Source: Phocaeicola barnesiae DSM 18169 = JCM 13652 (GTDB taxonomy: Bacteria > Bacteroidota > Bacteroidia > Bacteroidales > Bacteroidaceae). Taken from it: a stretch of 64,000 bases of DNA. A program made the position numbers and the translations under genes. Below the pieces are notes generated by a model. That model was not told where the DNA came from. It saw only the letters and a program-made list of their open reading frames with translations, and searched no databases. Position 1 is the stretch's first letter; every line of letters starts with the position of its first letter. This document shows positions 1 to 64,000 of the stretch, in pieces. The DNA is taken from NCBI RefSeq assembly GCF_000374585.1, contig NZ_KB894644.1:1-64000 (forward strand), read 5' to 3'.

Positions 1-120
1 GACTTTGCTTTGTATCCTTATGCTGTTCATAATGGTTGATATGCTGTTTATTGCCTTGCTAGAGTCATTCTTTGCAAAAAACTCTTGGAGTTCACCGATA
101 ATATATCTATTTTTGTTCAT
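1..120 (-). CDS. Unrecognised protein, N-terminal fragment cut by the window edge
   Basis: Forty codons run leftward from an ATG at 120-118 to the window edge without a stop. The visible N-terminus begins MNKNRYIIGELQEFFAKND and is followed by a Ser/Ile/Asn-rich stretch. Nothing identifies a family. It lies divergent from the ATPase gene starting at 248, with a 127-nt AT-rich gap that probably holds promoters for both. It could be the start of a transposase or another small cargo gene, but that is a guess. Confidence 0.45.
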   Translation of the reverse strand, partial: MNKNRYIIGELQEFFAKNDSSKAINSISTIMNSIRIQSKV

Positions 121-247
121 GGCTAAAGGGTGCTATATCGTTTGTTTGGCGACATTAATATAGTGATAATCATCGAATTATCAAACTCTTTAGCCTTTTT
201 TATTACATTATTTGAGTACTTGCGAAACTTGAATATACAATAAATAT

Positions 248-1480
248 ATGAGTAGAATAAAAATTAAAAATTTCGGTCCGATAAAAGAGCCAAAGTCCGT
301 AAAGGACGAATGGATAGATATAAAAAAAGTAACTGTATTTACCGGCAATCAAGGTAGCGGTAAAAGTACAGTTGCCAAATTAATTTCCACCTTTACATGG
401 ATGGAGAAGGTTTTAACACGAGGTGATTTCAAAGAAAAAGAATTTACTACCACCAAGTTTAAGAATAAATATTGTGGCTACCATCGTATTTCAAATTACT
501 TTATAAAGGAACGTACTGAGATTATCTATGAAGGAAATGCATACAAATTTACTTACACTAAACAAGGTGAATTTATCATTGAAAAAAGAACAGATACATT
601 TAACAGATATGTACTTCCACAAATTATGTATGTACCAGCTGAGAGAAATTTCATCAGTATGGTTAATAGACCTAATTTGATTAAAGACTTGCCAGATGCT
701 TTACTGGTCTTCTTAACGGAATACAACAATGCCAAGCAACGTATTAAAGGAGGTCTTGAACTTCCTATAAATAATGCACAACTTGAATACAACAAACAAA
801 ATGATATAGTATCTGTAAAAGGAGAAGGTTACAAAGTTAAGCTCATGGAGGCATCCAGTGGGTTCCAATCAATCGTACCGCTGTATTTGGTTTCCTTGCA
901 TTTATCAGAGTCTGTAAAAAGTCAGGCAAATAATGCTCAAAAAATGAGTAGCGATGAAGCGAAACGGTTTGAAGCAGAAGTTGCTAATATATGGAATATG
1001 CCAAACTTGACAGACGAACAACGAAGAATAGCCCTTTCAGCTGTATCAGCCAGATTCAACAAATCAGCATTCATAAATATAGTAGAAGAACCTGAGCAAA
1101 ATCTTTATCCGGAGTCTCAATGGATGATTATGAAACACCTGTTAGCATTTAACAATTCATTGGATGCCAACAAGTTGATTGTTACTACACATAGTCCATA
1201 TCTTATTAACGGTTTGACTATCGCTATCAAAGCAGGGCTACTATTGAAAGATCATTCGCTATCAGACGAAATACGGGAAAAGATAGATTCTGTTTTCCCT
1301 ATTAAGTCAGCTATACAGCCTGATGAAATAGCTATTTATGAATTCAATGAGGTGGAAGGAACAGTAGAAATATTAGATACATATAATGGACTTCCTTCAG
1401 ATGATAATTTTCTCAACAATATGTTGGAAAGGACTAACGAAGATTTTGCTAATTTATTGGAAATACAACAGGAGTTATGA
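248..1480 (+). CDS. AAA/ABC-type ATPase (OLD/AAA_15-like), probable defence ATPase
   Basis: A 410-residue ATPase. The Walker A motif GNQGSGKS is at residues 33-40 near the N-terminus. An ABC-like signature region (ASSGFQS) and a Walker B stretch (INIVEEPEQNLYP) followed by TTHSPYL complete the SMC/OLD-like architecture. Proteins of this layout commonly act as sensors in two-gene anti-phage or plasmid-exclusion modules. The ATG at 248 follows an AT-rich leader. The stop overlaps the start of the next gene (ATGA), so the two are translationally coupled. Base composition is AT-rich compared with the neighbouring mob genes, as expected for cargo. The ATPase fold is clear; the defence role is inferred from family and context. 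Confidence 0.8.
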   Translation: MSRIKIKNFGPIKEPKSVKDEWIDIKKVTVFTGNQGSGKSTVAKLISTFTWMEKVLTRGDFKEKEFTTTKFKNKYCGYHRISNYFIKERTEIIYEGNAYKFTYTKQGEFIIEKRTDTFNRYVLPQIMYVPAERNFISMVNRPNLIKDLPDALLVFLTEYNNAKQRIKGGLELPINNAQLEYNKQNDIVSVKGEGYKVKLMEASSGFQSIVPLYLVSLHLSESVKSQANNAQKMSSDEAKRFEAEVANIWNMPNLTDEQRRIALSAVSARFNKSAFINIVEEPEQNLYPESQWMIMKHLLAFNNSLDANKLIVTTHSPYLINGLTIAIKAGLLLKDHSLSDEIREKIDSVFPIKSAIQPDEIAIYEFNEVEGTVEILDTYNGLPSDDNFLNNMLERTNEDFANLLEIQQEL

Positions 1481-1980
1481 TAAATTTTTTCCCTAAAGAA
1501 CATATTACTTCATCGAGTAAACGTAAATTTGGTATATGCGACCGTCCGGCTCCTGCTGCTGAAAAGGCTTATATTGCTGAGAAGCAGGGGCAGGACTGGA
1601 TTGCGGCTGTAGATAATTATCCTCAAATAAAAGTAAATTTCGTACCAGTTGACCATTGTATTGAATTGCGCAGAGCGGATGGAAATATGGACAATCGCTG
1701 TGACGGCTTTCTGTTTTATAAAGATACAATCATATTTGTGGAATTGAAACAGAGGAAGCTCAAGGGTAGTCAATGGATAAAGGATGGCGAGCAGCAATTA
1801 CGATCTACAATTGGTTATTTTGAGCAACAGAAGGAGGCACAGAATTTTTCCATAAAGAAAGCCTACATAGCCAATAGCGAGAAGCCATATTTTCGAACAG
1901 GGCAAGCCGCACGTATGGATCGTTTCTTTTCAGATACGAATTATATCTTACGAATAGAAAACAGAATACCAATAGAATAA
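1477..1980 (+). CDS. Putative PD-(D/E)XK-like nuclease partner of the ATPase
   Basis: A 167-residue protein overlapping the ATPase gene by four bases. Residues 74-94 hold the pattern CDGFLF...FVELKQRK, an Asp (D76) followed by E89-L-K91 at the end of a hydrophobic strand. This is the core of the PD-(D/E)XK nuclease fold. No other domain, signal peptide or membrane segment is seen. Overlap with an OLD/AAA_15-like ATPase suggests a sensor-effector pair in which this protein would cut nucleic acid. The motif is visible, but the family is not recognised and activity is unproven. The 300 nt downstream are non-coding. Confidence 0.6.
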   Translation: MINFFPKEHITSSSKRKFGICDRPAPAAEKAYIAEKQGQDWIAAVDNYPQIKVNFVPVDHCIELRRADGNMDNRCDGFLFYKDTIIFVELKQRKLKGSQWIKDGEQQLRSTIGYFEQQKEAQNFSIKKAYIANSEKPYFRTGQAARMDRFFSDTNYILRIENRIPIE

Positions 1981-2314
1981 TCGGTAGATCTTGCAATGAT
2001 TTTGTCAAAACATAGAAATTAGATGCAGAAATTACCGCTTCTATTTATATTGTTAGTAATATCACGGTTTGCAGTACTGTAAGGATTTAGAAACTAAAGT
2101 ACATGAAAAAAATCATAACTCAATAAAAGTGTTGTAATCTTTCATTATAGTTTTGGCATGACGGAGAATATTCAATTCTAAAATATTTATTGGGGAGTTT
2201 GAAGTTGATTGCTTATGTGATATATACAAGAAAAAGAAAATAAGTCTCTCAGACAATGAAAGGCAGCATACTTGGGGGGCGTTCTTTATTTATAACGGGA
2301 ACAGAAAAAAAAGG
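1981..2314. other. AT-rich intergenic gap, nothing recognised
   Basis: Between the nuclease-like gene and the end of the mobC operon there is about 330 nt of AT-rich sequence. I see no convincing gene, RNA or repeat. It marks the composition boundary between AT-rich cargo and the GC-rich mobilisation region. Confidence 0.5.
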
Positions 2315-2360
2315 AAAATCCGTAACACGACAGGGAAAGGCTGTACGTGCTACGGATTTT
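2315..2360 (-). terminator. Rho-independent terminator of the mob operon
   Basis: Arms AAAATCCGTAACACG (2315-2329) and CGTGCTACGGATTTT (2346-2360) pair over 15 bases with one mismatch. On the minus strand the hairpin is followed by a T-rich run. It sits just downstream of the mobC stop codon. Confidence 0.7.
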
Positions 2361-2386
2361 CTCTTTTCATCTGACCGTATATCCGG

Positions 2387-4395
2387 TTATCTGCCGCTGA
2401 GGAGGTATTGCAGTTCGGGGTCGGACTGTATGCGCTGCAACTCGTCGGCGACAATCTGCCGGACCTCGGCACGGATACGGTTGTAGTTATCCTGGATCAT
2501 CTCCTTCATGCGGTCGTTGCCGCCGGCATCGGTAAAGTCGGTGATGACGGGTATGGGCCGGTAAGCCTGTTCCTCACGCTTCACTTTCTCGGCATCGACC
2601 ACAATCTCGCAATGGAAAATCTTCTGTTCGATGCGCTCGTCGTAGTTGTCGGCGACGGCTCCCACGAACATGCCCTGCGTGAGCGTGGAAATCTTGCTTG
2701 CCGGAATCAGGCTCTCCATCTGCGTATTGATGGAAGTGGACTTGTCCTCGCGGTTGATGGTGATACTCTGCCGCCTCTGGAGAATCTTGCCGAAACGCTC
2801 GGAAAGGGTCTTGGCGGTCTCGCCCACGACCTGACCAGAAAAGATGTTGCCGACGGTGTTCATGACTACGGCGGCCTCCTTGTCGCCGTAGTCACGCTTG
2901 AGCTGGGAAAAGTCCTGAAAACCCAGCAGGGTGGAAACCTTGTTGCTTCGGGCGGTGGCAATCAGGTTGTCCAGCCCCTTGAAGTAAATCGTGGGCAGCT
3001 CGTCGATGATGATGGAGGACTTGAGCCTGCCCTTCCTGTTGACGAGCTTGACGATGCGCGAGTTGTACAGCCCCAACGCCGCCCCGTAGATATTCTGGCG
3101 GTCGGGATTGTTGCCGACACAGAGAATCTTCGGCTCGTCGGGGTTGTTGATGTCAAGCGTGAACTCACTGTCGGACATGACCCAGTAGAGTTGCGGGGAA
3201 ATCATGCGCGAGAGCGGAATCTTTGCCGAGGCTATCTGACCGGCAAGCTGTTCCATCGCCCCGCCCTGCCAGGCGTCCATGAACGGGGAAAGGTAGTTCT
3301 CCAGTTCGGGATAGCTGGTGAGAATCGGGAACAGGTCCTCGTAACGGCGGTTGAGCAGCTCGATGGCATGGGGAAAGGTGCAGTATTTCCCGTCCTGATA
3401 GATGCGGAGGAACCATATCACGGCGGCGAACAGGATAATCGGAGACTCGACAAAGAAGTCGCCCTGCTTCTGCACCCAGGTCTTGTTCAAATTGAGCATT
3501 ATCGTATAGGCACTCTCGTAGGCATCGGTGATGTCCTCCATGAAATCCGGATGGATGGGATTGCAGCGGTGCGAGCGCCGCGGATCGTCGAAGTTGATGA
3601 CGTAGAACTTCGGCCTGACCCTGTATGCGTCCATGTGGTTCAGCAGGTGGTTGTAGGCGATGGTGGAAAGGTCGCTGAACTTGAAGTCGTAGATGTACAT
3701 GGCAAAGCCCTTCTCAATCTGCTGTTTGATGAAGCTGTTCACCACGGCATAGGATTTTCCGCTGCCCGGCGTACCCAGTACGATGGTGGCACGGAAGGGG
3801 TTTACCACATTGATATAGCCATTGTTCCACTTCTTCCTATAATAGAAACGTGTGGGCAGATTGACGGAATACCCGTTCTCCATGAGGCGGGTTTCCTGCA
3901 TGAAGCTCTCGTTCTCGACATTGAACACGTCTTCCATGAAGTTTGTACGCAAAAGACGGCTCATCCATGTGCCCGCCATGAGCAGGCAGACATAGCCTGC
4001 CGCCATCGAAGCGGTGTAGAGACCCGCAACCGCCTCCACCGTAAGCGGCAGGGAGAGCACCCACCAGTTGCCGAAGAACAGCACCAGCCCCGCGGCAAGT
4101 ACCGCCCAGATCCGGCGCCAGGTGATTTTCTCCTCCTTGACACCCTTCGTGCCGAGGCACGAGAGCGCGAGCAGAAGAAGGGCAAAGAGCTTCGTGTAGA
4201 GAATGTGATGGAACAGCCCGGCGGTACGGTCGAAGTTCATCAGTACCCGGTCCACGACACCTATGCCGATGCCCCATAGCCTTACGGCTTCGTAACAATA
4301 CCAGTAGAGGTGGATGACCACCAGAATAATGTTACGGCACGGAGAAAATCCATGATTTTCGCCAGTGCCCTCAAATCGTCTTCCTGTTGTGACAT
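2387..4395 (-). pseudogene. mobC: MobC/TraG-type coupling protein (VirD4 family), apparent frameshift near the N-terminus
   Basis: The type IV coupling protein carries relaxase-bound DNA to the transfer channel at the inner membrane. The N-terminus MSQQEDDLRALAKIMDFLRAV starts at the ATG at 4395-4393. The continuation (IILVVIHLYWYCYEAV, the first membrane helix) lies in another frame, because one base is missing near 4331-4334. Downstream the gene is intact: further membrane segments, Walker A GTPGSGKS and Walker B IIIDELP. It is the last gene of mobA-mobB-mobC. An open frame continues upstream of the shift, but that translation is an artefact overlapping mobB. Unless this is a sequencing error or is bypassed, the full-length protein is not made. 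Confidence 0.8.
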
Positions 4396-4427
4396 AATCT
4401 GTTTCTGTTTTCAAGTGAATGACTGAA

Positions 4428-5699
4428 TTATAATCCCTGTCCCTTGCGGCGTTTTTTTCGCTTGCGCCTGAGGTCGCGCTCGAAGGCGGCTTCCTCGGCC
4501 TGTGCGCCCGAAGCGTCGCCGCCGAGCAAGCCCAAGCCGGAGGAATACCCCTCGTCGTATTCCACGGCGGGACGGGTGTCGGGCTGCTGCCCGTCCACGG
4601 CGATGGTGAACGGTATGGGCGGAGTGCCGGCATACGGCAGGGTGAAATGCTCCTGCAGGGCATTGGCGGAAAACTCCCTGCCCAAGCGCGAGCCGTTGAG
4701 CACACAGCCCGTGCGGTGGTCAATGAAGGTCGCCCCGTAGATGCGCCCTTCGTCGGTATGGCGGAACACCACATCCACACCTTTCGCTTTGAGCAGGGCG
4801 ACAAACTCCTCGCGGCGGTATGTCCGGGCAAGCACAGCAGCGACGGTCTTGCGGGTTATCTCCGCCAGACGTTTATCCCGAATTTGTCCTTTGGAAAATT
4901 CAAACCTGCGCTGTACGGCTTCGTAGCCGACAGACTTGCCGATGCGGGAAGCCTTGAAGGGAGTGCCGGTCCTGTTGCCGGCATCGCCGGTGGCGGACGG
5001 GTTGCTGAACGATAGCGAAAAATAGACCAGTCCGTGGTACTTGCGCCCGTTCACGATGCCGTGGGCTTCCTCCACGGTGACGTTGTAAAGCGAGAGAAGG
5101 GCACGGTATTCGCCCATCGTCTGGAACCTGTAGCCTGCCATGACCGCCTTGACGACATTCGATACCTGCCGCCTGACATCGCCCTGCGATGTGTCCACCG
5201 GGCGGAGCGGATTGTCGGTACGGTGCTGCCGGCGGTCTGCCGGGTGCAGTCCGTATTTCTTTTCCAGCTCGGAGGTGATGCGCCTGCTGCGGCGGTGGAT
5301 GAAATCGCGGTTGAGCCGCCGTCCCTGCCCGTCCACATTGACGGAGACGATGTGCAGGTGGTGGCGGCTGATGTCCTCGTGCTTGAACACGAGGTAAGGC
5401 TGGTCGCCGTAGCCCAGCCTGTCGAGATACTCGCGTGCGAGCTGTTCCAGCTCCACGTCGGTCAGGCGGTCGTCGGGGTGCGGATTGAGCGAAATATGGA
5501 TGACCTTATTCCGAGTGCGCACCTGCTCCGGCATGAAGCGCATGAAGTCCTGCTCGGCACGGGCTATGTCCACATGTCCGCTGCCGTCGTCAAAAATCCG
5601 GTTTACGGCAAGGAGCCTGCCTTCGCCTTCGTTCACCTTCTGCCCGTTGTAGGCAAGCGCACCGTACAGTGACGTGCCTACGGTAATTTTCGCTATCAT
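4428..5699 (-). CDS. mobB: MobB relaxase
   Basis: A 423-residue relaxase that would nick the ICE at oriT and stay joined to the 5' end during transfer. Tyrosines Y12 and Y17 are candidate nucleophiles. The metal-binding histidine region is H107 with H113, H114 and H116 (HEDISRHHLHIV), and an earlier HISLNPHPDD motif starts at 68. This is the usual layout of Bacteroides MobB-type relaxases. The ATG at 5699-5697 overlaps the mobA stop codon, so the longer upstream open frame is not the start. The C-terminus is rich in Lys and Arg. It is followed by mobC. Confidence 0.9.
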   Translation of the reverse strand: MIAKITVGTSLYGALAYNGQKVNEGEGRLLAVNRIFDDGSGHVDIARAEQDFMRFMPEQVRTRNKVIHISLNPHPDDRLTDVELEQLAREYLDRLGYGDQPYLVFKHEDISRHHLHIVSVNVDGQGRRLNRDFIHRRSRRITSELEKKYGLHPADRRQHRTDNPLRPVDTSQGDVRRQVSNVVKAVMAGYRFQTMGEYRALLSLYNVTVEEAHGIVNGRKYHGLVYFSLSFSNPSATGDAGNRTGTPFKASRIGKSVGYEAVQRRFEFSKGQIRDKRLAEITRKTVAAVLARTYRREEFVALLKAKGVDVVFRHTDEGRIYGATFIDHRTGCVLNGSRLGREFSANALQEHFTLPYAGTPPIPFTIAVDGQQPDTRPAVEYDEGYSSGLGLLGGDASGAQAEEAAFERDLRRKRKKRRKGQGL

Positions 5700-6148
5700 G
5701 ACTTTTCCTCCTTTTCCGACAGCTTCTGCCGGAACTCGCGAGACAGTTCCATGACCTGCTGCGTCAGGGCGGCCAGCTCCCCGGTACACTTCTCCAGACG
5801 GTAGAGCAATGCCATCGCCTTCTTCTCCGAAAAATGACAGCGCAGCTCCCTGACCACCTGGTTGTAGTTGTTGCCTACCATGCGGTACTGCGCATGGAAA
5901 GCGGAGAGCTTCGTACAGTAATCCAGCAGCGTCCTGTCCGTGACCAGTACCCGGAAGGGCTGCCTGAAAAAATGTGCCTTGAGAAACACCGCCCTTGCAT
6001 ATACGCCGGACTTCTCGTGCATGGAGAGGAACTTCAGCCATTCCTCATTGTCGAAACGCACCATCACGCAGTGCGACTTGCGGCTTTCCTTGGGATGCCG
6101 CCCCCATTTGGAGCCTTCCGCTCCGTTTCCTTTACCATTTCTGTTCAT
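5696..6148 (-). CDS. mobA: MobA mobilisation accessory protein
   Basis: A 150-residue basic protein matching the MobA accessory factor of CTn-type elements, which helps the relaxase load at oriT. The N-terminal third is Lys/Arg-rich with a ribbon-helix-helix-like stretch (HCVMVRFDNEEWLKFLSMHE), and the C-terminus is helical. The ATG at 6148-6146 lies 9 nt after the element AACCACTAAATCC, which also precedes traI and traN at the same spacing. Its stop overlaps the mobB start (ATGA), so the pair is coupled. It is transcribed away from traA across the palindromic region. Confidence 0.85.
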   Translation of the reverse strand: MNRNGKGNGAEGSKWGRHPKESRKSHCVMVRFDNEEWLKFLSMHEKSGVYARAVFLKAHFFRQPFRVLVTDRTLLDYCTKLSAFHAQYRMVGNNYNQVVRELRCHFSEKKAMALLYRLEKCTGELAALTQQVMELSREFRQKLSEKEEKS

Positions 6149-6157
6149 CTTACATAA

Positions 6158-6170
6158 GGATTTAGTGGTT
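6158..6170 (-). promoter_or_regulatory. AACCACTAAATCC leader element before mobA
   Basis: On the minus strand this 13-mer ends exactly 9 nt before the mobA ATG. The same 13-mer at the same 9-nt spacing occurs before traI (13609-13621) and traN (17617-17629). Confidence 0.6.
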
Positions 6171-6295
6171 TGTATAAAAATGTGCCGGACGGCAGCATCC
6201 GCAGACACGGCGCAGCCGGGAGACAGGCTTCCCGACTTCGGAGAGGAAGCCCCTCCCCGCATGGGGCAAGGTCGTTTCCGGGAGTAACCGGAAAC

Positions 6296-6415
6296 CCTTT
6301 GAGTTACTCAAAGGACACCTTGCTATTAGCGGTTGCTAATAAGAATCCGTCCGCGACGGATTGGAAAGCCAACCTGCCATCACCCACGGGACAGGGTACC
6401 GGCCAACCGGTACCC
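6296..6415. other. oriT: Candidate oriT: four perfect inverted repeats
   Basis: Between divergent mobA and traA lie four perfect inverted repeats in 120 nt. They are CCTTTGAGT/ACTCAAAGG (6296-6314), TATTAGC/GCTAATA (6324-6341), AATCCGTC/GACGGATT (6344-6362) and GGGTACCGG/CCGGTACCC (6394-6415). The position upstream of the relaxase genes and the dense short-loop palindromes fit an origin of transfer. No nic site can be identified from sequence alone. Confidence 0.55.
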
Positions 6416-6619
6416 CGGAGCTGCCCAAAAGAGAAAACGGAAGCCCGGCATACACCAGAGGCGTCAGTCTGCCGTCGTGGGTGCAAAGTTAGGGTGCGGG
6501 ACAGAGCCGCGGAACCGCCGGAAAAAGCCACAGACTTCCACATCGGCGCCAAATGCTGCCACGAAGACCCGAAGTGATACAGATACGGGAAAATGCCCCT
6601 TCCTTTGCGGACAGGAAAA

Positions 6620-6736
6620 CCGGCACGCCCACCAGCCGGCACGCCGCATTGTCCGCCACACTGCCAGTATGCCTGCCTGCCGGCACGCAGGCATACCGGC
6701 GGGAACACGGACAGGCAGACCGGGGAACCGGCACGC
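6620..6736. repeat. Four copies of CCGGCACGC plus a 10-bp palindrome upstream of traA
   Basis: CCGGCACGC occurs at 6620-6628, 6636-6644, 6680-6688 and 6728-6736. The third copy lies within the inverted repeat GTATGCCTGC/GCAGGCATAC (6667-6676 and 6687-6696). Clustering about 150-270 nt before traA suggests a protein-binding array or part of the oriT/regulatory region. The very high GC content makes some recurrence expected by chance. Confidence 0.4.
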
Positions 6737-6888
6737 CGGCAATGGTACACACAGGCTGACGGGCATGGAGACAGCCCGGCGTGCGCAAGGGCCGGCATCC
6801 CTGCCGCCAAGCGGACACGCCAGTGCGGACGCAGGGACGCCTGCCGGGAAAACAAACTGAAGTATAACGTACAAAAAGACAAGGAAGC

Positions 6889-7650
6889 ATGAAGAAAGAA
6901 CCCCTGTTCATCGCCTTCTCCACCCAGAAGGGAGGAGCCGGCAAAACGACACTCACCGTGCTGATGGCGAGTTACCTGTATTATGTGAAGGGATACGACG
7001 TGGCAGTCGTGGACTGCGACTATCCCCAGTTCAGCCTGAAAGACATGCGCGAGCGTGACCTGAAGAACATCGAACGCAACCCGCACCTGCGCAGGGCTGC
7101 CTACGAGCAGTTCAAACGCCTGGGCAAACGTGCGTACCCGATAGTCGGGAGCCGTCCGGACCATGCGGTGGAAGCGGCAAGGCCGTTTGTGGAATCGGAG
7201 ACACCGCCCGACTTTGTATTCTTCGACCTGACGGGTACGGTAAACAACATGGGACTGATAAAGACGGTGGCGACGATGGACTACATATTCTGTCCCATAG
7301 CCGCCGACCGCTTTATCATGGAAAGCTCGCTGAAATATGCGGGCATACTGAACGACACGCTGGTGACGACGGGAAAGTCGAACATAAAGGGCATCCGCCT
7401 GCTGTGGAACATGGTGGACCGGCGCGAGAAGACCGACCTGTACGACATCTACGAGAAGGTAATCGCCGGAATGGGGCTTGAGGTGCTGAAGACGAGCCTG
7501 CCGGACAGCAAGCGTTTCCGCAAGGAAGGTGCCGAGGAAGGCGACCGCCCGCTGTTCCGCTCGACGCTGCTGCCTCCGGACAGGACACTGGCAAAGGGCA
7601 GCGGCATAGACGCGCTGGCGGAAGAGATACTGGAAATAGTAAACCGCTGA
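6889..7650 (+). CDS. traA: TraA, ParA-family ATPase of the conjugation operon
   Basis: A 253-residue ParA/MinD-type ATPase. The deviant Walker A KGGAGKT is at residues 14-20, and the VVDCDYPQFSL strand near residues 40-50 carries the second conserved Asp. In Bacteroides CTns this protein is the first of the tra operon and is thought to help position or regulate transfer. The ATG at 6889 follows the A-rich leader ACAAGGAAGC. traB follows after 4 nt. The gene is GC-rich like the rest of the tra block. Confidence 0.9.
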   Translation: MKKEPLFIAFSTQKGGAGKTTLTVLMASYLYYVKGYDVAVVDCDYPQFSLKDMRERDLKNIERNPHLRRAAYEQFKRLGKRAYPIVGSRPDHAVEAARPFVESETPPDFVFFDLTGTVNNMGLIKTVATMDYIFCPIAADRFIMESSLKYAGILNDTLVTTGKSNIKGIRLLWNMVDRREKTDLYDIYEKVIAGMGLEVLKTSLPDSKRFRKEGAEEGDRPLFRSTLLPPDRTLAKGSGIDALAEEILEIVNR

Positions 7651-7654
7651 ACGG

Positions 7655-8065
7655 ATGGCAAAGAAACTCGATGTCGATATTGATCCCGGCAAGTTTCTGG
7701 ACTCGTTCCGTCCGGAGATGCCCGCGTCCGCCCCCGAGGTGGAGGACAAGGCAGAAGCAAATGCAGGCGGAAAACCCGCAGCAGAGAGGACAAAGGCTCC
7801 ACAGAAGACCCCAAGGACCGGAAAGGGAAAGGAAGAGGAATATCTGGAACGCTTCCTGAACGCCCCGAAAATTCCGGTATGCTCCGGCAAGACAGCCTAT
7901 ATACGCAAGAGCTACCACGAGCGGATACAGCGCATCGTGCAGGTCATTGGCAAGAACGGGCTTACCCTGTCGGTCTATGTGGACCGCGTACTGGAAGAGC
8001 ACTTCCGCGAGTATGAGGAAGTGATACGCAAGCTCTACAAAAAGAGCTATGAGGACATTTACTGA
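7655..8065 (+). CDS. traB: TraB, DUF3408 family protein
   Basis: A 136-residue protein of the DUF3408 type found directly after traA in CTnDOT-like elements. The N-terminal half is a low-complexity, Pro/Lys/Ala-rich linker. The C-terminal half (from about residue 70: APKIPVCSGKTAYIRKSYHE) looks like a ribbon-helix-helix fold, as in ParB-like partners of ParA. Its location 4 nt after traA supports a TraA-TraB pair. The biochemical role is unknown. Confidence 0.8.
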   Translation: MAKKLDVDIDPGKFLDSFRPEMPASAPEVEDKAEANAGGKPAAERTKAPQKTPRTGKGKEEEYLERFLNAPKIPVCSGKTAYIRKSYHERIQRIVQVIGKNGLTLSVYVDRVLEEHFREYEEVIRKLYKKSYEDIY

Positions 8066-8094
8066 TTATTCATCCAAAAAGAAAGGAAAAGACA

Positions 8095-8283
8095 ATGGGA
8101 AGATTTTTCAAGACAAACAGGAAAAAGGAGACACACGGCAGGCTCACGCTCCCCGTGCGTGCCCTGACCGGTGACGGCAGCACCACTGGCGGACAGAGAG
8201 GGAACATACCGGAAGAACACCCGCAGACATCCGGGGACGGGACCGCCTCCCTGATGTGCCGGGAAAAACCGCAACCGCTTTAG
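8095..8283 (+). CDS. Small hypothetical protein between traB and traD
   Basis: A 62-residue open frame starting at an ATG after an A/G-rich leader and ending 3 nt before the next start codon. The spacing fits an operon gene. The sequence is polar, with Gly, Thr and Arg and no recognisable domain. It occupies the traC position of CTn operons, but I cannot match it to TraC. It may be real or a chance frame in GC-rich DNA. Confidence 0.4.
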   Translation: MGRFFKTNRKKETHGRLTLPVRALTGDGSTTGGQRGNIPEEHPQTSGDGTASLMCREKPQPL

Positions 8284-8286
8284 CTT

Positions 8287-8985
8287 ATGGCGACACTGCT
8301 GATAGTGCTGCTGATGGCCTTCAACATGTGGATGGTCATCTACCTGACCTGGGAACGCAGGACGGGAGACACAACCCGAGAGAAGAACGGAAAGGACGGC
8401 GGGAACAGGACGGCGGCTTCCGAGATCGTGGGCAGAAGCCGCTTCAGGATGCCGGAAACGAAGCCACAGACTGCCACACCTGCGCCAAATGCCGCCACGG
8501 AAATACGAAGCGAAGAGGTGGACGAGAAGGACGTTACCTTTGCCGACGAAGCACAGGAGGACGGCACGGACGCACACCGCCGCCGGATACCGGACGAGGA
8601 GCTGGACGAGGTGTTTACGGACAGACGGGTGTCGGACATAGCCGGATATGACGGGGACGAAGAGCCGGATGCGGAACCGGATACTGCCGAAGGGTTCACG
8701 TTTGAGGACATCGACCTCGCCGTACGCACGGCGAAGAAAGCGGACGCCACTGGAGATGAACGGCGCCATGCAGGAATGGTATTCTGCGAAATGAAGGGCA
8801 ACGAGCTGTTTGCCCTGATAGAACGCAGCTCGGAGGCGACACGCAGGAGACTGGACGAACTGATGGACTACTATCTGGACTCGATACCTGCCCCACCTGC
8901 CGCATCAACGGCAAGTGCCGCACTGAGAAGGCCGCCTGCCATGCCGGAGAGATTCGAGGATTTCAATATCCGCGACTATGTATAA
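8287..8985 (+). CDS. traD: TraD-like conjugal transfer protein
   Basis: A 232-residue protein with an N-terminal hydrophobic helix (residues 3-22, LLIVLLMAFNMWMVIYL), a long acidic Pro/Ala/Asp-rich middle, and a helical C-terminal domain from about residue 135 (FTFEDIDLAVRTAKK). This matches the layout of the TraD protein between traB and traE in CTn-type elements. Part of its linker (KPQTATPAPNAAT) has a diverged copy in the non-coding region before traA. Function in transfer is not known. Confidence 0.65.
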   Translation: MATLLIVLLMAFNMWMVIYLTWERRTGDTTREKNGKDGGNRTAASEIVGRSRFRMPETKPQTATPAPNAATEIRSEEVDEKDVTFADEAQEDGTDAHRRRIPDEELDEVFTDRRVSDIAGYDGDEEPDAEPDTAEGFTFEDIDLAVRTAKKADATGDERRHAGMVFCEMKGNELFALIERSSEATRRRLDELMDYYLDSIPAPPAASTASAALRRPPAMPERFEDFNIRDYV

Positions 8986-9057
8986 CAATGCAAAAAAACG
9001 TAACGAAGATGCGAAAAAAGAAAATTGACTACGGCTGAATCATCGGCTTGCCACCGA

Positions 9058-9070
9058 ATCCACTAAATCC
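9058..9070 (+). promoter_or_regulatory. Diverged copy of the AACCACTAAATCC element
   Basis: ATCCACTAAATCC differs at one base from the 13-mer before mobA, traI and traN. Nine nucleotides downstream there is CTT rather than ATG, with an open frame that runs to the traE start. traE itself begins 95 nt further on. This could be a leader whose small gene has decayed. Confidence 0.35.
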
Positions 9071-9165
9071 AGAAGCCGGCTTTATCCGAAGCCGCAAAAA
9101 TTAAAGAAAAGTATCAACCGCCGAAGGGAATATCCCGCCCGGAGGCATAAAAACAAGAAAAGATT

Positions 9166-9477
9166 ATGACAGAAACATCGAAGAAAAAACAAATCATTCT
9201 GGCAGTCCTTCTGACGGCTGCAAACATTTCCGCCTTTGCACAGGGCAACGGCATGGCGGGCATCACGGAGGCAACCAATCTTGTGACCTCGTATTTCGAC
9301 CCGGCGACAAAGCTCATCTATGCCATCGGTGCGGTAGTGGGACTCATAGGAGGCATCAAGGTCTATGGCAAGTTCTCGTCCGGTGATCCGGACACGAGCA
9401 AGACCGCCGCAAGCTGGTTCGGAGCCTGTATCTTCCTGATTGTAAGCGCAACCATCCTGCGCTCGTTCTTCCTCTAA
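9166..9477 (+). CDS. traE: TraE, DUF4134 membrane protein (VirB2-like)
   Basis: A 103-residue protein with a signal peptide (cut around AFAQ, residue 25) and two hydrophobic helices (about 48-68 and 80-100). The TASWFGACIFLIVSATILRSFF tail is typical of TraE/DUF4134. By size and topology it resembles a VirB2-type pilin or channel subunit of the conjugative secretion system. traF follows after 36 nt. The ATG at 9166 has an A-rich upstream tract. Confidence 0.85.
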   Translation: MTETSKKKQIILAVLLTAANISAFAQGNGMAGITEATNLVTSYFDPATKLIYAIGAVVGLIGGIKVYGKFSSGDPDTSKTAASWFGACIFLIVSATILRSFFL

Positions 9478-9513
9478 ACAGGCGTTTCCCATATATAATA
9501 AGATAAAAGGACA

Positions 9514-9846
9514 ATGGCTGAATACCCGGTAAACAAGGGCATCGGTCGTCCGGTGGAGTTCAAGGGACTGAAGGCGCAGTACCTGTTCGTGTTTGCGGGC
9601 GGGCTGCTTGCCGCCTTCCTCCTGTTTGTCATCCTGTACATGGCGGGCGTGAGCCAGTGGGTCTGCATCGGCCTGGGAGTCACGGCGGCTTCCGCCGTGG
9701 TATGGCTCACGTTCCGGCTGAACGCAAAGTACGGCCAGCACGGACTGATGAAGCTGGGCGCTGCACGGATGCGCCCGCGCTACCTGCTCCACCGCAGACG
9801 GGTGTCCCATCTGTTGAGACGAAAAAGGAAAGGAAGGAAAGAATGA
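9514..9846 (+). CDS. traF: TraF, DUF4133 membrane protein (VirB3-like)
   Basis: A 110-residue protein with an N-terminal YPVNKGIGRPVEFKGLKAQY motif characteristic of TraF/DUF4133, then two membrane helices (about 25-70) and a basic C-terminus. It matches VirB3 in size and in its position just before the VirB4-type ATPase. The stop TGA overlaps the traG start (ATGA). Confidence 0.85.
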   Translation: MAEYPVNKGIGRPVEFKGLKAQYLFVFAGGLLAAFLLFVILYMAGVSQWVCIGLGVTAASAVVWLTFRLNAKYGQHGLMKLGAARMRPRYLLHRRRVSHLLRRKRKGRKE

Positions 9847-12358
9847 GAAACGTAATGAAAGCCACCACACTGGAGAGCCGGTTCCCGCTGCTGGCGGTGG
9901 AACACGGGTGCATCATCTCGAAGGATGCCGACATCACCGCAGCCTTCGAAGTGGAGCTGCCGGAGGTCTATACCGTAACGGCGGAAGAATACGAGAGTAT
10001 CCATGCCACGTGGTGCAAGGCAATCAAGGTACTGCCCGACCACTCGGTACTGCACAAGCAGGACTGGTATATAAAGGAGCTGTACCGCCCCGACTGGGAG
10101 AAGGAAGGTACGGGCTTCCTGGCACGGAGCAACGGGATGCACTTCAACGAGCGCCCGTATCTGAGCCACAGGAGCTACCTGTTCCTGACCAAGACGACGA
10201 AGGAACGCATGAGGCGGCAGAGCAACTGGAGCACGCTGTGCCGCGGACATATCATCCCGAAGGAGATACAGGACAGGGAGACGGCGCTGAAGTTCATGGA
10301 GGCGGTGGAACATTCGCCCGCATCCTGAACGATTCGGGACACGTCCGCCTGCGCCGCCTGAGGGACGATGAGATTACGGGAACGGAAAAGGAAACGGGTA
10401 TCATAGGCAGATACCTGGCACTGACGACGGAGGATACGGCGTGTCTGGAAGACATCGCCATGAGCGCGGAAGAGATGCGCATCGGCGACAAGCGCCTGTG
10501 CCTGCACACGCTGTCGGACACGGAAGACCTGCCGGCTGCGGTAGCCACGGACAGCCGTTACGAACGGCTCTCGACCGACCGCTCGGACTGCCGCCTGTCG
10601 TTTGCCGCCCCGCTGGGACTGCTGCTTCCCTGCAACCATATCTACAACCAGTATGTGTTTGTCGGCAACAGCGACGAGGAGCTGCGCCGCTTCGAGAAGT
10701 CGGCAAGGAACATGCAATCGCTCTCGCGCTACAGCCGCCAGAACGCCATCAACTGCGAGTGGATAGAGGAATATCTGAACGAAGCCCACTCACAGGGGCT
10801 GAAGTCCGTCCGTGCCCACTTCAACGTGATGGCGTGGAGCGACGACACGGAGGAGCTGAAACGGATAAGGAACGACGTGGGGAGCCAGCTGGCTTCGATG
10901 GGATGCGTGCCCCGCCACAACACGACGGACTGCCCGACGCTGTTCTGGGCGGGCATACCGGGCAATGCGGCGGACTTCCCGGCAGAGGAATCGTTCCACA
11001 CGTTTGTCGAGCAGGCAGTATGCCTGTTCGCCGGAGAGACCAACTACCGGGACTCGCCCTCGGCTTTCGGCATCCGCATGGCAGACCGTATCAGCGGCAA
11101 GCCGCTGCATATCGACATATCCGACCTGCCGATGAAGCGCGGCATCACGACCAACCGCAACAAGTTCGTGCTGGGACCGAGCGGAAGCGGCAAGTCGTTC
11201 TTCATGAACCACTTGGTCAGACAGTATTACGAGCAGGGCACGCACGTGGTACTGGTGGACACGGGAAACTCCTATCAGGGACTGTGCGAGATGATACACC
11301 GCCGCACGCACGGAAAGGACGGCATCTACTTCACCTATACGGAGGAGAAGCCCATCTCGTTCAACCCGTTCTATACGGATGACGGGGTGTTCGACGTGGA
11401 GAAAAAGGACAGCATCAAGACGCTGCTGCTGACGCTGTGGAAAAGCGAGAACGAACCCGCCACGAAAACGGAATCGGCGGAGCTGGGAAGCGCGGTGAAC
11501 GCCTATATCCAGCTGCTCGGCCGGGACAAGGGCATCGTGCCGTCGTTCAACTCGTTCTACGAATACATGCGGGACGTGTACCGCAAGGAAATGGAGGAAC
11601 GCTACATCAAGGTGGAGAAGTCGGACTTCAACATCGACAATTTCCTGACCACCCTGAGGCAGTACTACCGGGGCGGACGCTACGACTTCCTGCTCAACTC
11701 GGCGGAGAACATCGACCTGCTGCACAAGCGGTTCGTGGTTTTCGAGATTGACTCGATAAAGGACAATGCCGAGCTGTTTCCGGTGGTGACCATCATCATC
11801 ATGGAGGCGTTCATCAACAAGATGCGCCGGTTGAAAGGCGTAAGGAAACAGCTGATTGTGGAAGAGGCATGGAAAGCCCTTTCATCGGCAAACATGGCTG
11901 ACTACCTGCGCTACATGTACAAGACGGTGAGAAAGTATTTCGGGGAGGCGATTGTGGTGACACAGGAAGTGGACGACATCATCAGCTCGCCCATCGTGAA
12001 GGAAAGCATCATCAACAACTCGGACTGCAAAATCCTGCTGGACCAGCGCAAGTACATGAACAAGTTCGACCAGATACAGTCGCTGCTGGGTCTGACGGAA
12101 AAGGAGAAGTCGCAGATACTCTCGATCAACCAGTCCAACGACCCGTCGAGGCGGTACAAGGAGGTGTGGATAGGACTTGGGGGCACGCATTCGGCGGTAT
12201 ATGCCACGGAGGTGTCGATGCAAGAGTATCTCGCCTATACGACGGAGGAGACGGAGAAGATGGAAGTACGCGAACTGGCGGAGAAACTGGGAGGCGACAT
12301 GGAAGCTGCCATCCGTCAGGTGGCGGAGCGACGGCTGGAGGAACGGACGGGACAGTGA
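9843..12358 (+). pseudogene. traG: TraG, VirB4-type conjugation ATPase with a one-base frameshift
   Basis: VirB4-family ATPase that powers assembly of the transfer channel. The N-terminal part (MRNVMKATTLESRFPLLAVE to ALKFMEAVE) reads from the ATG at 9843, then hits a stop at 10326-10328. The continuation (FARILNDSGHVRLRRLRDDE onward) is in another frame because one base is missing at about 10312/10313. The rest is intact: Walker A GPSGSGKS, Walker B LIVEEAW, and the STAND/HerA-like C-terminal region. The full protein would be about 838 residues, the normal TraG length. As read, the ATPase would be split, so transfer should fail unless this is a sequence error. It overlaps the traF stop. Confidence 0.85.
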
Positions 12359-12401
12359 ACCGGCAGGAAATATACAGTAAATGAAAAATAAAAAATGATT
12401 T

Positions 12402-13079
12402 ATGAACCAACAGACTGACAACATGTACATTGATGACCGATACAGCGATGAAGCGCTGCGGAAACGGGAGGAAATCCGGGAGCATATCTCATGGTTCCGT
12501 GAGTTCCTGACATTCGGGACTTCGCTACCGGAACATATCAGAAGGCGATACGGACTGGAAGAGGACTACCAGCGGTACAAGAAACTGGAAATACAGGTTC
12601 ACCGGATGCCTGCTGAACCGGACTGCAGGGGATATGGGAAGGAGCAGCGCATGAAAGAACTGTGCGAGGCAGGAAGAGCCAAGGGAAAAATCACTCTTGC
12701 GGTGGAAAAGGCTTACGAAAGCATCTGCCCCGCTCCGGCACGGGACTATCTGGAAGAAAAATATCAGGAACTGCTCTATCTGAGAGGTATGGTGTACCGG
12801 AAAGACTATGACGACCCGATGTGGTACAAGCCGGAAATCCTGAACAAATACGGCATTGACCACAAGGGACCGCGCGAAACGGTACTCAAGCAGGTGGAAA
12901 AGGCATACCGGGAACTGGATGCCCGATTCTGCCGGATGACGGGCAAGAAGCCGGATGCGGACGAACTGTTCGGCAAACCCGCAGTACGGCAGTCGGTACC
13001 TGCACAGAAGGAGGCGCCGGAGAATGGCGCAAGGGAAAACCGCATGTGCAGGCGTAAAGGCAGAAGACCGGGATTCTGA
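12402..13079 (+). CDS. Unrecognised tra-operon protein
   Basis: A 225-residue, charged, helix-rich protein with no signal peptide or membrane segment, found between traG and the traH-position lipoprotein. Tyr, Arg and Glu are abundant (EDYQRYKKLEIQVHRMPAE), and the last 45 residues are basic and disordered-looking. I do not recognise the family. Its GC content matches the tra genes, so it appears to be a resident of this ICE type rather than cargo. Confidence 0.65.
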   Translation: MNQQTDNMYIDDRYSDEALRKREEIREHISWFREFLTFGTSLPEHIRRRYGLEEDYQRYKKLEIQVHRMPAEPDCRGYGKEQRMKELCEAGRAKGKITLAVEKAYESICPAPARDYLEEKYQELLYLRGMVYRKDYDDPMWYKPEILNKYGIDHKGPRETVLKQVEKAYRELDARFCRMTGKKPDADELFGKPAVRQSVPAQKEAPENGARENRMCRRKGRRPGF

Positions 13080-13175
13080 CGGAAAAGGAAACCGGGCGGA
13101 CTCCGGATACGGAAAAGACGAAAAGAAAAAAGGATTGAAAAAAATGAAAGAACGAAACTTAAAGAAGACAAGAAA

Positions 13176-13598
13176 ATGAACATCAAACTGACAAAGACCG
13201 AAAGGCTGCTGCTGTGCGGCGGTCTGATAGGCATGGCATCGCTGATGCTGCAAGCCTGTGATATAATGGCAAAAGAAGACAGCGACACCCGTGACAGAAT
13301 CTGCGGAAACTGGGAAAACGCGGAAGCCGGTCCCGACATACTGGTGTACAGGGAGGGAGAATCATATAAGGTGACACTGTTCAGACGCAAGGGCGTACGC
13401 CGCGTACTGAGACCGGAAACCTATCTGCTGCAGAGGGAGGAGAACGGCAACCTGTATATGAACACGGGGTTCCGCATTGACGTGGCATACAACGATGAGA
13501 CGGATGTGCTGACATTTTCGCCGGGCGGTGACTATGTCCGGGTGAACACGGATGCAGGTGACGGCGAAAGGACAAAGGAGAAAGAGAATATGCAATAG
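13176..13598 (+). CDS. traH: DUF3876 lipoprotein in the traH position
   Basis: A 140-residue predicted lipoprotein. The N-terminal hydrophobic segment ends in the lipobox LQAC (about residues 25-28). The rest is a small beta-rich domain (DILVYREGESYKVTLFRR; FRIDVAYNDETDVLTFSPGG) typical of DUF3876. It sits between traG and traI, where CTns encode TraH. It is probably an envelope-attached accessory of the channel. The symbol rests on position more than on sequence. Confidence 0.65.
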   Translation: MNIKLTKTERLLLCGGLIGMASLMLQACDIMAKEDSDTRDRICGNWENAEAGPDILVYREGESYKVTLFRRKGVRRVLRPETYLLQREENGNLYMNTGFRIDVAYNDETDVLTFSPGGDYVRVNTDAGDGERTKEKENMQ

Positions 13599-13608
13599 CA
13601 ATTTAACG

Positions 13609-13621
13609 AACCACTAAATCC
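13609..13621 (+). promoter_or_regulatory. AACCACTAAATCC leader element before traI
   Basis: An exact 13-mer ending 9 nt before the traI ATG. It is identical in sequence and spacing to the mobA and traN copies, while the 9-nt spacers differ between genes. Confidence 0.6.
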
Positions 13622-13630
13622 AAAAAAAGA

Positions 13631-14269
13631 ATGAGACAGAAACTGAAAATACCGCTGATTGCGGTCTGCCTGTGCCTTGCGGGGACAGGCGGGGCAAATG
13701 CCCAATGGGTGGTGTCCGACCCCGGAAACCTTGCGCAGAGCATCATCAACTCCGCCAAGGAGATGGTAGAGACAGCCGGGACGAAGGCAAACACCCTGAA
13801 CGGCTTTCTGGAAACGAAGAAGGTGTTCGAGCAGGGAAAGGCGTATTATGACGCACTGAAATCAGTGCACGACGTGGTAAAGGGCGGCGCGAAGGTGGCG
13901 AAAAGCATCTCTCTGGTAATGGAAATATCGGAAATCTATGTGGACAACTACCAGAAGATGCTCTCGGACGAGAACTACACGCCGGAGGAGCTTGCCGCCA
14001 TCTCGTCGGGCTATGCGATGCTGATAGACGAAAGCTCGGACGTGCTGCAGGACCTGAAGAATGTGGTGAACGTGACGGGCATGTCACTGACGGATGCGGA
14101 AAGGCTCGCCATCATAGACAATGCCTACCGCAGCCTGATGAACTACCGCAACCTCGTGCGCTACTACACGAACAAGACCATATCGGTGTCGTACCTGCGG
14201 GCGAGAAAAAAGAACGACATGGACCGGGTGATGGCACTCTACGGGAACTCCAACGAAAAATACTGGTAG
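13631..14269 (+). CDS. traI: TraI, DUF4141 periplasmic conjugation protein (VirB5-like)
   Basis: A 212-residue exported protein. The signal peptide ends around GANAQ (residues 21-25). The mature part is almost entirely helical (DPGNLAQSIINSAKEMVETA; ISEIYVDNYQKMLSDENYTP), as in VirB5/TrbJ-type pilus-tip components. The ATG is preceded at 9 nt by the conserved AACCACTAAATCC element. traJ starts 4 nt after the stop. Confidence 0.85.
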   Translation: MRQKLKIPLIAVCLCLAGTGGANAQWVVSDPGNLAQSIINSAKEMVETAGTKANTLNGFLETKKVFEQGKAYYDALKSVHDVVKGGAKVAKSISLVMEISEIYVDNYQKMLSDENYTPEELAAISSGYAMLIDESSDVLQDLKNVVNVTGMSLTDAERLAIIDNAYRSLMNYRNLVRYYTNKTISVSYLRARKKNDMDRVMALYGNSNEKYW

Positions 14270-14272
14270 CCT

Positions 14273-15298
14273 ATGGGAGAGTTTGACAACCTGCACCAGA
14301 TACTCCTCTCGCTGTATGAGGAGATGATGCCGCTCTGCTCGGACATGGCAGGAGTGGCAAAGGGGCTTGCCGGACTGGGCGCCCTGTTCTATGTGGCGGT
14401 GCGCGTGTGGCAGTCGCTCGCCCGTGCCGAGGCGATAGATGTGTACCCGCTGCTGCGGCCGTTTGCCATCGGACTGTGCATCCTCTTCTTCCCGACCATC
14501 GTGCTGGGAACGATGAACTCCGTTCTGGGAGTAATCGTACAGGGGACGCACTCGATACTGGAGGAACAGACCTTTGACATGGAGAAGTACAGGGAACAGA
14601 AAGACAAGCTGGAATATGAGGCGATGATGCGCAACCCGGAGACCGCCTATCTCGCCTCGGACGAGGAGTTCGACCGCCAGATAGACGAGCTGGGCTGGTC
14701 GCCGTCGGACATGATCACCATGACGGGCATGTACATGGACCGTGCGGCGTACAACATCAAGAAGAGCGTGCGTGACTGGTTCCGCGAACTGCTGGAGCTG
14801 ATGTTCGCAGCTGCCGCCCTTGTCATCGACACGCTCAGGACGTTCTTCCTGGTGGTGCTGTCGATACTGGGACCCGTCGCCTTCGCCTTCTCGGTATGGG
14901 ACGGATTCCACTCCACACTTTCGGCATGGTTCAGCCGCTACATACAGATTTACCTGTGGCTGCCCGTCTCCGACCTGTTCAGCACGATACTGGCGAAGAT
15001 ACAGATACTGATGCTCCAGAATGACATCGAGGCGATGCAGGCAGACCCGAACTTCTCGGTAGAGGCGAGCAACGGGGTGTACATCGTGTTCCTCGTTATC
15101 GGCATCGTGGGATACTTCACCATCCCGACGGTAGCCGGATGGATAATCCAGGCCGGTGGCGGAGTGGGCAGCTACAACAAGAACATCGGCACTGCGGGCG
15201 CCCTTGGCGGCAGTCTGGCGGGTGCGGCAGCCGGGAACGTGGCGGGACGCACGGGCAAGTTTATCAGAAAACAGGCCGGACGGCTGCTGAAAAGGTAA
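14273..15298 (+). CDS. traJ: TraJ, VirB6-like polytopic membrane protein
   Basis: A 341-residue integral membrane protein with several hydrophobic helices (around 25-45, 65-90, 175-215, 220-250 and 265-290) and a Gly/Ala-rich C-terminus. It forms the inner-membrane part of the conjugation channel in the TraJ/TrbL/VirB6 class. Tight spacing to traI and the regular tra order support the name. Confidence 0.88.
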   Translation: MGEFDNLHQILLSLYEEMMPLCSDMAGVAKGLAGLGALFYVAVRVWQSLARAEAIDVYPLLRPFAIGLCILFFPTIVLGTMNSVLGVIVQGTHSILEEQTFDMEKYREQKDKLEYEAMMRNPETAYLASDEEFDRQIDELGWSPSDMITMTGMYMDRAAYNIKKSVRDWFRELLELMFAAAALVIDTLRTFFLVVLSILGPVAFAFSVWDGFHSTLSAWFSRYIQIYLWLPVSDLFSTILAKIQILMLQNDIEAMQADPNFSVEASNGVYIVFLVIGIVGYFTIPTVAGWIIQAGGGVGSYNKNIGTAGALGGSLAGAAAGNVAGRTGKFIRKQAGRLLKR

Positions 15299-15347
15299 CA
15301 GCCGGAGAACCGGAAAATGATTTAACAAACCATAAAAAACAGAAAGA

Positions 15348-15971
15348 ATGGAGTTCAAGAGCCTGAATAACATAGAAACGAGTTTCCGGCAGATACGTCT
15401 GTTCGGAATCATCTACACGGCGGTATGTGCCGCCATCGTCCTCTGCTCGGTGGTATGCGCCTTCCGCTTCGCCGAAGCGCAGAGGCAGAAGATATACGTA
15501 CTTGACGGGGGAAAGAGCCTGATGCTCGCCCTCTCGCAGGACCTGTCGCAGAACCGCCCGGCGGAAGCAAGGGAGCATGTGCGCCGCTTCCACGAGCTGT
15601 TCTTCACCCTCTCGCCGGAGAAAAGCGCAATCGAGCACAACGTGAAGCGTGCGCTGCTGCTGGCGGACAGAAGCGCGTACAACTACTACGCCGATTTTGC
15701 GGAAAAGGGATTCTACAACCGCATCATCGCGGGGAACATCAACCAGGTGCTCCAGGTGGACAGCGTGGTCTGCAATTTCGACCGCTACCCCTACGAGGCA
15801 CGCACCTACGCAAGGCAGATGATCATCAGGGAAAGCAACGTGACGGAGCGCACGCTGGTAACGACCTGCCGGCTGCTCAACGCGAGCCGCTCGGACGACA
15901 ATCCGAACGGGTTCACCATAGAGGGATTCACGATACTGGAGAACAAGGACATCAGAAGCATGGAGAGATAG
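15348..15971 (+). CDS. traK: TraK, VirB8-like channel protein
   Basis: A 207-residue bitopic protein. A short cytoplasmic N-terminus (MEFKSLNNIETSFRQIRLFG) is followed by one membrane helix (about 20-42) and a periplasmic domain resembling VirB8/TrbF. This matches the TraK of CTn systems, which bridges inner- and outer-membrane channel parts. The leader contains AACCATAAAAAAC, 20 nt before the ATG, a weak relative of the mobA/traI/traN element. Confidence 0.87.
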   Translation: MEFKSLNNIETSFRQIRLFGIIYTAVCAAIVLCSVVCAFRFAEAQRQKIYVLDGGKSLMLALSQDLSQNRPAEAREHVRRFHELFFTLSPEKSAIEHNVKRALLLADRSAYNYYADFAEKGFYNRIIAGNINQVLQVDSVVCNFDRYPYEARTYARQMIIRESNVTERTLVTTCRLLNASRSDDNPNGFTIEGFTILENKDIRSMER

Positions 15972-15975
15972 GCGT

Positions 15976-16278
15976 ATGGGAAAGATGAATATTCTGACGG
16001 GAAAATGCGCTGTCGTTCTCAGGGAAAAACTGCACAGGAGACTGGACGCACTGTCGCCGAAGGCAAGGCTGGCGACGATGGCAGTGATGTCCGCCGCCTT
16101 TGCCGCAGGCTGTCTGTACATGACCGCCACCGCCATTGCCGGCTTCGGAAAAGGAAACGGGACGATGGAGATACGGCACATGAAGAAACCGGAACTGCCG
16201 CAAAAAGCGGATTTGCAGGAAGCGTATGAACATTATCATAAAAACAGGATGTATGGAAAAGGAACAGAAAAGGAATGA
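15976..16278 (+). CDS. traL: TraL, DUF3989 small membrane protein
   Basis: A 100-residue protein with a basic N-terminal region (KLHRRLDALSPKARLATMAV), one membrane helix (about 32-55) and a charged C-terminus. It matches DUF3989/TraL, which lies between traK and traM in CTn elements. The end of the gene overlaps the start of traM, indicating coupling. Confidence 0.83.
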   Translation: MGKMNILTGKCAVVLREKLHRRLDALSPKARLATMAVMSAAFAAGCLYMTATAIAGFGKGNGTMEIRHMKKPELPQKADLQEAYEHYHKNRMYGKGTEKE

Positions 16279-17575
16279 GACAAAAGAGAAAAGACCGCTG
16301 ACGGAAGAACAGCGCCAGCGGAGAAAGAAGATGTTGGTCTATCCGCTGATGGTGCTGACCTTTCTGGGGTGCATGTGGCTCATCTTTGCCCCCTCGCAGA
16401 AGGACGGCGGAAAGGAACGGCAGGGACTGGGATTCAACACGGACATGCCCCTGCCGGAAAACTCCGGAATCATCGGCGACAAGGCGAAGGCATACGAACA
16501 GCAGCAGCTGGAGAACAGGAAGAAGGAACGCCGGGGCATGGTGGGCGACCTGTCCGCATTCTGGAACGACAGGACGGAAGGAACGGACACGGCAGACGGA
16601 ACGGACGACTGCCGCCTGGCACAACCGGAAACATCGCCGAAGACGGGCGGAAGCGGAATACAGACAGGCATCCGCTCCTCGGCTGCCGCCAACGAGCGGC
16701 TGAACACCTCGCTGGGTACGTTCTATGAGCCGCCGAAGGAGGACGCCGAGAAGAAGGAGCTCAGGCAGCGCATCGACGAACTGGAACGCATGGTCATGGA
16801 ACAGGAGAAACAGCCCGCAAGGATGGAGGAACAGGTCGCCCTGCTGGAGAAGTCGTACGAGCTGGCGGCGAAGTACCAGAACGGAGGAAACAATGCCGGG
16901 CAGACCACACGGACCGATGGGACGGAAATGAGGGAAAGCAATGCCGGCGAAAAGAAAATGAAGGCGGAACCAGTGAGCGGCGTGCGCCCGTCAACGGTGT
17001 CCGCCCTGCCGCAGCCCCTGACAGATTCCGCCTTTATAGCGGACTACGGGGGCGAAAGGAACTACGGGTTCCACACTGCCATCGGCAGTACGGAGGCACC
17101 GGGAAAGAACACCATAGCAGCCTGCGTGCAGGGCGACCAGACGGTAACGGACGGACAGACGGTAAGGCTGCGGCTGCTGGAGCCGATGCGGGTGTCTGGA
17201 CGGACAATACCAAGGAATACGACCCTTGTGGGGACGGCACGCCTGCAGGGTGAGCGTCTGGAGATAGGCATCGGCTCGCTGGAACATCAGGGAAACATCA
17301 TCCCGGTGGAACTGGCGGTGTACGATAGCGACGGACAGGCGGGCATCTTTGTGCCCGGCTCGATGGAAACGGACGCGGCAAAGGAAATCGGGGCGAACAT
17401 GGGCAGTTCGCTCGGCAGCAGCATCAACATCTCGACCGATGCGGGGGCGCAGCTCGCCTCCGATCTGGGAAAGGGAGTGATACAGGGAGTCTCGCAGTAT
17501 ATATCGAAGAGGATGCGCACGGTAAGGGTGCATCTGAAATCGGGATACAGGGTGTTGCTGTATCAGGAAAAATAG
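16253..17575 (+). CDS. traM: TraM, VirB10-like channel protein
   Basis: A 440-residue bitopic protein. A Lys/Glu/Arg-rich cytoplasmic start is followed by one membrane helix (about 28-46), a long Gln/Glu/Lys coiled linker, and a C-terminal VirB10/TrbI-like beta domain (SALPQPLTDSAFIADYGGER; QTVTDGQTVRLRLLEPM; RTIPRNTTLVGTARL). It would span the envelope and open the outer pore. I chose the ATG at 16253 (MEKEQKRNETKEK) over an in-frame ATG at 16226, because the former matches the usual TraM start; either way the gene overlaps traL. Confidence 0.87.
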   Translation: MEKEQKRNETKEKRPLTEEQRQRRKKMLVYPLMVLTFLGCMWLIFAPSQKDGGKERQGLGFNTDMPLPENSGIIGDKAKAYEQQQLENRKKERRGMVGDLSAFWNDRTEGTDTADGTDDCRLAQPETSPKTGGSGIQTGIRSSAAANERLNTSLGTFYEPPKEDAEKKELRQRIDELERMVMEQEKQPARMEEQVALLEKSYELAAKYQNGGNNAGQTTRTDGTEMRESNAGEKKMKAEPVSGVRPSTVSALPQPLTDSAFIADYGGERNYGFHTAIGSTEAPGKNTIAACVQGDQTVTDGQTVRLRLLEPMRVSGRTIPRNTTLVGTARLQGERLEIGIGSLEHQGNIIPVELAVYDSDGQAGIFVPGSMETDAAKEIGANMGSSLGSSINISTDAGAQLASDLGKGVIQGVSQYISKRMRTVRVHLKSGYRVLLYQEK

Positions 17576-17616
17576 ACAGCAAGAGACGAAAGGAAAAAGA
17601 ACATTCAAATTTTATC

Positions 17617-17629
17617 AACCACTAAATCC
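17617..17629 (+). promoter_or_regulatory. AACCACTAAATCC leader element before traN
   Basis: An exact 13-mer ending 9 nt before the traN ATG, matching the mobA and traI leaders. It lies in the 63-nt gap after traM. Confidence 0.6.
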
Positions 17630-17638
17630 AACGTAAAA

Positions 17639-18637
17639 ATGAGTATCAGAAAAGTAATGATGATGTTTGCCCTTATGACGGGCATTGTCTGTGCAGGACA
17701 CGCACAGGAAGTGAAAAACGACAGCACCGCCACCACGAAGGCGGAGGAGCTGAAACTGGTAAAGGACGTCTATCCGCAGACGGAGGAGGACGGCGACCTG
17801 TATCACGGACTGACCAGAAAACTGATGTTTGACCGCATGATACCGCCGCACGGTCTGGAGGTCACGTATGACAAGACGGTGCATATCCTGTTTCCCTCGG
17901 CAGTGCGCTATGTGGACTTGGGCTCGCCCAACCTCATAGCGGGCAAGGCTGACGGTGCGGAGAACGTCATCCGCGTGAAGGCGACGGTAAGGAACTTCCG
18001 CACGGAGACGAACATGAGCGTCATCACGGAGGACGGGTCCTACTATTCGTTCAACGTGAAATACGCCGACGAACCGCTGCTGCTCAACGTGGAGATGAAG
18101 GACTTCATCCATGACGGCAGCACGGTGAACCGCCCAAACAACGCGCAGGAAATCTATCTGAAGGAACTGGGAAGCGAAAGCCCCATGCTGGTGCATCTCA
18201 TCATGAAGTCGCTGCACAAGGAGAACAAGCGCAAGGTGAAGCACATCGGCTGCAAGCGTTTCGGCATCCAGTATCTGCTGAAAGGGATATATGTCCACAA
18301 CGACCTGCTGTACCTGCACACGGAGATAAAGAACCAGAGCAACGTGCCGTTTGACGTGGACTACATCACGTTCAAGATTGTGGACAAGAAGGTGGCGAAA
18401 CGAACCGCCATCCAGGAACAGGTGCTGTTTCCGCTCCGCGCGTACAACTATGCGGTGCGTGTGGCCGGGAAAAAGTCCGAGCGCACGGTGTTCTGCCTGC
18501 AGAAGTTCACCATCCCCGACGGCAAGCAGCTGGTGGTGGAAATGAACGAGAAGAACGGCGGGCGTCACCAGACGTTCACCGTGGAGAACGAAGACCTGGT
18601 ACAGGCTGAAACCATCAACGAACTGCGTGTACGATGA
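17639..18637 (+). CDS. traN: TraN, DUF4138 outer-membrane channel component (VirB9-like)
   Basis: A 332-residue exported protein with a signal peptide cut near GHAQ (residues 19-22) and a mainly beta structure (THILFPSAVRYVDLGSPNLI-type strands from about residue 80). It is the DUF4138/TraN family, the CTn counterpart of VirB9. It has the conserved 13-mer leader. Its stop overlaps the traO start (ATGA). Confidence 0.87.
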   Translation: MSIRKVMMMFALMTGIVCAGHAQEVKNDSTATTKAEELKLVKDVYPQTEEDGDLYHGLTRKLMFDRMIPPHGLEVTYDKTVHILFPSAVRYVDLGSPNLIAGKADGAENVIRVKATVRNFRTETNMSVITEDGSYYSFNVKYADEPLLLNVEMKDFIHDGSTVNRPNNAQEIYLKELGSESPMLVHLIMKSLHKENKRKVKHIGCKRFGIQYLLKGIYVHNDLLYLHTEIKNQSNVPFDVDYITFKIVDKKVAKRTAIQEQVLFPLRAYNYAVRVAGKKSERTVFCLQKFTIPDGKQLVVEMNEKNGGRHQTFTVENEDLVQAETINELRVR

Positions 18638-19191
18638 AAGGCAAGGCGGTGTTTTTAGCAATGCTTCTGTCCGTCCTTCTTGCAGGACGGGCGGAAGCCC
18701 AGCGATGCCTGCCGAAGATGCGGGGCATTGAGATGAAAGCCGGGATGACCGGGGCGGACGGCTACTGGCTGGGAGCTGCACTGTCAAGCTATGCAAGGGG
18801 CGGCAACAAATGGGTGTACGGAGCAGAATACCTGCAGACCAATCATCCGTACAGGAGCGTGAATGTTCCCGTGGTACAGTTCACGGCGGAAGGCGGTTTC
18901 TACTACAACTTCCTGTCGGATGTGAAAAAGACGGTGTTCTTCTACGCGGGGGCGTCAGCCCTTGCCGGATACGAGACGGTAAACTGGGGAGAAAGGACGC
19001 TGTATGACGGAGCAAGGCTGAACAACAGGGCCGGCTTCGTCTATGGCTGCGCCGCTACGCTGGACATGGAGCTGTATCTTGCGGACTTCATCGCACTGAC
19101 GGCTTCGGTAAGGGAGCGTTTCCTATGGGGCGGCAGTACGGGTGTGTGCCGCACGGAGTACGGGATAGGTATAAAGTTCATTATCAACTGA
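18634..19191 (+). CDS. traO: TraO, outer-membrane conjugation protein
   Basis: A 185-residue protein with a cleavable signal (ending near RAEAQ) and a beta-barrel-like pattern of alternating aromatic and glycine-rich strands. This is typical of TraO of CTn-type transfer systems. It overlaps traN by four bases. The C-terminus (YGIGIKFIIN) has the final-strand look of an outer-membrane protein. Confidence 0.82.
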   Translation: MKGKAVFLAMLLSVLLAGRAEAQRCLPKMRGIEMKAGMTGADGYWLGAALSSYARGGNKWVYGAEYLQTNHPYRSVNVPVVQFTAEGGFYYNFLSDVKKTVFFYAGASALAGYETVNWGERTLYDGARLNNRAGFVYGCAATLDMELYLADFIALTASVRERFLWGGSTGVCRTEYGIGIKFIIN

Positions 19192-19199
19192 CGGCAATC

Positions 19200-20093
19200 A
19201 TGAAAAGGGAAGCGATAAAAAAGGAATGGCATGTACCGGAGAAGTACCATGCCCAGGTACGGGAAAAGCCGGAGACTTTCTATAACGTTCCGCACGAATA
19301 CCGCAGCCCGCAGCTTTGTCTGGAGGCGGTGCGCGGATGGGGATACAATCTGGGAATAGTGCCGGAAGAAATGAAGACACGCGAGATGTGCCGGGAAGCG
19401 TTCAACGCCAATCCCGACCTCGATTACGGGCATTGCGCCATCATCGGCTTCATGCCTTTTGCGGACGTGGTACTCGAATGCCTGAAAGACTCCGCCGGAG
19501 GAACGGACATGACGGATCTTGCGGCAACTGTCCGTCCGGAAGTCATGGACAGGGAGATTGCCGGTTTTCTTGTCGGGAAGGACGGGCACTGCCTGCAGTA
19601 TGTACCCGTGCACCTGCAGACGGAAGAGCTTGCGCTGATGGCAGTCAGGACATCGGGGAATGCGGTGCTGCTGCACCGCAGCGTACGTGAGGACATCAAA
19701 ACGGAAAAGGTCTATATGGCAGGTATGGAAGAAGGCTGTTTCCAGTCGTTCCTGCATATCCCGCCGGACAGACGCACGCCGGAAATATGCCTCGTGGCGG
19801 AAAAGCTGTATCCGGACGTGGTACGGGCAAGGCCGGACTCCATACCGGAGGCGGTCAGGAACGGATGCAACATATATACGCTGGGGAATCTGCTGGAAAA
19901 GGCCTGCGGTGAGAGATTCGATGCAGGTACGGTAAAGCGGGTCTATGAAGGCAAGCCGCTGCGGGTGAAGCAGTTCACCACACCGACAGGAGTGATGAAT
20001 GATACGGTTATCCGCTTCTCGAAGGAGAACAGCCGGTTCCAGTATGACCAGCCTCATAAGAACAGGATGATAAAACGGGGGATGAAGCCATGA
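19200..20093 (+). CDS. DUF4116-like repeat protein in the tra operon
   Basis: A 297-residue soluble protein built from degenerate helical repeats of the form T-x-E-x-C-x-x-A, for example YRSPQLCLEAVRGWGYNLGI near residues 37-56 and RRTPEICLVAEKLYPDVVRA further on. These resemble DUF4116 repeats. The start is the ATG at 19200 (MKREAIKKEWHVPEK), 9 nt after traO. An upstream in-frame ATG lies within traO and is unlikely. The stop overlaps the next start (ATGA). Function is unknown; it may be a regulator or scaffold in the operon. Confidence 0.65.
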   Translation: MKREAIKKEWHVPEKYHAQVREKPETFYNVPHEYRSPQLCLEAVRGWGYNLGIVPEEMKTREMCREAFNANPDLDYGHCAIIGFMPFADVVLECLKDSAGGTDMTDLAATVRPEVMDREIAGFLVGKDGHCLQYVPVHLQTEELALMAVRTSGNAVLLHRSVREDIKTEKVYMAGMEEGCFQSFLHIPPDRRTPEICLVAEKLYPDVVRARPDSIPEAVRNGCNIYTLGNLLEKACGERFDAGTVKRVYEGKPLRVKQFTTPTGVMNDTVIRFSKENSRFQYDQPHKNRMIKRGMKP

Positions 20094-21013
20094 GTACGGA
20101 AACGGAAATAGACAGAATGAAGAGGATACCGATTGAGGAGTTCCTCGCACGGCTGGGTCATTCGCCCGTGCAGCGCAGGACAAACGCGCTGTGGTACAAG
20201 GCTCCGTACAGGGAGGAACGCACGGCGTCGTTCAAGGTGAACATGGAGCGAAACCTGTGGTATGACTACGGGCTGGGCAAGGGCGGCAATATCTTCGCCC
20301 TTGCCGGGGAGTTCATCCATTGTGCCGATTTCCTCTCGCAGGTAAGGTATGTGGCGGAAGTGGCGGGTATGCCGCTGCCGGAAAAGAAGGTGTACCACCC
20401 ATGCGAAGTGAGGCAGCCGGTAGAGCCGTCCTTCGAGGACGTGGAGCTGATGCCGCTCCAGAACCGGGCGCTGCTCAGCTACATGCAGGAAAGGGGCATA
20501 TCGTCGGGGGTGGCCATCGGCGGATGCAGGGAGATACACTACACCACACACGGGAAGCGGTATTTTGCCGTGGCATTCGGTAACGGAGGGGGCGGCTATG
20601 AGATACGCAACCGCTTCTTCAAGGGATGCCTGCCGCCCAAGGATGTGACACTGCTGGCTTACGGTTCTGCAAGCTGCAACCTGTACGAGGGGTTCATGGA
20701 CTATCTGTCGGCACGTGTGCTTGGAATTGGAAACGGTGAAGACCACCTCGTGCTGAACTCGGTGTCGAACCTGACGAAGGCATACAGGCATCTGGACGGT
20801 TACGGGAAGCTGCAATGTCACTTTGACAATGATGAAGCCGGACGGAGGACGCTGGAAGCCCTGCGTACACGGTACGGCGGAAAGGTGACGGACTGCTCCG
20901 GACTGTACGGCGGCTGCAAGGACCTGAACGACTATCTGCAAAAGACGCTTGCCGAAAGGCAGACATGGCGGGAAAACGAAAAGAAAGGAAAAAACAACGG
21001 AATAAAATTATAA
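20090..21013 (+). CDS. traP: TraP, primase-like protein (CHC2/Toprim), zinc cysteines absent
   Basis: A 307-residue DnaG-like protein. Residues about 15-95 match the zinc-binding primase domain in fold (WYKAPYREERTASFKVN; LWYDYGLGKGGNIFALAGEF), but the positions of the usual Cys/His zinc ligands are occupied by other residues. The C-terminal half holds a Toprim-like region (YEGFMDYLSA; HFDNDEAG). It would prime the transferred strand or act in replication of the element. It overlaps the preceding gene, and its stop overlaps the traQ start (TAATG). Confidence 0.82.
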   Translation: MSTETEIDRMKRIPIEEFLARLGHSPVQRRTNALWYKAPYREERTASFKVNMERNLWYDYGLGKGGNIFALAGEFIHCADFLSQVRYVAEVAGMPLPEKKVYHPCEVRQPVEPSFEDVELMPLQNRALLSYMQERGISSGVAIGGCREIHYTTHGKRYFAVAFGNGGGGYEIRNRFFKGCLPPKDVTLLAYGSASCNLYEGFMDYLSARVLGIGNGEDHLVLNSVSNLTKAYRHLDGYGKLQCHFDNDEAGRRTLEALRTRYGGKVTDCSGLYGGCKDLNDYLQKTLAERQTWRENEKKGKNNGIKL

Positions 21014-21537
21014 TGATTATGGACATGAACAGACTTAAAGATGGAATAAGAGAAAAGGTAAATACAGTAAAAATGCTGGCAGTCTTCTGCGCCGGACTGC
21101 TTTCTATCGGCATGACGGCCTGCGATGATGGGCTGGACGTGACGCAGGCTTATCCGTTTACGGTGGAAACGATGCCCGTACCGAAGGAGCTGGCAAAGGG
21201 TGAAACGGCGGAAATCCGCTGCGAACTGGTGCGTGAGGGCGAGTTTGACGGGGCGGTCTATACCATCCGATATTTCCAGTTTGACGGCAAAGGTACGCTG
21301 AAGCTCGACAACGGGCTGGTGTTCCAGCCCAACGACCGTTATCTGCTGGAGAACGAGAAGTTCCGCCTGTACTACACATCGGAGTGTGACGAGTCACAGA
21401 GCCTGACCATTACGGTGGAGGACAATTTCGGGAACTCTTTTGAATGGGAAACGGACTTCAACAACGATTCGGATGCGGAAGAGGCTCCCTCCGGAAACGA
21501 TACGCTGAATACGGTGAAAGGAGGTGTCTATCAGTAA
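21013..21537 (+). CDS. traQ: TraQ, DUF3872 lipoprotein
   Basis: A 174-residue predicted lipoprotein. The lipobox IGMTAC is followed by DDGLDVTQAYPFTVETMPVP, the signature of TraQ/DUF3872. The body is Ig-like and beta-rich. The ATG at 21013 overlaps the traP stop. An in-frame start further upstream lies inside traP and was not used. The protein is envelope-anchored and needed for transfer in related elements. Confidence 0.85.
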   Translation: MIMDMNRLKDGIREKVNTVKMLAVFCAGLLSIGMTACDDGLDVTQAYPFTVETMPVPKELAKGETAEIRCELVREGEFDGAVYTIRYFQFDGKGTLKLDNGLVFQPNDRYLLENEKFRLYYTSECDESQSLTITVEDNFGNSFEWETDFNNDSDAEEAPSGNDTLNTVKGGVYQ

Positions 21538-21544
21538 GGGGGTA

Positions 21545-22063
21545 ATGAAAAGGCTGCTTGCCCCGGCGGTGCTGGCGGTTGCATTTTCCGCCAGCCTGCC
21601 GGCGCAGAATACGGGTACGGTTGGGACACCCGCCTCGTTCAAAGATGAAGCGAAGGCCGGGTTAGCCGTCGAGCTGATTAAGAAATACGAGGGACTCCAT
21701 GACCGTTCTGATTATCCGTACTACGGTTACGGACATTGTAAACTTCCGGGAGAGGAACTGTCCTATGATATGACGGAGGCGGAAGCGGAAAAACTGCTGA
21801 TAAGGGATTTGGAGAAGCGTTACAGGTTGTTCAGCAAGTATGGGAAAGATGCCCTGATCCTGACCGTACTCAGCTACAATGTGGGTCACGGAACTCTGCT
21901 CGGATATGGGAAACACCCGAAAAGCCGTCTGCTGAAAAAGCTGGAAGCCGGTGACAGGGACATCTATAAGGAGTATATATCCTACTGCCACTACAAGGGG
22001 CGGAAAATCCGCTCGATAGAGCGGCGACGGAAAATGGAGTTTTTGCTGCTGTATGAGAGATGA
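21545..22063 (+). CDS. Lysozyme-like muramidase (GH24-type) of the transfer operon
   Basis: A 172-residue exported protein. A signal peptide (MKRLLAPAVLAVAFSASLPA) is followed by a phage-type lysozyme domain (LIKKYEGLHDRSDYPYYGYGH; SYNVGHG). The Glu in KKYEG fits the catalytic acid. Such enzymes open peptidoglycan locally for channel assembly. I chose the ATG at 21545; an in-frame GTG at 21524 lies inside traQ directly against an AAGGAGG sequence. It is the last gene of the rightward operon and is followed by a terminator. Confidence 0.8.
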   Translation: MKRLLAPAVLAVAFSASLPAQNTGTVGTPASFKDEAKAGLAVELIKKYEGLHDRSDYPYYGYGHCKLPGEELSYDMTEAEAEKLLIRDLEKRYRLFSKYGKDALILTVLSYNVGHGTLLGYGKHPKSRLLKKLEAGDRDIYKEYISYCHYKGRKIRSIERRRKMEFLLLYER

Positions 22064-22076
22064 AAAAAGAAAGAAT

Positions 22077-22109
22077 GACAGAGATTAAGCGTTTCTCTGT
22101 CGCTTTTTT
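22077..22109 (+). terminator. Terminator of the tra operon
   Basis: Arms GACAGAGA (22077-22084) and TCTCTGTC (22094-22101) flank a short loop and are followed by GCTTTTTTC. It ends the traA-to-lysozyme transcript and separates it from AT-rich cargo. Confidence 0.75.
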
Positions 22110-22165
22110 CATATCTTTACGCCTTAAAAGAATATAAAATCAAAATCTATTTATAAATAATCAAA

Positions 22166-22834
22166 ATGAACAATATTGTTAAACCATTTGAAGAAACATT
22201 CAAAAGTAAAGATGCATATGATTTAGTTGCTGATGCTGGAGATATAGCTATGGATGCTATTATTGATGATGGTGTATTAGATGGTGTACCTATAATAGGG
22301 GCAATAAAAGGACTGTACAAGGTAACTAAAAACTATCAAACTTTTCGGCTTATGAAAAAAATTCATAGGTTTATTTTTATTACTCATGATACCACTATAG
22401 AAGAGCGTATGAACTTCATATCTGAATATACTGAAAAAAATAAAGAAGATGGTTGTGAAGTATTATTAGCCTTATTAGACCGATTAGATAATACTAATAA
22501 AGTTAATATTTTAACTAATTTAATGAAAGCGAAAATTAAGGAAGAAATAAGTATAGAAGATTTTATTCGTTTATGTGCTGTGTTAGAGCGTATTCCATTT
22601 TCTGACATAAATGAACTGCAAAAATATAAAGAGGATTATTATGAAAATGGTTCTACTGATATTTTATTAAGTGCAGGTGTGTTATCTAACACTGTTATAG
22701 ATGCCAATGATACAAATAAATATCGTCTTAATTCTTTGGGAGTTATGTTACTTAAACATGGATTGCAACAGGACGTTGATGTTGAGATTAAAGATTCAAC
22801 TCATTTGTCCGATTTCGATTGGCATGAAATGTAA
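22166..22834 (+). CDS. Unrecognised AT-rich cargo protein
   Basis: A 222-residue protein in very AT-rich DNA immediately after the tra terminator, so probably transcribed on its own. The N-terminal third has a Gly/Val/Ile segment (DGVLDGVPIIGAIKGLYKVT, residues 33-52) that may be a short membrane or amphipathic stretch. The rest is helical and acidic. I do not recognise a family. Its composition differs sharply from the GC-rich operon, suggesting a separate acquisition. A defence or exclusion role is possible but unsupported by motifs. Confidence 0.6.
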   Translation: MNNIVKPFEETFKSKDAYDLVADAGDIAMDAIIDDGVLDGVPIIGAIKGLYKVTKNYQTFRLMKKIHRFIFITHDTTIEERMNFISEYTEKNKEDGCEVLLALLDRLDNTNKVNILTNLMKAKIKEEISIEDFIRLCAVLERIPFSDINELQKYKEDYYENGSTDILLSAGVLSNTVIDANDTNKYRLNSLGVMLLKHGLQQDVDVEIKDSTHLSDFDWHEM

Positions 22835-22875
22835 AAACAAATGCTATTCGAGAATATGGAACAGCGGTTTCTTTG

Positions 22876-22916
22876 CTACTTTCTTTGTCCGCCTTCTGCT
22901 CACCGAAAGAAAGTAG
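22876..22916. repeat. Perfect 11-bp inverted repeat
   Basis: CTACTTTCTTT (22876-22886) and AAAGAAAGTAG (22906-22916) pair with a 19-nt loop. It lies between convergent transcripts, with no T-run on either side. It may slow or end transcription, or be a recombination scar. Confidence 0.4.
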
Positions 22917-22937
22917 GGCGGCTCTCGCCGCCTCTGC

Positions 22938-23243
22938 CTAAAGTCGGGTGTAAAGTCCCGTTACATCCGTGAAAATCTGCTGGAGCATATCAAAGTACAC
23001 TCCCTCGTATTTGGCTATCTCCTTGACCCTGATGTCCGCATACTTCGTCAGTGTCTGACGATAGAAATACATGGTGTATGTATCCGTGTCCTCATCCAAT
23101 ATGATTTTCAGTCTGTTGGCTGACGTCTTGTTCCTTGCAAGGCTCATTTGTAGTCCGTTGCCCAAATTGATATAGTTACGGCTTCCCGTCATGACGGTAA
23201 ATCCATGACCGCCCAACTGCTGTAAGATTGTATTCGCTATCAT
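22938..23243 (-). CDS. Conserved-looking ICE protein of unknown function
   Basis: A 101-residue soluble protein (MIANTILQQLGGHGFTVMTG) with alternating strand and helix pattern and a YFYRQ...YADIRV core. Compact proteins of this kind are common in the leftward accessory block of Bacteroides CTns. It is the last gene of the leftward set 27224-22938. The function is unknown. Confidence 0.65.
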   Translation of the reverse strand: MIANTILQQLGGHGFTVMTGSRNYINLGNGLQMSLARNKTSANRLKIILDEDTDTYTMYFYRQTLTKYADIRVKEIAKYEGVYFDMLQQIFTDVTGLYTRL

Positions 23244-23296
23244 CTGTATATGAATTTAAGTTATTGTCAATGGGTGGCTTTTGCCACCCGATTTTT

Positions 23297-23500
23297 TTAT
23301 ACGTTCATGCTCTGCCTTATATGTTCCAATGTGCGCTCGGCAATGGGTCGTGTTTCCTCCGTCCAAAGGTCATAGTCATGTACGGATATTCCCACACTCT
23401 GCAAGTCACGTATATAGCCGGACACATAATCTCCCGTAGGGAGGTAAACGAACTGCATCCATGTGTCCCTGCTGTCTGTCAATATAAAATAGTATTTCAT
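23297..23500 (-). CDS. Small hypothetical protein
   Basis: A 67-residue soluble protein (MKYYFILTDSRDTWMQFVYL) in the leftward ICE block. It has no recognisable domain. Spacing to its neighbours is 50-60 nt, and GC content is like the adjacent genes. Confidence 0.55.
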   Translation of the reverse strand: MKYYFILTDSRDTWMQFVYLPTGDYVSGYIRDLQSVGISVHDYDLWTEETRPIAERTLEHIRQSMNV

Positions 23501-23562
23501 GCTCTTTCTGTTTTATGGATTATCTGTTTCGGGTGCGGGCGGTATTGTGTACCGCCACACCT

Positions 23563-23802
23563 TTAGTATTCTTTCATTTCGGCAATGGGGGTATATTTTC
23601 TGAGCCATTCCACCACATGCACCATGTTGTATTCGGAAGTGATGACTGCCGTATGTTCGTTTATCGGGGTCATTCTTGTACTTTCGTAGCTCTCTATCCA
23701 TTCCTTTAATGTTGCCACATCACAAGTATCGGTACACATCATATCCAAAATTCTGATAGGGTCGCTGAATGTCACAATCAAAGTATCATAGTATGCTGTC
23801 AT
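23563..23802 (-). CDS. Small hypothetical protein
   Basis: A 79-residue protein beginning MTAYYDTLIVTFSDPIRILD. The ATG at 23802 is preceded by AAGGAGG at good spacing, which favours it over an in-frame ATG 9 codons upstream. The start overlaps the end of the DUF3873 gene, indicating coupling. No domain recognised. Confidence 0.6.
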   Translation of the reverse strand: MTAYYDTLIVTFSDPIRILDMMCTDTCDVATLKEWIESYESTRMTPINEHTAVITSEYNMVHVVEWLRKYTPIAEMKEY

Positions 23803-24029
23803 AATCTGTCCTCCTTTCCTTTTATCCATTCGTCACGCAAGTGTCTGCACTCCTCCAATGTTGGTCTCACGCAGGAGAAAAGTTCTCCGTCCGTGTGTCG
23901 GTAGTCATACTGGAAAAGGGGTGTTCTTTTCCGTCTGATAATCGTTTGGTACTTTTCGTACTTTTCAGTACCTGCCGTCTGGCAGGTACTCACTCCGTTG
24001 ATGGTCATTCTTGTTGTCATGGTAGTCAT
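23799..24029 (-). CDS. DUF3873 family protein
   Basis: A 76-residue protein with the DUF3873 pattern: MTINGVSTCQTAGTEKYEKY, then QYDYRHTDGELFSCV and PTLEECRHLRDEW. The family is known mainly from Bacteroidales mobile elements and its function is unknown. It lies in the leftward block and overlaps the next small gene. Confidence 0.72.
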   Translation of the reverse strand: MTTMTTRMTINGVSTCQTAGTEKYEKYQTIIRRKRTPLFQYDYRHTDGELFSCVRPTLEECRHLRDEWIKGKEDRL

Positions 24030-24032
24030 TTA

Positions 24033-24290
24033 TTAAAATTCAACAATCAGCAGTCGGTTCTCCATTACCTTTTCGGGGTCGGTTATCATCCTTTGGGCTA
24101 CCCAAAGGTGATGCGCTCCGAAGCCGTAGGCGAACAGCCTTCCGAAGTTCTCGTTTTCTGAAAGTTTCGCCATTGAATTGCGGATTTCCTTTTCACTGAA
24201 ACTCAAGGACAAGGTGTTTATCAGACTGACAAAGATGTCGGTTACTTTCTCGTCCCATAATATCAGTATGTTTTCTATCTTTATTTCCAT
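24033..24290 (-). CDS. Small hypothetical protein
   Basis: An 85-residue protein starting MEIKIENILILWDEKVTDIF. The ATG at 24290 lies just after the PcfJ gene; a longer in-frame start would overlap PcfJ by 88 nt and is unlikely. It is helix-rich with no known domain and is packed 3 nt before the DUF3873 gene. Confidence 0.55.
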   Translation of the reverse strand: MEIKIENILILWDEKVTDIFVSLINTLSLSFSEKEIRNSMAKLSENENFGRLFAYGFGAHHLWVAQRMITDPEKVMENRLLIVEF

Positions 24291-24316
24291 ATCATGTATA
24301 TTTTGAAGTCTATAAA

Positions 24317-25597
24317 TCAAGCACTCATCCGCTTGCGGATAAGTTCGGCATTGCTCTCTACAAGGCTGATGATGCGGTCGTGGTATTCGGTATTGGAATT
24401 GCATACACCTCTGCTCTGTACCACCTTGAATGTTGTCAGTGAAACCTCCACCGTTTCAATGCGTTTGCCGTCAATGGTTGCAGATAGGATAAGAGAGTCT
24501 GTCCTCTTGTGATAGCTTCCCACACAATGGTGCATCAGTTTTCCTTCAAGTTGCATTTCTGCCACACTCTCAATGACCTTTACAAGAATAAGGTTGTCGG
24601 TAAACACAAGTCCGAAGAACTTGCCTTTGGACTTCAGATAATTTTTTTCGTCCTTGACCAACTGCTCCTTGCGTTGCTCAGCTCTTTCCCTTTCAATCTG
24701 TTCTTCGCGTTTTCTCACAAGTCGGTCATGTGCCTTTTTCAAGTCTGTCGGACAAACATATTTTGGGCAGTGGGTGTCTTTCCCGAAATGTCGGAGCAGT
24801 CTTACAAGGTCACACCACATGGAGGCATCTGCAATATGATAGCCGTTTCGGATACAGATTTTTATGGAGTTCCAATATTCATGTAAATTGATATTTGAAA
24901 TGACGGCATATCTGAACATTTCTGTCTGTCCCACTTTAAGCAATGTTTCCTTTTTGCTGTCCGTCAGAATGGCGGTAAAAAATTCGTATGGGGTCAGTTC
25001 GTGGAATGCTCCCTTGAAGCCGTTTCGCCTTAATTCGGGAATGATGCGCATTGCCGGATAAGTCTTGTATGCGTCTATGTTGTATGCTTTCAGCATCTTG
25101 TTGCTGCGTAAATCCATATCGCTCCATTCAGTCCAAAGGTCATAGTACATCGTGTGCATGGCTCTCAGTCGGGCAATAACTTCAGTCTTTCCGTTTGGGG
25201 CAATCCACCATTGCACCACCTCCCGAATGGAATACTCTGCCTTCTGTCCCACCTTGTATGTTGCTCCTACCATAAAGTAGCGCAACACTTGATAGCCTTT
25301 TCGGGTCGTAATGATTTCATAATATGCGCTGTCCCTGAAAACTCTCTTTCGGGTATCAAGTATTTCAAGTTCCTTTCCGCAATGGGGACAGCTACAGCCA
25401 CATATAGTTTCCGCAAGAGTGTGTCCGCCTTTCCAGCGGTGTCCACATTCCGAACAAGTGATAGTTCCGCCTTTTGTGCGGTAGGCATGATGCTTGAAGC
25501 AATGTTCAAAAGCGTATGCTTTCTGCTTGTCTGTCAGTTCGGGCAGTCCGCTTGACAAACGGACTACCTCTTTCTGTATGCGTGTTCTCGGTTTCAT
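24317..25597 (-). CDS. PcfJ-like protein
   Basis: A 426-residue protein of the PcfJ family, found next to PcfK on conjugative elements. A zinc-ribbon-like region (CSECGHRW and CGCSCPHCGK) lies around residues 45-75. A C-terminal conserved domain (LEGKLMHHCVGSYHKRTDSL) matches the PcfJ core. The ATG at 25597 is one base downstream of the pcfK stop. Role in conjugation is not established. Confidence 0.78.
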   Translation of the reverse strand: MKPRTRIQKEVVRLSSGLPELTDKQKAYAFEHCFKHHAYRTKGGTITCSECGHRWKGGHTLAETICGCSCPHCGKELEILDTRKRVFRDSAYYEIITTRKGYQVLRYFMVGATYKVGQKAEYSIREVVQWWIAPNGKTEVIARLRAMHTMYYDLWTEWSDMDLRSNKMLKAYNIDAYKTYPAMRIIPELRRNGFKGAFHELTPYEFFTAILTDSKKETLLKVGQTEMFRYAVISNINLHEYWNSIKICIRNGYHIADASMWCDLVRLLRHFGKDTHCPKYVCPTDLKKAHDRLVRKREEQIERERAEQRKEQLVKDEKNYLKSKGKFFGLVFTDNLILVKVIESVAEMQLEGKLMHHCVGSYHKRTDSLILSATIDGKRIETVEVSLTTFKVVQSRGVCNSNTEYHDRIISLVESNAELIRKRMSA

Positions 25598-25598
25598 A

Positions 25599-26012
25599 TC
25601 AAAAATCAAATAATGAGGGTTGGACTTGTGTTTCTTTTTTTGCTGTCGGCTTGTTGCGGTTCTGTAGCTTTTGGAGTTCCATCTGCTGATATTGGGCAAC
25701 CGCCTTTCTCCTTGCTTCCTGCTTTTCCTCTTCTGTCAGTTCCACCACATGGTTTACAACTACTTGACATTGTATAGGCTTGCCTACTTCAATCTCGTTT
25801 TCATCGTAATAGTGAATGGCTTGTCCGTAAATCTCTCCGTCTGAAAAGCCGTTGCAACCGCTTTTCTGCACATAGTTCAGAATGTATGTGACACAATCGT
25901 CTATGTTCTTGGCTGGGTTGCGGTAGCTTTTGGAGAATAGTTCATCTTCCGCTGCTCTCTGCTCCAAAAACATCTGTATGGTTCGTTTGAAATGGTCTGT
26001 TCCTTTCATCAT
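25599..26012 (-). CDS. PcfK-like protein
   Basis: A 137-residue protein of the PcfK type (FKRTIQMFLEQRAAEDELFS; NIDDCVTYILNYVQKSGCNG), with a Glu/Lys/Gln-rich helical C-terminus ending in PSLFDF. It is directly upstream of the PcfJ gene with a 1-nt gap, a pairing known from Gram-positive and Bacteroidales conjugative elements. Function is unknown. Confidence 0.75.
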   Translation of the reverse strand: MMKGTDHFKRTIQMFLEQRAAEDELFSKSYRNPAKNIDDCVTYILNYVQKSGCNGFSDGEIYGQAIHYYDENEIEVGKPIQCQVVVNHVVELTEEEKQEARRKAVAQYQQMELQKLQNRNKPTAKKETQVQPSLFDF

Positions 26013-26016
26013 AATC

Positions 26017-26274
26017 TCAAATTTTAGTCGGGTTGTCGCTCAAATAAAGTATCTCGCAATCTTCCACTTCTGTGGGAAGTCCGAAAAGGGGATAATGGGT
26101 GAAATAAGGCTGTGCGTTCCCTTTTTCATCTGTGAGGGGTGAAACATCTTGTACTTGCCATTGCTTCATCCATCTGTCTATTGTTAGAACTTCATCGTCT
26201 GTGAGTGCGGTTGCATCGCCATTGATGATATAGGCTAAACTCCATGTGGGTATCTTTTCCGTTGTCCTGTTCAT
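26017..26274 (-). CDS. Small hypothetical protein
   Basis: An 85-residue acidic protein (IPTWSLAYIINGDATALTDD) with no recognised domain. It lies 4 nt upstream of pcfK in the leftward ICE set, so it is probably co-transcribed. Confidence 0.58.
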   Translation of the reverse strand: MNRTTEKIPTWSLAYIINGDATALTDDEVLTIDRWMKQWQVQDVSPLTDEKGNAQPYFTHYPLFGLPTEVEDCEILYLSDNPTKI

Positions 26275-26292
26275 CTCCGTTTCTTTATGGGG

Positions 26293-26511
26293 TCAGACAA
26301 TCTCTTGTAAAATCTCCGTGTGGTATTGTGGAGGGCATTCCACCAAAAGAAAACCGATAAAGTCCTTTCTCGCTTCCTTGTTGAGTTCGTGGTATAGCCT
26401 TCTTAGGGTTGAATGGTTGCCGTTGATGTAGGTTTCCACCATATACTCAAAGATGTTGTCCACCTCGTAAAACCTGCATTGCTGCGCTGCTGTCTTGCTG
26501 TATCGTTTCAT
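26293..26511 (-). CDS. Small hypothetical protein
   Basis: A 72-residue protein beginning MKRYSKTAAQQCRFYEVDNI. The ATG at 26511 is 4 nt after the SLOG gene stop and is preferred over a longer frame that would overlap that gene. It is helical (ETYINGNHSTLRRLYHELNK). No family recognised. Confidence 0.55.
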   Translation of the reverse strand: MKRYSKTAAQQCRFYEVDNIFEYMVETYINGNHSTLRRLYHELNKEARKDFIGFLLVECPPQYHTEILQEIV

Positions 26512-26515
26512 GATG

Positions 26516-27013
26516 TTATACTTTATAAAGGTTGATAAATTCGATGTTGAGTTGCTCTGCCTGCCTTGCCGTATAGTACGTTCCACCTTTCAGCTCTCCG
26601 TCCCAGTAGGCTATAATCTTGTCAGACCGTTTAATCATGTAGTCATTTCTGCGGAAGAAACAACCTTTGAAGTAATTGTCAGAAATGAGTACCACTTCAT
26701 CAGCCTTTTTCAGAAAATCTCTGTAAATGGCCTTGTCTGCTTCATCGTATCTTTCCGCCTGTTTCCTAAATGAGATAACTGCAATTAACTTGATGTCCTT
26801 GAAGTACCGTTTGACCGTCAAAACCGCTTCTGCTGCCATGAGGGCGCCCCCGTTTGCCATGCCATTGTAAAAGACCTTATAGCCTTGTGCGGAAAGGAGG
26901 GTTATATGAGCAATAATGTCAAGTCTGATTTGGCGAATGTCGCTTGTCTTGATGATGCGTTCTTTTCTGTGTCCCGAAAAGGATGCTGCGAGTTGTTTTT
27001 CTGTCTTGGTCAT
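26516..27013 (-). CDS. SLOG/DUF1273 family protein
   Basis: A 165-residue Rossmann-like protein. AASFSGHRKERI at the start, YKVFYNGMANGGALMAAEAV in the middle and a later Asp-rich strand fit the SLOG/DUF1273 group, which binds nucleotides or nucleotide-derived ligands. Such proteins are linked to nucleotide signalling but also occur as plain accessory genes on CTns. The start at 27013 (MTKTEKQ) avoids overlap with the upstream gene. Confidence 0.7.
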   Translation of the reverse strand: MTKTEKQLAASFSGHRKERIIKTSDIRQIRLDIIAHITLLSAQGYKVFYNGMANGGALMAAEAVLTVKRYFKDIKLIAVISFRKQAERYDEADKAIYRDFLKKADEVVLISDNYFKGCFFRRNDYMIKRSDKIIAYWDGELKGGTYYTARQAEQLNIEFINLYKV

Positions 27014-27026
27014 ATCTTCAAAGTTT

Positions 27027-27224
27027 TTAGAGTGTGAACAGCCAAAGAAGGAACATAAGGAATACAATGAGGGTTAAAATGGCGCAAATGATGCTTAACG
27101 CTATCTGAACCACTCCCAGTACGATTTCACCTGTAAAACCTACAAGAAGTCCGCCTATACTTAATGCTATATTCAGAATTACCCTGAATACCGCCTTTAC
27201 CATGTTTGCCAATTTTGTTTTCAT
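27027..27224 (-). CDS. Small membrane protein
   Basis: A 65-residue protein starting MKTKLANMVKAVFRVILN, with two hydrophobic stretches covering about residues 10-65 (ALSIGGLLVGFTGEIVLGVV; LSIICAILTLIVFLMFLLWL). It is the first gene I accept in the leftward ICE block. Function is unknown; it could affect entry exclusion or simply be an accessory protein. Confidence 0.6.
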   Translation of the reverse strand: MKTKLANMVKAVFRVILNIALSIGGLLVGFTGEIVLGVVQIALSIICAILTLIVFLMFLLWLFTL

Positions 27225-27943
27225 ATCCTTTTGTTTTTTGTTTTCGATGGGTGGCTGGTTCTTTCTTTTTTCGCCTCTCATCTGTCAACGCTATTATGCA
27301 CCTTTCCTGGTTGCATCTGTCGTTTCGTTTCAGGGGCTTTTCAAAGGTTAGGGAGTAGGCATCAGAAAATTTTTTGAAATAAATACTACCCGAAGGCGTG
27401 GAGATTTTTTCAACAAAAATTTTCGTTCCTAATCCCGTCATTACCTTTGCTCCTGTAACGTAAACGATAGTCTGATGCAGCACCTGAAAGGTGTATAACG
27501 GCGACAGTTATGAGAGTGCGGAAAAGAAAGCAGGCTGACACTTGCGTGTCATAAGGTTAATAAAGTATTAGGATTTATAAATGAATGATGAAGAAGGAAC
27601 TAAATTTGTCATGTATGGTTTATCTAGTGTGATTTGCAGATAAGTCTCATTTACTGTTTCTTATATGGATAAGTATATTGTATTTATGCTATATGAAATA
27701 AAAGTAGTATCTTTGTCAATTAAGAATAAGGTATAATTGGGGTGAAAGTCATTGAGTAAATATGGAGTACAAAATCTTAAGAAGTGATTCATACTTTCAC
27801 TTGTTTTTCGATTGTATCGTATTTGAAAAGTAATTTGTTGTATGAATAGATATTCATACTTCGCATTTATGTAAAATACCGTTTTTAAATCTGTTTAATG
27901 GAACATAAAAATTAATTCTTAAATAATAAGTGTAAGATTTATT
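27225..27943. promoter_or_regulatory. Non-coding gap holding divergent promoters
   Basis: About 720 nt lie between the leftward block and the rightward PNP-STAND operon. It changes from mixed to very AT-rich composition near 27550. It should hold the promoter of the leftward genes. A TATCTTTG box for the rightward operon is at 27708-27715. Possible short frames here overlap the membrane-protein gene and look spurious. Confidence 0.5.
27708..27715 (+). promoter_or_regulatory. Bacteroidetes -7 box (TATCTTTG) upstream of the PNP-STAND operon
   Basis: A perfect TAnnTTTG match 229 nt before the start codon at 27944. No TTG sits at the ideal distance; the nearest is 27678-27680. If used, the transcript has a long AT-rich 5' leader. 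Confidence 0.4.
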
Positions 27944-29563
27944 ATGAAAATCAATTATAGAACTCTTCTAAATAAAAATATAGCTGATATTCTTATAGTA
28001 ACAGCAACAGACATAGAAACTGAAATGCTTCACAAAGCTTTAGAACCTGTATGTACAGAAGGATTGCTTGAAATAGAAGATGAAGGACATTGTTATTTTG
28101 CAGGTATTCTTGGAGGTTATAATATAATTCATTGTCAGTGTGAGAAAATGGGAACTCAAGAAAAAGGTTCTTCTATACTTACAACGACTACAGCTCTTAA
28201 GACTTGGCCTTGTATAAAAGCTGTGATAATGTTAGGTATTGCTTTTGGAATGTATGAAAATGAAGGAGAAACTCCTCAACATTTTTCAGATGTACTTGTT
28301 GCTTGCAAAATTTTTCCTTATGAAAACCAACGTTTCAATCATGACGGAAGTGTAACTTACCGTGGGAAGGAGCATTGTGCTTCAATTCCTTTTATTGATG
28401 CTTTTACAGTTATAGCCCGAAATTGGCAATGGGAAAATGTTAAAGGAGAATCTACTCGGATAGAAATTTGTCCATTGCTCTCAGGAGAAAAACTAGTAGA
28501 TGATATTACCAAACGTAATGAGCTAAAGTCCTATTTTAAAGAATATAGAGGTGGAGAAATGGAAGGTATTGGTCTTGCTGCTGTTTGTGAAGAACATGGA
28601 AAACCATGGATTCTACTAAAAGCTATTTGTGATTTTGCAGATGGAAATAAAGGATTAGATAAGAAGGAAAAACAAGCCGATGCGGCTAAAGCTGCTGTCC
28701 ATGCTTGTACTCAAGCACTTCAGACTATTAATGTAAGTTCTCTTATAGATAATAAAACAAATTATTGGTATCGTCCTTCGGAACTTGATCTTAGTAAAGT
28801 CTTTTTTGTGCATTATGATACTGATTGTTCACCATATTATCTTGAGCGTAACGTAGATGTTGAGCTACAACCTTTTATAATGACAAAAAGTTGTTGGGTC
28901 TATGGAAATTCCGGAATGGGTAAATCTGAATTGCTAACAAGAACACTTATTCATAATAATGTAGAATATATTTATATAGATTTGTCTTTATGTTCTAAGA
29001 ATAATGTATTGGATACTTTTGATACAATTTATGAATCCATATGTGCAAAGTTAAATAAGGAAACAGAAGAAATATCTTGTTTTGAAGATTATGTAAAAGA
29101 AATTTGTAAAATCTTAAATTCGGAAATTGTAACAAAACATATGTATTTGTTGATCGATGAGATTCCGTTTGAGCACAAAAGTATGATTTTTAGAGAATTT
29201 GTTGATAAGTTTTGTTCTATGATGAATTATTGCAGTAGAAACATAAAAGGTAAAACAATTCTTTTCATGGTATCATCTATAGCATCTCCATTAGAAGCAA
29301 TAGATTCTGATGATTACAGAAATAAAATAGCTCAATATATAAAATTTCTAGAATTGAAAGATTGGACAATGGAAGAATGCACAAAATTGATAGATTTATT
29401 GACCAAAGTGGTATATTTAGACTGGAGCGACTTTAAAATAGAGGATTTCATAGAAAAATTTAAGTATTCACCGCGTCTAATAAAAAATGCATTAAAAGAA
29501 TCTTGTTCATTGGGATATAGAAAAATTGATGATATTGTTATTAATCGGATAATAGTTGGATAA
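27944..29563 (+). CDS. Purine nucleoside phosphorylase domain fused to a STAND-like NTPase
   Basis: A 539-residue two-domain protein. Residues about 10-262 form a PNP/MTA-SAH nucleosidase-like domain: LGIAFGMY near 97-104, the substrate-binding GEMEG with E205/E207, and ICDFAD with candidate catalytic D230. Residues about 310-539 form an NTPase with Walker A GNSGMGKS (321-328) and Walker B YLLIDEIP (401-408). PNP domains fused to STAND NTPases act as effectors in bacterial immunity, where they would attack nucleosides or nucleotides after the NTPase senses infection. It lies 2 nt before an AAA-TPR gene, in AT-rich cargo of the ICE. The domains are clear; the immune role is inferred. Confidence 0.82.
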   Translation: MKINYRTLLNKNIADILIVTATDIETEMLHKALEPVCTEGLLEIEDEGHCYFAGILGGYNIIHCQCEKMGTQEKGSSILTTTTALKTWPCIKAVIMLGIAFGMYENEGETPQHFSDVLVACKIFPYENQRFNHDGSVTYRGKEHCASIPFIDAFTVIARNWQWENVKGESTRIEICPLLSGEKLVDDITKRNELKSYFKEYRGGEMEGIGLAAVCEEHGKPWILLKAICDFADGNKGLDKKEKQADAAKAAVHACTQALQTINVSSLIDNKTNYWYRPSELDLSKVFFVHYDTDCSPYYLERNVDVELQPFIMTKSCWVYGNSGMGKSELLTRTLIHNNVEYIYIDLSLCSKNNVLDTFDTIYESICAKLNKETEEISCFEDYVKEICKILNSEIVTKHMYLLIDEIPFEHKSMIFREFVDKFCSMMNYCSRNIKGKTILFMVSSIASPLEAIDSDDYRNKIAQYIKFLELKDWTMEECTKLIDLLTKVVYLDWSDFKIEDFIEKFKYSPRLIKNALKESCSLGYRKIDDIVINRIIVG

Positions 29564-29565
29564 AT

Positions 29566-32148
29566 ATGACAAGAACAATAAATTCATCAGCACAAGTTCC
29601 TCGTGAAATGTATGTTGAGCGAGCCGCTGATATGCAAATAAAACGCATAATAGCAGAAATGGCACGTCCTGGTTATGTTCTGGTTGCAAGACAAATGGGA
29701 AAAACGAATTTGTTATTACATACAAAGGATTTGTTGCAAGACAATAAAAATATTTTTGTATATATAGATTTTTCTATAATGTCTAATTATACAGAAAGAG
29801 AATGTTTAAACACGCTTATAGATACAGCTATAGAAGTTAATTATGAATTATTCAATGAAGCAGAGGCTCAAATAGAGCAGATTCGTGAGAAATCTACCTA
29901 CAATGCTTTGCGAATGTTTAATCGTGAATTACGTATTTTGTTAAAATATGTAGATAAAATAGTTTTCATTCTTGATGAAATAGACGCTTTACTTCGCACT
30001 GAATATTCTGATAGAATATTTTCTCTTATACGTGGACATTATTATGCTAATGCTAATTTCCCTGAATTAAAAAGAGCGACGTATATTATGTCTGGAGTAG
30101 TAGAGCCTAAGGATATTATAAAAGATCCCAATATTTCACCATTTAATATTGGTGAAAAGATTTACATGACGGATTTTACATATGAGGAATTTCTTTGTTT
30201 AACTAAAAAATCTGACTATCTATGTCATATTGATAGGAATATTATAGAAAGATTATATTATTGGACTAAAGGACAACCTCGTATGTCTTGGGATTTATGT
30301 GCCTCTGCAGAGCAACAACGAGTAACAAGCATAGAAGAAATAGACGATTTGGTAAAGAAGATGTATTTAACTACTTATGATCGAGCTCCTATAGATTCTA
30401 TCCGGGAAAAAGTTAAATTAGATTCAGAATTATGTGATGCCTTAATACAATTATCAATTGACAAGGGTGATTCTCTATCTGATGATGTAAAAAGTAAATT
30501 ATATCTAGCTGGTATTATCGATTATAAACAAACTATTCCTGAATTTAAAAATCCAATATTAGCCAAAAGTCTTACCTATGATTGGTTGTTAGCTATACAT
30601 GACCAAGAATTAAATTATCTTTCTGTTGCAGATAAAAGTATACATTTAGAGCGTGATTATAAAAAAGCAATTGCCCATCTTAAAAAATTTTTTGATTCTA
30701 ATCCAACAGATTTGGATGATATTGATAAAGCAAACTTCTTAATGGGAGAAGCTTATTTTAGAACTTATCGCACAGATGACTCTTTGAAATATCTTAATGA
30801 AATTATAAAAAGAGGAACAAAAACGAAATTCCATCATAGGAGTATGTTACTAAGGGGATATACTTTGGCTTCTGATGAGAATTTTAAAGAAGCTGAAAAA
30901 TGTTTTCGTGATCTATTGCAAGATAATACAATCAGAAACACAGAGGTATATTTTAAAGCGATACTAGGTTTAGTAGATGTTTTAGTTTCACAAGATGATA
31001 CAGCTCTGTGGAAAGAAGCGGAAGTATTGCTTAATGAACAAATTGAAAAGTCACAAATGGAATTGCTAAAGCAACATTTATTGGCAACTGTATTTTATTA
31101 TTTAGCCTGTATAGAAGAGAAAAGAAAGAATAAAGATTTATGCGTCAGCTATATAGAAAGTGCGTTACAGTCATCACAACTTAATGAACGTCCTCAATTA
31201 CTGTATATGAAATTGAGAAATGTTAAAAAAGAAACAAGGGATAGTACTGCTTATGAGTTATATAATAGCCTAGAAACAATCAAAGCTCGCCCTGAGCCAG
31301 AAGATTTTGATAATACGTTAGGATTTAATTTATTTTATGCGAGTCAAATTTTAGCATTGCTGATGTTAGAATATCCTCAATATGATATAACTAAATATTT
31401 GCGTTTTTTTCTATATGAGTCAAAGGAAAATGCTGTTATTTATATATATGAATTATTAGTTAAAAATGAAGATGAAAAAGCTAGTGATTTCTTTAAATTA
31501 ATAGTGAAACTAGTACATACCCAAGAATGGTTATTTGATCTTTCTCAACGTTGTAAAATTGCATTACATCAATTAAGAGAATATAATAATCCAGATGAAT
31601 GTTTGGATATTATTTTAAATTTAAATAACAGTCAGTTGTTGCAAGACTTTATTTGCGAGTTATTTTCAACATCAATATATTACTTTATAAGAAAAAGGGC
31701 CATCAGGGAGGCGGATCAGATAATAAAAAAATACCGATCTGTTGAGCGATATTTTGTAAGTAAACAATATGATAAGGATATTTTAATAGATTATTATGAG
31801 TGTTTTGTTTTATTCATTCGTAAGGATTATGCTGTTTTTTCAAAAAAGGGAGCTTTGTTACTTGAAAAAATGATTTCTTACAATAACCAAAAAGAGAATT
31901 TTAAAGAAGAACAACTCTCTATCAATGAGGTAAAAAGTATAACTGAAAATTTGAAGAAATGGCTACAAGCAACAGAGGAAACACTTCGAAAGATGGGGAT
32001 TAAAGAAAAGAACACGACTTTAAGCAGAAATTCTAAAATTATAGTTCGTTATATTTCAAACAACAAAGAAATAGAAGGTAAATACAAACAGTTAGAAGCA
32101 GATCTGAATATGGGATTATGTATTGTTGTAAAGATAACCAAACTATAG
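29566..32148 (+). CDS. AAA-like ATPase with C-terminal TPR-type repeats
   Basis: An 860-residue protein. The N-terminal ATPase (AAA_35-like, PREMYVERAADMQIKR) has an atypical Walker A ARQMGKTN (41-48), Walker B IVFILDEID (132-140) and a GQPRM motif at 236-240 as in STAND ATPases. From about residue 350 to the end it is helical, with TPR-like repeats (LMGEAYFRTYRTDDSLKYLN; FKEAEKCFRDLLQ). It is 2 nt after the PNP-STAND gene and must be co-transcribed. The pair may form one sensor-effector complex, with this protein as the repeat-bearing sensor. An IS256 relic begins about 40 nt downstream. Confidence 0.78.
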   Translation: MTRTINSSAQVPREMYVERAADMQIKRIIAEMARPGYVLVARQMGKTNLLLHTKDLLQDNKNIFVYIDFSIMSNYTERECLNTLIDTAIEVNYELFNEAEAQIEQIREKSTYNALRMFNRELRILLKYVDKIVFILDEIDALLRTEYSDRIFSLIRGHYYANANFPELKRATYIMSGVVEPKDIIKDPNISPFNIGEKIYMTDFTYEEFLCLTKKSDYLCHIDRNIIERLYYWTKGQPRMSWDLCASAEQQRVTSIEEIDDLVKKMYLTTYDRAPIDSIREKVKLDSELCDALIQLSIDKGDSLSDDVKSKLYLAGIIDYKQTIPEFKNPILAKSLTYDWLLAIHDQELNYLSVADKSIHLERDYKKAIAHLKKFFDSNPTDLDDIDKANFLMGEAYFRTYRTDDSLKYLNEIIKRGTKTKFHHRSMLLRGYTLASDENFKEAEKCFRDLLQDNTIRNTEVYFKAILGLVDVLVSQDDTALWKEAEVLLNEQIEKSQMELLKQHLLATVFYYLACIEEKRKNKDLCVSYIESALQSSQLNERPQLLYMKLRNVKKETRDSTAYELYNSLETIKARPEPEDFDNTLGFNLFYASQILALLMLEYPQYDITKYLRFFLYESKENAVIYIYELLVKNEDEKASDFFKLIVKLVHTQEWLFDLSQRCKIALHQLREYNNPDECLDIILNLNNSQLLQDFICELFSTSIYYFIRKRAIREADQIIKKYRSVERYFVSKQYDKDILIDYYECFVLFIRKDYAVFSKKGALLLEKMISYNNQKENFKEEQLSINEVKSITENLKKWLQATEETLRKMGIKEKNTTLSRNSKIIVRYISNNKEIEGKYKQLEADLNMGLCIVVKITKL

Positions 32149-32190
32149 ATAGAATTATATGTCAGCAATAACTAAAGTCGGTCGATTTTA

Positions 32191-33556
32191 GGCACTATAA
32201 AAGATTTTGTGTAAATGGAAAATACGGGATTCAAGTTTGAGTCTCGTATTTTTTATTTTATAGATTTGCAAAATGAAGAAGATTATGAAAGAAAAGAATC
32301 AAGTAGTGCCCGATGAGGTGTTAAGCAAGGAGTTCCTTAGCCAGTTCAAGACAGAAGCTGATGTGAGCAAGTTTCTGAAACAGTTGCATGCCCTGGTGCT
32401 GGAGAAGATGCTTGAAGGCGAAATGGATGTCCATTTGGGTTATGAGAAGAATTCTGTGGCAGGAAACAACACCGGCAATTCACGTAACGGTAACTATCCG
32501 AAGAAAATCCAAACCGAACATGGGGAATCTGTCATTTCCATTCCGCGTGACCGTAACGGCCAGTTTGAACCGATAGCAGTGCCCAAACATGAAAGCCGTG
32601 GACTTTCAATAGAAAAGCTTGTTATCTCCCTATATGCCAAAGGAATGAGCGTTTCCGATATAGAGGAGGAGATGCGTGAAATTTATGAAATAGAGCTCTC
32701 GACATCAGCCATCTCCATCATTACAAACAAGGTAAATCAGGCAGCCTAGGAGTGGCAGAACCGCCCTTTAGATCCTGTTTATCTGATAGTCTGGTGGACG
32801 GTATCATCTTCAAGGTACGGATAACGGCAAAATCATAAACAAGACCGTTTATCTTTTCGTCAACCTGAAACAAAACGGTCTGAAGGAAGTCCTTGACATG
32901 TGGGTAGGCAAATCGGAAAGTTCTTCTTTCTGGATGGGTATACTGACTGATTTAAAGGTGCGTGGAGTACAGGATATACTGATTACCTGTACTGATAACC
33001 TGAATGGATTTACGGATACTATCCGCACCGTATTCCCTCAGTCATCCACTCAAATCTGTGTGGTGTATCAGATCAGAAACTCCAGTAAATATGTCGTTTA
33101 TAAGGACAAGAAAGAGTTTACAGCGGATATGAAGAATATCTATAATGCACCCAACAAAGAAGTAGCAGCCACAGAACTTGACAATCTGGAAAAGAAATGG
33201 GGAGGAAATATCCTTATGCCATACTTTCATGGAGAAACAACTGGGATGATTTGACTGTTTTCTTCCAGTTCCCGCTGGAAATCAGAAAAATAATCTATAC
33301 CACAAATCTCATTGAAAACCTGAACGGGAAAATCAGAAAGTACACGAAATCAAAGCTTTCATTCCCTTCGGATGATGCCGTCAAAAAGACCGTCTATCTT
33401 TCACTTATGGAGATTGAAAAGAAATGGACTATGCCTATTTCAAACTGGGGCTTGATTATGAACCAGTTTATGCTTATTTTTGAAAACAGAATCCAGATAT
33501 AAGAAGAACTTACAACTGAATCCTGTTTCCATTTACATAAAATTTCGGACAGTGTC
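32191..33556 (+). mobile_element. Degenerate IS256-family insertion sequence
   Basis: Imperfect 28-bp inverted repeats at 32191-32218 and 33529-33556 (about 20 of 28 positions match, ending in GTAAATGG) bound a broken IS256-type transposase gene. No clear 8-9 bp target duplication is seen. The copy is dead and lies between the AAA-TPR gene and the helicase partner gene. Confidence 0.75.
32273..33502 (+). pseudogene. IS256-family transposase, inactivated
   Basis: The reading frame resembles IS256 mutator-type transposases ([47 protein letters not shown]). It is broken by an in-frame stop at 32747-32749 (after KVNQAA), a one-base loss near 32793 in the region of the first catalytic Asp, and another loss near 33205. 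The second Asp (TDNLNG) and the Glu (IENLNG) are still readable in separate frames. Multiple lesions indicate long decay rather than sequencing error. Confidence 0.8.
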
Positions 33557-33557
33557 T

Positions 33558-34337
33558 TTAATATCGCCCTCTTGATCTTCTTAAAAATTTTAAATTATTA
33601 TTATACGAACTTTTAGTACCACGATTAATTCTATTCTTTTTTAAAGAAATCATTCTGCAAAAATCTTTGCTAAGAAAAATGTTTCTTAATTCGTTTTCGT
33701 CAATAGATTTTGGCAATCCTAACTTATAAGAGTGGTCTTTAGTGAAATTAATATCAAAATGATACTGTGGATGTACGATGGATTTTTCCCCTTTAGCAGC
33801 CTGTTTATCGTAGTCATATCTGATATATGCAGGTTCCTCAAATAATAAATATTCGAACAAATGCTTTCCTTCTTCACTTGGGATATTCTCTAAATCATCA
33901 AATACTATATCATTGTATAATCCTGTCTTCTCTTGTGTTACTTGATTTAATATAGCAATGGCATCAGATATGTGCTTGGCATTAATTTCAATTTTTTTTG
34001 TATTTCCACTATCACTGTCGTCCTTTTTTATCAATATGAAGGCATCTATCTTATTTAGCTTTGCTTTTATTTTAAGGCCGAATCCAAAACTTATTATTTT
34101 ATTGTTACTTTCAACAAATATCCGATGCAATTCATAATCTTCTACACACATATACGGAAATTTGCACATTTCCTGCTCATGACATCCATTCCATTGTGTT
34201 ATTAGAAGTTCTAAGGCTGTAAGTTTCAGTTTAATGAAATCATAGACATTAGTGACTTCCGAAAACATATTCTCACGTCCTTTCGCATCTGTTAAGTTAA
34301 TATAGAAATCATGCTTTGACATTTGTTTATTCTCCAT
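33558..34337 (-). CDS. Unrecognised partner of the SF1 helicase
   Basis: A 259-residue protein in AT-rich DNA. Charged and aromatic residues alternate (FYINLTDAKGRENMFSEVTN; YHFDINFTKDHSYKLGLPKS), with a basic C-terminus (RRSRGRY). No catalytic motif is recognised. Its start overlaps the helicase stop by 11 nt, so the two form one operon. The stop codon lies two bases from the IS256 end, so the C-terminus may have been altered by that insertion. It could be a nuclease or adaptor subunit of the helicase module; this is inference. Confidence 0.6.
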   Translation of the reverse strand: MENKQMSKHDFYINLTDAKGRENMFSEVTNVYDFIKLKLTALELLITQWNGCHEQEMCKFPYMCVEDYELHRIFVESNNKIISFGFGLKIKAKLNKIDAFILIKKDDSDSGNTKKIEINAKHISDAIAILNQVTQEKTGLYNDIVFDDLENIPSEEGKHLFEYLLFEEPAYIRYDYDKQAAKGEKSIVHPQYHFDINFTKDHSYKLGLPKSIDENELRNIFLSKDFCRMISLKKNRINRGTKSSYNNNLKFLRRSRGRY

Positions 34338-36315
34338 ATATTAGTATGAAAGAATCAAGTTTCTTTTGTAATTCATCTTCATCAAGATCCTGCCAGCCCA
34401 TTCCAAGTGCAGTTTCTACCATTTTGTCAATCAGTTTTCCTTCTACACCCTTATTTTTCAGATAATCACGTATTTCATCTGCCAATGGTCGTCTATTTTT
34501 CAATTTCTTAAACCGAGTTTCTACCTGTTTTTGTTGTTCAATTGATAGTTTGTTAAACTTTAAAGCTTTTAATTCATTTATTACATCATAGTTATGTCTC
34601 AATTTTGTTGCATTTTCAGCTTGCTCTTCTGATATGATAAGGTAAGATTTTATGAAAGAACGAGTAAGCATTGTGTACAATGAATTTCTATAAGATTCAC
34701 GTGGAACTAGTCCTTTTGTGATGCATATAACAAAGGGGAATTCCAATCCTTTCACATTATTTCTATTGCTTAATAGCAACCTGTCTTTAATGACTGTTTT
34801 TGTTTCATAAGCCTTATTGACTTCCCATCCCAGACGGACACTTATTTCATGTTCTATTTGATTTGCCCAGTTATAAATATAGTTATCATCATCCAGTAGA
34901 ATAATACACAAATCATTGATTGATACATCTGAATTTTCACTTTGTATATCATTTATAACTTCCAATGTTGCGGAAGCAACATCTTCCTCCTTAAAGGTTC
35001 TGATTTCAATACTTTTGTAATCATCTTCCACATCAGAAAACCTTCTGACAGGTTCGCGTGTTAATGATATTTTACCATTATCTTCTGTATATATATATCC
35101 GCAAGCTTCCCAATCCTCCTTTCTTAGCCACCTTAGCTTTCGTTTTTCAAATAATCCTAAGCCTAAAGCATGTGCGAACATAAGAGTTCTTGGATCTGTT
35201 CGATAACATTTTGTAAGGAAATAATCTGCAGAATAATCTGAAATGACATGTTCTTCAAAAATACTTTGGAAAATATCGCCAGCTATGTATAACTTCTGAG
35301 ACGTAACTTCTTCGCATAATTTAAAGAAACTTTCAGGAAAATCCTGACATTCATCAACTAATATATAGTCTAATGCATATTTTTTATCTGCTATTCCACG
35401 GATTTGGGATAACGCATTTTGGCATACATCATCAAATGATGTATATTTCCCGTAACTATGGTATACAATACCATAAAAATCACAAATGTATCTATATAAA
35501 CCTGAATTTTCATCCCCGTATCTACCCCAAGCATTAGTACACCATAACCGTTCGTTCCAAGCAATCTGTTCTGATACCCTCATCAAATTAAAGAACGTTG
35601 GAATTTTCTTTGATAAAGAATCTGCTAATATCTTATTGTGGCATGTTACAAAAATCTTAGGTTTGCTATAGCTCGTATATAATTCTTTTAGTTTGTGAAG
35701 CAGTAACTCAGTCTTTCCTGTACCTGAAAGTCCCTGAATTTTCACCCTCTTGCTTTCGCCTTTATTTTGATAAATAAATCGAGTTTGGTCTGCATCAAAC
35801 AATTGTATTTTCTGTTTCACTTTGTCAAGCAAGGTTATAGGCACTTCTGCCTTAACTCTTTCTATGTCATTGATGCTTCCTGTGCATAAAGAAATTATTA
35901 TTGTTGCCCATTTATTATATTTAGGGTCTGCAATTCTAAGTCTGCGGAACAAGTCAGAGACATCAGATAAATCCCGTTTAGTCATAGAGAAATCTACGAC
36001 ATGGCTCCAGATAGTTTTAAAACGTCCTAATACTTTCTCATATTCATACGTTTTATACAAATGTGACACAGACATCTCTATATCATATTTATAATCATCA
36101 AATATATGGGTATCTGCTTCTAAATTAACTAGAGCTATTTTGTATCCAGGAGATAAAATCATAACACTTTGATAAGTAGTTTCTTCATTATCTCCTTTAG
36201 GTGTACGCAACAAATATATAGAGTGTTTGTTTTCACTAGCGAACCGTGATAACACATTCTCAATATCTCCCAAGTTAAGACTATCTGAATAAAAATATGA
36301 TGTTTCCATATTCAA
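34327..36315 (-). CDS. Superfamily 1 (UvrD/RecB-like) helicase
   Basis: A 662-residue SF1 helicase. Walker A is GLSGTGKTELL, Walker B LVDECQDF, motif III-like AGDIFQSIF, and motif VI-like YTMLTRSF. Two RecA-like lobes are separated by an insertion. It belongs with UvrD/Rep/RecB-type or AAA_19 proteins that unwind DNA or remodel nucleoprotein. Such helicases paired with an unknown subunit are frequent in anti-phage loci. It is leftward, AT-rich, and followed at once by its 259-residue partner. The helicase call is firm; the defence role is inferred. Confidence 0.82.
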   Translation of the reverse strand: MNMETSYFYSDSLNLGDIENVLSRFASENKHSIYLLRTPKGDNEETTYQSVMILSPGYKIALVNLEADTHIFDDYKYDIEMSVSHLYKTYEYEKVLGRFKTIWSHVVDFSMTKRDLSDVSDLFRRLRIADPKYNKWATIIISLCTGSINDIERVKAEVPITLLDKVKQKIQLFDADQTRFIYQNKGESKRVKIQGLSGTGKTELLLHKLKELYTSYSKPKIFVTCHNKILADSLSKKIPTFFNLMRVSEQIAWNERLWCTNAWGRYGDENSGLYRYICDFYGIVYHSYGKYTSFDDVCQNALSQIRGIADKKYALDYILVDECQDFPESFFKLCEEVTSQKLYIAGDIFQSIFEEHVISDYSADYFLTKCYRTDPRTLMFAHALGLGLFEKRKLRWLRKEDWEACGYIYTEDNGKISLTREPVRRFSDVEDDYKSIEIRTFKEEDVASATLEVINDIQSENSDVSINDLCIILLDDDNYIYNWANQIEHEISVRLGWEVNKAYETKTVIKDRLLLSNRNNVKGLEFPFVICITKGLVPRESYRNSLYTMLTRSFIKSYLIISEEQAENATKLRHNYDVINELKALKFNKLSIEQQKQVETRFKKLKNRRPLADEIRDYLKNKGVEGKLIDKMVETALGMGWQDLDEDELQKKLDSFILIYGE

Positions 36316-36976
36316 TAGTTCGTTAAATATTCAATAAACAAAAATAAAACAAATCCTCTCTATATATTAAATGTTTCCTACATCTTTTTTAATGCTGATG
36401 AATAGAAACGAATTTGACTAATATATTGCGATAATAAACACCGTATTGCTTAATCGATGGTAAAGATAAACAAATAGTATGAGATATTTATGCTTGGAGT
36501 GCTACTTTATCTAAGTTCCCAAACGAATTATTTCTCTAGTTGCATCCTCGCGTATCGGTAATCTGCTTTGTTTAGTGGTGGTGGGATAGTCGAAAAAAGG
36601 ATCTCTGGTATTGGAATCATTGATATGAGTTTTCATTTGGAGGCTATTTAAATGCTGCCAGCAAAAATATAATTCGGAATGAAGTATACTTTGATAATCT
36701 GATATTGGATAAACTAATTTTCTATTTTTGTTACATTACCCAATATCAATACAACAAAAACTCTGGAAAAGGGATTGTATTTTTAATAGCATCAGAAAAG
36801 TATTGTATCACAACATTTTTTCTCATGTAACGATTTATTTCCATTTCAAAAATTAAGCCTAACGAAGAAAATAAGCCAAAGCTATGGAAAGAATGGTCTG
36901 AAATTTGAGACTATTACTGCATGAGTGTTAATTTAATGTTTAACGAAATATTATTTTTATTCAATGAAGAATTTGT
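36316..36976. other. AT-rich gap upstream of the helicase gene
   Basis: About 660 nt of AT-rich sequence without a convincing gene. It should carry the leftward promoter of the helicase operon. I see no tRNA, insertion sequence or repeat in it. Confidence 0.4.
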
Positions 36977-36984
36977 TATCTTTG
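36977..36984 (+). promoter_or_regulatory. Bacteroidetes -7 box (TATCTTTG)
   Basis: A perfect TAnnTTTG box about 160 nt before a strong terminator, with no good open frame between. The upstream -33 position is A/T-rich without a clear TTTG. It would start a short transcript near 36990. Confidence 0.5.
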
Positions 36985-36989
36985 TAACG

Positions 36990-37189
36990 TAATGTCTGAG
37001 CATAGACAAGCGAAAGTCTATGAGTGACACAAAAAGACGGTTTTCAGTTACTAAATCGTTACACTTGAAAAATTGAACTGAATTAAAACGATGATTTACA
37101 TGGATTTAAGAGAGAAAGGTTCATAATCCTGTCTCTCCGCTGATAAAGGATGTAAATCAAGTAATTACGAGATTTACATCCTTTTTTTT
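36990..37189 (+). ncRNA. Candidate small RNA (promoter, hairpins, terminator)
   Basis: A segment of about 200 nt runs from just after a TATCTTTG box to a Rho-independent terminator. It contains a perfect 7-bp hairpin CATAGAC/GTCTATG with an 8-nt loop (about 37000-37022) and a second hairpin GAGAGA...TCTCTC (about 37108-37137). The only frames inside are 11-18 codons. The stretch TAATCCTGTCTCTCCGCT also resembles the 3' end of a tRNA-Ser gene, so it may instead be an integration-site remnant. Confidence 0.4.
37145..37189 (+). terminator. Strong Rho-independent terminator
   Basis: Arms AAAGGATGTAAAT (37145-37157) and ATTTACATCCTTT (37172-37184) pair perfectly over 13 bp, followed by an unbroken T-run. 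On the other strand it could also end the leftward GNAT remnant. Confidence 0.75.
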
Positions 37190-37234
37190 ATATCCAAGTT
37201 CAGTGATAATTAAGTATGATTATTCCTGATTCAT

Positions 37235-37545
37235 TCATTTTTCAGAGAAAGCAGAGGAATAATGTACGACATTGTGTACATTATTCAGGCCATTGGGCTT
37301 CAGTTCGATGACCTGACGATATTCTGGAGATACGTCAAACGGGCACTCTATGTGGTGTTCTATTGTTTTGTAATAGCCGAATCGGGGATAATAGTCTTTG
37401 TGACCAAGCAGGACGGCTGGTTCATATCCAAGGATAGCAGCTCTTTGATGAGCCTCTTTCAGCAGAGTTTCTCCTATGCTTTTCTGTTGGAATTCCGGAA
37501 GTAAGTCAAGGGTGCTATAGCCAAAGAAGTTGTAACTCCATTTTC
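37235..37545 (-). pseudogene. GNAT acetyltransferase remnant, N-terminal part missing
   Basis: About 100 codons encode the C-terminal half of a GNAT N-acetyltransferase (LLPEFQQKSIGETLLKEAHQ; LGHKDYYPRFGYYKTI), including the acetyl-CoA-binding Gln-x-x-x-Ile-Gly region. No matching N-terminal half exists upstream; the DNA runs into the 3' end of the permease gene at 37594. The gene was cut by deletion or by an integration event near the 37-kb boundary. It is not expected to be functional. Confidence 0.7.
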
Positions 37546-37593
37546 GGATACGATTTCTACTTTGGTCAGTAGATGAAAACCTGTAACAGGCTC

Positions 37594-38562
37594 TTACAAT
37601 ACGGCATTGAACAGGTATCCTAAGAAGATAATGAACAAGGTTATCAGACCGAAGAAGATACAGATTAGCCGCCAAGTCATGACTTTTTTCAATAATGTGG
37701 CTTCCGGTAGCGAAAGCCCTACGACTGCCATCATGAAGGAAATGGCCGTTCCTATTGGAATTCCTTTTGCTACAAAGACTTCTATCACCGGAACGATTCC
37801 GGCAGCATTGGCATACATCGGTACAGCAAGAATGACAGAAAGCGGAACAGCGAACCAGTTGTCCGTGGCCATATATTGTTCGAAAAAACCTTCCGGAACG
37901 TAGCCGTGCATCAATGCCCCTATGCCTATTCCGATGAGGATGTATAGTAATACTCCCCGGACAATGTTCCATGCCTCATGGATAATCTTGGGGAGGCGTT
38001 TGATGAAGGGGGTATTTCCGGTTTCCCATTTATCGGATTCGGCGGATGAGTGTTGTTGTATCTGTTGTACCCATCCGCTCAGATAAGGTTCCAGCTTCAT
38101 TTTTCCCAAGACAAATCCACCTGCCATGCCCAGCAGGATACCGCTGATAACGTAGATGGCAGTTATACGGAGTCCGAAGGTTCCGATGAACATAGCCACT
38201 GCGACTTCATTCACCAAAGGTGAAGTAATCAGATAAGCAAAGGTTACGCCCAAGGGAATGCCACCTTTTACAAACCCGATGAACAGAGGGATGGAGGAGC
38301 AGGAACAGAATGGGGTAATAGCCCCAAACAGCGCAGCGAAGAAGTATTGTAATCCATACAGTTTACGCGAAGTCAGATAATTGCGTAAACGCTCTATCGG
38401 AAAATAGGCATTGATGATACCCATTATCAGACTGATAAAGAACAGTAGAACCAGAATCTTTATCGAATCATATAAGAAGAAGTTCACGGCTTCTCCGATA
38501 GGGGTAGTATCCTTCAGGCCGAAGATGTCATACACCAGCCAGTCCGCAAATTTTTGTATCAT
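37594..38562 (-). CDS. arsP: ArsP/DUF318-type permease
   Basis: A 322-residue polytopic inner-membrane protein with about eight hydrophobic helices and the conserved PFCSCSSIPLFIGFV motif of the ArsP/DUF318 permease family. This family exports trivalent organoarsenicals or other soft metals through paired cysteines. It lies leftward as the last gene after arsC and the small thioredoxin, so it likely belongs to the ArsR-controlled set. Substrate (arsenic or copper-like metals) is inferred. It overlaps the GNAT remnant in no frame. Confidence 0.8.
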   Translation of the reverse strand: MIQKFADWLVYDIFGLKDTTPIGEAVNFFLYDSIKILVLLFFISLIMGIINAYFPIERLRNYLTSRKLYGLQYFFAALFGAITPFCSCSSIPLFIGFVKGGIPLGVTFAYLITSPLVNEVAVAMFIGTFGLRITAIYVISGILLGMAGGFVLGKMKLEPYLSGWVQQIQQHSSAESDKWETGNTPFIKRLPKIIHEAWNIVRGVLLYILIGIGIGALMHGYVPEGFFEQYMATDNWFAVPLSVILAVPMYANAAGIVPVIEVFVAKGIPIGTAISFMMAVVGLSLPEATLLKKVMTWRLICIFFGLITLFIIFLGYLFNAVL

Positions 38563-38639
38563 GATCTTGTCTAGTCTTGTTAGTTGTTGGTAGGCATACA
38601 GATAACCGCCAGGAAATCTTATCTGTAAGTTGAGTATTC

Positions 38640-39068
38640 CTATTGTTGCTGTTCCTTTATTTCAGTGAGATAAAATTTCGTGAATTCGTTCCTTATTTCA
38701 TTGCGTACCCTGATAAATTCATTTCTGATGAATCCGGCTGTTCCTTTGGCTTCCGAGGGGTCATCGAATCCGATGTGTAACCGTTTCCAGACGTTGCCTG
38801 TAAAGGTGGGGCAGGTCTCTTGTGCGTTGTTGCATACGGTTATCACATAATCCCATGTTTTATCCAGATAGGTGTTTACATCGGTGGGGGTATGTCTGCT
38901 GATGTCTATGCCAATTTCTGCCATGACTTCAACAGCCAAAGGATTGACGTTGGGAGCCGGATGTGTTCCGGCAGAGAAGACTTGTATATCCTCGTCTAAG
39001 GATTGGAGGAAACCGTGCGCCATCTGGCTGCGGCAACTGTTCCCTGTACATAAAATCAGGATTTTCAT
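38640..39068 (-). CDS. arsC: Arsenate reductase, thioredoxin-coupled (LMW phosphatase fold)
   Basis: A 142-residue ArsC of the low-molecular-weight tyrosine phosphatase type. The P-loop CTGNSCRS places the nucleophile at C7, with redox cysteines C79 and C86. The 72- and 7-residue spacings are those of the S. aureus pI258 type, which reduces arsenate to arsenite using thioredoxin. Its stop is 78 nt before arsP, and a thioredoxin-like gene lies just upstream. Confidence 0.88.
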   Translation of the reverse strand: MKILILCTGNSCRSQMAHGFLQSLDEDIQVFSAGTHPAPNVNPLAVEVMAEIGIDISRHTPTDVNTYLDKTWDYVITVCNNAQETCPTFTGNVWKRLHIGFDDPSEAKGTAGFIRNEFIRVRNEIRNEFTKFYLTEIKEQQQ

Positions 39069-39074
39069 ACGGTT

Positions 39075-39314
39075 TCAGCCTATTGTTTGAAGAAATACTT
39101 CTTTCACTTCCTTAGCGGAAAGTTTGCCTTTTGCCACTACTTTACCGTCGATGACAAGGGTCGGAAGTGTCATTACATTGTATTCCATGATTTTCATCAG
39201 ATCTTCTTCTTTGAGTACTACAGCTTCCAGACCTAATTCTTTGACTACTTGTCCCACTGTTTCATACAAGGCTCTGCAGCCGTCACAGCCTGTTCCTAAT
39301 ACTTTAATTTCCAT
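39075..39314 (-). CDS. Small thioredoxin-fold protein (MTH895/TM0996-like)
   Basis: A 79-residue thioredoxin-fold protein with a CxxC active site at C10-C13 (GCDGCRAL) and the cis-Pro region LPTLVIDGKV. This small family is often found with metalloid permeases and arsenate reductases. It ends 7 nt before arsC, so it may supply electrons to ArsC or hand metal to the permease. A TTCG-N8-CGAA operator lies upstream. Confidence 0.82.
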   Translation of the reverse strand: MEIKVLGTGCDGCRALYETVGQVVKELGLEAVVLKEEDLMKIMEYNVMTLPTLVIDGKVVAKGKLSAKEVKEVFLQTIG

Positions 39315-39342
39315 TGTGGTTGGTTTTTATAGTTAAACGTAT

Positions 39343-39358
39343 TTCGTAAAATAACGAA
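39343..39358 (-). promoter_or_regulatory. Second ArsR-type operator (TTCG-N8-CGAA)
   Basis: An inverted repeat TTCG-N8-CGAA in the 108-nt gap between arsR and the thioredoxin gene, with the same geometry as the operator before arsR. It could give local control of the thioredoxin-arsC-arsP part. Confidence 0.5.
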
Positions 39359-39422
39359 CATTAAGGGTGAAAAATATTAAATGTTTCTTCCATCATCCGG
39401 AACGGTCTTAAAAGCCATTTGA

Positions 39423-39749
39423 TTAACAGCATGTTCCTGACTGGCAGACACATTGGTTGAAGAAATCGTTGAAGAGCCTGCGGGCCAATTCCCAATTTTT
39501 ACGGTTGATGCAATACTTTACTTTGGGAGTTTCTACTTCTCCTTGTATCAGTCCTGCATCTTTCAGCTCTTTCAAATGCTGGGATACAGTGGCCTTGGCA
39601 ATAGGAAGCTCTTCATGAATGTCTCCGAAATAGCAGGTTGTCTGTTTGGCCAGAAAGTGCATAATGGCGATTCGGGCGGGATGGCCCAACGCTTTGGCAA
39701 ATCTGGCCAACTGTTCCTGTGTAACCGTATATTCTTTCTTTTCTTCCAT
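39423..39749 (-). CDS. arsR: ArsR-family metal/metalloid repressor
   Basis: A 108-residue winged-helix ArsR/SmtB repressor. The helix-turn-helix region is [20 protein letters not shown], a Cys pair lies near TTCYF, and the Cys-rich C-terminus (CVCQSGTCC) is suited to binding As(III) or soft metals. The ATG at 39749 ([11 protein letters not shown]) is preferred to one 12 codons upstream, which would begin inside the operator. The operator overlaps the -7 box, so the gene is probably autoregulated. It leads the leftward thioredoxin-arsC-arsP set. Confidence 0.85.
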
Positions 39750-39760
39750 AATCTTGAATA

Positions 39761-39782
39761 TTGTTCGCAAATATACGAACAA
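39761..39782 (-). promoter_or_regulatory. ArsR operator embedding the -7 promoter box
   Basis: Inverted arms TTGTTCG (39761-39767) and CGAACAA (39776-39782) flank an 8-nt centre that reads TATATTTG on the minus strand, a perfect -7 box. A bound repressor would block RNA polymerase directly. It shares TTCG-N8-CGAA geometry with 39343-39358. Confidence 0.6.
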
Positions 39783-40080
39783 CATTGGTGGTTGCCAACT
39801 ATTTCATCAGGAATTTCATTGGATACATGGTTTTACCGGAGTCTTATCAGATCATTGCAGAAAGAAAGGCCAAAGATTCCATGTGAAAGACTTGTTCATC
39901 TCATAAAAATGCAGTACCTCTGAACCCGAAATCCAAGAAGGTGGCCCTCGCTCGGATACTGGAGTATCATGAGGCCTGGTTGTCTTTTCAAAGCCTTGCA
40001 GATGAGTCTGTTGGCTGACAAAGGTCAGAATAGTGCTTTCTTGTGGTTTGTTTTTTACTTGCAGAAAGGAGTATGAATGT

Positions 40081-40878
40081 ATGGAAGATAAAAATAGGAT
40101 AATTCGTGACCGGTATGCAAAATCGGTCGTAGTCATGAATTTTACCGGAGTGTATGATTATGAGTCTTTCCTCCGTAACCCGAAAATCAAATGGCTGGAC
40201 TGCAGACATCTGAACGGAACAGAATGTTATTGCGATGAGGAAGGGGCATCGGCTTTGAAGCGGTTGATAAACGGTTATTCTCCCCAGGGAATCCATTTCA
40301 TCGATTCGGGCGATTATCATTACGTTACAAAATTTTGGACGGATAAGTTGGATGTTCCGTTTGCCCTGATGGTTTTCGACCATCATCCCGATATGCAACC
40401 TCCGTTGTTCGAGCATATCTTGTCATGCGGAAGTTGGGTGAAAGATGTTCTTGATACCAATGTGAATTGTCGGAAGGTGATTGTTGTCGGCGCTTCAGAC
40501 CGTCTGGTGCAGGAAGTGCCGGAGGAATATGGCAGCCGTGTCCGTTTCTACAGTGAATCTTCCTTCAATCAGGAGGCCGGTTGGAAGGCTTTTGCTGCCG
40601 AGCATGTTAGTGAACCGGTCTACATCTCCATTGACAAGGATGTGTTGAACCCGTCTTCGGCGGTCACCAACTGGGACCAAGGTTCCCTTAGTCTGCCTGA
40701 ACTCGAACAGTTGCTGGCTGTGGTGCTCCGGCAGGAGCAGGTGATAGGGGTGGATATCTGTGGAGAATGTTCGGCTACTCTAGATCTGTTTGAAGAAGAG
40801 CGGGAAGCGGAGATTGACAATCGGGCCAATGGAGAGCTTTTGCGCTTCTTCTGTTCGTTCGAGGCGAAAGCTGAATGA
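40081..40878 (+). CDS. Arginase/agmatinase-fold protein
   Basis: A 265-residue member of the ureohydrolase fold. FDHHPDMQ and SIDKDVLNP carry the metal-binding Asp/His pattern of arginases and agmatinases, which hydrolyse guanidino compounds. Some family residues are diverged, so the substrate cannot be named. The ATG at 40081 (MEDKNRIIRD) is preferred over an in-frame start 16 codons upstream. It stands alone; a hairpin lies downstream. Confidence 0.72.
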   Translation: MEDKNRIIRDRYAKSVVVMNFTGVYDYESFLRNPKIKWLDCRHLNGTECYCDEEGASALKRLINGYSPQGIHFIDSGDYHYVTKFWTDKLDVPFALMVFDHHPDMQPPLFEHILSCGSWVKDVLDTNVNCRKVIVVGASDRLVQEVPEEYGSRVRFYSESSFNQEAGWKAFAAEHVSEPVYISIDKDVLNPSSAVTNWDQGSLSLPELEQLLAVVLRQEQVIGVDICGECSATLDLFEEEREAEIDNRANGELLRFFCSFEAKAE

Positions 40879-40951
40879 GGTTTTATTAACAGTTTACAAC
40901 CGCGCCGTATGCAGGACAATCTATGCGGCAGTACGAAAAATTGTAAAACGA

Positions 40952-40986
40952 GAGTAGGAAGAAAACCGTTTGTTTTCCTCCTACTC
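40952..40986 (-). terminator. Hairpin between convergent genes
   Basis: Arms GAGTAGGAAGAAAAC (40952-40966) and GTTTTCCTCCTACTC (40972-40986) pair with one mismatch. On the minus strand T-rich sequence follows, so it may end the leftward outer-membrane protein transcript; no T-run follows on the plus strand. Confidence 0.5.
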
Positions 40987-41055
40987 GATTCAACAGGTGT
41001 TATTTAAAATTGCTAGAGATAAGCCTGTCTTTACATAGGCATTCCATCAGATCAG

Positions 41056-41592
41056 TCAGAAAGCATAGCAGAATCCCAGTGTAGCCTCACGCAGCAGGCT
41101 GATGGTAAAAGATTTGCTTCCGGAATTATATCCCAATGAACCTAACGCGGTGATAAGGTACATTCTGTTGGAAAGAGAAATTGCCAGTTCGGGCGTATAT
41201 CCGAAGGTAAAGGTAAATGTTTTTTCTAATACACCGAATCCCATGCCGACGGTATTCATCATCCCGATTGTTCTGTTGAACGGTACATAATAGCCTCCAC
41301 TAGGTCCGATGGTAAACAGACTTGCCCCTCCCGGTGCTACAGACAATCCCAATCCTCCACCGATATACCAGTTGTCTGTAAGCATGTAGTTGATGGCGGG
41401 AGTAAGCGAAAAAGTCACGTCAACATCCGTACTGTTGGAAACGACTCCCCAACCGTTTACACTTTCCGATGAGCCGATGTCCAGTGTCAGACCGATGTTT
41501 CCTCCTATCAATAAATCACCTTTGCGCAGTTGTGCATTGGCTGTCGATACCATAACCAACAGGCCGATGAGCCACATAATCATTCGTTTCAT
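41056..41592 (-). CDS. Outer-membrane beta-barrel protein
   Basis: A 178-residue protein with a signal peptide cut at TANAQ (about residues 17-21) and alternating Gly/aromatic strands (LLIGGNIGLTLDIGSSESVN; GYYVPFNRTIGMMN). It ends in an aromatic (GFCYAF), as is typical of small outer-membrane barrels (OmpW/porin-like). Function is unknown. It is leftward and 56 nt after the lipoprotein gene. Confidence 0.68.
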   Translation of the reverse strand: MKRMIMWLIGLLVMVSTANAQLRKGDLLIGGNIGLTLDIGSSESVNGWGVVSNSTDVDVTFSLTPAINYMLTDNWYIGGGLGLSVAPGGASLFTIGPSGGYYVPFNRTIGMMNTVGMGFGVLEKTFTFTFGYTPELAISLSNRMYLITALGSLGYNSGSKSFTISLLREATLGFCYAF

Positions 41593-41647
41593 AAGTCATT
41601 ATTATTTAAGGGTTAAACAATTTTTATTCATTTCTTCTCCATCGGCA

Positions 41648-42907
41648 TCACCGCAGCAGCTGCATCTCCTGATACTCGATGGTCGACCCGATGTTGGGAT
41701 TGAAGAAATAGCTGTCCGACGAGAGGATGGTACTTGCGTCCGAGGTGCTCCACACCTGCGTGCCGCTGCCGATGGGTACGTCCACCACCGTTCCGTCGCT
41801 GCTCACGTACGGGTTCACTTCCCGTATGGCTTCGCTGTGCAGCTGTGTCACGCGGTCCTGCATGGCACTGGTACTCTCGTACATGGACATCTGTATGTCG
41901 CTGATTTCGGCGGCATTCTGCCGGATCTGCTCGCTGATGCGGGCGGCCTGCTGCTGGTTACGGATGATGCCCGCCCGCACATGCTGCTTGATTTGCTCGA
42001 TTCTTCCCTGCTGCATGGAAACGATGGCTTGCGAATACTGGGGATTGAGCTGAATTGACCCTTTCATGCGTGCTGCCTCGCTACCGGCCAGGTCCAGGCT
42101 CTTTTCGTCGGTAGCGGTAAAAGTGGTCAGTTCAAGTACGTTCCACAGACGGCGGTCGATGGTGCGCATTGTGCCGTAAGGCATCCTCACGTCGAGGATG
42201 AAGAAGCAGGCCGTCGCCACGTGGTACACCTCCTTGCCATCTTCCAGCTTGATGACACAGACAATGGCCGCCGCATCTGCTTTGGCACCGCGTATCTGGG
42301 TAAAGCTACTGCCCATCACCGAGTTGGCCAGACCCTGTTGGAAATTCCGCAGGAGTATTTGGCCGTATTTGTCAGCGTATTGTCTCATCGCGTCCGGCAG
42401 TTTGTCATAAGTCTGCACCTCCTTCAGTTCGACGGACTGTGCATGGGGAAACTGTGTCCTTACCACATATTGCAGATAGTCCTCGGCAGTGGTGTAGGGC
42501 CGCTTCATGCTGCGCAGCAGAGGATGACGCTGCCCGGTGGCCACACCGTCGTTCTCGTCGTAGTAAGAGCGGATCGCCTCGGAGTAGAAGCCCAGCTTCC
42601 TCGCCCCGTCGCTCCCCTTGATTTGGGTGTTGACCGACCCGTTCGCCTGCTGGAACTCCTCCAAGTCCACCCGCCCCACCAGCTGCCAGCCGGGCAGGCA
42701 GTCGATGGTAAGCACTTGGGCATTCTGCATGTAGGGATCGTACAGGCTGACCTTCCTTGTTTCATCGTACACGGTGGCAGTGGGCTTGCGCTCGTCCGTC
42801 CCTGCCGGGGTCGTCCCCTCGGCAGCGCTTTCGCTTCCTCCTGCCCTTCCGCACCCGGCGGACAGGCAGGTGGCTAATATGAGTGTTGTATACATGATGC
42901 TTTTCAT
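41648..42907 (-). CDS. Large unrecognised lipoprotein
   Basis: A 419-residue predicted lipoprotein: the lipobox LSAGC occurs at about residues 15-19. A Gly/Ser/Thr linker (about 20-40) is followed by a mixed domain, and then a long Gln-rich helical segment (QQGRIEQIKQHVRAGIIRNQ; QQQAARISEQIRQNAAEI) that may form a coiled coil. I recognise no family. The GC content is clearly above that of its neighbours. It could be a periplasmic sensor or adhesin-type protein. Confidence 0.65.
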   Translation of the reverse strand: MKSIMYTTLILATCLSAGCGRAGGSESAAEGTTPAGTDERKPTATVYDETRKVSLYDPYMQNAQVLTIDCLPGWQLVGRVDLEEFQQANGSVNTQIKGSDGARKLGFYSEAIRSYYDENDGVATGQRHPLLRSMKRPYTTAEDYLQYVVRTQFPHAQSVELKEVQTYDKLPDAMRQYADKYGQILLRNFQQGLANSVMGSSFTQIRGAKADAAAIVCVIKLEDGKEVYHVATACFFILDVRMPYGTMRTIDRRLWNVLELTTFTATDEKSLDLAGSEAARMKGSIQLNPQYSQAIVSMQQGRIEQIKQHVRAGIIRNQQQAARISEQIRQNAAEISDIQMSMYESTSAMQDRVTQLHSEAIREVNPYVSSDGTVVDVPIGSGTQVWSTSDASTILSSDSYFFNPNIGSTIEYQEMQLLR

Positions 42908-42946
42908 TCTGGTTAAGAGTTTAAAGGATAGTAAATGAGTTCTGTG

Positions 42947-43075
42947 TCAGCCTAACGGGTTCTCTTTACGTTTGTTCGGGTTCATTTTCTGATTCTGTTT
43001 GTACTCCATAGCTGCATCCTCCTGTTCTTTTAGTTAGACTTCGGTTAATTGGCTGTCCTCCATATTGTCCTTCAT
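42947..43075 (-). pseudogene. Possible decayed small gene
   Basis: From an ATG at 43075 a frame reads MKDNMEDSQLTEV, meets TAA, and continues in the same frame as LKEQEDAAMEYKQNQKMNPN to a stop at 42947. An AGGAGG precedes an internal ATG that could start a 20-residue peptide. It may be the broken tail of a longer gene or a coincidence. Confidence 0.25.
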
Positions 43076-43325
43076 CAGTTATCCCTTCCAGAGGACTTCG
43101 GGATATGGTGATTTTTTTAGTTCTGGTGACTTAAAGATAGTGGATAAGTTTTTAATTTACAATAGGTTGTGAGTGTGCTTTACACGAATACCCCTACCGT
43201 TTACACGAACGGAGGACTGGCGTACATGAACGGGTGTTTTTTTGTAAGGGCTTGTAGGAGGATTGGAATAGTCGGCGGAAAAGAATATATTTGCAAGCAA
43301 AGCCTTTATAAATGTCCCATCCAGC
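43076..43325. promoter_or_regulatory. Upstream region of the sensor-kinase gene
   Basis: Together with the small frame above, about 420 nt separate the lipoprotein and kinase genes. It should carry divergent promoters. I see no clean TTG-N20-TAnnTTTG element and no other feature. Confidence 0.35.
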
Positions 43326-46226
43326 ATGAATACGAAACGTTACATTTTGCTTTGTCTGTTCGTCGTGTTGGCGTTCTTGATGCAGGATCGTTCCGTGACT
43401 GCTGCAGAGCCTGTCGCTGTCACTTCGGAATACGCTCATCGCCATTACACCACACAGGACGGTCTTCCTCAGATGCTCACCGAGTACATCTGGCAGGATG
43501 CGAAGGGCTATATTTGGATTGGCACACTGAGTGGATTCGTGCGCTATGACGGATTCGAGTTCACACCTTATCTGAAAGGAAAGCAGGAAAACATTCTTTC
43601 TTTCTGTCCAGGAGTGGATGGTAGTGTGTGGGCGCTTGGTTTCCGGCGTAAGCATGTGGTGGATAAGGAGGGTACGATACGGACGATACCGCTCACAAAG
43701 AGGGGACTGCTGCTGAACAACCTCAACACTTACTCGTTACCGCCAGGACTGGTTTTATTGGAAGATGAGCAGGAGCGTGGGCGTGAAATCTGCCGTCTGA
43801 CCACCGAAGGGGTTGAAACTGTATTGAAATCGTCCGTACTGGACAGCATGGACTTTTGCCGTAGGGTCTATCTGGACAGCGTTTCGCAGACATTCTACAT
43901 TCCCACCGCCAGCCATCTTTGTCGGATAAAGGCTGATGGTACCGTTCTGTCACCCATCCAGGTGACTGAACCTTATTCGCTTTTGAGAAACGGAACACAG
44001 CTTTTTCTTTTCGGAGCCGAAGGCATCTATGAAATAAACGGTGACAGTACACGCCTCGTGGCCCCCTGTCGCTTTCTGGCACCGGATTACGGTGTATCCG
44101 CCTGTGCCGACCGCAAGGGGAACATCTTCATACACGATGCCCATAACCTGTACCGCTTTTCGAAGGACGGCAGTGTCAGACGTATTGTAGACGGTATCAA
44201 CCTCATCCGCCAGATGTGCATCGACCGTGAAGGAAACCTCTGGCTGGCCACTTACCAGGGTGTCTACAACTTCTTCCAGCTGAATTTCATGAATCACCGT
44301 TTGAACGACCGCAACGATATCTTGCGAGCCATTGACGAAGATGCGGAAGGAAGGCTATTGGCAGGTACTCTGAACGGATGCCTGCTGTGTGGACCAAATG
44401 CTGACGAACTGTGTCCCATTTCTTATCCTCGTGAGAAAGGCAACTATTTTTTGCCTCGCACGGCCCGAATAGGTCATACTAGCTATCTGCTGGGAATGGG
44501 TGACGTATTGGCCTGTAACGGTAATGAACGCCGTTGGCTGGGGTTACCGTGGCTCAATTACCAGTTTCTGGACGGCCATGACGATAGTCTGCTTGTGGCT
44601 ACCCGCCAGGCACTTTACGTTACCGATGCCCGTGGACGCATTCTTCAGACTTACGAAGGTCTGCGCGGCGTCTTCTGCGCTTGCTCCGACGGGGACGGCA
44701 ACCTTTACGTGGGTACTGCCTATGGTGCAATACGTTTACGTGGCGAAGAACGCCACGACATTGTTCAGCCGGATAGCAGCATCTCCTGTACGGCTATGAC
44801 CGTTAATTCCTATGGTGAAATTTTCTTCGCCTCGGGCGAAAATCTTTACACCGTACGCAACGACTCCGCTGTGCTGGTTCAGAATTACGGCAGTCCGATA
44901 CGTTCAGTTCACCAGACACGCGACAATTTTCTCATCGTAGCTGTTATCGATGGGCTTTACATCACCGACAACAAACTGCTGCAGACTATGTTCTTCAATC
45001 AGTATAACGGTTTTACAGGTATTGAGCCGTTAGCTGCCCATATTGCCGAGACGGATGACGGTACTGTCTGGATTCCTTGTGTGGATCAGACCGTCTCTTT
45101 TCATCCTCATGAGCTGGTCTATCAATACACCAGACCCAAGCTGGAACTCCTGTCTGTGCAGGCCTCGGCAGACAACGTCAACTGGCAGCGCGCCACGGCC
45201 GGCGCCGACGGGGTCATCCGCCTGGAACACGGCCTGCCCAACCTGCGCTTCTCCTACATCGCCATCTCCCACTCCGCCACCGACAACGTGCGCTACCGCT
45301 ACCGCCTGAAAGGCTTCCAGGAGCAGTGGTCGCAGCCGCAGACGGGCCGCGAGGTGCAGTTCAGCAACCTGCCCCCCGGACGCTACCGGCTGGAGGTGTC
45401 GGCCCTGCTGGGCAACATCTCGTCGGACACCATCGGGGTGGACATCCTGCTCAAGCCCGCCTTCTGGCAGCACACGTGGTTCTGGCTGGCGGTCGCACTG
45501 GTGCTGGCCGGCGGCATCTGGACATTGGCCTACACCTACTACAAGCGGCGTGACCGCCGGAAGATGGACGAGCTGCAGCGCGAAATCAAGCTGAATAACC
45601 TGCTGGTGAAGTCCATCCGCCTGAAGTCCATCCCTCACTTCAATGCCAATGTGCTGGCGGGTATCGAATACTTCATCCTGAACCATTCTGTGGAGGAGGC
45701 CAACAAGTATCTCGCCCTGTACTCCCGCTTCACCAACTCTACGTTACTGGACGTAGACAAGCCATCACGCTCCCTTGAAAAGGAGCTGGAATACATTCGT
45801 CTTTACCTCTCGTTGGAGCAACTGCGTTATGGTGAAAGTCTTTCCTACCGCATCTGTGTGTCGCCTGATGTGGATACCCACATTCAAGTGCCGAACATGA
45901 TATTGCATACTTACTGCGAGAATGCTGTAAAGCACGGGCTGCGTAACAAATCGGGGAACGGGCATATAGACATTGAAGTCACCGTCCGTTCCGGCGGTAT
46001 CAATATTGCCGTTACCGACGATGGTGTAGGACGCGAAGCTGCCGCCACTTTCTCCACTTCCTCCACCAAGCAGGGACTCAGCATCATGGAACAGCAGATT
46101 GAACTGTATAACCAGCGTAACAACGTACCTATCGTGCAGACTGTGACAGACCTCAGGACACCGGAAGGCCGAGCATGCGGCACCCGTTTCGAGTTGTTTG
46201 TTCCCAGTCGTTATAACTATTTCTGA
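43326..46226 (+). CDS. Reg_prop/Y_Y_Y sensor histidine kinase (LytS-type)
   Basis: A 966-residue inner-membrane sensor. A signal segment is followed by a large periplasmic beta-propeller region (about residues 30-600), a Y_Y_Y domain (about 640-700), a membrane helix at about 718-738, and a His_kinase (LytS-type) domain. The phospho-acceptor is H771 (IPHFNANVLAGI), with the ATPase region TYCENAVKHGLRNKSG. It lies 15 nt before a LytTR response regulator. This layout is that of Bacteroides carbohydrate-sensing hybrid-like systems, split into two proteins. The stretch 45130-45590 is much more GC-rich than the rest. Confidence 0.85.
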   Translation: MNTKRYILLCLFVVLAFLMQDRSVTAAEPVAVTSEYAHRHYTTQDGLPQMLTEYIWQDAKGYIWIGTLSGFVRYDGFEFTPYLKGKQENILSFCPGVDGSVWALGFRRKHVVDKEGTIRTIPLTKRGLLLNNLNTYSLPPGLVLLEDEQERGREICRLTTEGVETVLKSSVLDSMDFCRRVYLDSVSQTFYIPTASHLCRIKADGTVLSPIQVTEPYSLLRNGTQLFLFGAEGIYEINGDSTRLVAPCRFLAPDYGVSACADRKGNIFIHDAHNLYRFSKDGSVRRIVDGINLIRQMCIDREGNLWLATYQGVYNFFQLNFMNHRLNDRNDILRAIDEDAEGRLLAGTLNGCLLCGPNADELCPISYPREKGNYFLPRTARIGHTSYLLGMGDVLACNGNERRWLGLPWLNYQFLDGHDDSLLVATRQALYVTDARGRILQTYEGLRGVFCACSDGDGNLYVGTAYGAIRLRGEERHDIVQPDSSISCTAMTVNSYGEIFFASGENLYTVRNDSAVLVQNYGSPIRSVHQTRDNFLIVAVIDGLYITDNKLLQTMFFNQYNGFTGIEPLAAHIAETDDGTVWIPCVDQTVSFHPHELVYQYTRPKLELLSVQASADNVNWQRATAGADGVIRLEHGLPNLRFSYIAISHSATDNVRYRYRLKGFQEQWSQPQTGREVQFSNLPPGRYRLEVSALLGNISSDTIGVDILLKPAFWQHTWFWLAVALVLAGGIWTLAYTYYKRRDRRKMDELQREIKLNNLLVKSIRLKSIPHFNANVLAGIEYFILNHSVEEANKYLALYSRFTNSTLLDVDKPSRSLEKELEYIRLYLSLEQLRYGESLSYRICVSPDVDTHIQVPNMILHTYCENAVKHGLRNKSGNGHIDIEVTVRSGGINIAVTDDGVGREAAATFSTSSTKQGLSIMEQQIELYNQRNNVPIVQTVTDLRTPEGRACGTRFELFVPSRYNYF

Positions 46227-46241
46227 TTTTACTTATCGCTT

Positions 46242-46976
46242 ATGAAGAACTTCCGTGCCATTATTGTTGAAGACGAGCGGTTGCCACGCCTCTCGCTTCT
46301 CCAGAAATTGAAAACCTACCACCCCGACATTGAGGTGGTGGACTGTTGTGAATCTTACGAAGCTTCCCTTACCACCATTCTGCGCCACAGACCGGATATT
46401 CTTTTCCTCGATATTCAGTTGCAGGGACATACCAGCTTGGAATTGTTGCATGAACTGAAGGAAGCCATCCCTTTGCCTCACATCATCTTTACGACAGCAT
46501 ATAGTAACTCGGAGTATCTGTTGGAGGCTATTCGTTTCGCTGCCGCCGACTACTTGTTGAAACCTGTGGATGTATCGGACCTGGCAAAGGCCATCCGCCG
46601 CATTGAGGAGCGCGACGCGACGACTCCATCCTCAGCCTCACAGTCCCAAGCACAGTCAGGCAAGTTTACTTTCCGTACCCTCAACGGTACGCTCTATGTA
46701 AGCAAGGATGAGGTGGTCTACGTGCGTGCCAGTGGTAATTATTCCTACATCATGTTGGCCGAAGGTGAAGAAATCATACTGGAAAGACTTGGGATTATTG
46801 AAGGTAAATTGGGTAACAGTCACTTTATCCGTGCCGGACGTAATCTTCTGCTCAATCGTGATTTGATTTTTAAGGTTGACCGCAAGCACAAGTGCTGCAT
46901 CTTGCGTACTCCTGCCGGGCGGGAGTACAGTGTGGAGCTGTCTGCCGGCGGGATGGAGGCAGTTGAGAAGCAGTGA
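46242..46976 (+). CDS. LytTR-family response regulator
   Basis: A 244-residue response regulator. The receiver domain has acidic residues E10/D11 and the phosphorylation site D57 (ILFLDIQL). A C-terminal LytTR DNA-binding domain follows from about residue 145 (SKDEVVYVRASGNYSYIMLA). It starts 15 nt after the cognate sensor stop, so it should be the DNA-binding output for that kinase. Targets are unknown; LytTR regulators often act on nearby operons. Confidence 0.87.
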   Translation: MKNFRAIIVEDERLPRLSLLQKLKTYHPDIEVVDCCESYEASLTTILRHRPDILFLDIQLQGHTSLELLHELKEAIPLPHIIFTTAYSNSEYLLEAIRFAAADYLLKPVDVSDLAKAIRRIEERDATTPSSASQSQAQSGKFTFRTLNGTLYVSKDEVVYVRASGNYSYIMLAEGEEIILERLGIIEGKLGNSHFIRAGRNLLLNRDLIFKVDRKHKCCILRTPAGREYSVELSAGGMEAVEKQ

Positions 46977-47100
46977 TTATCTGTTTTAAGTTCACGACTT
47001 TTGTGTGGATGCTTGGTATGATTCTACAGTGGATGGGCTTTGTTAAATTCCCTGACTTTATCGCTTAGTCATTTTGACTGAATACATAAACTGGCAAGAA

Positions 47101-47892
47101 TTACGACAGGAAATCAGTGTGCAGTGGTGTCTTCCTTACCGCAGCCACTCCCAACGCTATCAGTTCTTTCCCCTTATCGAACTGAAAAATCGTAAACGGA
47201 CGGGTTTCCGAGCGTATCACCATGTCGGGATGAAAACGGGCGATGGTGTGACTGATATTCTTCTGGACCAGAATGGTGGTAGGCTGGCTCATGAAGAAGT
47301 ACCGGTCTGGTTTCAGTAAAAACGGTTTGTCATTGCTGTGTAGGCTATAGGCTACGGAAGCTACCAGCAGGTCATCTGCTTCCCTGTGTACATATTCTAG
47401 GGGTAGAGGAGCCGACAATCCTCCATCTACGAGAAAACTTCCGTTCCATTTGAAAGGTTGAAAGAGGTTCGGTAAGGAAATGGAGGCACGTACAGCGTCC
47501 AGCAGTTTCCCTTTACGGAACACTACTTCCTGCTCTGTCTGCAGGTCTGTAGCTACTGCGGTGAAGGGAATCTTCAGCTCTTCGATGCGTACATCGGGAA
47601 TGATTTCAGCGATTCTCCGCATCAGTTTGTTGCCCTTTAGAAATCCGCTTCGGGATACGGTGATATCCATCAGTTTCAAGAGGGACGGTTTGTTCAGTGA
47701 CAGAAGGGCTTCTTTGCAGGCCTGCAACCTTCCGGTAGCGTACGCCGCACCAATCAACGCTCCCATCGAACAACCGGCGATGGAAGTAATGTGATATCCT
47801 TGGCGTTCCAGTTCCTCGATAACACCGATGTGGGCAATTCCTCTGGCTCCCCCTGTGGAGAGTACCAAGGCTATGTTCTTTTTCTTATCCAT
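47101..47892 (-). CDS. Patatin-like phospholipase (RssA family)
   Basis: A 263-residue patatin. It has the oxyanion-hole motif GGARGIAHIG near residues 14-23, the nucleophile elbow GCSMG, and the partner Asp in VDGGLSAP. These define the Ser-Asp catalytic dyad of patatin lipases and RssA-like proteins. No signal peptide is seen, so it acts in the cytoplasm or at the inner membrane face. It is not obviously coupled to its neighbours. Confidence 0.83.
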   Translation of the reverse strand: MDKKKNIALVLSTGGARGIAHIGVIEELERQGYHITSIAGCSMGALIGAAYATGRLQACKEALLSLNKPSLLKLMDITVSRSGFLKGNKLMRRIAEIIPDVRIEELKIPFTAVATDLQTEQEVVFRKGKLLDAVRASISLPNLFQPFKWNGSFLVDGGLSAPLPLEYVHREADDLLVASVAYSLHSNDKPFLLKPDRYFFMSQPTTILVQKNISHTIARFHPDMVIRSETRPFTIFQFDKGKELIALGVAAVRKTPLHTDFLS

Positions 47893-48105
47893 GTCTGTAT
47901 TGTTGGTTGGGAAGATACTGAATAGTCGTTGTTTCGTATTATATATCGTTTTTCTGCAGTCGTTGTTTACGTTCTTAATCCCCCGGATTTACGTTCCTGC
48001 AAGGCAGAACCTATGTCTTTCGTCGGAAGACCGTAGGTTCTGCGGATGGAGAGCAGTCTGTTCTTCTGCAGGTGACAAGGATTATTCGCAGGGGCGAGGG
48101 GAAAT

Positions 48106-49065
48106 TTATCCGTTCTTGTCGGTATTCAGCGGGGTACTCCGCAACCGGATGGGGCGTTTGCTGGCTCTTTCTTCCCACATGTGTGCAGGAAGAATGGCTT
48201 TCAGGGTATCGAGAACAGCATTGACAGCCCGCTCACGGATGAAATCATCTTTAATCAGCAGGGAGACACAACGCTGTGCCGGTGGGTTGGTCTGTAGCGG
48301 CAGAACATTCTTTTTCTGGCTGTCTGTCAGGAAACCGATGTGCAGTTCCGGAATGATGGTATAACCTCCGTTCCGGTCGACGATACGTATCAGGGTTTCG
48401 ATGCTGCCGGCTTCGTAGATGTGGTTTCCGATTTCCTTGTTCTTGCAGAAGTTGAGCGAACCGTTCGGTACGCAGTGCCCTTCTTTCAGAATCCACATCT
48501 GTTCGGCTGGCAGATTGTCGGTGGTAATCGCCCGGCAAGTCTGGTCACATTTCTCAGAGAAATAGGCTACAAAACGTTCGGTATAGACCGGTATCTCCAG
48601 CAGGTTTTTGGAATCTTCCGGAGGCGTAGTCAGTACGATATCCAGATTCCCGTACTCCAGTTCCTGAATCAGGGCCTTGTTGGCCCGTTCGTCGATGAAG
48701 AGACTGACGCCCGGATAAGTTTTCCGGAAATGATGGATGAAGTCCGGAACCAGGTACGGGGCGATGGTGGGCAGTACACCGATACGCAGGCTGCCGGTCA
48801 TACTGCCGGTTTCGTCGGCCACCAGCTCTTTGATGCGTTGGGTCTCGTTCAGGGCTATCTGTGCCTGACGGATAATCTTTTCGCCGATGGGGGTGGGGGT
48901 GATGTTCTTCCGGTCGCGGTTGAATACTTTTACATCGAGTTCTTCTTCCAGTTTCTGAATCATGGCGCTCAGGGTAGGCTGAGTAACTCCGCATGCCTCG
49001 GCTGCCAGTACAAAGTGGCGGTACTTGTCCAGTGCCACGATATATTCCATTTGTTGCAGATTCAT
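48106..49065 (-). CDS. oxyR: OxyR peroxide-sensing LysR regulator
   Basis: A 319-residue LysR regulator. The N-terminal helix-turn-helix is EACGVTQPTLSAMIQKLEEE. The ligand domain holds C198 and C207 in KEGHCVPNGSLNFCKNK, which align with the redox cysteines of E. coli OxyR (C199/C208). It would sense H2O2 and activate antioxidant genes. The ATG at 49065 (MNLQQMEYIV) is used; an in-frame start upstream falls inside the shared intergenic region. It is divergent from a thioredoxin operon, with an OxyR-like site between them. Confidence 0.88.
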   Translation of the reverse strand: MNLQQMEYIVALDKYRHFVLAAEACGVTQPTLSAMIQKLEEELDVKVFNRDRKNITPTPIGEKIIRQAQIALNETQRIKELVADETGSMTGSLRIGVLPTIAPYLVPDFIHHFRKTYPGVSLFIDERANKALIQELEYGNLDIVLTTPPEDSKNLLEIPVYTERFVAYFSEKCDQTCRAITTDNLPAEQMWILKEGHCVPNGSLNFCKNKEIGNHIYEAGSIETLIRIVDRNGGYTIIPELHIGFLTDSQKKNVLPLQTNPPAQRCVSLLIKDDFIRERAVNAVLDTLKAILPAHMWEERASKRPIRLRSTPLNTDKNG

Positions 49066-49071
49066 ACCTTG

Positions 49072-49107
49072 ATAGATTTTATCTATACGAAGATAGGAAA
49101 AATCTGT
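49072..49107. promoter_or_regulatory. Near-consensus OxyR binding site
   Basis: The region reads ATAG-N7-CTAT-N6-ATAG-N7-CTGT. The first half (49072-49086) matches ATAGntnnnanCTAT exactly; the second keeps three of four bases in its last quarter-site. It touches the TTG (49107-49109) of the thioredoxin promoter and lies just upstream of oxyR, the arrangement expected for activation and autoregulation. Confidence 0.7.
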
Positions 49108-49137
49108 TGTACAACCCATCGGTTGGTACTACTTTTG
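49107..49137 (+). promoter_or_regulatory. Bacteroidetes promoter (TTG-N20-TACTTTTG)
   Basis: TTG at 49107-49109 and TACTTTTG at 49130-49137 are 20 nt apart, the consensus for the Bacteroidetes sigma factor. It drives the small membrane protein and thioredoxin genes. Confidence 0.65.
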
Positions 49138-49162
49138 TATCAGAAACCTAAAAACAGAAGCT

Positions 49163-49399
49163 ATGGGTAATTTGTTGAATAATTGGGATATCTCCAGATG
49201 GATACGTCTAGTATCGGGAGTAGGGGTTACCTCTTACGGTTTGTATGCAGGCGATTATTTCCTGCTTATGCTGGGAATCTTATTTGCCGGATTGGCTGTC
49301 CTGAATAAAGGATGCTGTTGCGGCGGATGCAGTACTACTACAGAAACAAAGGCTATCTATAAGGATTTTGTAAAGCCTTATCAAGATAAAAAGAATTAA
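49163..49399 (+). CDS. Small membrane protein (DUF2892/YgaP-like)
   Basis: A 78-residue protein with two hydrophobic stretches (about 15-55, LVSGVGVTSYGLYAGDYFLL; LMLGILFAGLAVLNK) and a CCCGGC cluster, resembling DUF2892 proteins. It lies 26 nt after the -7 box and 30 nt before the thioredoxin gene, so it is in the OxyR-linked operon. It may be tied to redox or sulfur chemistry; the function is unproven. Confidence 0.6.
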   Translation: MGNLLNNWDISRWIRLVSGVGVTSYGLYAGDYFLLMLGILFAGLAVLNKGCCCGGCSTTTETKAIYKDFVKPYQDKKN

Positions 49400-49429
49400 A
49401 CAATAACATTAAAAAAGACATAGAAGATT

Positions 49430-49792
49430 ATGAAAGCAACTCATTTGACCAAAGCGGATTTCTTGACTAAAGTAGCAAATTATGAAACCAACCCCAACGA
49501 ATGGAAATTCTTGGGCGAACGTCCGGCACTGATTGATTTCTACGCTACCTGGTGTGGACCGTGCAAGATGCTGGCTCCTGTACTGGACGAACTGGCAGGC
49601 GAATATGAAGGCAAAGTGGACATCTATAAGATTGATGTGGATGCTGAAGAGGAATTGGCAGCCCTGTTTGGAATCCGTAGTGTTCCTTCGCTGCTGTTCG
49701 TTCCGATGGCAGGCGCTCCGCAGATGGCACAGGGGGCCATGCCTAAGTATGCGCTGAAAGACGCTATCCAGAAGGTACTGTTGAATGCATGA
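49430..49792 (+). CDS. trxA: Thioredoxin
   Basis: A 120-residue thioredoxin with the active site YATWCGPCKML and cis-Pro (RSVPSLLFV). The N-terminus is about 12 residues longer than E. coli TrxA. No signal peptide is seen, so it is cytoplasmic. It follows the small membrane protein in an operon controlled by the OxyR-type promoter region. It is followed by paired hairpins and a T-run. Confidence 0.88.
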   Translation: MKATHLTKADFLTKVANYETNPNEWKFLGERPALIDFYATWCGPCKMLAPVLDELAGEYEGKVDIYKIDVDAEEELAALFGIRSVPSLLFVPMAGAPQMAQGAMPKYALKDAIQKVLLNA

Positions 49793-49800
49793 TAGAACGG

Positions 49801-49873
49801 CTTCCGGTTTTCAGGACCGGAAGTCAACAAGAAAGACCGGTGAACTTGTGACAAGGGCATCCGGTCTTTTTTT
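49801..49873 (+). terminator. Two tandem hairpins after trxA
   Basis: CTTCCGGT/ACCGGAAG (49801-49823) is followed by AAAGACCGG/CCGGTCTTT (49832-49840 and 49861-49869) and a T-run. The second is a good Rho-independent terminator. Confidence 0.72.
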
Positions 49874-49874
49874 G

Positions 49875-50306
49875 TCACTGTTTCCGGCTTTTTCGGGCGC
49901 ATTCACTACAGATGCCTTTTACTACATAACTGACTTTTTTGGCAACGAATCCCTCCGGTAGTCGGATGGGAGGAATGCTGTCTTTATCCAGACAGTAAGT
50001 CTTCTGGCAGTGTTCGCAGTAAAAGTGACAATGTGCTTCTTCATTCAGGCAATGACCATGGTTGTGACAAAGACAGTATTTGTGTGATCCGCTTCCATCG
50101 TCTACTCCATGAATAAGATGGTGTTCATGGAAAAGTGTCAGTGTACGGAAGATGACCGACTTGTCTATGCTGGGAAGTAAATCTTCCAGGTTGCCTAAAC
50201 TGAATGTATCGGTCAGTCCGGCAATGGTTCCGTAGATGAGCAATCGGGTGGCAGTAGGGCGGATACCTACTTCTTCAAGTATGATGCTGTATTGTTCTGT
50301 ATGCAT
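49875..50306 (-). CDS. Fur-family metal-responsive repressor
   Basis: A 143-residue Fur-family regulator. The helix-turn-helix part (VGIRPTATRLLIYGTIAG; DKSVIFRTLTLFHEH) is followed by a Cys/His-rich metal-binding domain (HCLNEEAHCHFYCEHC; CSECARK) with two CxxC zinc sites. Zur- or PerR-like function is possible; the metal cannot be told from sequence. The ATG at 50306 follows a TAnnTTTG box on the minus strand (50342-50335). Confidence 0.8.
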   Translation of the reverse strand: MHTEQYSIILEEVGIRPTATRLLIYGTIAGLTDTFSLGNLEDLLPSIDKSVIFRTLTLFHEHHLIHGVDDGSGSHKYCLCHNHGHCLNEEAHCHFYCEHCQKTYCLDKDSIPPIRLPEGFVAKKVSYVVKGICSECARKSRKQ

Positions 50307-50334
50307 GGCACGCAAGGTTGGAAATTCTGATATG

Positions 50335-50342
50335 CAAAGGTA
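50335..50342 (-). promoter_or_regulatory. -7 box for the Fur-family gene
   Basis: On the minus strand this reads TACCTTTG, a perfect TAnnTTTG match about 28 nt before the start codon. No clear TTTG sits at the ideal distance. Confidence 0.4.
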
Positions 50343-50402
50343 AATATCTGTTTCTGCAATTGGGTTGTAAATGTTTCCTTTTATTTGCGCTACAGCAAAA
50401 AA

Positions 50403-50432
50403 AAATCCCCCTGCACGATGCAGAGGGATTTC
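50403..50432 (-). terminator. Terminator of hsp20
   Basis: On the minus strand AAATCCCTCTGCA pairs with TGCAGGGGGATTT across a 4-base loop, followed by a long T-run (the A-run at 50397-50405 on plus). Confidence 0.7.
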
Positions 50433-50456
50433 CGGATAGGTTATCAATGATGAAAA

Positions 50457-50894
50457 TTAATGGATTTCAATCTGACGGCTTACTTTAGCCTTTTCTTCCG
50501 GTTGGCGTTTCGGCAGATCGATTGTCAGTACACCTTCAGAAACACTGGCACTGATATTGTCTTTTTCTACATCTTCCGGCAGGATGAGTGCCTGCTGGAA
50601 TTTGGTATAAGAAAATTCGCGGCGCAAGTATTTCTTGTTTTCTTTGTCTTCTTCCTGATTTTCATTCTTCTTTTCCATCGTGATGACCAATTCGTTGTCT
50701 TCACTCAAATGGATGTTGAAATCATCTTTGGTCATACCTGGAGCAGCCACTTCTACCTTGTAGTCTTTTTCGCTCTCAATTACATTGATAGCCGGAGCGG
50801 TAGCATTAGTCTTTACCATCCAGTTGTTGTCGAAGAAATCATTGAAGATGCTTGGTAACCAATTCTGATTGTTGTATTTTCTAACAGGTATCAT
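50457..50894 (-). CDS. Hsp20/alpha-crystallin family heat-shock protein
   Basis: A 145-residue small heat-shock protein. The alpha-crystallin domain spans about residues 35-140 (DYKVEVAAPGMTKDDFNIHL; VEKDNISASVSEGVLTIDLP, then PKRQPEEK) with the characteristic GVLTI motif. It binds unfolding proteins to limit aggregation. No signal peptide. It is transcribed alone, with a terminator just downstream. Confidence 0.88.
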   Translation of the reverse strand: MIPVRKYNNQNWLPSIFNDFFDNNWMVKTNATAPAINVIESEKDYKVEVAAPGMTKDDFNIHLSEDNELVITMEKKNENQEEDKENKKYLRREFSYTKFQQALILPEDVEKDNISASVSEGVLTIDLPKRQPEEKAKVSRQIEIH

Positions 50895-51263
50895 AGTAAA
50901 ACCTCCTATTGATTAAATTATTATTTTCAATTTTAATTCCTTTGAGCCCCCCGCCTTTCGGTGGTCGGTTCGCTTAAGAATCTGCAAAGTATGTGCCTTC
51001 AGCCACACTGCCGCATGAAAGCGGCAGGCCGTTTAAACTTGTGCAAACCTTTTTAAAGGACAACCGGAGGTTTTTAAGGTATGTGAACCCAAATTTTCAT
51101 TATCTGCCTCGGTTCTAGTGACAGAATGACAAAATACGGGACTTTCTGTCAGACTGTATATTTTTGGAGGATTGTAACATACGTGACAGAATATGTGGGT
51201 GGATTTACCGAACTTTGCATCATCGGAAAAAGAAAGTATCACTTATAAAAGACATATCGCTTT
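50895..51263. promoter_or_regulatory. Divergent intergenic region between hsp20 and scdA
   Basis: About 370 nt separate the divergent starts. It should contain both promoters. I found no clean TTG-N20-TAnnTTTG match on either strand and no other gene. Confidence 0.4.
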
Positions 51264-51995
51264 ATGGAAAAGAAACAATGGAATGAGAATTGGGAGGTTG
51301 GTCAGATTGTAGCCACTGATTATGCGACAGCACGTGTATTTGCCGGTTACGGCATTGACTTCTGCTGTCACGGTGAGGTAGCGTTGGAAAAGGCTTGTGA
51401 GCAGGCCGGTGTCTCTGTAGCTGAGGTGCTGAAGGCACTGGATGCCCTTGAACCGAATAAGGAGGTTGCCGGTGGGTTTGCTGCCTGGCCGCTGGACCTG
51501 CTGATAGATTATGTCTTGAAAATCCATCACCGCTACATCCGTCGTCAAGGTCCGGCGACGCTGGCGCTGCTGGAGAAAGTGGAGGCTGTGCATGTAGAGG
51601 CACATCCGGAACTGCATGAGCTGCATGCGTTGTTTGTAGAATCGCTGCAGGAACTGGAAATGCATTTGCAGAAAGAGGAGAATGTATTGTTCCCTTACCT
51701 GCTGGAACTGTTCGACGCTTCCGAACAGGGCCGCTACATCGAACAGATGCATTGCGGAACGGTAGCGAATCCGATTCGGGTGATGCGGATGGAACACGAG
51801 GGCGAAGGAAACCGTTATCACCGTATCGCTGAACTGACCAACGGATTTACAGCTCCGGCAGACGGATGCAACAGCTATCGCCTGCTGATGCAGGAACTTG
51901 AAGACTTTGTACGTCACCTGTATGAGCACATTCACCTGGAAAACAACCTGATTTTTCCGATGGCGGTAGAGCTGGAAGAAAAGTGGGTGAGATAA
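51264..51995 (+). CDS. scdA: ScdA/RIC di-iron protein for iron-sulfur cluster repair
   Basis: A 243-residue RIC protein. An N-terminal ScdA_N segment with the DFCCHG motif (about residues 31-36) is followed by a hemerythrin-like domain whose di-iron ligands are seen in HHRYIRR, HLQKEENVLF, HEGEGNRYH and HEHIHLENNL. It repairs iron-sulfur clusters damaged by nitric oxide or oxidants. It stands alone, with a bidirectional terminator between it and rng. Confidence 0.86.
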   Translation: MEKKQWNENWEVGQIVATDYATARVFAGYGIDFCCHGEVALEKACEQAGVSVAEVLKALDALEPNKEVAGGFAAWPLDLLIDYVLKIHHRYIRRQGPATLALLEKVEAVHVEAHPELHELHALFVESLQELEMHLQKEENVLFPYLLELFDASEQGRYIEQMHCGTVANPIRVMRMEHEGEGNRYHRIAELTNGFTAPADGCNSYRLLMQELEDFVRHLYEHIHLENNLIFPMAVELEEKWVR

Positions 51996-52014
51996 TAACC
52001 TCTGTCGTAGAAAC

Positions 52015-52065
52015 AAAAAAAATGACTGTATGTCCTGATTTCAGGTTCATACAGTCATTTTTTTT
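52015..52065. terminator. Bidirectional terminator between scdA and rng
   Basis: AAAAATGACTGTATG pairs with CATACAGTCATTTTT around an inner TCCTGA/TCAGG stem. A-runs on one side and T-runs on the other allow it to work on both strands. Confidence 0.78.
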
Positions 52066-52066
52066 A

Positions 52067-53641
52067 TCATTTGATTTCGAACTCTTCCTTCATGTCGATT
52101 TCCTCGCCGAATACGTCGTAGAACTTGTATTGGAGGAAAGCCAGGTTCTGGTTCGGAATCACCTTGATACCGAATCCGTATTTCATCTGCCATTTCCGTT
52201 TCAGGGAAACGATTCCCTGATTGACATAAGCGGCTACATACGGATGTATATGCAAGGTAAATCTCTTCATCTTTAACTTGTTGACCAGGTAGTCAATCTT
52301 ACTTTCCAGTGTATCTGTAAAAAGGATGGAAGGTTTAATCTTCCCTTTCCCGAAACAGGTCGGACAATCTTCATCGGTTGTGACGTCCATGGCCGGTCGT
52401 ACCCGTTGGCGGGTAATCTGCATCAGACCGAATTTACTGAGTGGCAATATGTTATGCTTGGCACGGTCTTTCTGCATGTTTTGGCACATGCGTTCGTAAA
52501 GCTTCTGGCGGTTCTCAGCCAGGTTCATGTCGATGAAGTCCACTACGATGATACCTCCCATATCACGCAGGCGGAGCTGTCTGGCCAGCTCGTCGGCAGC
52601 ACCTAAATTCACATCCAGCGCGTTGGCTTCCTGTCCGTTGCTTGCTTTGGAACGGTTTCCACTGTTCACATCGACCACATGCAGCGCTTCTGTGTGTTCG
52701 ATGATGAGATAAGCACCGCTTTTGTAGGAAACGGTTTTCCCGAACGAGGATTTGATCTGTTTGGTGATACCGAAATTGTCGAAGATGGGAAGCTGACCCT
52801 TGTAGAACTTGACAATCTCCGTCCGTTCGGGAGCTATCAGTGCCACGTAATCTTTTACTTCGTTGTAAACGGTCGTATCGTTTACATAAATATTTTCATA
52901 AGAGGGGTTGAACAGGTCGCGCAGCATGGCTACTGTACGGCTGGTTTCCTCGTAGACCAATGAAGGCAGTTTGGTGGCCTTCTGTACTTTGGTGATGGTC
53001 TCTTCCCAATGTTTCAACAGGACTTTAAGCTCTGCGTCGAGTTCGGCGACCCGTTTCCCTTCGGCTACGGTGCGTACGATGACGCCGAAATTTTTCGGCT
53101 TGATACTCTGTAGCAGTTGTTTCAGACGGGCACGCTCTTCACTGGACTTGATTTTCTGGGAAACCGAAACCTTGTCATTGAAAGGTATCAGGACCAGATA
53201 ACGTCCGGCAAATGAAAGTTCGCACGTCAGACGCGGTCCTTTGGTGGAGATGGGTTCCTTGACAATCTGTACGATGACCTCCTGTCCCTGCTGGAGCACA
53301 TTCGAGATGGTGCCGTCCTTTTCGATGTCGGGAAGCATGGAAGCTTTCGAGATAGGATAGAGCTTTTTACGGTCGCTTAAAACCTGTTTCAGATACTTCT
53401 GATAAGAATGAAACTGTGGGCCTAAGTCTAAGTAATGAAGAAAAGCGTCTTTCTCGAAGCCTACATCTACGAAGCAGGCATTGAGTCCGGGCATCAGTTT
53501 TCTGACTTTGCCCACGTACATGTTCCCTACAGCGAACGAAAGGTTCCGTTCCTCTTTCTGAAATTCCACGAGATTCTTGTCTTCCAACAAGGCGATGGAG
53601 ATTTCTTTGGGCTGTACATCTACTACTAATTCGCTTGTCAC
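52067..53641 (-). CDS. rng: Ribonuclease E/G
   Basis: A 524-residue RNase E/G family endonuclease. It has an S1-type RNA-binding N-terminus (MYVGKVRKLMPGLNACFVDV), the catalytic region VDFIDMNLAENRQKLYERM with its metal-binding Asp residues, and the zinc-link CPTCFGKGK. It processes rRNA and degrades mRNA in the cytoplasm. The short C-terminus lacks the large RNase E degradosome scaffold, so it is RNase G-like. The tiny COX24-like gene and the HU gene lie upstream on the same strand. Confidence 0.88.
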   Translation of the reverse strand: MTSELVVDVQPKEISIALLEDKNLVEFQKEERNLSFAVGNMYVGKVRKLMPGLNACFVDVGFEKDAFLHYLDLGPQFHSYQKYLKQVLSDRKKLYPISKASMLPDIEKDGTISNVLQQGQEVIVQIVKEPISTKGPRLTCELSFAGRYLVLIPFNDKVSVSQKIKSSEERARLKQLLQSIKPKNFGVIVRTVAEGKRVAELDAELKVLLKHWEETITKVQKATKLPSLVYEETSRTVAMLRDLFNPSYENIYVNDTTVYNEVKDYVALIAPERTEIVKFYKGQLPIFDNFGITKQIKSSFGKTVSYKSGAYLIIEHTEALHVVDVNSGNRSKASNGQEANALDVNLGAADELARQLRLRDMGGIIVVDFIDMNLAENRQKLYERMCQNMQKDRAKHNILPLSKFGLMQITRQRVRPAMDVTTDEDCPTCFGKGKIKPSILFTDTLESKIDYLVNKLKMKRFTLHIHPYVAAYVNQGIVSLKRKWQMKYGFGIKVIPNQNLAFLQYKFYDVFGEEIDMKEEFEIK

Positions 53642-53761
53642 TTGTTACTTGTATGTTTAGACGTTTGGTTTATTCTTTTTATACCTCAATTTACAGAAAG
53701 AACAAACTTGGAAGACCATACAGTATCGCAAGTTTGTTCTTTCTAAAGTCAGACAGACTAT

Positions 53762-53854
53762 TTATTTTTTGCTTTTATGTCTGTTCTTTCTCAATCTTTT
53801 TTTACGCTTGTGAGTAGACATTTTATGTCTTTTTCTTTTCTTTCCGCTTGGCAT
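53762..53854 (-). CDS. AURKAIP1/COX24-like 30-residue basic protein (bS22/mS38 relative)
   Basis: A 30-residue, extremely basic protein: MPSGKKRKRHKMSTHKRKKR followed by LRKNRHKSKK and a stop. It matches the AURKAIP1/COX24 family, related to mitochondrial mS38 and the small ribosomal protein bS22. Such short proteins are easily missed in annotation. It is between rng and the HU gene on the minus strand, 37 nt after HU, and may be co-transcribed. Confidence 0.75.
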   Translation of the reverse strand: MPSGKKRKRHKMSTHKRKKRLRKNRHKSKK

Positions 53855-53890
53855 AGCTTCAAAATTTTATAGGGTTAATACTAATGTTAA

Positions 53891-54166
53891 TTATTTTTTT
53901 ACTGAAAGAGTAAAAGTTTTCGCTGGCTTGAAGGCCGGAATATTGTGTTCCGGGATAATGATTGTAGTATTCTTAGAGATGTTGCGTGCGGTCTTCTGCG
54001 CTCTCTTCTTTACAATAAAACTACCGAAACCTCTCAGGTAAACGTTTTCGTCATTCGACAAAGATTCCTTCACTGAATCCATAAAAGCCTCAACGGTAGT
54101 CAACACGGTCTGCTTGTCGATACCCGTATTCTTGGCTATTTCGTTTACGATATCTGCTTTAGTCAT
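53891..54166 (-). CDS. HU/IHF-family DNA-binding protein
   Basis: A 91-residue HU protein: MTKADIVNEIAKNTGIDKQT, then the conserved VYLRGFGSFIVKKRAQKTAR and the arm motif PEHNIPAFKPAKTF. It bends DNA and shapes the nucleoid. The minus-strand box TATATTTG lies about 50 nt upstream. Confidence 0.9.
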   Translation of the reverse strand: MTKADIVNEIAKNTGIDKQTVLTTVEAFMDSVKESLSNDENVYLRGFGSFIVKKRAQKTARNISKNTTIIIPEHNIPAFKPAKTFTLSVKK

Positions 54167-54212
54167 TTCACTGTTGGATTATAGTTATACGTTGTCTTAA
54201 TTTTTTGGATTG

Positions 54213-54220
54213 CAAATATA
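54213..54220 (-). promoter_or_regulatory. -7 box for the HU gene
   Basis: TATATTTG on the minus strand, a perfect TAnnTTTG match about 47 nt before the HU start codon. Confidence 0.45.
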
Positions 54221-54295
54221 TACCTTTTCTTGTTTTTATAGAAATATATTCGCTATAAATTTTAGAAAAAGTGTGTTCGACACCTGTAAAAACCC

Positions 54296-54303
54296 TATTT
54301 TTG
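54296..54303 (+). promoter_or_regulatory. -7 box for mutY
   Basis: TATTTTTG, a perfect TAnnTTTG match 43 nt before the mutY ATG. The -33 region is weak. Confidence 0.4.
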
Positions 54304-54345
54304 CGGAAAATTTGCTAGTTTGAAGTTCAAAGAAATAGAATTTTT

Positions 54346-55404
54346 ATGAATCGGTTCGCTGAAAAATTGATTACATGGTACGAGGTGAATCAACGTAATT
54401 TGCCGTGGCGTGAGACGAAAGACCCTTATAAAATATGGATATCCGAAATCATTCTGCAACAGACCCGTGTGGCCCAGGGATATGACTACTATTGTCGTTT
54501 TATCCAACGGTTTCCGGATGTGTTTTCTTTGGCTGAGGCAGATGAGGATGAAGTGATGAAATACTGGCAAGGATTGGGGTACTATTCGCGGGCACGCAAT
54601 CTGCACGCGGCTGCCCGTTCCATAGCAGGGATGGGAAAATTCCCGGAAACCTATGAGGAGGTCCGGAAACTGAAGGGGGTAGGCGATTATACGGCCGCCG
54701 CCATCTGTTCGTTTGCCTATGACTTGCCGTGTGCGGTAGTAGATGGAAACGTGTATCGGGTACTGTCGCGCTGGATGGGGATAGACGAACCGATAGACAG
54801 TACGAAGGGAAAGAAACTCTTTGCCGGATTGGCGGATGAATTGTTGGATAAGAAGCGTCCTGCGCTTTATAACCAGGCAATTATGGATTTTGGAGCGATA
54901 CAGTGTGTCCCGTCTTCACCTTCGTGCCTGTTTTGTCCGTTGAACGACAGTTGTGTGGCACTGCAGACCGGAAAGGTGGATGCCCTTCCCTGTAAGCAGC
55001 ATAAAACAAAAGTGATTCCCCGTTATTTTCATTATATATATGTACGTGCGGGAGAATATACTTATCTCCGGAAGAGACCGGCAGGTGATATCTGGCAGAA
55101 CTTGTATGAATTTCCGTTGATTGAGACTTCGGAAGCGATGGAAGAGGAAAAATTATTCGCTTCGGATGATTTTTCTGCATTGTTGCAGGGAAATCCGATA
55201 AAAAACGTGCGTTTGATAGAGAAGAACGTGAAACATGTCTTGTCTCATCGGGTAATTCATGCCAATTGTTACGAGGTGACGCTGGAAGCCGATGGCTGTG
55301 AACTTCCAGGTTACCTGCGGGTCCGGGTCGATGATTTGCACAAATTTCCGGTGTCACGCTTGGTATCTCGTTTTTTTTCTCTAATTTTGAACCAAAATCG
55401 TTAG
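54346..55404 (+). CDS. mutY: MutY A/G-specific adenine glycosylase
   Basis: A 352-residue MutY. It has the catalytic Glu in WISEIILQQTRV, the HhH-GPD loop LKGVGDYTAAAICSFAYDLP with its Asp in VVDGNVYR, the [4Fe-4S] cysteines C-x6-C-x2-C-x5-C (CVPSSPSCLFCPLNDSC) and a NUDIX-like C-terminal domain. It removes adenine mispaired with 8-oxoguanine. It starts a run with ssb (5 nt downstream) and gldE, as in other Bacteroidales. Confidence 0.9.
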   Translation: MNRFAEKLITWYEVNQRNLPWRETKDPYKIWISEIILQQTRVAQGYDYYCRFIQRFPDVFSLAEADEDEVMKYWQGLGYYSRARNLHAAARSIAGMGKFPETYEEVRKLKGVGDYTAAAICSFAYDLPCAVVDGNVYRVLSRWMGIDEPIDSTKGKKLFAGLADELLDKKRPALYNQAIMDFGAIQCVPSSPSCLFCPLNDSCVALQTGKVDALPCKQHKTKVIPRYFHYIYVRAGEYTYLRKRPAGDIWQNLYEFPLIETSEAMEEEKLFASDDFSALLQGNPIKNVRLIEKNVKHVLSHRVIHANCYEVTLEADGCELPGYLRVRVDDLHKFPVSRLVSRFFSLILNQNR

Positions 55405-55408
55405 AATC

Positions 55409-55849
55409 ATGTCATTGAATAAAGTACAGTTGATAGGTAATGTAGGGAGAGACCCCGAAGTACGTTACCTGGACAGCGGTGTAGCGGTAGCCACATTTCC
55501 TTTGGCTACTACCGACCGTGGATATACATTGGCCAATGGTACGCAGGTGCCTGAACGTACCGAATGGCACAACATCGTCTTGTGGAGAGGGCTTGCCGAA
55601 GTGGCAGAGAAATATGTCCGCAAGGGCGATAAACTTTACATAGAAGGAAAAATCAGAAGCCGTTCGTATGACGACCAGAATGGGGTGAAACGGTATGTGG
55701 TGGAAATCTTCGGCGATAATATGGAGATGCTGACCCGTGCGGTACAGCAACCTGCCGGTCAGCCGGTCGCTCCACAGCCGGCAGCAACTCAGCCGTCTGC
55801 TGCCCAGCCCCAGCCTGCAACATCCGAATCGGACGATTTGCCTTTTTAA
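55409..55849 (+). CDS. ssb: Single-stranded DNA-binding protein
   Basis: A 146-residue SSB. The N-terminal OB-fold (NKVQLIGNVGRDPEVRYLDS; TEWHNIVLWRGLAEVAEKYV) is followed by a Gln/Pro-rich tail ending in the conserved acidic tip DDLPF, which recruits partners. It follows mutY after 5 nt and precedes gldE. Confidence 0.92.
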   Translation: MSLNKVQLIGNVGRDPEVRYLDSGVAVATFPLATTDRGYTLANGTQVPERTEWHNIVLWRGLAEVAEKYVRKGDKLYIEGKIRSRSYDDQNGVKRYVVEIFGDNMEMLTRAVQQPAGQPVAPQPAATQPSAAQPQPATSESDDLPF

Positions 55850-55879
55850 GAAACACATGTTTAACTAAAATCATTTTCC

Positions 55880-57250
55880 TTGGACCCGGACTCGTATTTA
55901 TGCCGCTTGGCGGATTTATGTGACGGAGTAACCGTCATGTCTCCTTCTATGGGGGCCATCATTGCATTGTGTTTGGTAGTAGTTCTGCTTTACGCTTCTG
56001 GATTTGTGTCTGCTTCGGAGATTGCTTTCTTTTCACTTTCTCCGTCTGACCTTAATTCCATCGAGGAGGAAGAACATCGTTCCGATAAGAAAATCAAAGC
56101 GTTGCTGAATGATTCGGAACGGTTGTTGGCTACCATCCTTATTTCAAATAATTTTGTGAATGTGACCATTATCATGCTCTGTAACTACTTCTTCGAAGAA
56201 GTGGTTGATTTTGGCTCTGCACAGATTCTGGAATTTCTGGTCATTACTGTCCTGCTTACTTTCTTGCTGTTGCTTTTCGGTGAGATTATGCCAAAAATCT
56301 TTTCAGCCCAGCACACGCTGGCTTTCTGTAGGAAGTCGGCGCCGGTCATTTATGTACTGCGCTCTGTTTTCCGCCCTGTTTCTTCATTATTGATGAAGTC
56401 TGGTTTCATTGTCAACAAATTGGCTCAACGGAAAAAGAAAGTTTCCAATATTTCCGTCGATGAGTTGTCTCATGCTTTGGAACTGACCGATAAGAATGAA
56501 ATATCAGAGGAAAGCAACATGCTGGAAGGAATCATCCGTTTCGGTGGCGAGACAGCCAAAGAGGTGATGACTTCCCGACTGGATATGGTTGACCTGCCGA
56601 TAGATACTACGTATCCGGATGTATTGAAGTGTATCGTAGAGAATGCGTATTCCCGTATTCCGGTATATGAAGATTCACGCGACAATATCAAAGGTATTCT
56701 TTATATCAAGGACTTGTTGCCATATCTGGATAAAGGACCCGATTTCAAATGGCAGAACCTTATCCGACCGGCATTCTTTGTTCCGGAAACTAAAATGATA
56801 GATGACCTGCTTCGGGATTTCCAGACCAATAAAGTGCATATCGCCATTGTGGTCGATGAATTTGGAGGTACTTCCGGTATGATTACCATGGAAGACATCA
56901 TTGAGGAGATAGTAGGTGAAATCAATGATGAATATGATGATGAGGAACGGATGTATGTACGCTTGTCTGAGAATACTTACGTGTTTGAGGCCAAGACACT
57001 GCTGTCTGACTTCTATAAAATTATGAAGATTGATCCGGATGACTTCTCCGAAGCTGCCGGAGATGCTGATACGCTTGCGGGTCTGTTGCTGGAACTGAAA
57101 GGTGAGTTCCCTGCTTTGCATGAGGTGCTTACGTATGGAGATTATCGTTTCGAAGTATTGGAGATGGACGCACGCCGTATCTTGAAGATAAAGGTTATTG
57201 TAGTTCCTGTGGAATCGCTTCCGGTGGTAGAAGCAAAGAAAGAACCGTAA
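55880..57250 (+). CDS. gldE: GldE, CNNM/CorC-like membrane protein with CBS domains
   Basis: A 456-residue protein. An N-terminal DUF21/CNNM membrane part with about four helices (25-160) is followed by two CBS domains (about 205-335) and a C-terminal CorC_HlyC domain. In Bacteroidetes the family in this locus is GldE, next to mutY-ssb and a phosphopantetheinyl transferase. The start is TTG at 55880 (reading MDPDSYLCRLADLCDG), which fits the family start. Transport or gliding-related roles are suggested by the family. Confidence 0.83.
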   Translation: MDPDSYLCRLADLCDGVTVMSPSMGAIIALCLVVVLLYASGFVSASEIAFFSLSPSDLNSIEEEEHRSDKKIKALLNDSERLLATILISNNFVNVTIIMLCNYFFEEVVDFGSAQILEFLVITVLLTFLLLLFGEIMPKIFSAQHTLAFCRKSAPVIYVLRSVFRPVSSLLMKSGFIVNKLAQRKKKVSNISVDELSHALELTDKNEISEESNMLEGIIRFGGETAKEVMTSRLDMVDLPIDTTYPDVLKCIVENAYSRIPVYEDSRDNIKGILYIKDLLPYLDKGPDFKWQNLIRPAFFVPETKMIDDLLRDFQTNKVHIAIVVDEFGGTSGMITMEDIIEEIVGEINDEYDDEERMYVRLSENTYVFEAKTLLSDFYKIMKIDPDDFSEAAGDADTLAGLLLELKGEFPALHEVLTYGDYRFEVLEMDARRILKIKVIVVPVESLPVVEAKKEP

Positions 57251-57252
57251 TC

Positions 57253-57891
57253 ATGCCTCTTTGGAAACAATGGTCGGCCGGAGGAGCCGTATGGGGAATC
57301 TGGAAAGTCACTGAATCGCCTTCAGAGCTTCGTGCTATGCTGGTGGAGCAGTTACCTTATGAGACTGAACTTGGCTCCTTGAAATCACCTTCTCGTAAAC
57401 TGGAATATCTGGTGGTACGTGTGCTGCTGAAGGCTTTGGCAGGTGAGGAGTTTGACATTGCTCATTTACCGTCGGGGCAGCCTTATCTGAAACATGATTC
57501 TCGACGGATTACCATTTCACATACCAAGGGATATGTTGCTGTGGGAATTCATCCTTCCGCTTTGCCGGGTATCGATATCGAACAGGTAGCGGAAAGGGTG
57601 TTGAAAGTGACTTCCCGTTTCATCAGGTCCGATGAGTTTCCCGAAAAGGAACAACTTCCTGCTGAACTTCAGTTGAAAGGAGCTTTATTGCATTGGTCGG
57701 GAAAAGAAACGCTGTTCAAATTATTGGAAACTGACGGAGTTGATTTCCTGTCACATTTACAGATTTTCCCATTCGTGCCTCAAGAGTCCGGTACGATGGT
57801 GGCCCGAGAGTATCGGACCGGCACGGACCAACGTTTTATCTTATCATATCTGGTTACTTCTGATTTTGTCTGCACATGGGGAGTGAAATGA
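57253..57891 (+). CDS. 4'-phosphopantetheinyl transferase
   Basis: A 212-residue Sfp/AcpS-type enzyme. The motif pair GIDIEQVAERV and WSGKETLFKLLE is diagnostic and supplies the Mg-binding Asp and Glu residues. It attaches phosphopantetheine to acyl or peptidyl carrier proteins. It begins 3 nt after gldE and appears to end the rightward run. Confidence 0.86.
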   Translation: MPLWKQWSAGGAVWGIWKVTESPSELRAMLVEQLPYETELGSLKSPSRKLEYLVVRVLLKALAGEEFDIAHLPSGQPYLKHDSRRITISHTKGYVAVGIHPSALPGIDIEQVAERVLKVTSRFIRSDEFPEKEQLPAELQLKGALLHWSGKETLFKLLETDGVDFLSHLQIFPFVPQESGTMVAREYRTGTDQRFILSYLVTSDFVCTWGVK

Positions 57892-57903
57892 GGAAACCCT
57901 GTT

Positions 57904-59691
57904 TCAGGCTTCCTTATGCTTCTGAAGGGTGAAGATAAATTCCAGTCCTCCTTGTGGAGCTTTTTTGGCGAAGATGGTTCCTCCATGGAACAGAACAGCG
58001 TTCTTCACAATGGCCAGTCCCAATCCTGTACCTCCTAATTTGCGGGAACGTCCCTTGTCGACTCGGTAGAAGCGTTCGAACAAGCGGTTCAAATGGGTCT
58101 CCGCTACTCCGACTCCGTTGTCTGAGTAACTGAAATAATAGTATTTGTCATCTTCGCGGAAACAGTTGATGGTAATCTGTACTCCGGTTCCGGCATAGGC
58201 AATGGTATTGTCGGTCAGGTTTCGGAAGATGGAATAGACCAGTGAGTGGTTTCCCACCAGTATCAGGCGTGGAGGTAATAGGTTGATGACACGAATCTGT
58301 TTTTCTTCGAGTCCTAAAGCTACCTCGTTCAGCATGTCCTTTACGATCTTGCTGAGGTCAATGCTTTCCCGTTCCACCATATCAGGAGCTTCGTCCATAC
58401 GGGTCAGTACGGAAATATCCCGAAGTAGTGTTGTCAACCGGTTGCTCTGTGCATAACTTCTTTCCAGGAAGGTATGCATGTTCTCCGGTGAAATATTCGG
58501 ATTGCTGAGTATGGTTTCCAGGTATCCCTGAATACTGCTGACCGGGGTCTTCAGTTCGTGAGCAATATTTTGAGTCAATTGACGTTTCAGTCGCGCCTGT
58601 TCTTCTTCCTGGGTTACATCGTTGATGGAAATTTCAAAAGAAAGGTCTTGAAACAGGATGCATTCCAAAGAAAAGACTCTTCCGTTCTTGCTGATATGCA
58701 AGGATGTCCGCTTTTCCTCCTTGCTGTAATTGCTTTGATTCTTTTGCAGGAAATCAACAAACGGCTTGATTTCCGGAATAGAGAATATGTCGTTGGTCGA
58801 ACGCAGATTCTGGTCGGATATGTTATTGAAATATTGGGTAAACAAGTCGTTTACCAGAATTTCTTTCCGTTCTTGGGTAAAGACCCCTAACCCTTCATGA
58901 GAGGTGCGCAAGTGAGATATCAATTTTTCGCGTTCGATATAAAGGGCTTCTTTGGCTCTATGTAGTCTTTTATAGATTTTAATGATGTGCTGTGAGATTT
59001 CCCCCAGCTCATTTTTGGGGAAAGTCTGTAGAATCTCCATGTCTATCGGTTCGTTCCGGTCTGCTTTCATGGCAAACTGTTGCAGCTTGGTGATGGACAT
59101 TCCCAGCTTGTTGGTGAAACGGTAGAAGATGACTGCCAGTATCAGACTGACCACTAAGGTAAACCAGATGTAGTTGGAATCGGCTTTCAGATGCTCGGTC
59201 AGACTGAGGTTGTAAGGAAGGGCAGAACGGATAATCAGCCGATGGGAGGGGAAATAATGGGCCGAATAGAAATATTCCTCCCCTTGAATACTTTCCGAAC
59301 GGCGGCTGATGGCATAGCCGCTTCCTTGCATCAAGGCATTCTGTATCTCTTTTCGGGAAGCATGGTTGGGAAATTGTTCCCACTTGTCGCTGGAATTGTC
59401 ATAGATGACTTTTCCGTCCGGTTGGATGATGGTGACACGTAAGTTGGGAATCAAGTGTCTTTCCACATATTTCTGAAGCGAATCCATGTCCAGTCTTCCG
59501 CTGTCAGTCAGATAGTCATACAACTGGATGTTGTAATTCTGTAGCTGGGTATTGAGCAGTTCTGTCTTGAATGACTTTTCCCGTTGGTATTGGAAAATCA
59601 TGAAACATACGGCAAAAGCGATGAACAGCAGAATGACAGAGATGAACAGCCGTTGGCTGAACGACAGGATGCGGAAGGTCAGTTTGGTCAT
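57904..59691 (-). CDS. rprX: RprX sensor histidine kinase
   Basis: A 595-residue membrane histidine kinase. Membrane helices are at about 13-33 and 173-193, with a periplasmic sensor domain between, then a HAMP-like and PAS-like region, and a HisKA domain with H378 (NIAHELKTPVSSIQGYLE). The ATPase domain has DNGVG and GTGLGLAIV motifs. The B. fragilis RprX/RprY pair controls membrane functions. rprY lies upstream with a 17-nt gap. Confidence 0.88.
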   Translation of the reverse strand: MTKLTFRILSFSQRLFISVILLFIAFAVCFMIFQYQREKSFKTELLNTQLQNYNIQLYDYLTDSGRLDMDSLQKYVERHLIPNLRVTIIQPDGKVIYDNSSDKWEQFPNHASRKEIQNALMQGSGYAISRRSESIQGEEYFYSAHYFPSHRLIIRSALPYNLSLTEHLKADSNYIWFTLVVSLILAVIFYRFTNKLGMSITKLQQFAMKADRNEPIDMEILQTFPKNELGEISQHIIKIYKRLHRAKEALYIEREKLISHLRTSHEGLGVFTQERKEILVNDLFTQYFNNISDQNLRSTNDIFSIPEIKPFVDFLQKNQSNYSKEEKRTSLHISKNGRVFSLECILFQDLSFEISINDVTQEEEQARLKRQLTQNIAHELKTPVSSIQGYLETILSNPNISPENMHTFLERSYAQSNRLTTLLRDISVLTRMDEAPDMVERESIDLSKIVKDMLNEVALGLEEKQIRVINLLPPRLILVGNHSLVYSIFRNLTDNTIAYAGTGVQITINCFREDDKYYYFSYSDNGVGVAETHLNRLFERFYRVDKGRSRKLGGTGLGLAIVKNAVLFHGGTIFAKKAPQGGLEFIFTLQKHKEA

Positions 59692-59708
59692 GGTACAGTT
59701 CTCCTTCT

Positions 59709-60398
59709 TTATTCACATTCGAAACAGTAGCCATATCCCAGGCGGGTAACGATGTACTTTCCGTAATTGCCGATTTTCTTACGCAGACGGGTGATGTTGA
59801 CATCGATGGTACGGTCGAGTACATAGACTTCATCGTGCCATACCTTGGTAAGGATGTCTTCGCGGGAGAATACACGTCCCTGATTCTGCAAGAGAAGCAG
59901 CAGAATTTCAAATTCCTTTTTGGTAAGCGGAACTTCGGTATCATCGATGGTAACCTTCTTCTTGGGAATATCGATGACTAATCCTCTGTATTGTAGTTGT
60001 TCGGGCTCTTTCTGTACAGTGCTGGTGCGGCGGAGAACAGCTTTTACCCGCACGATGACTTCACGCAGTGAAAACGGTTTGGAGATATAATCGTCTGCTC
60101 CCAGATTAAAGCCGGTGACAGTGTCGTTCTCTGTATCTTTGGCTGTAATGAAAATAATGGGGATTCCTGCCGTATCTTTGTTCTTCTTCAGCATGCTGGC
60201 CATCTTGAACCCGGATATTTCACCCATCATGACATCCAGTAACAACAGATTGTAGGAGGTCAGGTCCAACTTCAACGCTTCTTCTGCCGAGTTGGCCGTA
60301 TCTACTGTATAGCCTTCCATCTCCAGATTGAATTTCAGAATCTCGCACAGATCTTCTTCATCATCTACCACTAAAATACGATAATCATTCATACTCAT
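59709..60398 (-). CDS. rprY: RprY response regulator
   Basis: A 229-residue OmpR/PhoB-type regulator with phosphorylation site D55 in the receiver (LLLLDVMMG) and a winged-helix C-terminal domain (TDDTEVPLTKKEFEILLLLL; VWHDEVYVLDRTIDVNITRL). It is the cognate partner of RprX, transcribed together from a clear promoter. Confidence 0.9.
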   Translation of the reverse strand: MSMNDYRILVVDDEEDLCEILKFNLEMEGYTVDTANSAEEALKLDLTSYNLLLLDVMMGEISGFKMASMLKKNKDTAGIPIIFITAKDTENDTVTGFNLGADDYISKPFSLREVIVRVKAVLRRTSTVQKEPEQLQYRGLVIDIPKKKVTIDDTEVPLTKKEFEILLLLLQNQGRVFSREDILTKVWHDEVYVLDRTIDVNITRLRKKIGNYGKYIVTRLGYGYCFECE

Positions 60399-60413
60399 CC
60401 TTTTTATTAGTTA

Positions 60414-60445
60414 CAAAAGTAACAGATTTATTTTCTTTCTGCAAA
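60414..60445 (-). promoter_or_regulatory. rprYX promoter (TTTG-N20-TACTTTTG)
   Basis: On the minus strand TTTG (60445-60442) and TACTTTTG (60421-60414) are separated by 20 nt, the Bacteroidetes consensus. It lies just upstream of the rprY start codon at 60398. Confidence 0.7.
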
Positions 60446-60493
60446 GGTGAGCATCGTTTGTTTCTCTCTTATGAAATAGATGTTACAATGACG

Positions 60494-61543
60494 TTACAAT
60501 TCAGGACGTGTAAATTCTCCAGCCAGACAACGGGCCATTTCATTACGTACTTCGCGGGTCGTAAGTTTGTGGCCTAACAGGAACATCAGTTTGGTAAGTA
60601 CACTTTCTACCGTAGCGTCGTAACCGCTGATGACTCCCGCATCCAGCAGGTGAAGTCCGGTTTCGTAACGGGCCATTTCCACCATACCGGTCTGACACTG
60701 GGAAATGTTGATGATGACGATACCCCGAGAGGTTGCGTCTTTCAGGAGTTGGATAAACCAAGGTTTCTGAGGAGCGTTACCAGAACCGTAGGTTTTCAGT
60801 ACGACAGCTTTCAGTCCGGGTGTTTCCAATACATTGCGGATGATATTCTCCTGGATGCCAGGAAACAAGGTAAGAATGATGACATTCGTATCAAAGACAT
60901 AATGGGCATGCAACGGCAGTTTAGGGTCAACCTTCCGGATACGGTCATATTCGTATTTGATGTGAATGCCAGCTGTAGCCAAAGCCGGATAATTGTAGGA
61001 ACGGAATGCATTGAAATTCTCAGCATTGATTTTTGTAGTGCGGTTGCCACGTAGCAGGTGATTCTCAAAAAAGATGCAGACCTCTGGTACAACCGCTGTT
61101 CCGTCCGGATGTCTGGCAGCAGCTATTTCAATGGAAGTGATCAGGTTTTCCTTTCCGTCAGTTCTCAATACTCCGATAGGAAGTTGGCTTCCGGTCAGGA
61201 TGACGGGTTTGGCCAGATTCTCCAGCATGAAACTCAGGGCAGAGGCCGTATAAGCCATGGTATCTGTTCCATGAAGGATGACGAAACCATCGAAACTGTC
61301 ATAATTGTATTGGATGATTTTCACCAGTTTCGACCATAGAGCTGGTTCCATATCGGAGGAATCAATCGGTGAGCTGAACTGGTAGACCGAAATCCGGCAG
61401 TTGAAACGTTTCAGTTCGGGTACATTTTCTTGCAGCTGATTGAAATTAAATGCCTCTAAGGCACCTGTTTCTGGGTTTTCAATCATACCGATGGTTCCTC
61501 CGGTATATATCAATAGAACGGAAGGATAGTCTGATTTTATCAT
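60494..61543 (-). CDS. ansA: Type I L-asparaginase
   Basis: A 349-residue asparaginase with YTGGTIGMIE (N-terminal nucleophilic Thr) and the second active-site motif LHGTDTMAYTASAL. No signal peptide is seen, so it is the cytoplasmic type I form, which converts asparagine to aspartate and ammonia. The ATG at 61543 (MIKSDYPSVL) follows a consensus promoter; the in-frame ATG 8 codons upstream would fall into it. Confidence 0.87.
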   Translation of the reverse strand: MIKSDYPSVLLIYTGGTIGMIENPETGALEAFNFNQLQENVPELKRFNCRISVYQFSSPIDSSDMEPALWSKLVKIIQYNYDSFDGFVILHGTDTMAYTASALSFMLENLAKPVILTGSQLPIGVLRTDGKENLITSIEIAAARHPDGTAVVPEVCIFFENHLLRGNRTTKINAENFNAFRSYNYPALATAGIHIKYEYDRIRKVDPKLPLHAHYVFDTNVIILTLFPGIQENIIRNVLETPGLKAVVLKTYGSGNAPQKPWFIQLLKDATSRGIVIINISQCQTGMVEMARYETGLHLLDAGVISGYDATVESVLTKLMFLLGHKLTTREVRNEMARCLAGEFTRPEL

Positions 61544-61564
61544 ATTGTCTCTCGAGTTTTGCCA

Positions 61565-61595
61565 CAAAGATAGTAATCTTCGCTCTTATATGCAA
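61565..61595 (-). promoter_or_regulatory. ansA promoter (TTG-N20-TATCTTTG)
   Basis: TTG (61595-61593) and TATCTTTG (61572-61565) on the minus strand are 20 nt apart. The box ends 21 nt before the asparaginase start. Confidence 0.7.
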
Positions 61596-61623
61596 TTCGG
61601 GCCCTGTTAAAATGACAAAATGG

Positions 61624-62397
61624 TTATTTTAAGGCTTCCAGAAGTCTGTCTACCGCCTTTCCGGCATCTCCTTGTTCTTCTTCCAATAAGGTAACGAACT
61701 TGCTTCCGATAATGCATCCGGCTGCGTGCGATACTGCGGCTTCGTATGTCTGTCGGTTGGAGATACCGAAACCGATCATTCGCGGATGCTGCAGATTCAT
61801 GGCTTCGATACGTTTGAAATAAGCTTGTTTCTGTTCGTTGAAGTCTTTCTGGGCTCCCGTGATGGCTGCCGAAGAAACCATATAGATGAAGCCATCCGTG
61901 TGCCGGTCGATTTGCCGGATTCGTTCTTCGCTGGTTTCTGGAGTGATTAACATGATGACTTTGATATCGTATTTTTCGGCAATCGGACGATATTCCTGCT
62001 GATAGTCTTTGAACGGCAGGTCAGGGATAATCACGCCATCAATTCCACATGTTTGACAATCCTGACAGAAGCGTTCGAATCCGTATTGCATGATTGGATT
62101 CAGGTAACCCATGAACACCAATGGAATCCGGACGTCTTTACGGATATCTTTCAGCTGGCTCATCAGCAGTTTCAGCGTCATACCGTTTCGGAGGGCTTTG
62201 GTGGCCGCATCTTGGATGACGGGACCGTCTGCCATCGGGTCACTGAACGGGATTCCGATTTCTATCATATCGATGCCTTTCTTTTCCAGGGTCCGGATAA
62301 CATCGGCAGTTCCGTTCAGGACCGGTGTTCCGGCACAAAAATACAAGGAGAGGACAGGTGTTTTCTTTTCGTTGAATAATTGGTTGATACGGTTCAT
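61624..62397 (-). CDS. trpA: Tryptophan synthase alpha chain
   Basis: A 257-residue TIM-barrel enzyme converting indole-glycerol phosphate to indole and glyceraldehyde 3-phosphate. IEIGIPFSDPMADGPVIQDA carries the catalytic Glu and Asp region of TrpA. The ATG at 62397 (MNRINQLFNEKK) overlaps the trpF stop (ATGA). It is the last trp gene in the window and runs leftward; trpB is not present downstream. Confidence 0.92.
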   Translation of the reverse strand: MNRINQLFNEKKTPVLSLYFCAGTPVLNGTADVIRTLEKKGIDMIEIGIPFSDPMADGPVIQDAATKALRNGMTLKLLMSQLKDIRKDVRIPLVFMGYLNPIMQYGFERFCQDCQTCGIDGVIIPDLPFKDYQQEYRPIAEKYDIKVIMLITPETSEERIRQIDRHTDGFIYMVSSAAITGAQKDFNEQKQAYFKRIEAMNLQHPRMIGFGISNRQTYEAAVSHAAGCIIGSKFVTLLEEEQGDAGKAVDRLLEALK

Positions 62398-63011
62398 AGT
62401 TGTAGCGTTTTGAATTGTTCGATAAATGTTTTTAGTGCAGCGGTATTCTTGCAGGCAGGTGCTGTTTCGAATTGGCTGTTCAGGTCGATACCTGCCCATG
62501 CCGGATGGTGGAAGGAGGCCAGTGCTTCCAGACTGTCTGGTCCGATTCCTCCACTTAACAGGAAAGGAGTCTTTCCCTGATAGTGCTGGAGCAGGTTCCA
62601 GTCAAAACTTTTTCCGGATCCTCCGTAGCCAATACAAGGTGTATCGAAGAGGAAATAGTCGCATGTGCCGGTATATGCTGCTGTCTGTTTTAAATCGTTG
62701 AGAGAACGGATGGCAAAGGCTTTGACAATTTCTACACCCAGTTGTTTCAGTTTCAGACAGGTTTCCGGTGATTCAGTCCCGTGCAGTTGGACGAGATGCA
62801 GTCCGAATTCCTGTATCTTTTCTGTCATGGTCTTGAAATCAGCGTCGACAAATACACCGACACGGCGGGCATGTACAGGCAGGTATTCCGGTCGGTCGGT
62901 TACGTTCCGGGCAGAGGGAGCGAAAAAGATGAATCCCATCCAGTCTGTCCCGCAGGCTTCCACTTCACGGATATTGTTGGCATCCCGCATGCCACATACT
63001 TTTATAAGCAT
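62394..63011 (-). CDS. trpF: Phosphoribosylanthranilate isomerase
   Basis: A 205-residue TIM barrel with MLIKVCGMRDANNIREVEAC and the phosphate-binding ends typical of TrpF. It isomerises phosphoribosylanthranilate in tryptophan synthesis. It overlaps trpC by 10 nt and trpA by 4 nt. Confidence 0.91.
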   Translation of the reverse strand: MLIKVCGMRDANNIREVEACGTDWMGFIFFAPSARNVTDRPEYLPVHARRVGVFVDADFKTMTEKIQEFGLHLVQLHGTESPETCLKLKQLGVEIVKAFAIRSLNDLKQTAAYTGTCDYFLFDTPCIGYGGSGKSFDWNLLQHYQGKTPFLLSGGIGPDSLEALASFHHPAWAGIDLNSQFETAPACKNTAALKTFIEQFKTLQL

Positions 63012-63796
63012 ACTTTCAGTTCATGAATGAAGTGAGACAATGTTTCTCCCGGTCGGGAATTTTTCATGAAAGCTTCTCCCATCAGGAATCCCCGGAATCC
63101 GGCTGTACGGAGACTGATGACTGTTTCCGGTCGGGAGATACCGCTTTCGGACACCAACAGGTAGTTATCCGGAAGTTTTTCTGCCAGGCGGAACGAATTT
63201 TCTACATCGGTATGGAAAGTACCTAGGTTACGGTTGTTGACTCCTACCATATCTATATAGTCATTTACATAAGCCAATTCAGCTTCCGTATGAATTTCCA
63301 ATAGAACTTCCAGCTTCAGTTCATGGGCTGTACGGGCCAGGGACATACATTGTTGAGGTGTCAAGCAGGCAGCAATCAGCAGGATGGCATCCGCACCTAT
63401 CAGCTTTGCCTGATACAACTGATATTCGCTGATGATAAAGTCTTTTCTAAGAATCGGTAGATTCACCAGAGGACGGGCAGTACGGATGTCTTTCAGTGTT
63501 CCGCCGAAGAAAGTTTCATCGGTCAGGATGGAAAGGGCAGAAGCTCCGTTAGTCTCGTAACTGGCAGGGATGATAGCGGCGTCGGCTTCAGCGTTTATCC
63601 AGCCTTTTGAAGGGGATTTCCGTTTGAATTCGGCGATGATTCCGTAGGGTGAAGAAGCCAATGAAGCCTTCATGCTGATACCGTCCGATGGGGTATCCAG
63701 TTGCTGGACAAGATGTGCCATGGGTACGGCCTCTTCCTGTGCTGCCAGTTCTATCCGTTTATGGGCGATGATGGTTTGCAGAATATCTTCTTTCAT
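63002..63796 (-). CDS. trpC: Indole-3-glycerol phosphate synthase
   Basis: A 264-residue TrpC with the lysine motif IIAEFKRKSPSKGWI and phosphate-binding LLVSESGISRPE. It converts CdRP to indole-glycerol phosphate. It lies 24 nt after trpD and overlaps trpF. Confidence 0.93.
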   Translation of the reverse strand: MKEDILQTIIAHKRIELAAQEEAVPMAHLVQQLDTPSDGISMKASLASSPYGIIAEFKRKSPSKGWINAEADAAIIPASYETNGASALSILTDETFFGGTLKDIRTARPLVNLPILRKDFIISEYQLYQAKLIGADAILLIAACLTPQQCMSLARTAHELKLEVLLEIHTEAELAYVNDYIDMVGVNNRNLGTFHTDVENSFRLAEKLPDNYLLVSESGISRPETVISLRTAGFRGFLMGEAFMKNSRPGETLSHFIHELKVCL

Positions 63797-63820
63797 GGTG
63801 ATTGACTTGTGTAAAGGTGA

Positions 63821-64000
63821 TTAACTGTTCAGTTCAATGAATTTCCGGAAGGTAGCCAGTGCTTTTCCGCTTTCCAAGGTCTCGCGGGCTGTACCGATAC
63901 AAGTTTCGATAGGCATCATCGGATTGATGGCCTGGATGGCAAAAGCGGCATTGATGATCACACAGTCTGTCTGGGCTTGGGTAGCCTGGTTGGTAAGGAC
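63821..64000 (-). CDS. trpD: Anthranilate phosphoribosyltransferase, C-terminal part
   Basis: The last 59 codons of trpD run off the right window edge and end in ATFRKFIELNS. NAAFAIQAINPMMPIETCIG fits the C-terminal region of TrpD. Leftward order trpD-trpC-trpF-trpA is the Bacteroides trp operon arrangement. Confidence 0.85.
   Translation of the reverse strand, partial: VLTNQATQAQTDCVIINAAFAIQAINPMMPIETCIGTARETLESGKALATFRKFIELNS

Follow-up and report, generated by a model that had tools for sequence, protein, structure and literature searches.

Two adjacent genes of Phocaeicola barnesiae DSM 18169, located at positions 27944-32148 of the 64,000-nucleotide stretch of DNA analysed here (the window), are predicted to encode a split STAND (NLR-like) immune receptor, in which the product of gene 2 would sense an invader and switch on the nucleosidase-fold effector carried by gene 1. 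Based on sequence and model comparisons, we assign this reading a probability of roughly two in three. A wider proposal, which we consider evenly balanced, is that the pair represents an unnamed split-NLR family of several bacterial phyla, in which sensor-only and effector-only STAND-type ATPases co-evolve and their twin ATPase domains serve as a single interface for nucleosidase, nuclease, protease-nuclease and lipase-like effectors.

Gene 1 encodes a predicted nucleosidase fused to an ATPase domain

Gene 1 (27944-29563; this and all features below are on the forward strand) encodes a protein of 539 amino acids, in which a nucleosidase-type effector is fused to a STAND-like ATPase. The effector domain (residues 14-265; 27983-28738) is recognised as PNP_UDP_1 by Pfam and as an MTAN/PNP fold by fold comparison, and its profile aligns with 3bl6 at an E-value of 4.3e-15. 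This alignment places Glu25 (28016-28018) at the last Glu of the MTAN MEEEV motif, Glu205-Met-Glu207 (28556-28564) at the EME motif, and Asp230 (28631-28633) at the Asp of SDLA. We take Glu25 and Asp230 to be the catalytic Glu12 and Asp197 of MTAN, respectively, while the EME motif presumably binds ribose, as in MTAN; the titles of PDB entries 1z5n and 1z5o name Glu12 and Asp197 mutants of this enzyme. E25, E207 and D230, aligned to the MTAN catalytic positions Glu12/Glu174/Asp197 (roles that are in part general knowledge), are invariant, Glu25 being found in 47/47 aligned homologues (the window protein included) and in all 25 PNP loci. The N-terminus of gene 1 is, as predicted from these comparisons, an MTAN/PNP-superfamily nucleosidase with its active-site residues retained. 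A misread housekeeping MTA/SAH nucleosidase was considered and rejected, the protein scoring 42.8 bits against a cut-off of 169 for NF004079, and 23.1 bits against 73.8 for the NCBIfam equivalog TIGR01704.

The remainder of the protein forms ATPase domain 1 (NBD1, residues 286-539; 28799-29560), delimited by hhalign, alignment and the structure model. Its Walker A motif, GNSGMGKS (28904-28927), contains the P-loop residues G321, G324, G326 and K327, which are invariant in 47/47 members of the gene 1 family alignment; G39, G41 and K42 (alignment numbering) are likewise invariant in 29/29 NBD1 domains spanning all effector types. Matches of the NBD1 profile to the PDB are weak, the best being a Cdc6 homologue (E 2.9e-6), and no winged helix was seen in the secondary structure of the gene 1 model. 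The fold-match list of the whole protein is taken up by the nucleosidase domain.

Gene 2 encodes a STAND ATPase with a TPR array

Gene 2 (29566-32148; 860 amino acids) follows after a gap of only 2 nt (29564-29565) and begins with ATPase domain 2 (NBD2, AAA_35; residues 1-270, 29566-30375). The Walker A motif of NBD2, VARQMGKT, lies at 29683-29706, and the Walker B DE and the GxP motif (G236-x-P238) are invariant in the family alignment. The ATPase is followed by a helical/winged-helix region (residues 271-345; 30376-30600), a TPR/alpha-solenoid array (residues 346-815; 30601-32010), and a conserved C-terminal tail (GRN...KYK...DL..G.C; 32011-32145) in common with the C-terminus of Bacteroidota SecA. 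The protein thus combines the NBD motifs, winged helix and C-terminal repeats of a STAND ATPase, the STAND/NLR fold matches reaching residues 338-348. In the fold search, Avs3 (8dgc) is the second Foldseek match; ORC chains score like STAND/NLR chains, and the first P-loop Gly is absent.

The initial annotation had described a nucleosidase-like domain with E205/E207 and D230 fused to a P-loop ATPase, followed 2 nt downstream by an AAA-type ATPase with TPR-like repeats, and all of this agrees with the Pfam, fold and conservation data above. The Walker A of gene 2 (ARQMGKTN), which it had considered odd, turned out to be the family norm, with RQMGK invariant in 51/51 sequences, and it was discarded as a mark of this protein. 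The PNP-STAND label needs correction: gene 1 does contain an ATPase, which is homologous to NBD2 (see below), while the STAND-type protein with a winged helix is gene 2. The suggestion that the separate, repeat-bearing ATPase acts as sensor gains weight from sequence comparison, and gene 2 is the likely sensor of an invader.

The two genes occur together in a rare and patchy distribution

To assess the pairing more broadly, species genomes (one per species) were scanned with the gene 2 alignment as sole query and the patterns RQMGKTNL and [NKD]ISPFNIG, a scan that misses relatives with neither pattern. Since the Walker A pattern was used, uniformity of this motif among the scanned loci exists by construction. 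The scan returned 59 gene 2 loci, and in 55 of these a gene with an NBD1 domain lies directly upstream; the four loci without a partner are one at a contig edge (L014) and three encoding distant AAA_35 proteins (L057, L059 and L060). When 395 genomes of the phylum were searched from either gene, the same two genomes were returned, with the genes adjacent. Among 393 genomes of the order, the NBD1 domain (E<1e-30) and a near full-length gene 2 were found in the same three genomes, alongside one fragment of gene 2 located at the edge of a contig. In G292 and G198, two more genomes of the order, the match was confined to the nucleosidase domain of gene 1, which occurs there in other fusions (E 2.4e-51 and 1.3e-50), and weaker partial matches to either gene 1 domain occur elsewhere. 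The other two gene 2 genomes of the order are those of loci L047 and L049, and the contig of G689 has the same size as that of L011; hence, these samples add no independent loci.

Among the matches listed, metagenomic protein clusters of the two genes share the sizes of their longest contigs, such as 130,394 bases (P0006, P0125), 24,122 (P0016, P0137), 25,897 (P0025, P0155) and 30,956 (P0078, P0189). Homologues were taken as the best 120 each of 421 and 774 matches, and the alignments to the window proteins comprise 46 and 50 of them. Within the genus, the window pair is present in one of 61 genomes, its own; near-identical gene 2 proteins are, among the matches listed, named from Phocaeicola coprocola. 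The Aeromonas version gave no match in a DNA search of an E. coli collection (20,395 records). The system is rare and patchily distributed.

The effector is exchangeable

In 55 loci, NBD1 is preceded by a nucleosidase (25 loci, plus two with fragments only), an alpha/beta hydrolase (14), an Mrr-type nuclease (seven), a trypsin-like protease (six), or no fused effector (one). In 52/52 testable loci, the effector label matches that given by class profiles constructed from 14 seeds. Pfam was applied to 10 partner proteins, and since some of the Mrr and hydrolase matches fall below the curated cut-off, these labels are carried by the class profiles; similarly, locus L034 has no protease match in Pfam and matches the trypsin class profile at E 7.8e-18. 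Catalytic signatures are kept throughout (nucleosidase 25/25, hydrolase 14/14, Mrr 7/7, trypsin 6/6). On these assignments, the family is modular, with four or more effectors that can be exchanged, and is not PNP-specific.

It was originally proposed that the pairing of a PNP-STAND protein with a separate repeat-bearing ATPase may be a distinct arrangement. Close pairing elsewhere is borne out by the 55/59 loci and by the two of 395 phylum genomes recovered from either side. Among the models of Pfam, NCBIfam (June 2026) and PADLOC (2023), none assigns the window pair to a named system of this kind, although general effector models of PADLOC do match the PNP domain of gene 1. The arrangement extends beyond PNP to the several effectors of the modular family.

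The trypsin variants carry a further component, as an MBL-hydrolase gene lies just upstream in 6/6 of these loci and in none of the other 53, a few of which are cut short upstream. The three MBL proteins examined match the PADLOC Avs1a, RTasMBL and LmuA models. Tuck and colleagues showed that a nuclease-protease pair of this type is activated by proteolysis and serves as an antiphage effector in Hachiman and AVAST; as systems that host the trypsin type, they name Hachiman, AVAST, Lamassu and DRT (PMC12799240). The split-ATPase family would be a further host of this cassette, unless it is among the additional nuclease-protease loci of supplementary figure S2C of that paper.

The two ATPase domains are related and diverge together

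Alignment of the two family profiles with hhalign matched gene 1 residues 293-539 to gene 2 residues 10-267 with a probability of 96.5% (E 9.4e-10). As judged from these profiles, NBD1 and NBD2 are homologous. Since the domains are related and NBD1 keeps its P-loop, the operon appears to consist of two related switches, one with a sensor array and the other with an effector. The pairwise identities of NBD1 and NBD2 are strongly correlated (Mantel r 0.84 for 55 pairs), with none of 2000 permutations scoring as high. Trees of NBD1 (55 rows) and NBD2 (56 rows) each require six effector-label changes, against a minimum of four and a mean of ~25 for shuffled labels; L092 and L093, the same loci as L047 and L049, were excluded from trees and counts, and L010, at a contig start, from the NBD1 tree. 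In both trees, the trypsin locus L034 branches from within the Mrr loci (fork support 98/91 and 99/94), which indicates that its effector was replaced but its ATPase pair retained. Further exchanges are likely, although no supported branches require them.

Conservation is unevenly spread over the two proteins. Relative to gene 1 of the window, the nucleosidase averages 52% identity and NBD1 38%; relative to gene 2, NBD2 and the winged-helix region each average 58%, the tail 36%, and the halves of the TPR array 33% and 22%. The fastest-diverging part is therefore the putative sensing surface, as may be expected of a recognition domain, although relaxed constraint would look alike.

Comparison with known systems

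In the open-licence literature no paper was recognised as describing the pair, although it may still have been published elsewhere. Of the published ideas found, the closest is the two-gene nSTAND2 system, which the nSTAND2 passage of Kaur (2021; PMC8195603) presents as a predicted counter-invader operon of two STAND-core proteins, one with variable effectors. The window operon likewise encodes two STAND-type proteins, one with variable effectors. In that passage, however, the effector-bearing STAND has eroded NTP motifs and its effectors are most commonly GT4 or HEPN, whereas the effector-side ATPase here keeps its P-loop (47/47) and is joined to four other effector classes. A TPR sensor is present here and goes unmentioned in the same passage; these distinctions are drawn from the published description.

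The pair is filed as a candidate variant of STAND/NLR-type defence, with Avs and Lamassu sharing its effectors but not its architecture. Most Avs proteins carry effector, STAND and sensor in one chain, and Mrr and PNP effectors also belong to the Avs pool. Here, by contrast, they are distributed over two genes, both in the window and in 55/59 loci. PADLOC Avs models match neither window protein, and where trypsin variants match Avs2/Avs1b, they do so in the protease. Avs and the present family nevertheless both have a STAND ATPase with a repeat sensor, and trypsin together with MBL occurs in both (for AVAST, see PMC12799240).

The Mrr, MBL and trypsin parts of relatives also match PADLOC LmuA models. 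In trypsin variants this match lies in the protease, and NBD1 pieces from seven relatives and from the window have no LmuA match; identification of the ATPase part as Lamassu from the match of trypsin variant L047 (residues 5-446) was rejected, as the protease alone matches and NBD1 does not. Furthermore, the Lamassu partner is an SMC-type ATPase (LmuB), whereas here it is an AAA_35-TPR protein, gene 2 having no PADLOC match, to LmuB or otherwise. Rousset (2023) is said to have reported ATP nucleosidase effectors in CBASS, Avs and Detocs; these resemble gene 1 in the fusion of a PNP-superfamily domain to an immune protein, and differ in the architecture of the partner. In Detocs, the PNP domain is coupled via a response regulator, whereas here it is fused to the ATPase and no receiver domain was matched by Pfam or profile comparison. 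Finally, in plant sensor/helper pairs two NLR-like proteins share sensing and execution; the executor here differs in having an enzymatic effector and no sensor repeats of its own, and we claim no common descent of the pairing.

Genomic setting and alternative functions

Bacteroides-type conjugation genes (MobB, MobC, TraG, TraJ, TraM and TraN) occupy 2.4-18.6 kb of the window, and the pair lies at 28-32 kb in low-GC DNA (0.29-0.34), probably as cargo of this conjugative element. Next after the pair come an IS256-type transposase in split form and a helicase pair (STM2766/STM2767 families). Rfam gave no match within the window, and the promoter and terminator scans gave 37 matches where 31.0 were expected and 5 where 2.6 were expected, respectively, both close to chance. 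Comparison of neighbours at 26 of the 59 loci (two genes per side, controls from the same contigs) gave 72 PADLOC families in 104 neighbour genes against 20 in 104 control genes, these being numbers of families and not of genes, and defence-like neighbours are suggested around the loci.

This setting raises the question as to whether the pair uses the same nucleosidase killing to protect the conjugative element's host from rival mobile elements instead of phages. The conjugative-transposon genes in the window and the lack of any match in named phage records favour such a role; a hydrolase version of the pair nevertheless sits on a 48-kb viral contig, beside integrase- and terminase-like genes (judged by eye), and antiphage systems are known to use the MBL-protease effector pair (PMC12799240). 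We regard this anti-plasmid or anti-element role as unlikely. Somewhat less probable still is a toxin-antitoxin-like addiction module that keeps the element in its host, with gene 2 restraining the effector protein as a toxin: the tight two-gene operon, toxin-like effectors and nearby conjugation genes would suit it, but a STAND core with a winged helix and a TPR array of ~470 residues is an activator-type architecture, and the rapid divergence of the TPR end is unlike what is expected of a partner-binding antitoxin. Finally, a metabolic or signalling nucleosidase regulated by the ATPases, making or removing a signal nucleotide, for example, without an immune role, is very improbable, for although the fold is that of MTA/SAH nucleosidases, the replacement of the effector by nuclease, protease or hydrolase points away from a shared metabolic role and the distribution is patchy.

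Proposed mechanism and significance

As a split immune receptor, the pair may operate as follows. Gene 2 would be held off until its TPR surface binds a component of the invader, whereupon nucleotide exchange would allow it to oligomerise and contact gene 1 via the two related ATPase domains, a contact we infer from their homology and co-divergence. The gene 1 effectors would be gathered and activated by this contact. PNP-type effectors are used in bacterial immunity, and for this reason the MTAN-like nucleosidase is proposed to remove the base of adenine nucleotides, perhaps of (d)ATP, and thereby to halt the infected cell before the invader can multiply. The exchange of effectors, itself seen in the sequences, may be possible since the ATPase interface is all that needs to be conserved.

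In the well-known STAND defences of bacteria, sensor, switch and weapon are mostly parts of a single chain. A natural split family, in which the switches are kept together across large distances and the weapon is exchanged, would make the activation interface directly testable, including the face through which one NBD activates its counterpart and whether any effector would serve. It would also parallel the paired NLRs of plants and give the mobile nuclease-protease cassette another host.

Genomic neighbourhood of the pair

Downstream of the pair, a helicase-associated protein and a DEAD/DEAH-like helicase of the STM2766 and STM2767 families are encoded on the minus strand (window 33558-36315; NCBIfam E 5.5e-29 and 8.9e-235), and PADLOC reports a 'Helicase' match in the same region (E 3.4e-26). 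These genes adjoin the pair and represent a candidate second defence module. Lying 3' of the pair is an IS256/Mutator-type transposase (window 32185-33562), which is apparently broken into three ORFs (32273-32749, 32898-33254 and 33197-33502), the first of these being the one covered by the Pfam run. The split transposase ORFs are flanked by imperfect inverted repeats of 37 nt (76% complementary).

Upstream of the pair and on the opposite strand lies a gene for a SLOG/YspA-family protein (window 26516-27067, minus strand; Pfam E 2.5e-17). The window also carries arsenic-type cargo on the minus strand (37235-39785), identified by a combination of database matches (to a permease-like transporter and an arsenate reductase) and reading by eye; the ORF at 39423-39785 has, as judged by eye, the appearance of an ArsR-type repressor.

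The C-terminal tail of gene 2, the likely sensor (window 32011-32145; GRN...KYK...DL..G.C), is similar to the C-terminus of Bacteroidota SecA; the comparison covers this tail plus the loci L096 and L098.

Relatives of the pair

The sole locus without a fused effector, L019 (8647-9968), has a gene of 137 aa directly upstream. A motif, NGNNNN....I..STI, occurs both at the end of this protein and at the beginning of the ATPase protein, and it is reminiscent of amyloid-type signalling motifs. Such motifs couple effectors to NLRs. In Fibrisoma limi (L013, 8360-9999), the PNP partner gene is split into two ORFs and the sensor gene remains open. In locus L031, an ORF of 587 aa (12761-14524, minus strand) that is convergent with the pair encodes a third related ATPase, with matches to the profiles of both ATPases (A2, E 4e-16; A1, E 1e-7).

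A hydrolase version of the pair is present on an IMG/VR viral contig (L150, 1-17776), where the flanking genes resemble, by eye, an integrase and a terminase. Locus L003, titled Mycoplasmataceae, is sister to the Bacteroidales locus L016 in both the NBD1 and NBD2 trees and is probably a mis-binned contig.

Finally, the nucleosidase parts of two proteins from order-sample genomes, L062 (G292; 616 aa) and L063 (G198; 598 aa), match the gene 1 family (E 2.4e-51 and 1.3e-50, respectively), and searches with this family gave no NBD1 match in either protein. The two proteins are the same effector type in other fusions.
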